From contig SLGR01000103.1 in the NCBI GenBank assembly GCA_007136585.1, forward strand, positions 1 through 11,449: 11,449 nt of DNA, given 5' to 3'. The notes beneath the pieces were generated by a model. It searched no databases. It was not told the origin of the DNA and saw only the letters and a list, made by a program, of their open reading frames with translations. Made by a program: the position numbers and the translations under genes. This document shows, one piece after another, positions 1 through 11,449 of the stretch (its first letter is position 1; every line of letters starts with the position of its first letter). This DNA comes from Candidatus Sumerlaeota bacterium (GTDB lineage: Bacteria > CG03 > SLGR01).

Positions 1-1
1 A

Positions 2-496
2 ACCAGGGAAGAGGTTTCACCCATGTTTGAGCTCGGGCTGGGTTTTAACCCGCTTTTTACAGCTATCCAGAATATCTACCTTTACGGTGCCCTACACGGG
101 CTTTCCAGGAAAGATATAGAAAGAAAACTTCCCGGCATAATAGAGTTTTCGGGACTGAAAGGGTTTATGCATGCTAAACTAAGAGAGTTTTCTTCGGGTA
201 TGAGACAGAGACTGGCTTTTGCAACTGTTATGCAGACTGCCCGGGGGATAATTATGGTTGATGAAGTTTTAGCAGTCGGAGATATCTCTTTTCAGAAAAA
301 ATGCCTTAACGCTTTCAGAGAGATATTAAACAGGGGTGATACAATTTTATATGTTTCTCATGATATAGGCAGTGTAAGACCCCTCTGTTCCCGCGCTCTC
401 TATCTTAACAGGGGGCAGCAGAGAGGATACGGTCCGCTCCCTGAAATGGAATCACTGTATAATGAGGATCTGAGAGAAGGAAGAGCTTCATTGTAA
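2..496 (+). CDS. Polysaccharide/teichoic-acid-type ABC transporter ATP-binding protein, C-terminal part (5' partial)
   Basis: This is the C-terminal part of an ABC ATPase that would energise export of a lipid-linked surface polysaccharide from the inner face of the membrane (Wzt/KpsT/TagH type). The frame is open from the window's left edge, so the Met at 23 is internal: the codons before it read TREEVSP, continuing into MFELGLGFNPLFT, which matches the ELGAGF-type stretch of Wzt/TagH proteins. Visible motifs, numbered from that internal Met, are the ABC signature FSSGMRQRLAFA (about 57-68), Walker B with D-loop IIMVDEVLAVGD (about 76-87), and the H-loop YVSHD (about 110-114). Walker A lies upstream, outside the window. 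The protein stops soon after the ATPase fold, so it lacks the long C-terminal carbohydrate-binding domain of the larger Wzt proteins. A permease partner would be expected to the left. An 81-bp gap separates it from the kinase gene. Family assignment is firm; the substrate is unknown. Confidence 0.9.
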   Translation, partial: TREEVSPMFELGLGFNPLFTAIQNIYLYGALHGLSRKDIERKLPGIIEFSGLKGFMHAKLREFSSGMRQRLAFATVMQTARGIIMVDEVLAVGDISFQKKCLNAFREILNRGDTILYVSHDIGSVRPLCSRALYLNRGQQRGYGPLPEMESLYNEDLREGRASL

Positions 497-577
497 TAGT
501 AGATACCCTCTCCATTAGCGGATAATCACGGTATTACGGTTGAAATTTCAGGGTAAAAAGATTAGAATACAGAAAAT

Positions 578-1972
578 ATGAAAATAAACCTTAAGTTAGG
601 GATTTTTACAGCGGCGGTAATTATACTTGTCGTAGTAATGGTAAGTTACGGTGTTTTTCTTTACGAGAGAAGGACCCGTATTGATGAGATCAACCAGGAA
701 CAGAGATCTATCCTCCAGAGTTTTATCACTCTTTCCGAAGAAGCGCTCATCGTTCATGATGAAGTGCTGCTTCTAAATACAATGCAGGCGATTGAAAATA
801 CCTACCGAGGTGTGGAGTTTATAAACTTTTACAATCTTAATACCGAGAGGCTTCTTTTTACGGACAGGGAAGAAATAGACAAAGTGTATAATGTGATTGA
901 TATTCACGACACGTGGCAGGACGGGTATGAGTTCTCAGCCCCGGTTTATATCCTTGGGGAAAGAACAGGGATCGCCCAGATTGGTTTTTCACAAGGGTAT
1001 TATGAAAACCGCATAGAAGAGTCCATCAGGAAAGCAAGGAACAATATAATGCTCATATCCCTGGGGGCCCTTCTTCTAGGAATAGTGCTTGCACTAGTTG
1101 TTTCGGGTACAATAACCAAACCCATAAGAAAGCTCACTGAGGGGGCCCGGTACATAGGGGAAGGGAAGCTCTCTACCAGAATTGAGATAAACTCTTCAGA
1201 TGAGATCGGTGTCCTGGCTGACGAATTCAATGATATGGCCCTGAGATTGTTGGAGCTTGATAAGGCAAAAGATGATTTTGTAAACGCCGTTTCACATGAG
1301 CTCAGGACACCTCTTGCCGCCATTGAAGGCTATATTGACCTTCTTCTGGACAGAGGGGATGCGGTCCCTGAGGAGAAAAAAAAGAAAGCGCTTAAAATTA
1401 TGAAGTCAAGTTCACAGAGACTCTCCCGTTTTATAAGCGACATTCTTGATATGGCAAAGATAAAAGCGGGGATGATGGATATTGATAAAAAACCCTGCGC
1501 GCTTAAGGATATTGTTGATAAGACCGTATCTCTCCTTGATTCAGTGGCACAGAATAAAGGTGTAAGGATAATAGTTGATATAAGCAGCGAAGTTCCTCCT
1601 GTTTTTGCAGATCCCGAAAGGATAAACCAGGTTCTTACCAATCTGATAGGGAATGCTCTGAAGTTTACTCCTAAGGACGGAACCATCACGGTAGCCGCAG
1701 AAAACTCCGAAAGCGGGTATATAAAAGCCTGGGTCAGGGATACCGGACCCGGGATACCCCAGGAAGACCTTACACGTATTTTCAGGCAGTTTGAACAGTC
1801 CGGGGATGCCCGTAACGTGGATGGCCCCAAGGGAACGGGGCTGGGCCTTGCCATAGCCCAGGGAATTGTTAATTCTCACGGGGGGAAAATATGGGTTGAG
1901 AGCAAACGAGGCGAAGGAGCCGCGTTTTTCTTCACTCTGCCGGTTGCCCGCAACCTGCGGGAGAGTACGTAG
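578..1972 (+). CDS. Membrane sensor histidine kinase (HAMP-HisKA-HATPase_c)
   Basis: This is a 464-residue sensor kinase of a two-component system. It has a first membrane segment at about 8-28, an extracytoplasmic sensor region of roughly 130 residues (about 30-158) with no family I recognise, a second membrane segment at about 158-180, and a HAMP linker (about 178-228, containing SSDEIGVLADEFNDMA). The H-box SHELRTP has the phospho-accepting His at 240. The ATPase domain has an N-box with N355 and N359, a G1 box DTGPGIP starting at D388, and a G2 box GTGLGLA from 419, so all catalytic motifs are intact. It heads a same-strand operon: the receiver-GGDEF gene begins 18 bp after its stop and the OmpR-type regulator gene follows. 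Those are its likely phosphotransfer partners. The start has no clear Shine-Dalgarno, but it places the first membrane segment correctly. The overall plan resembles PhoR/ResE-type kinases; the signal is unknown. Confidence 0.93.
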   Translation: MKINLKLGIFTAAVIILVVVMVSYGVFLYERRTRIDEINQEQRSILQSFITLSEEALIVHDEVLLLNTMQAIENTYRGVEFINFYNLNTERLLFTDREEIDKVYNVIDIHDTWQDGYEFSAPVYILGERTGIAQIGFSQGYYENRIEESIRKARNNIMLISLGALLLGIVLALVVSGTITKPIRKLTEGARYIGEGKLSTRIEINSSDEIGVLADEFNDMALRLLELDKAKDDFVNAVSHELRTPLAAIEGYIDLLLDRGDAVPEEKKKKALKIMKSSSQRLSRFISDILDMAKIKAGMMDIDKKPCALKDIVDKTVSLLDSVAQNKGVRIIVDISSEVPPVFADPERINQVLTNLIGNALKFTPKDGTITVAAENSESGYIKAWVRDTGPGIPQEDLTRIFRQFEQSGDARNVDGPKGTGLGLAIAQGIVNSHGGKIWVESKRGEGAAFFFTLPVARNLREST

Positions 1973-1990
1973 TGGGTTAAATAAAAAAAG

Positions 1991-2932
1991 ATGATAGCAA
2001 AAATCAAGGTTTTAGTAGCCGACGATGACGATAACCTGAGGGAGCTTATACTTGATACTCTTGAGGGAGAAGGGTACAAGGTGGTTACCGCGCGGGACGG
2101 ACGCGAAGCCCTGGAGAAAGTTTACTCAGAGAGCCCGGATATAATGATACTTGATGTAAATATGCCTTATATGACAGGGTTTGAGGTATGTGAGAAGATA
2201 AGGAACGATGTTCTTATGAGTAACCTTCCTATAATAATGCTTACTGTAATGGGTGCTGAGAAAGATGAGATAAAAGGCCTTAAAGCAGGCGTAAACGACT
2301 ATCTGACAAAACCTTTTATGCCTTCTATTCTTATAGCCAGGATACGTTCTGTTCTTCAGCGCGTTAACCAGGGGGTAAGCGTAAATCCCCTAACCTATCT
2401 CCCGGGGAACATATCAATAATGAAAGTTCTTGAGGAGAAACTGCGCAGCAGGCAGCTTTTCGGGGTGCTGTACGTTGATCTTGATAATTTTAAAGCCTTC
2501 AATGATTATTACGGGTTTCAGGCAGGCGACGAGGTTATAAAAGAAACCGCTAGAATAATAATTTCAGCTGTAGGCGGCCAGAGCAGCGAGGAGAATTTTG
2601 TGGGCCATATAGGGGGCGATGATTTTATCGCAGTTATCCATGAGAGCAGAATAGAGTCTGTTTCCACCGAGATAATAAAGAAATTTGACAGTATGATAAA
2701 GAGGTTCTATGATGAGGAAGACAGAAAAAGAGGATACATCGTTACCGAAAACAGGCGCGGTGAAAGGGAGGAATATCCGATTATGACTGTTTCAATAGGC
2801 GCGGTTACTTCACGGATTAAACAGTTTAGTCATGTTGGGGAGATCTCAAAACTGGGTAGCGAACTTAAGAAATTCGCAAAAAAGCATGAGAAAAGCTGTT
2901 TTGTTATTGACAGAAGATCAGGTAAAAGATAA
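1991..2932 (+). CDS. Response regulator: receiver domain fused to a GGDEF-family domain (GGDDF variant)
   Basis: This 313-residue soluble protein starts with a receiver domain (about 5-124). The acidic pocket is D11-D14, the phospho-acceptor is D55 in ILDVNMP, and T85 and K107 (TKPF) are conserved, so it should be phosphorylatable. The C-terminal half is a diguanylate-cyclase-like domain (about 130-305) with PLTYLPGN at 133-140, VDLDNFK at 162-168 and GGDDF at 208-212 in place of GGDEF. No RxxD inhibitory site is visible upstream of GGDDF, where the residues are SEEN. The domain order matches PleD/WspR-like regulators that make cyclic-di-GMP when phosphorylated. Whether GGDDF is active cannot be decided from sequence: Asp replaces the usual fourth-position Glu, but other key residues are kept, so activity is plausible. 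It lies between the kinase and the OmpR-type regulator (gaps of 18 and 2 bp), which suggests one kinase feeds both transcription and second-messenger outputs. Confidence 0.9.
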   Translation: MIAKIKVLVADDDDNLRELILDTLEGEGYKVVTARDGREALEKVYSESPDIMILDVNMPYMTGFEVCEKIRNDVLMSNLPIIMLTVMGAEKDEIKGLKAGVNDYLTKPFMPSILIARIRSVLQRVNQGVSVNPLTYLPGNISIMKVLEEKLRSRQLFGVLYVDLDNFKAFNDYYGFQAGDEVIKETARIIISAVGGQSSEENFVGHIGGDDFIAVIHESRIESVSTEIIKKFDSMIKRFYDEEDRKRGYIVTENRRGEREEYPIMTVSIGAVTSRIKQFSHVGEISKLGSELKKFAKKHEKSCFVIDRRSGKR

Positions 2933-2934
2933 TC

Positions 2935-3627
2935 ATGAAGAAAAGAATACTTGTTATTGATGACGAAGAGTCCATAAGGAGCGTGGTCCGGGATTCTCTG
3001 GAGACCGAGGGGTACGCTGTTATTGAAGGAGAGAACAGTGAGGAGGCCATAAGGAAAGCTACTGAACTCAAGCCTGACCTTATGATACTTGATCTCGGTA
3101 TCCCCACCATAGGAGGACTTGAAGTATGCCGGATACTGAGAAAGAGGGAGGAGACCGCGGGGCTTCCGATCATCATACTTACCGTGAGATCAAGGGAAGT
3201 TGATAAGGTGATAGGGCTGGAGATGGGAGCCGATGACTATATAACAAAGCCCTTTCACAGGAGAGAACTTATTGCGCGAGTCAAGGCTGTTATAAGAAGG
3301 GGGCGCCTCCAGGAAACCAACAGGAGGCTTTATGAATCAGGAGATATCATTCTTGACGCTGATGCCTACACGGTAAAGGTTTCAGGTAAACCGGTTGAAC
3401 TGAGACCCAAGGAGTTTGACCTTCTCCAGATACTTCTTGAGAAAAAAGGGAGTGTGCTGAGCCGTGAGTTTCTCTGTGAGAGTGTTCTGGGGTACGAGTA
3501 TTTCGGGTCTTCCAGAACAATAGACGCTCATCTCAAAAACCTCCGAAAAGCCCTGGGCCCCGCTGGAGATATCATTAAAACGGTCAGGGGAGTAGGGTAC
3601 AAGGTTGAAGAAAAGAAAACTCAGTAA
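2935..3627 (+). CDS. OmpR/PhoB-family DNA-binding response regulator
   Basis: This 230-residue transcription factor has a receiver domain (about 3-118) and a winged-helix DNA-binding domain (about 130-226). The receiver is complete: acidic pocket D9/D10, phospho-acceptor D53 in MILDLGIP, a conserved Thr in IIILTVRS, and Lys in TKPF. The winged helix shows the family hallmarks LRPKEFDLLQILLEKKG, a recognition-helix region SSRTIDAHLKNLRKAL, and TVRGVGYK in the wing. Proteins of this family bind direct repeats one helical turn apart as head-to-tail dimers. Exactly such repeats (TTTCAnn every 11 bp) occur at 5816-5855 and 9100-9139, with a degenerate version at 10728-10820, so this is the best local candidate to bind them. 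It starts 2 bp after the previous stop and is probably translationally coupled. It is PhoB/PhoP-like in plan, but the stimulus is unknown, so no gene symbol is given. Confidence 0.95.
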   Translation: MKKRILVIDDEESIRSVVRDSLETEGYAVIEGENSEEAIRKATELKPDLMILDLGIPTIGGLEVCRILRKREETAGLPIIILTVRSREVDKVIGLEMGADDYITKPFHRRELIARVKAVIRRGRLQETNRRLYESGDIILDADAYTVKVSGKPVELRPKEFDLLQILLEKKGSVLSREFLCESVLGYEYFGSSRTIDAHLKNLRKALGPAGDIIKTVRGVGYKVEEKKTQ

Positions 3628-3632
3628 CAGAC

Positions 3633-4175
3633 TTGTCTGAGAAAAGCAGGTACGGCGGAAAGAAAGACGGCATGGGTTTCTACGAGCTCATGGTTGTCCC
3701 GCGTGATATATACACGCAGGTAATAGATGCCATAGAGCATAACAGAATGTCGGATTTCTACAGGCTTCTGGGAGTTACCCCTTCAGGTATCTCCCGGGAG
3801 GGTGCGGGTAATAGAATCCTTGTAATAGAGGATAAGTTAAAACTCGCCCAGGCCGTGAATGAGTCTCTATCACGCCGCGGGTTCGACGTAACCTATACTG
3901 CCGAGAAGAAAAAACTGCTTAATATTGAAGAAGAGGGTATAAACCTTATCATAATAGACCTTACTTTTCACGGGGCTGATGCCCTGAAACTCTGCCGGAG
4001 TCTGAGAGAGAATGAACATACCGCCCGGATACCGGTCATAATAATAAACGGTAAGAGCGAAGAAGATGATATTATAGCCGGTCTGGAAGCCGGGGCAGAT
4101 GATTATATAGGAAAGGATTTTTCTCTTGGGGAGCTGGCCGCGCGGGTAAAGGCCGTCCTGAGGCGTTATAATTAA
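3633..4175 (+). CDS. Short protein with N-terminal unknown region and a degenerate receiver domain
   Basis: This protein of up to 180 residues is the last gene of the signalling operon. Residues 1-59 match nothing I recognise. Residues 60-178 form a receiver fold with several altered positions. E66/D67 and D109 (IIIDLTFHG) keep the pocket and phospho-acceptor. The conserved Ser/Thr is replaced by Asn139 (IIINGKS), and the conserved Lys-Pro is Lys161-Asp162 (GKDF). Such changes are typical of atypical or pseudo-receivers whose output does not follow the usual phosphorylation switch. No effector domain follows, so it may act by protein contact, for example with the kinase or the other receivers. 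The start is uncertain: TTG at 3633, 5 bp after the preceding stop, gives the longest product. ATG at 3672 would shorten it by 13 residues. Neither has a convincing Shine-Dalgarno. An in-frame stop at 3606-3608 excludes anything longer. Confidence 0.82.
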   Translation: MSEKSRYGGKKDGMGFYELMVVPRDIYTQVIDAIEHNRMSDFYRLLGVTPSGISREGAGNRILVIEDKLKLAQAVNESLSRRGFDVTYTAEKKKLLNIEEEGINLIIIDLTFHGADALKLCRSLRENEHTARIPVIIINGKSEEDDIIAGLEAGADDYIGKDFSLGELAARVKAVLRRYN

Positions 4176-4176
4176 A

Positions 4177-4188
4177 CTGTAATTACAG
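4177..4188. repeat. Perfect 12-bp palindrome between convergent genes
   Basis: CTGTAATTACAG is a perfect inverted repeat in the 21-bp space between the convergent stop codons at 4175 and 4197. No T-run follows on either strand, so it is not a classical intrinsic terminator. It could still be a weak bidirectional termination aid, or chance. Confidence 0.4.
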
Positions 4189-4196
4189 GAAGGGTA

Positions 4197-5477
4197 CTAA
4201 CGTATTACCGGTATCTGTCTCTTGCTGTCCACCCCAGGGGCTTTAATATGAACCGTATACACGCCTGAAGAGACAAAATTGCCAGAAAGGTTCCGGCAGT
4301 CCCAGGTAACGTAATCCATTCCCGGGGATGTGTCTTTTGAGGTTTCCCATATAAGCATACCGCGAGAGGTAAATATGCGTATCTCAGCCTTTCCGGGATG
4401 CTCGGCGTTAAAGAAGATCCTGGCCTGATCTCCCACATCAGGGTTTACGAATCCTTCGGCGCCACCCTGCACAAGAACCTGTTTTCTGTTAAGAGATATG
4501 TCTTTTCTTAAGAATTTACCGACACCTCTGTCGGTTCCGAACCATACCCCTCCATCTCTACTTGGTGTGAGAGCAAATACGTTATTAGAGGCCAGGCCGC
4601 TGTTTTGTGCGTTAAATTCAATCCAGGAAATCCCGTCATATTTGCCTACTCCGCTACTTGTGGCCACCCATATACTGCCTCTTGTATCTTGAGTGATAGC
4701 TCTTATTGTGTTTGATGGGAGTCCGTCTTCCACGTAATAGTTTTTAAGGTTGTCCATGGAGCCCCCGGATTCTTTTAAACTGAGACCGCTTGTAGTTCCA
4801 AACCAAAGATTTCCTGAGGAATCCTCAAAGATACTATTAATTCTGTTAGCTGGTAATGTTGTTTGGGAACCTTCTTCCCGCCTATAAGTTGTCCAGGTTT
4901 CAGCATCTCTATTAAACCTGGAAGCGCCCTTCTCGGTTCCTGCCCAAACCTCTCCCGAATCTGTTATCGTAATAGCAAATACATTGTTTTCCGGTAAACT
5001 TATGGTATCATCCGGATGGGGGTCTTCCTGAAAAGCTGTGTGTGTTCCGTTCTCAATCCTGTAAACCCCTTTGCCAACTGAGGCTAGCCATATGTAATCT
5101 TCTTCAATGGCGATATCTCTTATAGGGATATCTTGGGTAAGGAAAACGTAGGAGGATATAATTATACCATCTCCGAAACTGCTGATTATTCTATCGTGCA
5201 GACCAAACCATTTTTTATTTGCCCTGTCTACGGCTATGGAAAAAACAGTGCTACTGCTGTACTTATCGTAATTTTCCCAGGTCACTCCGTTATAAAGACT
5301 TATGCCTGAGTTGGTGCCTGCCCAAATAATACCTGAGAGATCCTCCAACAGGAAATTAACCGTGTTATCCGGAAGCCTGCTGTTAGAGGTGTTGTAATTT
5401 TCCCACGCTGTTCCGTGGAGTATACCTGTTGCGGCAAAAAAAACCAGGAAACTTAAAATTTTTAATTTACTGTTCAT
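4197..5477 (-). CDS. Secreted seven-bladed Reg_prop-type beta-propeller with FlgD-like Ig C-terminal domain
   Basis: This 426-residue exported protein has a signal peptide (about 1-24, with the hydrophobic run ILSFLVFFAATGIL and a likely cut after HGTA). The body (about 25-330) holds seven repeats of the two-component-regulator-propeller type. They are recognisable by IWAGTNSGISLYN, KWFGLHDRIISSF, IWLASVGKGVYRI, VWAGTEKGASRFN, LWFGTTSGLSLKE, IWVATSSGVGKYD and VWFGTDRGVGKFL. Seven units are enough for one closed propeller. The last 90 or so residues (about 335-426) resemble the FlgD Ig-like domain, with IRIFTSRGMLIWE, VTWDCRNLSG and SSGVYTVHI. In Bacteroidota such propellers form the sensor half of hybrid kinases. 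Here no membrane segment or kinase follows, so it is a free-standing secreted protein, perhaps a ligand-binding or surface partner. It converges on the signalling operon (21-bp gap) and diverges from the YD-repeat gene. A TTGACA/TATAAT-like promoter lies about 130 bp upstream of its start. Confidence 0.88.
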   Translation of the reverse strand: MNSKLKILSFLVFFAATGILHGTAWENYNTSNSRLPDNTVNFLLEDLSGIIWAGTNSGISLYNGVTWENYDKYSSSTVFSIAVDRANKKWFGLHDRIISSFGDGIIISSYVFLTQDIPIRDIAIEEDYIWLASVGKGVYRIENGTHTAFQEDPHPDDTISLPENNVFAITITDSGEVWAGTEKGASRFNRDAETWTTYRREEGSQTTLPANRINSIFEDSSGNLWFGTTSGLSLKESGGSMDNLKNYYVEDGLPSNTIRAITQDTRGSIWVATSSGVGKYDGISWIEFNAQNSGLASNNVFALTPSRDGGVWFGTDRGVGKFLRKDISLNRKQVLVQGGAEGFVNPDVGDQARIFFNAEHPGKAEIRIFTSRGMLIWETSKDTSPGMDYVTWDCRNLSGNFVSSGVYTVHIKAPGVDSKRQIPVIR

Positions 5478-5603
5478 TCTTATAACTTATAGTGTATGTT
5501 ATATACTATATACATTACCGCAGGGATGACCGGAGTACAGCCTTAAGTTCTTTTTTCTGCTGGAAACGGGAAATTGTTTCTGCATCTCTACTTACAATAT
5601 AAT

Positions 5604-5630
5604 ATTATATAACTACATATCTAATGTCAA
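5604..5630 (-). promoter_or_regulatory. Sigma70-like promoter for the propeller gene
   Basis: On the minus strand a perfect TTGACA (5630 down to 5625) and a perfect TATAAT (5609 down to 5604) are separated by 15 bp. This is shorter than the usual 16-18, so activity may be modest. An overlapping TAATAT at 5607-5602 would give a 17-bp spacer. Transcription would start near 5597 and leave a leader of about 120 nt before the ATG at 5477. No repeat operator of the TTTCA type is seen on this strand. Confidence 0.45.
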
Positions 5631-5815
5631 CTTCAGGCATCTGTATAAGACTCATTGCGGGTTTCTAAAGAGTAAAATACGCTTTGCCTTCTGTTTTTAA
5701 AGTGGGTGGATAGTTTACCGTATTTTAAAGATATTTTACAATTGACTCCCGAATGCGCAGAGTAAAATTCTTTGACAATTAAAGATGAAAAAATGGAGTT
5801 TCGTTAAGATGCTTA

Positions 5816-5870
5816 TTTCACTTTCCTTTCACATATCTTTCCCATTAATTTCATTTTCAGACTGTATACT
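5816..5870 (+). promoter_or_regulatory. Pho-box-like promoter P1: four 11-bp-spaced TTTCA repeats plus -10
   Basis: The units are TTTCACT (5816), TTTCACA (5827), TTTCCCA (5838) and TTTCATT (5849), each exactly 11 bp from the next. A -10 hexamer TATACT begins at 5865, 16 bp after the first base of the last unit. No -35 is present at the expected spot (CCATTA). A start site near 5877 would give a leader of about 40 nt containing the strong ribosome binding site at 5904-5910. The arrangement matches activator-dependent promoters of OmpR/PhoB-family regulators. The same layout recurs at 9100-9154. Confidence 0.8.
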
Positions 5871-5903
5871 AACCATGCGGAAAGATAAATTGAAATTGAA
5901 AAA

Positions 5904-5910
5904 AAGGAGG
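5904..5910 (+). promoter_or_regulatory. Strong ribosome binding site that fixes the start at 5917
   Basis: AAGGAGG lies 6 bp before ATG 5917. It is one of only two textbook Shine-Dalgarno sites in the window. The upstream in-frame ATG at 5785 has none, and it would also lie upstream of promoter P1. Confidence 0.85.
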
Positions 5911-5916
5911 AAGAAG

Positions 5917-7572
5917 ATGAAGCTTATGAAGAAGATTTTAGCGGGAGGTGCGGTTCTGGGGCTGCTTGCTTTAACTGCAGGAATGGAAGCAGAGTCAGGC
6001 GAGACGTCTTATGGCGGAGCCATACCCGGGTCCAACCTGGTAAGAAGCTATAATTACAGCGGAGGATTTCTCGTAGGCGTTTATGACGGCTCTTCAAACA
6101 CCGAAACAATTTATTCAGCCGGCAAAATGATAAAACGGGTTCAGCGCGCTGATGACGGCGATATGACTGAGGACGCTGATGGAAATGCCGTGCCGGCAGA
6201 GGATGTTATAGTAACTGTGTATAATTATGAAAGAGGCTCCCTCCAGACTTCTGAAAACCTGCGTACTGGTGAGGTTACCCATTATGCCGGTTCCCAAGAC
6301 AAGGCCTTATACACTATTAATAAGGAAGGAAAAAGGACGGAGGAGTATAATTATGACGATGCCGGTTTTCTCAGGAGTGTCGATGAGTTCGGCATGGTCG
6401 GGGAAGACGGTGAGGAGCAATATGCCCAGATAGGAAGAAGAACCTATGATTCACACGGCAGAGTTGACAAGGCGTATCAGCTTGAGGATCCCAGTGACGC
6501 CAACAGCGGACTAATTGAAACTTCACAGTACCATTATGAGGGAAATGCCCTTACCAAAGTTACGGGCAGGGTCTGGAACGAAGAGGATGAGAAGTGGATA
6601 GAAAACTCAACCACTTACTATGCCGGCGGGCGCCCGACTCATAGTGTAAATGCAGAAGACGGGCTTACCCAGAAATGGCATTATGACGGAACAAAGCTGG
6701 TCTATACAGAACAGTTTAACTTTGACGAGGATAAAGGTGCTCCGGTTGTAAATAGCAGAACCTATTTTGACAAACACGGCAGGCCGTCTGAGATGTGGGA
6801 TGTGGAAGATGGAAAAGAGGTTGGCGGAGACGGCGGAATACCGAGACAGACCTGGCATTATAACGATACCAACTCAGAGATTACCACTTCGTATGTAGTG
6901 GAGCATAACGGTTCTAAAGAGAACAAGACGGCAACAGTAGGCCCGGGCGGTCTTATAAAAACCGTCTATAATCATAACTCGGCTACCCATGATGTTGAAG
7001 GCGGAACATGGCATATTTCAGCTCACGAGCACGTTACCTATTACCACTACAATGATGCTCAGGATACAATTCTTGAGAATTACAATGAGAGGTTTGAAGC
7101 TGACGCCCCTGCCGGTGGCGGTGGCGGCTGGGAACCCACAGTGGTAGGTATTCTGGAAGACCTCGTTGAGATAGACGGCAGCTGGTATGCTGTTGTTAAT
7201 GCCGATGAGATAGACCTCTTTGACGGGGATGGTTTCCAGGCTGCCGATGGCGAGACTTTCTACGTGGCTGTTGACTCGGCGGCTGCCAGGGATCTCTCAG
7301 CCAGTGTAGGAGACAGGGTTCTTCTTGCCGGTGATGTAGCTCAGGATACCCAGGGGCATCTCTCAACTACGATGAACAGGGAGTACGGCGGCGGGTATGC
7401 CATAGGCGAAGAAAATATATCTTCCTACCTGCAGGCCAGGGAAGGGGCAAGTTGGTATAAGCAGGTTATGGATCATATGGCTCAGGTATGGAACAGTGTA
7501 GAACAGGAATTCGGTTCTTATTCTTCTTGGAGACAGGGTTTTGAGTTCTTAAGAGATTTTGTTTTCGGATAG
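5917..7572 (+). CDS. Secreted YD/Rhs-like repeat protein with separate C-terminal domain
   Basis: This 551-residue exported protein has a signal peptide (about 1-25: MKLMKKILAGG then LGLLALTAG, with cleavage near residues 21-25). Residues about 30-395 are degenerate YD-type repeats such as YNYDDAGFLRSVDEFG, TYDSHGRVDKAYQL, TYYAGGRPTHSVNAEDG, WHYDGTKLVYTE and TYFDKHGRPSEMWD. These predict an elongated beta-structure. A five-glycine linker (400-404) leads to a C-terminal domain (about 405-551) with strand-rich VVGILEDLVEIDG and VGDRVLLAGDV (OB-fold-like at best) and an aromatic tail. It is far smaller than true Rhs or teneurin proteins and has no core-cleavage motif or toxin domain that I can see. 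The unit GRP...W-Y-G-T-LVYTE is shared with the protein at 9188-10351, so the two are paralogues. The start at 5917 rests on its RBS and signal peptide. The gene is driven by P1 and ends at an intrinsic terminator. Its function is unknown; a surface or secreted structural role is a guess. Confidence 0.85.
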   Translation: MKLMKKILAGGAVLGLLALTAGMEAESGETSYGGAIPGSNLVRSYNYSGGFLVGVYDGSSNTETIYSAGKMIKRVQRADDGDMTEDADGNAVPAEDVIVTVYNYERGSLQTSENLRTGEVTHYAGSQDKALYTINKEGKRTEEYNYDDAGFLRSVDEFGMVGEDGEEQYAQIGRRTYDSHGRVDKAYQLEDPSDANSGLIETSQYHYEGNALTKVTGRVWNEEDEKWIENSTTYYAGGRPTHSVNAEDGLTQKWHYDGTKLVYTEQFNFDEDKGAPVVNSRTYFDKHGRPSEMWDVEDGKEVGGDGGIPRQTWHYNDTNSEITTSYVVEHNGSKENKTATVGPGGLIKTVYNHNSATHDVEGGTWHISAHEHVTYYHYNDAQDTILENYNERFEADAPAGGGGGWEPTVVGILEDLVEIDGSWYAVVNADEIDLFDGDGFQAADGETFYVAVDSAAARDLSASVGDRVLLAGDVAQDTQGHLSTTMNREYGGGYAIGEENISSYLQAREGASWYKQVMDHMAQVWNSVEQEFGSYSSWRQGFEFLRDFVFG

Positions 7573-7602
7573 GATTTTACCGGATAGTTCTGAGTCGAAC
7601 GG

Positions 7603-7637
7603 AAGGGGCCAGGTTGAATTGACAGCCTGGCCTTTTC
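7603..7637 (+). terminator. Strong Rho-independent terminator
   Basis: GGCCAGGTTG (7607-7616) pairs with CAGCCTGGCC (7623-7632) in a 10-bp stem with one G-T wobble, closing a six-base loop AATTGA. AAGG before it and TTTT after it extend the helix into the T-run. It lies 34 bp after the YD-repeat gene and should end that transcript. Confidence 0.88.
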
Positions 7638-7648
7638 TGTGTTAGAAT
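7619..7648 (+). promoter_or_regulatory. Extended -10 sigma70-like promoter nested in the terminator
   Basis: A perfect TTGACA (7619-7624) lies in the loop and right arm of the terminator hairpin. With an 18-bp spacer it is followed by TAGAAT (7643-7648), preceded by TG one base upstream, an extended -10. It would start transcription near 7655 and drive the two-gene unit 7706-8985. It has no TTTCA repeats, so it looks constitutive compared with P1 and P2. Confidence 0.55.
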
Positions 7649-7705
7649 TTAATAAATAAAAGTAATGGTAATAATGCTGAAAAGCAGGAAGGGGAGGTGT
7701 GCTGA

Positions 7706-8362
7706 ATGACTGAGAAAAAAAAACTGGTTCTGATAATTTCTTCAGTTGTGTTGTTTTTTATTGTAGTCGGGCCGATATTTGTGGCACGGTTTATGGAGGA
7801 AAGAATTGAAGGTGTAGGAGATATGCCAGGTACTTTTGTTAGAGTAAGAGGGACCGTTGATTCCGGTGAGAGAGGCAGTCTTATTCTTAGAGGGGATAAT
7901 GACAGAAATTATCTACTGACAGGCTCTAAGACTCTGCTTATGAATAATTTAGTCGGGGATAACGTTGAGGTTTTCGGCAGAGTTCGTGAACCGTCGGAGT
8001 CAATGACTGTTGACGGGCAACCTGTTCGCTTTAATATTGAGGTAAGTGAATTTGACAGTGAATTGACAGAGGAAGTTATAGAATCCCGGTTGAGGGAAGA
8101 GGCTTCAGAGCAACGGGAGGCAACTCTCACAGGTATCGTAAGAATAGTGCATACTGATCGCAACCGGTTTCCCCTGGGGAGGCCTATTATAGAGCGAGAT
8201 GACGGGGAAATTGTGTTTCTTCTGGTTCGAGCCTTATCTACAGTAAAGGAGTACGAAGAGGAGAGGGTCGTCCTTTCCGGCAGGTTCACGCAGCAGAGAG
8301 AAAGCTACCGGGGAGAGGACAGGCGTGTATTCTTTGTGGAAAGTATATCGGAAGCCTGGTAA
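7706..8362 (+). CDS. Membrane-anchored protein of unknown function with two similar beta-rich segments
   Basis: I do not recognise this 218-residue protein. Residues 8-28 form one N-terminal membrane segment (LVLIISSVVLFFIVVGPIFV) after a lysine-rich start, so it is probably an anchored protein with its bulk outside the cytoplasm. The rest is charged and strand-rich, with two loosely similar segments: FVRVRGTVDSGERGSLILRG...VGDNVEVFGRV (about 44-94) and EATLTGIVRIV...ERVVLSGRF (about 137-190). They resemble OB-fold-like barrels, separated by an acidic helical stretch (about 115-135). This pattern echoes the VGDRVLLAGDV stretch at the C-terminus of the preceding YD-repeat protein. A strong Shine-Dalgarno (GGGGAGG, 7691-7697) precedes the ATG by 8 bp. 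The next gene starts 5 bp after the stop, so the two are very likely co-transcribed. Confidence 0.75.
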   Translation: MTEKKKLVLIISSVVLFFIVVGPIFVARFMEERIEGVGDMPGTFVRVRGTVDSGERGSLILRGDNDRNYLLTGSKTLLMNNLVGDNVEVFGRVREPSESMTVDGQPVRFNIEVSEFDSELTEEVIESRLREEASEQREATLTGIVRIVHTDRNRFPLGRPIIERDDGEIVFLLVRALSTVKEYEEERVVLSGRFTQQRESYRGEDRRVFFVESISEAW

Positions 8363-8367
8363 GTTTT

Positions 8368-8985
8368 TTGGGTGTTCTCTTCTGTAAGTCCGGTTTTTTA
8401 AAAGTAATCGGCGCATTAGTTTTTTCTGTTCTTCCATTCGTTTTTTTAAGTTCAGAAAGTACCGCTGAATTAATTGAAGGCGAGGTTTATTTTCTTAAAG
8501 TTTCCGAGGCCCCCCTGTACGGCTCCCCAGGGGGTGAAAAGGCTGGCATGGTTTTACAGGAGGCTCCTTTAAGGGTAAGGGGTGAATATGAAGGCTGGGT
8601 TAATGTAAAGGTTAATTTATGGGTTGAAAAAGAACACCTTGCCGTTGAACGAAAATCCTCTTTGAGGCTCTTATCTTACGATAGAAAAACAACCCGGGAA
8701 GAAGATATTGATATAACCCTTACTCTTAAAAACTACGGGCAAGAAAAAATAACTATGTGGGATGGTCTTTTAACCCTGCGCAATGTAATTGAGGAGCCTC
8801 TCTTCAGGGTAAGGTTGAAGAATGAGAATGTGAGCATATCTCCCGGGGATGAGTATGAAATAACCGCGAGGCTAAGCAAGGAACAGGTCCGGGACCCGGA
8901 AGTTTTTGATTATTTAAGAAACTTTTCGAAAGATCTGATAATCCCCGACCTCCAGATCATAAGGGTAGAAACGCAAGAGTATTAG
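8368..8985 (+). CDS. Secreted protein with an SH3-like domain, function unknown
   Basis: This 205-residue protein begins at TTG 8368, the only reasonable start in the open frame (no in-frame ATG or GTG upstream before the stop near 8200). Residues about 10-33 form a signal peptide or anchor (VIGALVFSVLPFVFLSS then ESTA). Residues about 38-92 resemble a bacterial SH3-like domain: YFLKVSEAPLYGSPGGEKAGMV, then VRGEYEGWVNVKV and LWVEKEHL. Such domains often bind peptides or cell-wall material. The remaining 110 or so residues are beta-rich (DITLTLKNYGQEKITMWDGLLTLRNV, ISPGDEYEITARL), similar in style to Ig-like domains of surface proteins, but with no firm match. It is 5 bp downstream of the membrane protein gene and probably depends on the same promoter. 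No convincing terminator follows. A joint envelope role with the upstream gene is inferred. Confidence 0.72.
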   Translation: MGVLFCKSGFLKVIGALVFSVLPFVFLSSESTAELIEGEVYFLKVSEAPLYGSPGGEKAGMVLQEAPLRVRGEYEGWVNVKVNLWVEKEHLAVERKSSLRLLSYDRKTTREEDIDITLTLKNYGQEKITMWDGLLTLRNVIEEPLFRVRLKNENVSISPGDEYEITARLSKEQVRDPEVFDYLRNFSKDLIIPDLQIIRVETQEY

Positions 8986-9099
8986 GACTATTTGTAAGCC
9001 GTTCCGGTTTAGTTCCGTCTTTGTAATTTGTGCTAATATTTAACCTTCCGCTTATTTTCAGCACTGACTGTTTTAGTAATCTGCGTTTTTTAGTATTTA

Positions 9100-9154
9100 T
9101 TTCACATATATTTCACACTTATTTCTAATATATTTCATTTATATCCAGTATAAT
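9100..9154 (+). promoter_or_regulatory. Pho-box-like promoter P2: four 11-bp-spaced TTTCA repeats plus perfect -10
   Basis: The units are TTTCACA (9100), TTTCACA (9111), TTTCTAA (9122) and TTTCATT (9133), each exactly 11 bp apart. A perfect TATAAT begins at 9149, 16 bp after the first base of the last unit, the same distance as in P1. There is no -35 (TAATAT occupies that place). A start near 9161 gives a leader of about 27 nt before ATG 9188. The rest of the 202-bp gap after 8985 holds nothing else I can name. Confidence 0.82.
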
Positions 9155-9187
9155 TTAAGTGAAACTTGAAGGATATTAGGTGCTAAA

Positions 9188-10351
9188 ATGATACATGAAA
9201 AGATAAAAACTACGATTACAGCTATAAGCCGGGTAATTATAATTACATTGGCCTTAGGGATATTAGCTTTTTATTTATTCCCTGAAACAGTTTATTCCAG
9301 AAACGAGAGGGCTTATTCTTTCCTGCCTTCAAGAATATACAAGATGTCTGAAAGTATCTTTACCTGGTCGCAGAAAATGGTCGAGATAACTCCTACAAGG
9401 CCTATAGCCGTAACAGATAAAGAAGGGAATACAACTTTTGTCACAGCGGACGGTAACGCGGTGGTCAGGATAGATAATCAGGGGAACAAGACCTTTTCAA
9501 TAGGAGGAAGATCAGCCCATTCAAGGGACAAGGAAGGGAATCTGACCAGGCGGTGGGAGAGGACACCGGGCTCAAACAGGGTAGCTGTTAAGAATGAGTT
9601 CGGAGAGGTTCTTGAGGAAGTGGAGTATGGTCTCGGAGGCAAGACCATAGCCCGGTATGATGAAAAGGGCAACCTTACCCAAAGTTATGAGTATGACAAG
9701 TACGGGAAAAATATTGTATCCGTGCTGGATGAAGTGACTCTGACAAGGACAGAGTATGACTCCAGCGGCAAACCGGTAAGAGAAGTAAACTTTGAAGGTT
9801 ATGAAGTGGCAACTTACGAGTACGATAATAACGACCGGCTTAAATATCGGGAGAGTAACGGGCACAGGACTTTTTACGATGAAAAAGGGCTTATGACCAG
9901 GACCGAGGACCCGGAAGGCTTTATTACCAATACTTACAATTACGGTAAAGATGAAAACGGTTATTATTACCTCGAAACTGTTACAAATGAGATTACCGGA
10001 GATGTAACTTTATATGAAAACGGAAGGCCCAGTGAAGTACGGAATACCTCCGGGGGGGTTGTAAAAGATTACGAGTGGAGAGGGACGGTGCTTGTTTACA
10101 CGGAAGATATGGAGTCTAATGAGATAACCTGGTATAAAAATGGCCGCCCGACTTTTACTACTTTCAAGGGAACATTAACAACGGAGTGGTTTTATAATGA
10201 CGGCAACCTTGTAGGCACTTGGAATCCTGCTCAAGGAACTTTGACACTTTATTCACACGGAAGGGAAGCGGAATCTATTGAAGGTATCAAGGAAAGGCCC
10301 AACTTAAACAGCATATCCGCCCTTTATAGGGAACGCGGTTTAAGTATGTAA
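9188..10351 (+). CDS. Membrane-anchored YD/Rhs-like repeat protein
   Basis: This 387-residue protein has an N-terminal membrane segment (about 14-34, VIIITLALGILAFYLF). No clear cleavage site is visible, so it is probably a signal anchor with the body outside. From about residue 75 to 365 it consists of YD-type repeats: VTADGNAVVRIDNQGNKT, RDKEGNLTRRWER, RYDEKGNLTQSYEYDKYGK, YDSSGKPVREVNFEG, FYDEKGLMTRTEDPEG, LYENGRPSEVRNTSGG, WYKNGRPTFTTFKG and LYSHGREAES. Several units are closer to the canonical Rhs consensus than those of the protein at 5917-7572, with which it shares the GRP...GTVLVYTE module. No toxin tip, protease core or large Rhs cage is present. The start is supported by AGGTG (9178-9182) and the downstream position relative to P2. 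A receiver gene follows after 3 bp, which ties an extracellular repeat protein to a cytoplasmic signalling protein. The function is unknown. Confidence 0.83.
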   Translation: MIHEKIKTTITAISRVIIITLALGILAFYLFPETVYSRNERAYSFLPSRIYKMSESIFTWSQKMVEITPTRPIAVTDKEGNTTFVTADGNAVVRIDNQGNKTFSIGGRSAHSRDKEGNLTRRWERTPGSNRVAVKNEFGEVLEEVEYGLGGKTIARYDEKGNLTQSYEYDKYGKNIVSVLDEVTLTRTEYDSSGKPVREVNFEGYEVATYEYDNNDRLKYRESNGHRTFYDEKGLMTRTEDPEGFITNTYNYGKDENGYYYLETVTNEITGDVTLYENGRPSEVRNTSGGVVKDYEWRGTVLVYTEDMESNEITWYKNGRPTFTTFKGTLTTEWFYNDGNLVGTWNPAQGTLTLYSHGREAESIEGIKERPNLNSISALYRERGLSM

Positions 10352-10354
10352 ATT

Positions 10355-10720
10355 ATGTGCAGGGTTCTTGTCATTGATGATGAAGAAATAGTAGCAGAGA
10401 TGCTTGCCGATACCCTGGAAGTGCTGGGGTGCGAGGTTCAGGTGGCAAACTCCGGCAGGGAAGGGCTCTCCCGGGCCAGGAAGTTCCTCCCCGATGTGAT
10501 AACCCTTGACCTTAAAATGCCCGGAATGGACGGGTTCAAAGTACTTGAACAATTGAAAAAGGATAGCCGAACAAGGGATATACCGGTTCTTATAGCTACC
10601 ATAAACAAGAGAAAGGAGGTTATAGAGAGAGGTTACCTGCTTGGGGCCGCAAAGTACTTTATAAAACCCCTGTCAGCGGAATCTCTCAGGGAAACCATAG
10701 CTGCGTACGCAGCGGTATAA
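10355..10720 (+). CDS. Single-domain (CheY-like) response regulator
   Basis: This 121-residue protein is only a receiver domain. The phosphorylation site is complete: acidic pocket D8/D9, phospho-acceptor D52 in ITLDLKMPG, T81 in LIATIN, and K103 in IKPL. There is no output domain, so it must signal by binding a partner or serve in a phosphorelay. It begins 3 bp after the stop of the anchored YD-repeat gene and is almost certainly co-transcribed with it from P2. No kinase is next to it; the kinase at 578-1972 is the nearest candidate donor. Why a receiver is paired with an extracellular repeat protein is unclear. A self-complementary sequence lies in its last codons (10700-10713). Confidence 0.93.
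   Translation: MCRVLVIDDEEIVAEMLADTLEVLGCEVQVANSGREGLSRARKFLPDVITLDLKMPGMDGFKVLEQLKKDSRTRDIPVLIATINKRKEVIERGYLLGAAKYFIKPLSAESLRETIAAYAAV
10700..10713. repeat. Perfect 14-bp palindrome in the 3' end of the receiver gene
   Basis: GCTGCGTACGCAGC is fully self-complementary and lies in the last codons of the receiver gene, before its stop at 10718-10720. There is no T-run after it, so it is not a normal intrinsic terminator. It may be a protein site or chance. Confidence 0.45.
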
Positions 10721-10727
10721 GGCTTCG

Positions 10728-10835
10728 TTTCACATAAATTTTACAAAAGATTTACTTCGGCTACATAGAAATTTCACAATTGGCCGGTTTACTGCATAGA
10801 AAATTTGCATGAATTTCATTATTATAAAGTAATAT
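10728..10835 (+). promoter_or_regulatory. Pho-box-like region P3: distal repeat array plus proximal unit and -10
   Basis: A distal array follows an 11-bp phase with decreasing fit: TTTCACA (10728), TTTTACA (10739), ATTTACT (10750), a poor CTACATA (10761), and again TTTCACA (10772). Closer to the gene, TTTGCAT (10804) and TTTCATT (10814) are 10 bp apart and out of phase by 2 bp with the distal set. TAATAT begins at 10830, 16 bp after TTTCATT, as in P1 and P2. The start would be near 10842, about 18 nt before ATG 10860. The sites are weaker than in P1 and P2. This covers most of the 139-bp gap; a short TA run lies just downstream. Confidence 0.6.
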
Positions 10836-10859
10836 ATATATAAGACTAAAGAAAATAAA

Positions 10860-11423
10860 ATGCGTATTACAAAACAAAAAATAAAGACAGCAGTTACAGT
10901 GCCTTCGGCCCTGTCATTACTTTTTATATTTGTGCTAAGTTTTATCCAGCCCGCGGATACCGCGTTCAGTCTTTACCGTAATTTTCGTGACGCGGTATCA
11001 AACCCCTCAATGGTTCACATGAACATAGGCAGGGCTATGACCGGAGAAACGGGGAGCGCTTCTTCCGAGGAATCCGATGAGTGCGGGAACCTCTCGTGCA
11101 ACCTGGTTTTCCTGACCGGCTCCGCCCGGAGCGTAACCCCGTCGCTTTCTTTCTCCGGGTTGAACTTTCTTTCCATCCCGGCGGCTTTAACGCTTATCTT
11201 TACAGCCTCGATTAAGAAACGCAATAATTCTCTGAGGGGCCGAATGCGGGCCTGTAAGGCGAGGTCTCTCAAATTTCTGGATCCGGTGGAGCAAAGCATA
11301 CGCTCACGCGCCGACGAGTATGATATAAACCCCGTCAGGAACTTTCTCCGGGAGATTAAACCCGTGTTTTGCCAGGCGCAGAGCACGGGTTTTTTCTATG
11401 GGGTAAATGGAGAGGCGCTGTGA
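10860..11423 (+). CDS. Unrecognised protein with two hydrophobic segments
   Basis: I do not recognise this 187-residue protein. It has a basic N-terminus and a hydrophobic segment at about 14-32 (VPSALSLLFIFVLSFIQPA), which is a signal peptide or anchor. A Ser/Glu-rich stretch with two close cysteines follows (about 62-80, SASSEESDECGNLSC). A second hydrophobic run comes at about 101-118 (FLSIPAALTLIFTASI), ahead of a basic, arginine-rich tail. If both segments span the membrane, the tail would be cytoplasmic. It lies behind operator region P3, so it may share control with the YD-repeat genes. No Shine-Dalgarno is evident at ATG 10860. Unusually, a hairpin with a T-run (11358-11397) lies within its last 22 codons. 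Its stop overlaps a possible GTG start. A 123-codon minus-strand reading frame overlaps it and looks like a shadow. Confidence 0.6.
   Translation: MRITKQKIKTAVTVPSALSLLFIFVLSFIQPADTAFSLYRNFRDAVSNPSMVHMNIGRAMTGETGSASSEESDECGNLSCNLVFLTGSARSVTPSLSFSGLNFLSIPAALTLIFTASIKKRNNSLRGRMRACKARSLKFLDPVEQSIRSRADEYDINPVRNFLREIKPVFCQAQSTGFFYGVNGEAL
11358..11397 (+). terminator. Intrinsic-terminator-like hairpin inside the 3' end of a coding region
   Basis: AAACCCGTG (11358-11366) pairs perfectly with CACGGGTTT (11384-11392). The helix can continue inward through TTTTGC/GCAGAG with two G-T wobbles. A T-rich run follows (T at 11390-11395, then CT). It lies 26 bp before the stop codon at 11421-11423, so translating ribosomes would cover it. 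It may act as a translation-dependent attenuator for the gene that follows. Confidence 0.65.
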
Positions 11424-11449
11424 ACTTCATAAACACCCTTCAGACGAAG
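11420..11449 (+). CDS. Start of a downstream gene (3' partial, GTG start)
   Basis: GTG at 11420 overlaps the TGA stop of the preceding gene as GTGA, a common sign of translational coupling. A Shine-Dalgarno-like GGAGAGG lies at 11409-11415. The frame reads MNFINTLQTK and stays open to the window edge. Only ten codons are visible, so no family can be given. Confidence 0.45.
   Translation, partial: MNFINTLQTK

Follow-up and report, generated by a model that had tools for sequence, protein, structure and literature searches.

Positions 9100-9154 of the window (the whole stretch of 11,449 nucleotides that was analysed, contig C101 of the source genome, G000) very probably form the operator-promoter of an activator-dependent gene. 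It would be bound by dimers of the PhoB-like response regulator encoded at 2935-3627 and would share one regulon with two other operators in the window, P1 and P3. The sites, their geometry, conservation, location and targets, and the co-occurrence of regulator and operator across genomes, were all established computationally.

The P2 operator-promoter

P2, as we call this promoter, consists of four repeat units and a -10 element:

9100..9105, + strand: unit 1, TTTCAC (full word TTTCACA at 9100), distal pair, strong
9111..9116, + strand: unit 2, TTTCAC (full word TTTCACA at 9111), distal pair, strong
9122..9127, + strand: unit 3, TTTCTA (TTTCTAA at 9122), proximal pair, degenerate at most sites
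9133..9138, + strand: unit 4, TTTCAT (TTTCATT at 9133), proximal pair, starting 16 bp before the -10
9148..9154, + strand: -10 element TATAAT (9149-9154) with an invariant G at 9148

The array was proposed in a sequence-only reading of the window, and all four units and the TATAAT are present exactly where that reading placed them. The units are direct repeats with a phase of 11 bp, starting at -49, -38, -27 and -16 relative to the -10, and the last of these distances, 16 bp from start to start, is also as first described. The absence of a -35 was borne out as well; at 28 sites, the columns located 17 bp 5' of the -10 hold only 0.1-0.5 bits. Direct repeats, a fixed spacing from the last unit to the -10 and a missing -35 give P2 the layout of an OmpR/PhoB-type direct-repeat activator promoter.

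Allowing up to 3 mismatches, the pattern of four units, 16 bp and TATAAT has eight matches in the 1.88 Mb of G000 (257 contigs, 88% complete), against none for the reversed control. Seven of the eight agree in detail. The match on contig C22 (3 mismatches) was discarded, as it has no -10 and overlaps an ORF. Order-3 Markov DNA trained on the genome (8 Mb) contained no matches even at up to 4 mismatches, and Markov DNA trained on intergenic sequence (8 Mb) contained a single match at up to 3 mismatches and none with the limit set at 2. The P2 array exceeds chance by far.

Upstream and downstream of P2, the window holds two more operators of this kind, each followed by a gene:

5816..5870, + strand: P1, an operator of the P2 type, with units at 5816, 5827, 5838 and 5849 and a -10 TATACT at 5865-5870
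5917..7572, + strand: P1 target, a secreted, repeat-rich YD-like protein, with its start at 5917 and the Shine-Dalgarno sequence GGAGG
10728..10835, + strand: P3, a degenerate, extended operator copy, with units at 10728, 10739, 10750, 10772 and 10814
10830, + strand: P3 -10 element TAATAT, preceded by a G
10860..11423, + strand: P3 target, a membrane protein of about 190 aa, followed by a giant-protein gene

The ORF list gives an alternative start for the P1 target at 5785, which falls 5' of P1's -10. P3 was absent from the sequence-only reading. The equivalent gene of its target carries operators in three other genomes (G001:C41, G003:C28 and G004:C144).

Conservation of the operator

Among 16 Elusimicrobiota genomes, the pattern matched 30 times at up to 2 mismatches, compared with 0 times for the reversed control. 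These matches are distributed over five genomes (G000, 7; G001, 14; G003, 4; G004, 3; G013, 2). A looser pattern run on 82 genomes of other phyla showed no excess, with 6 matches against 7 for the reversed control.

We also ran a profile trained on 23 sites from the relatives alone on the 16 genomes. Within G000, this held-out profile ranks P2 (9096-9157) first, with an E-value of 4.5e-11. P1 follows (1.1e-10) and is as real as P2; then come sites on contigs C110, C27, C133, C160 and C226 (all E ≤5.3e-8), with weaker matches on C173 (2.9e-6) and C89 (1.3e-5). There are thus eight matches beyond P2 at E<1e-4, not all of them independent, as the C27 and C133 sites are paralogous copies. P3 scores an E-value of 0.005 genome-wide and 2e-5 with the search limited to the window.

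Two columns on which the sites were not selected are invariant in G000, G001, G003 and G004: the C at position 6 of unit 1 and the G just 5' of the -10, each found at 28/28 sites. Unit 3 has a C at position 4 in 25 of the 28. A general preference for G before -10-like hexamers was not found upstream of G000 ORFs (20/90), and the G at 28/28 sites therefore belongs to this promoter class. The invariant G (9148 in P2) misses the extended -10 position by one base.

When 257 Gb of GTDB genomes were scanned for the exact pattern, only eight matches came back. Five of them are in Elusimicrobia records (JAFGSA, PWEK), one is in Candidatus Proruminimicrobium, of the class Endomicrobiia, and two are in Lachnospiraceae. 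The two Lachnospiraceae matches are one common intergenic stretch that has neither a related gene nor such a cassette close by, and we dismissed them as chance. Although the scan used the pattern alone and was blind to genes, the Proruminimicrobium match lies 36 bp 5' of a homologue of the 9188 gene, the YD-repeat gene downstream of P2 (31% identity over 338 aa, E 4e-45). This homologue is preceded by a homologue of the window's 7706 gene, and the same genome encodes a kinase, receiver-GGDEF and PhoB-like regulator cassette whose regulator is 49% identical to that of the window. Three near-identical promoter-like stretches (L197, L198 and L199; ATTCACAAAAAATTCACA...GATGTATAATAATAATGCGAAAG) occur at different places in the Proruminimicrobium genome, and these are possibly a repeat family carrying the motif.

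Location of the sites and their target genes

To locate the sites relative to genes, we mapped the 46 sites with E<1e-3 against the ORFs of G000, G001, G003 and G004. None of the 46 falls inside an ORF of 100 aa or longer (not counting sense ORFs with an alternative start less than 140 bp upstream, as at P1), although about 95% of the sampled sequence is inside ORFs. For 40 of them, a start codon follows at most 219 bp 3' of the site (median 36 bp), and three others are at contig ends; the sites are hence intergenic and face a gene. The sequence-only reading had itself named arrays at chance frequency, or as frequent within genes as upstream of them, as evidence against the proposal. With about 30 matches against 0 in the controls, and 0/46 inside ORFs, the idea survives.

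Most targets are secreted or anchored in the membrane. Among them are YD/RHS-repeat and giant proteins, small secreted ones and membrane proteins of about 190 aa. A hydrophobic N-terminus is found in 32/40 targets vs 41/99 background ORFs (p = 3e-5). Five secreted targets in G001 and G004 (L046, L059, L064, L048 and L065) have in common a short signature that follows the signal peptide, approximately S-E-S-Y-x-D-S-W-x-S-P-S, which suggests a common processing or anchoring motif. The giant proteins form a family (L014, 1989-10942; L114, 2575-9000; L119; L116; L118) with the common N-terminal stretch ELGQVVE.YDPRG.GP.LVLIKDLH.N..VQKNI. It has many copies in G001, several of them behind operators, and the copy on G000:C110 matches FHA and PRTase-CE.

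Two genes follow P2 in the window:

9188..10351, + strand: P2 target, a membrane-anchored YD/RHS-repeat protein of 387 aa (PF05593)
10355..10720, + strand: single-domain receiver, 3 bp 3' of the 9188 gene

Judging by this 3-bp gap, the receiver is probably co-transcribed from P2; its copy in G004 has an operator of its own (G004:C109). Members of the 9188 family were found in exactly four of the 16 genomes, G000, G001, G003 and G004. An operator lies directly 5' of the relatives in G001, G004 and Proruminimicrobium, and in G003 the relative is located about 40 bp 3' of an operator-bearing YD gene in the same cluster.

The regulator cassette

The first part of the window encodes a signalling cassette, including the likely binder of the operator:

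578..1972, + strand: sensor histidine kinase (PF00512, PF02518, PF00672), part of the conserved cassette
1991..2932, + strand: receiver-GGDEF protein (PF00072 and PF00990) with a GGDDF motif
2935..3627, + strand: PhoB-like response regulator, receiver and winged helix (PF00072 and PF00486), the likely binder
3633..4175, + strand: second receiver, with a conserved N-terminal extension

The extension of the second receiver (about 60 aa; RYGG...YELMVVPR.IY..VIDAIE) has no Pfam match, and this receiver lies directly 3' of the PhoB-like regulator in G000, G001 and G004.

The genome thus holds a receiver-winged helix regulator suited to such an operator, and the protein from 2935-3627 had already been put forward for this role. 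Only one other Trans_reg_C protein was found in G000, which is an 88%-complete draft, so a further regulator could be missing. Of the two, it alone tracks the operators across genomes: its relatives in G001, G004 and G003 are 82, 73 and 69% identical (next best 46%), and they sit in exactly the three other genomes with at least 5 sites, a co-occurrence that comprises few lineages of one phylum, with incomplete genomes and kinship ignored. G013 and G007, which have weaker operators, contain only distant regulators (42% and 37%), also encoded near a site.

Gene order points the same way. The regulator cassette adjoins an operator in G001 and G003, and the order of the locus is histidine kinase, receiver-GGDEF, PhoB-like regulator, operator, YD protein, small protein, operator, YD protein(s), receiver, operator, membrane protein of about 190 aa and giant protein. 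The full order is contiguous in G003:C28, and is found in pieces in G001 and G004. No operator was found in the region upstream of the cassette itself.

Spacing of the unit pairs

Counting near-perfect distal unit pairs, we found the third unit 11 bp from the distal pair at 33 sites, 20-22 bp away at nine sites, and 53 bp away once, in P3, which is about five helical turns. Where the distal pair is shifted by one helical turn, neither the proximal pair nor the 16-bp distance to the -10 changes. Spacings of 11 or 20-22 bp are expected if separate dimers bind the unit pairs on the same helix face. The sequence-only reading had suggested two regulator dimers from the four-unit layout, and the moved distal pairs favour this proposal. 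Strong distal and weak proximal pairs suggest that binding begins with the distal dimer. A paper cited in PMC4415409 deals with hierarchical binding by PhoB.

Alternative explanations

The layout of P2 is identical to that of E. coli pstS, the regulator's best NCBIfam match is PhoB, and one match in an unrelated genome (G037:C7) precedes a PstS-like gene, all of which would fit a true Pho box and a regulon for the phosphate-starvation response. The window regulator, however, misses the PhoB equivalog cut-off (TIGR02154), scoring 226.7 bits against the required 296.2. In G001, a phoB-phoR-pstSCAB-phoU locus exists apart from this system; its regulator is a different one, and it has no operator. 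No phosphate genes were found among the targets. PhoU matches in G000 fall in two frames, a long one of 564 aa and, close to a contig end, one of 141 aa, and no PhoU match was found in G003. We rejected the phosphate reading on these grounds and consider it very improbable; they indicate that the operator works like a Pho box outside the Pho regulon. The G037:C7 match (L040, 1501-1555, 2 mismatches) lies 53 bp 5' of a gene for a PstS-like phosphate-binding protein, and could be a genuine Pho box in its own organism.

The repeats could instead act in repression, or in both repression and activation, given that the sites abut the -10 and a bound protein could exclude polymerase. The lack of a conserved -35 and the fixed position of unit 4, 16 bp from the -10 in the activating geometry of pstS and phoA, make this very unlikely.

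The array could also be an OmpR/PhoB-type operator for a different binder, namely the sole other Trans_reg_C protein found in G000, a membrane-anchored winged-helix protein encoded on contig C174. Its gene, however, is unlinked to any operator, and relatives were not found in G001 and G003, which have the most sites or the full synteny. G006, a genome from the genus of G004, does encode a relative, but has neither convincing sites nor a window-type regulator. It is therefore a most improbable binder. This protein (L027, 958-1626, minus strand) has N-terminal membrane segments, a coiled coil and a C-terminal Trans_reg_C domain without a receiver, with relatives on G004:C134 and G006:C138, and close to its gene are a gene for a porin-like protein and an operon for an ABC transporter similar to those for glycine betaine uptake.

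Lastly, an AT-rich core and the frequency of T-runs 5' of genes would fit an array that arose by chance, or low-complexity promoter DNA that serves no dedicated regulator. This reading has next to no probability, being refuted computationally by the empty reversed-pattern controls, the Markov null, the held-out profile, the invariant unselected positions, the helical spacing classes and the conservation across classes.

Proposed mechanism and implications

We infer that P2 is bound and activated by the 2935-3627 regulator in a phosphorylation-dependent manner, with two dimers of the phosphorylated protein occupying the four 11-bp units head-to-tail. The distal pair (units 1-2, TTTYAC) would be the strong site, and the weaker proximal pair (units 3-4) would take the place of the missing -35. 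From there, the proximal dimer would recruit RNA polymerase to the consensus -10, presumably through sigma region 4. The regulon would comprise P2, P1, P3 and at least seven further sites in G000. Under the control of the 578-3627 cassette, it would switch on proteins that are secreted or anchored in the membrane, those with YD repeats among them.

Such a mechanism is already known; the regulon is new and previously undescribed, and our literature searches turned up no earlier account of such a regulon in Elusimicrobiota. A broader reading is that the regulon is specific to Elusimicrobiota and spans more than one class, combining one cassette (kinase, receiver-diguanylate cyclase, PhoB-like regulator and extra receivers), a pstS-type operator with two dimer positions, a G before the -10 and a link between c-di-GMP and the cell surface. 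We regard the case for this reading as evenly balanced. If true, it ties c-di-GMP signalling to cell-surface remodelling.

The assignment of regulator, operator and targets is made from sequence for a mostly uncultured phylum, and it links secreted YD-repeat and giant proteins that are otherwise unannotated to a single two-component cassette that includes a diguanylate cyclase. It also shows that the pstS promoter layout, in identical register, serves a regulon unrelated to phosphate. The natural 11- and 20-22-bp spacings offer a ready test for cooperation among PhoB-family dimers.

Comparison with known systems

The closest counterpart of P2 is the E. coli pstS promoter, whose sequence was confirmed upstream of pstS, as was that of the phoA promoter upstream of phoA. 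The sequence-only reading had likened P2 to OmpR/PhoB-type activator promoters, and the register of P2 is exactly that of pstS. Both have four units (in pstS, two Pho boxes with four PhoB units) at 11-bp phase and at -49, -38, -27 and -16, a degenerate third unit and no -35. They differ in the unit sequence, which is TGTCA in pstS and TTTCAC here, and in the invariant G before the -10 here. The regulon also differs, consisting here of secreted YD-repeat and other surface proteins, with a regulator that is not a PhoB equivalog. In phoA, units at -27 and -16 from the -10 match the two proximal units of P2.

Bacillus subtilis PhoP boxes, which serve the phosphate regulon, are TTAACA-type repeats at 11 bp, and a four-repeat core upstream of the -10 is thought to bind two dimers. 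This core resembles P2, although the unit sequence differs.

The closest solved full-length relatives of the window regulator in the PDB are RegX3 (2oqr), MtrA (2gwr) and PhoP (3r0j); their targets differ from those of the window regulator, and the likeness need not mean orthology.

In Streptomyces PhoP operators (GTTCACC), direct repeat units of 11 nt form arrays that are either simple or complex (PMC4415409). They share with the operators described here the TTCAC core, the 11-nt units and a variable number and organisation of units. They belong to another phylum and other targets, whereas here the distal pair takes two helical positions and the 16 bp to the -10 is fixed.
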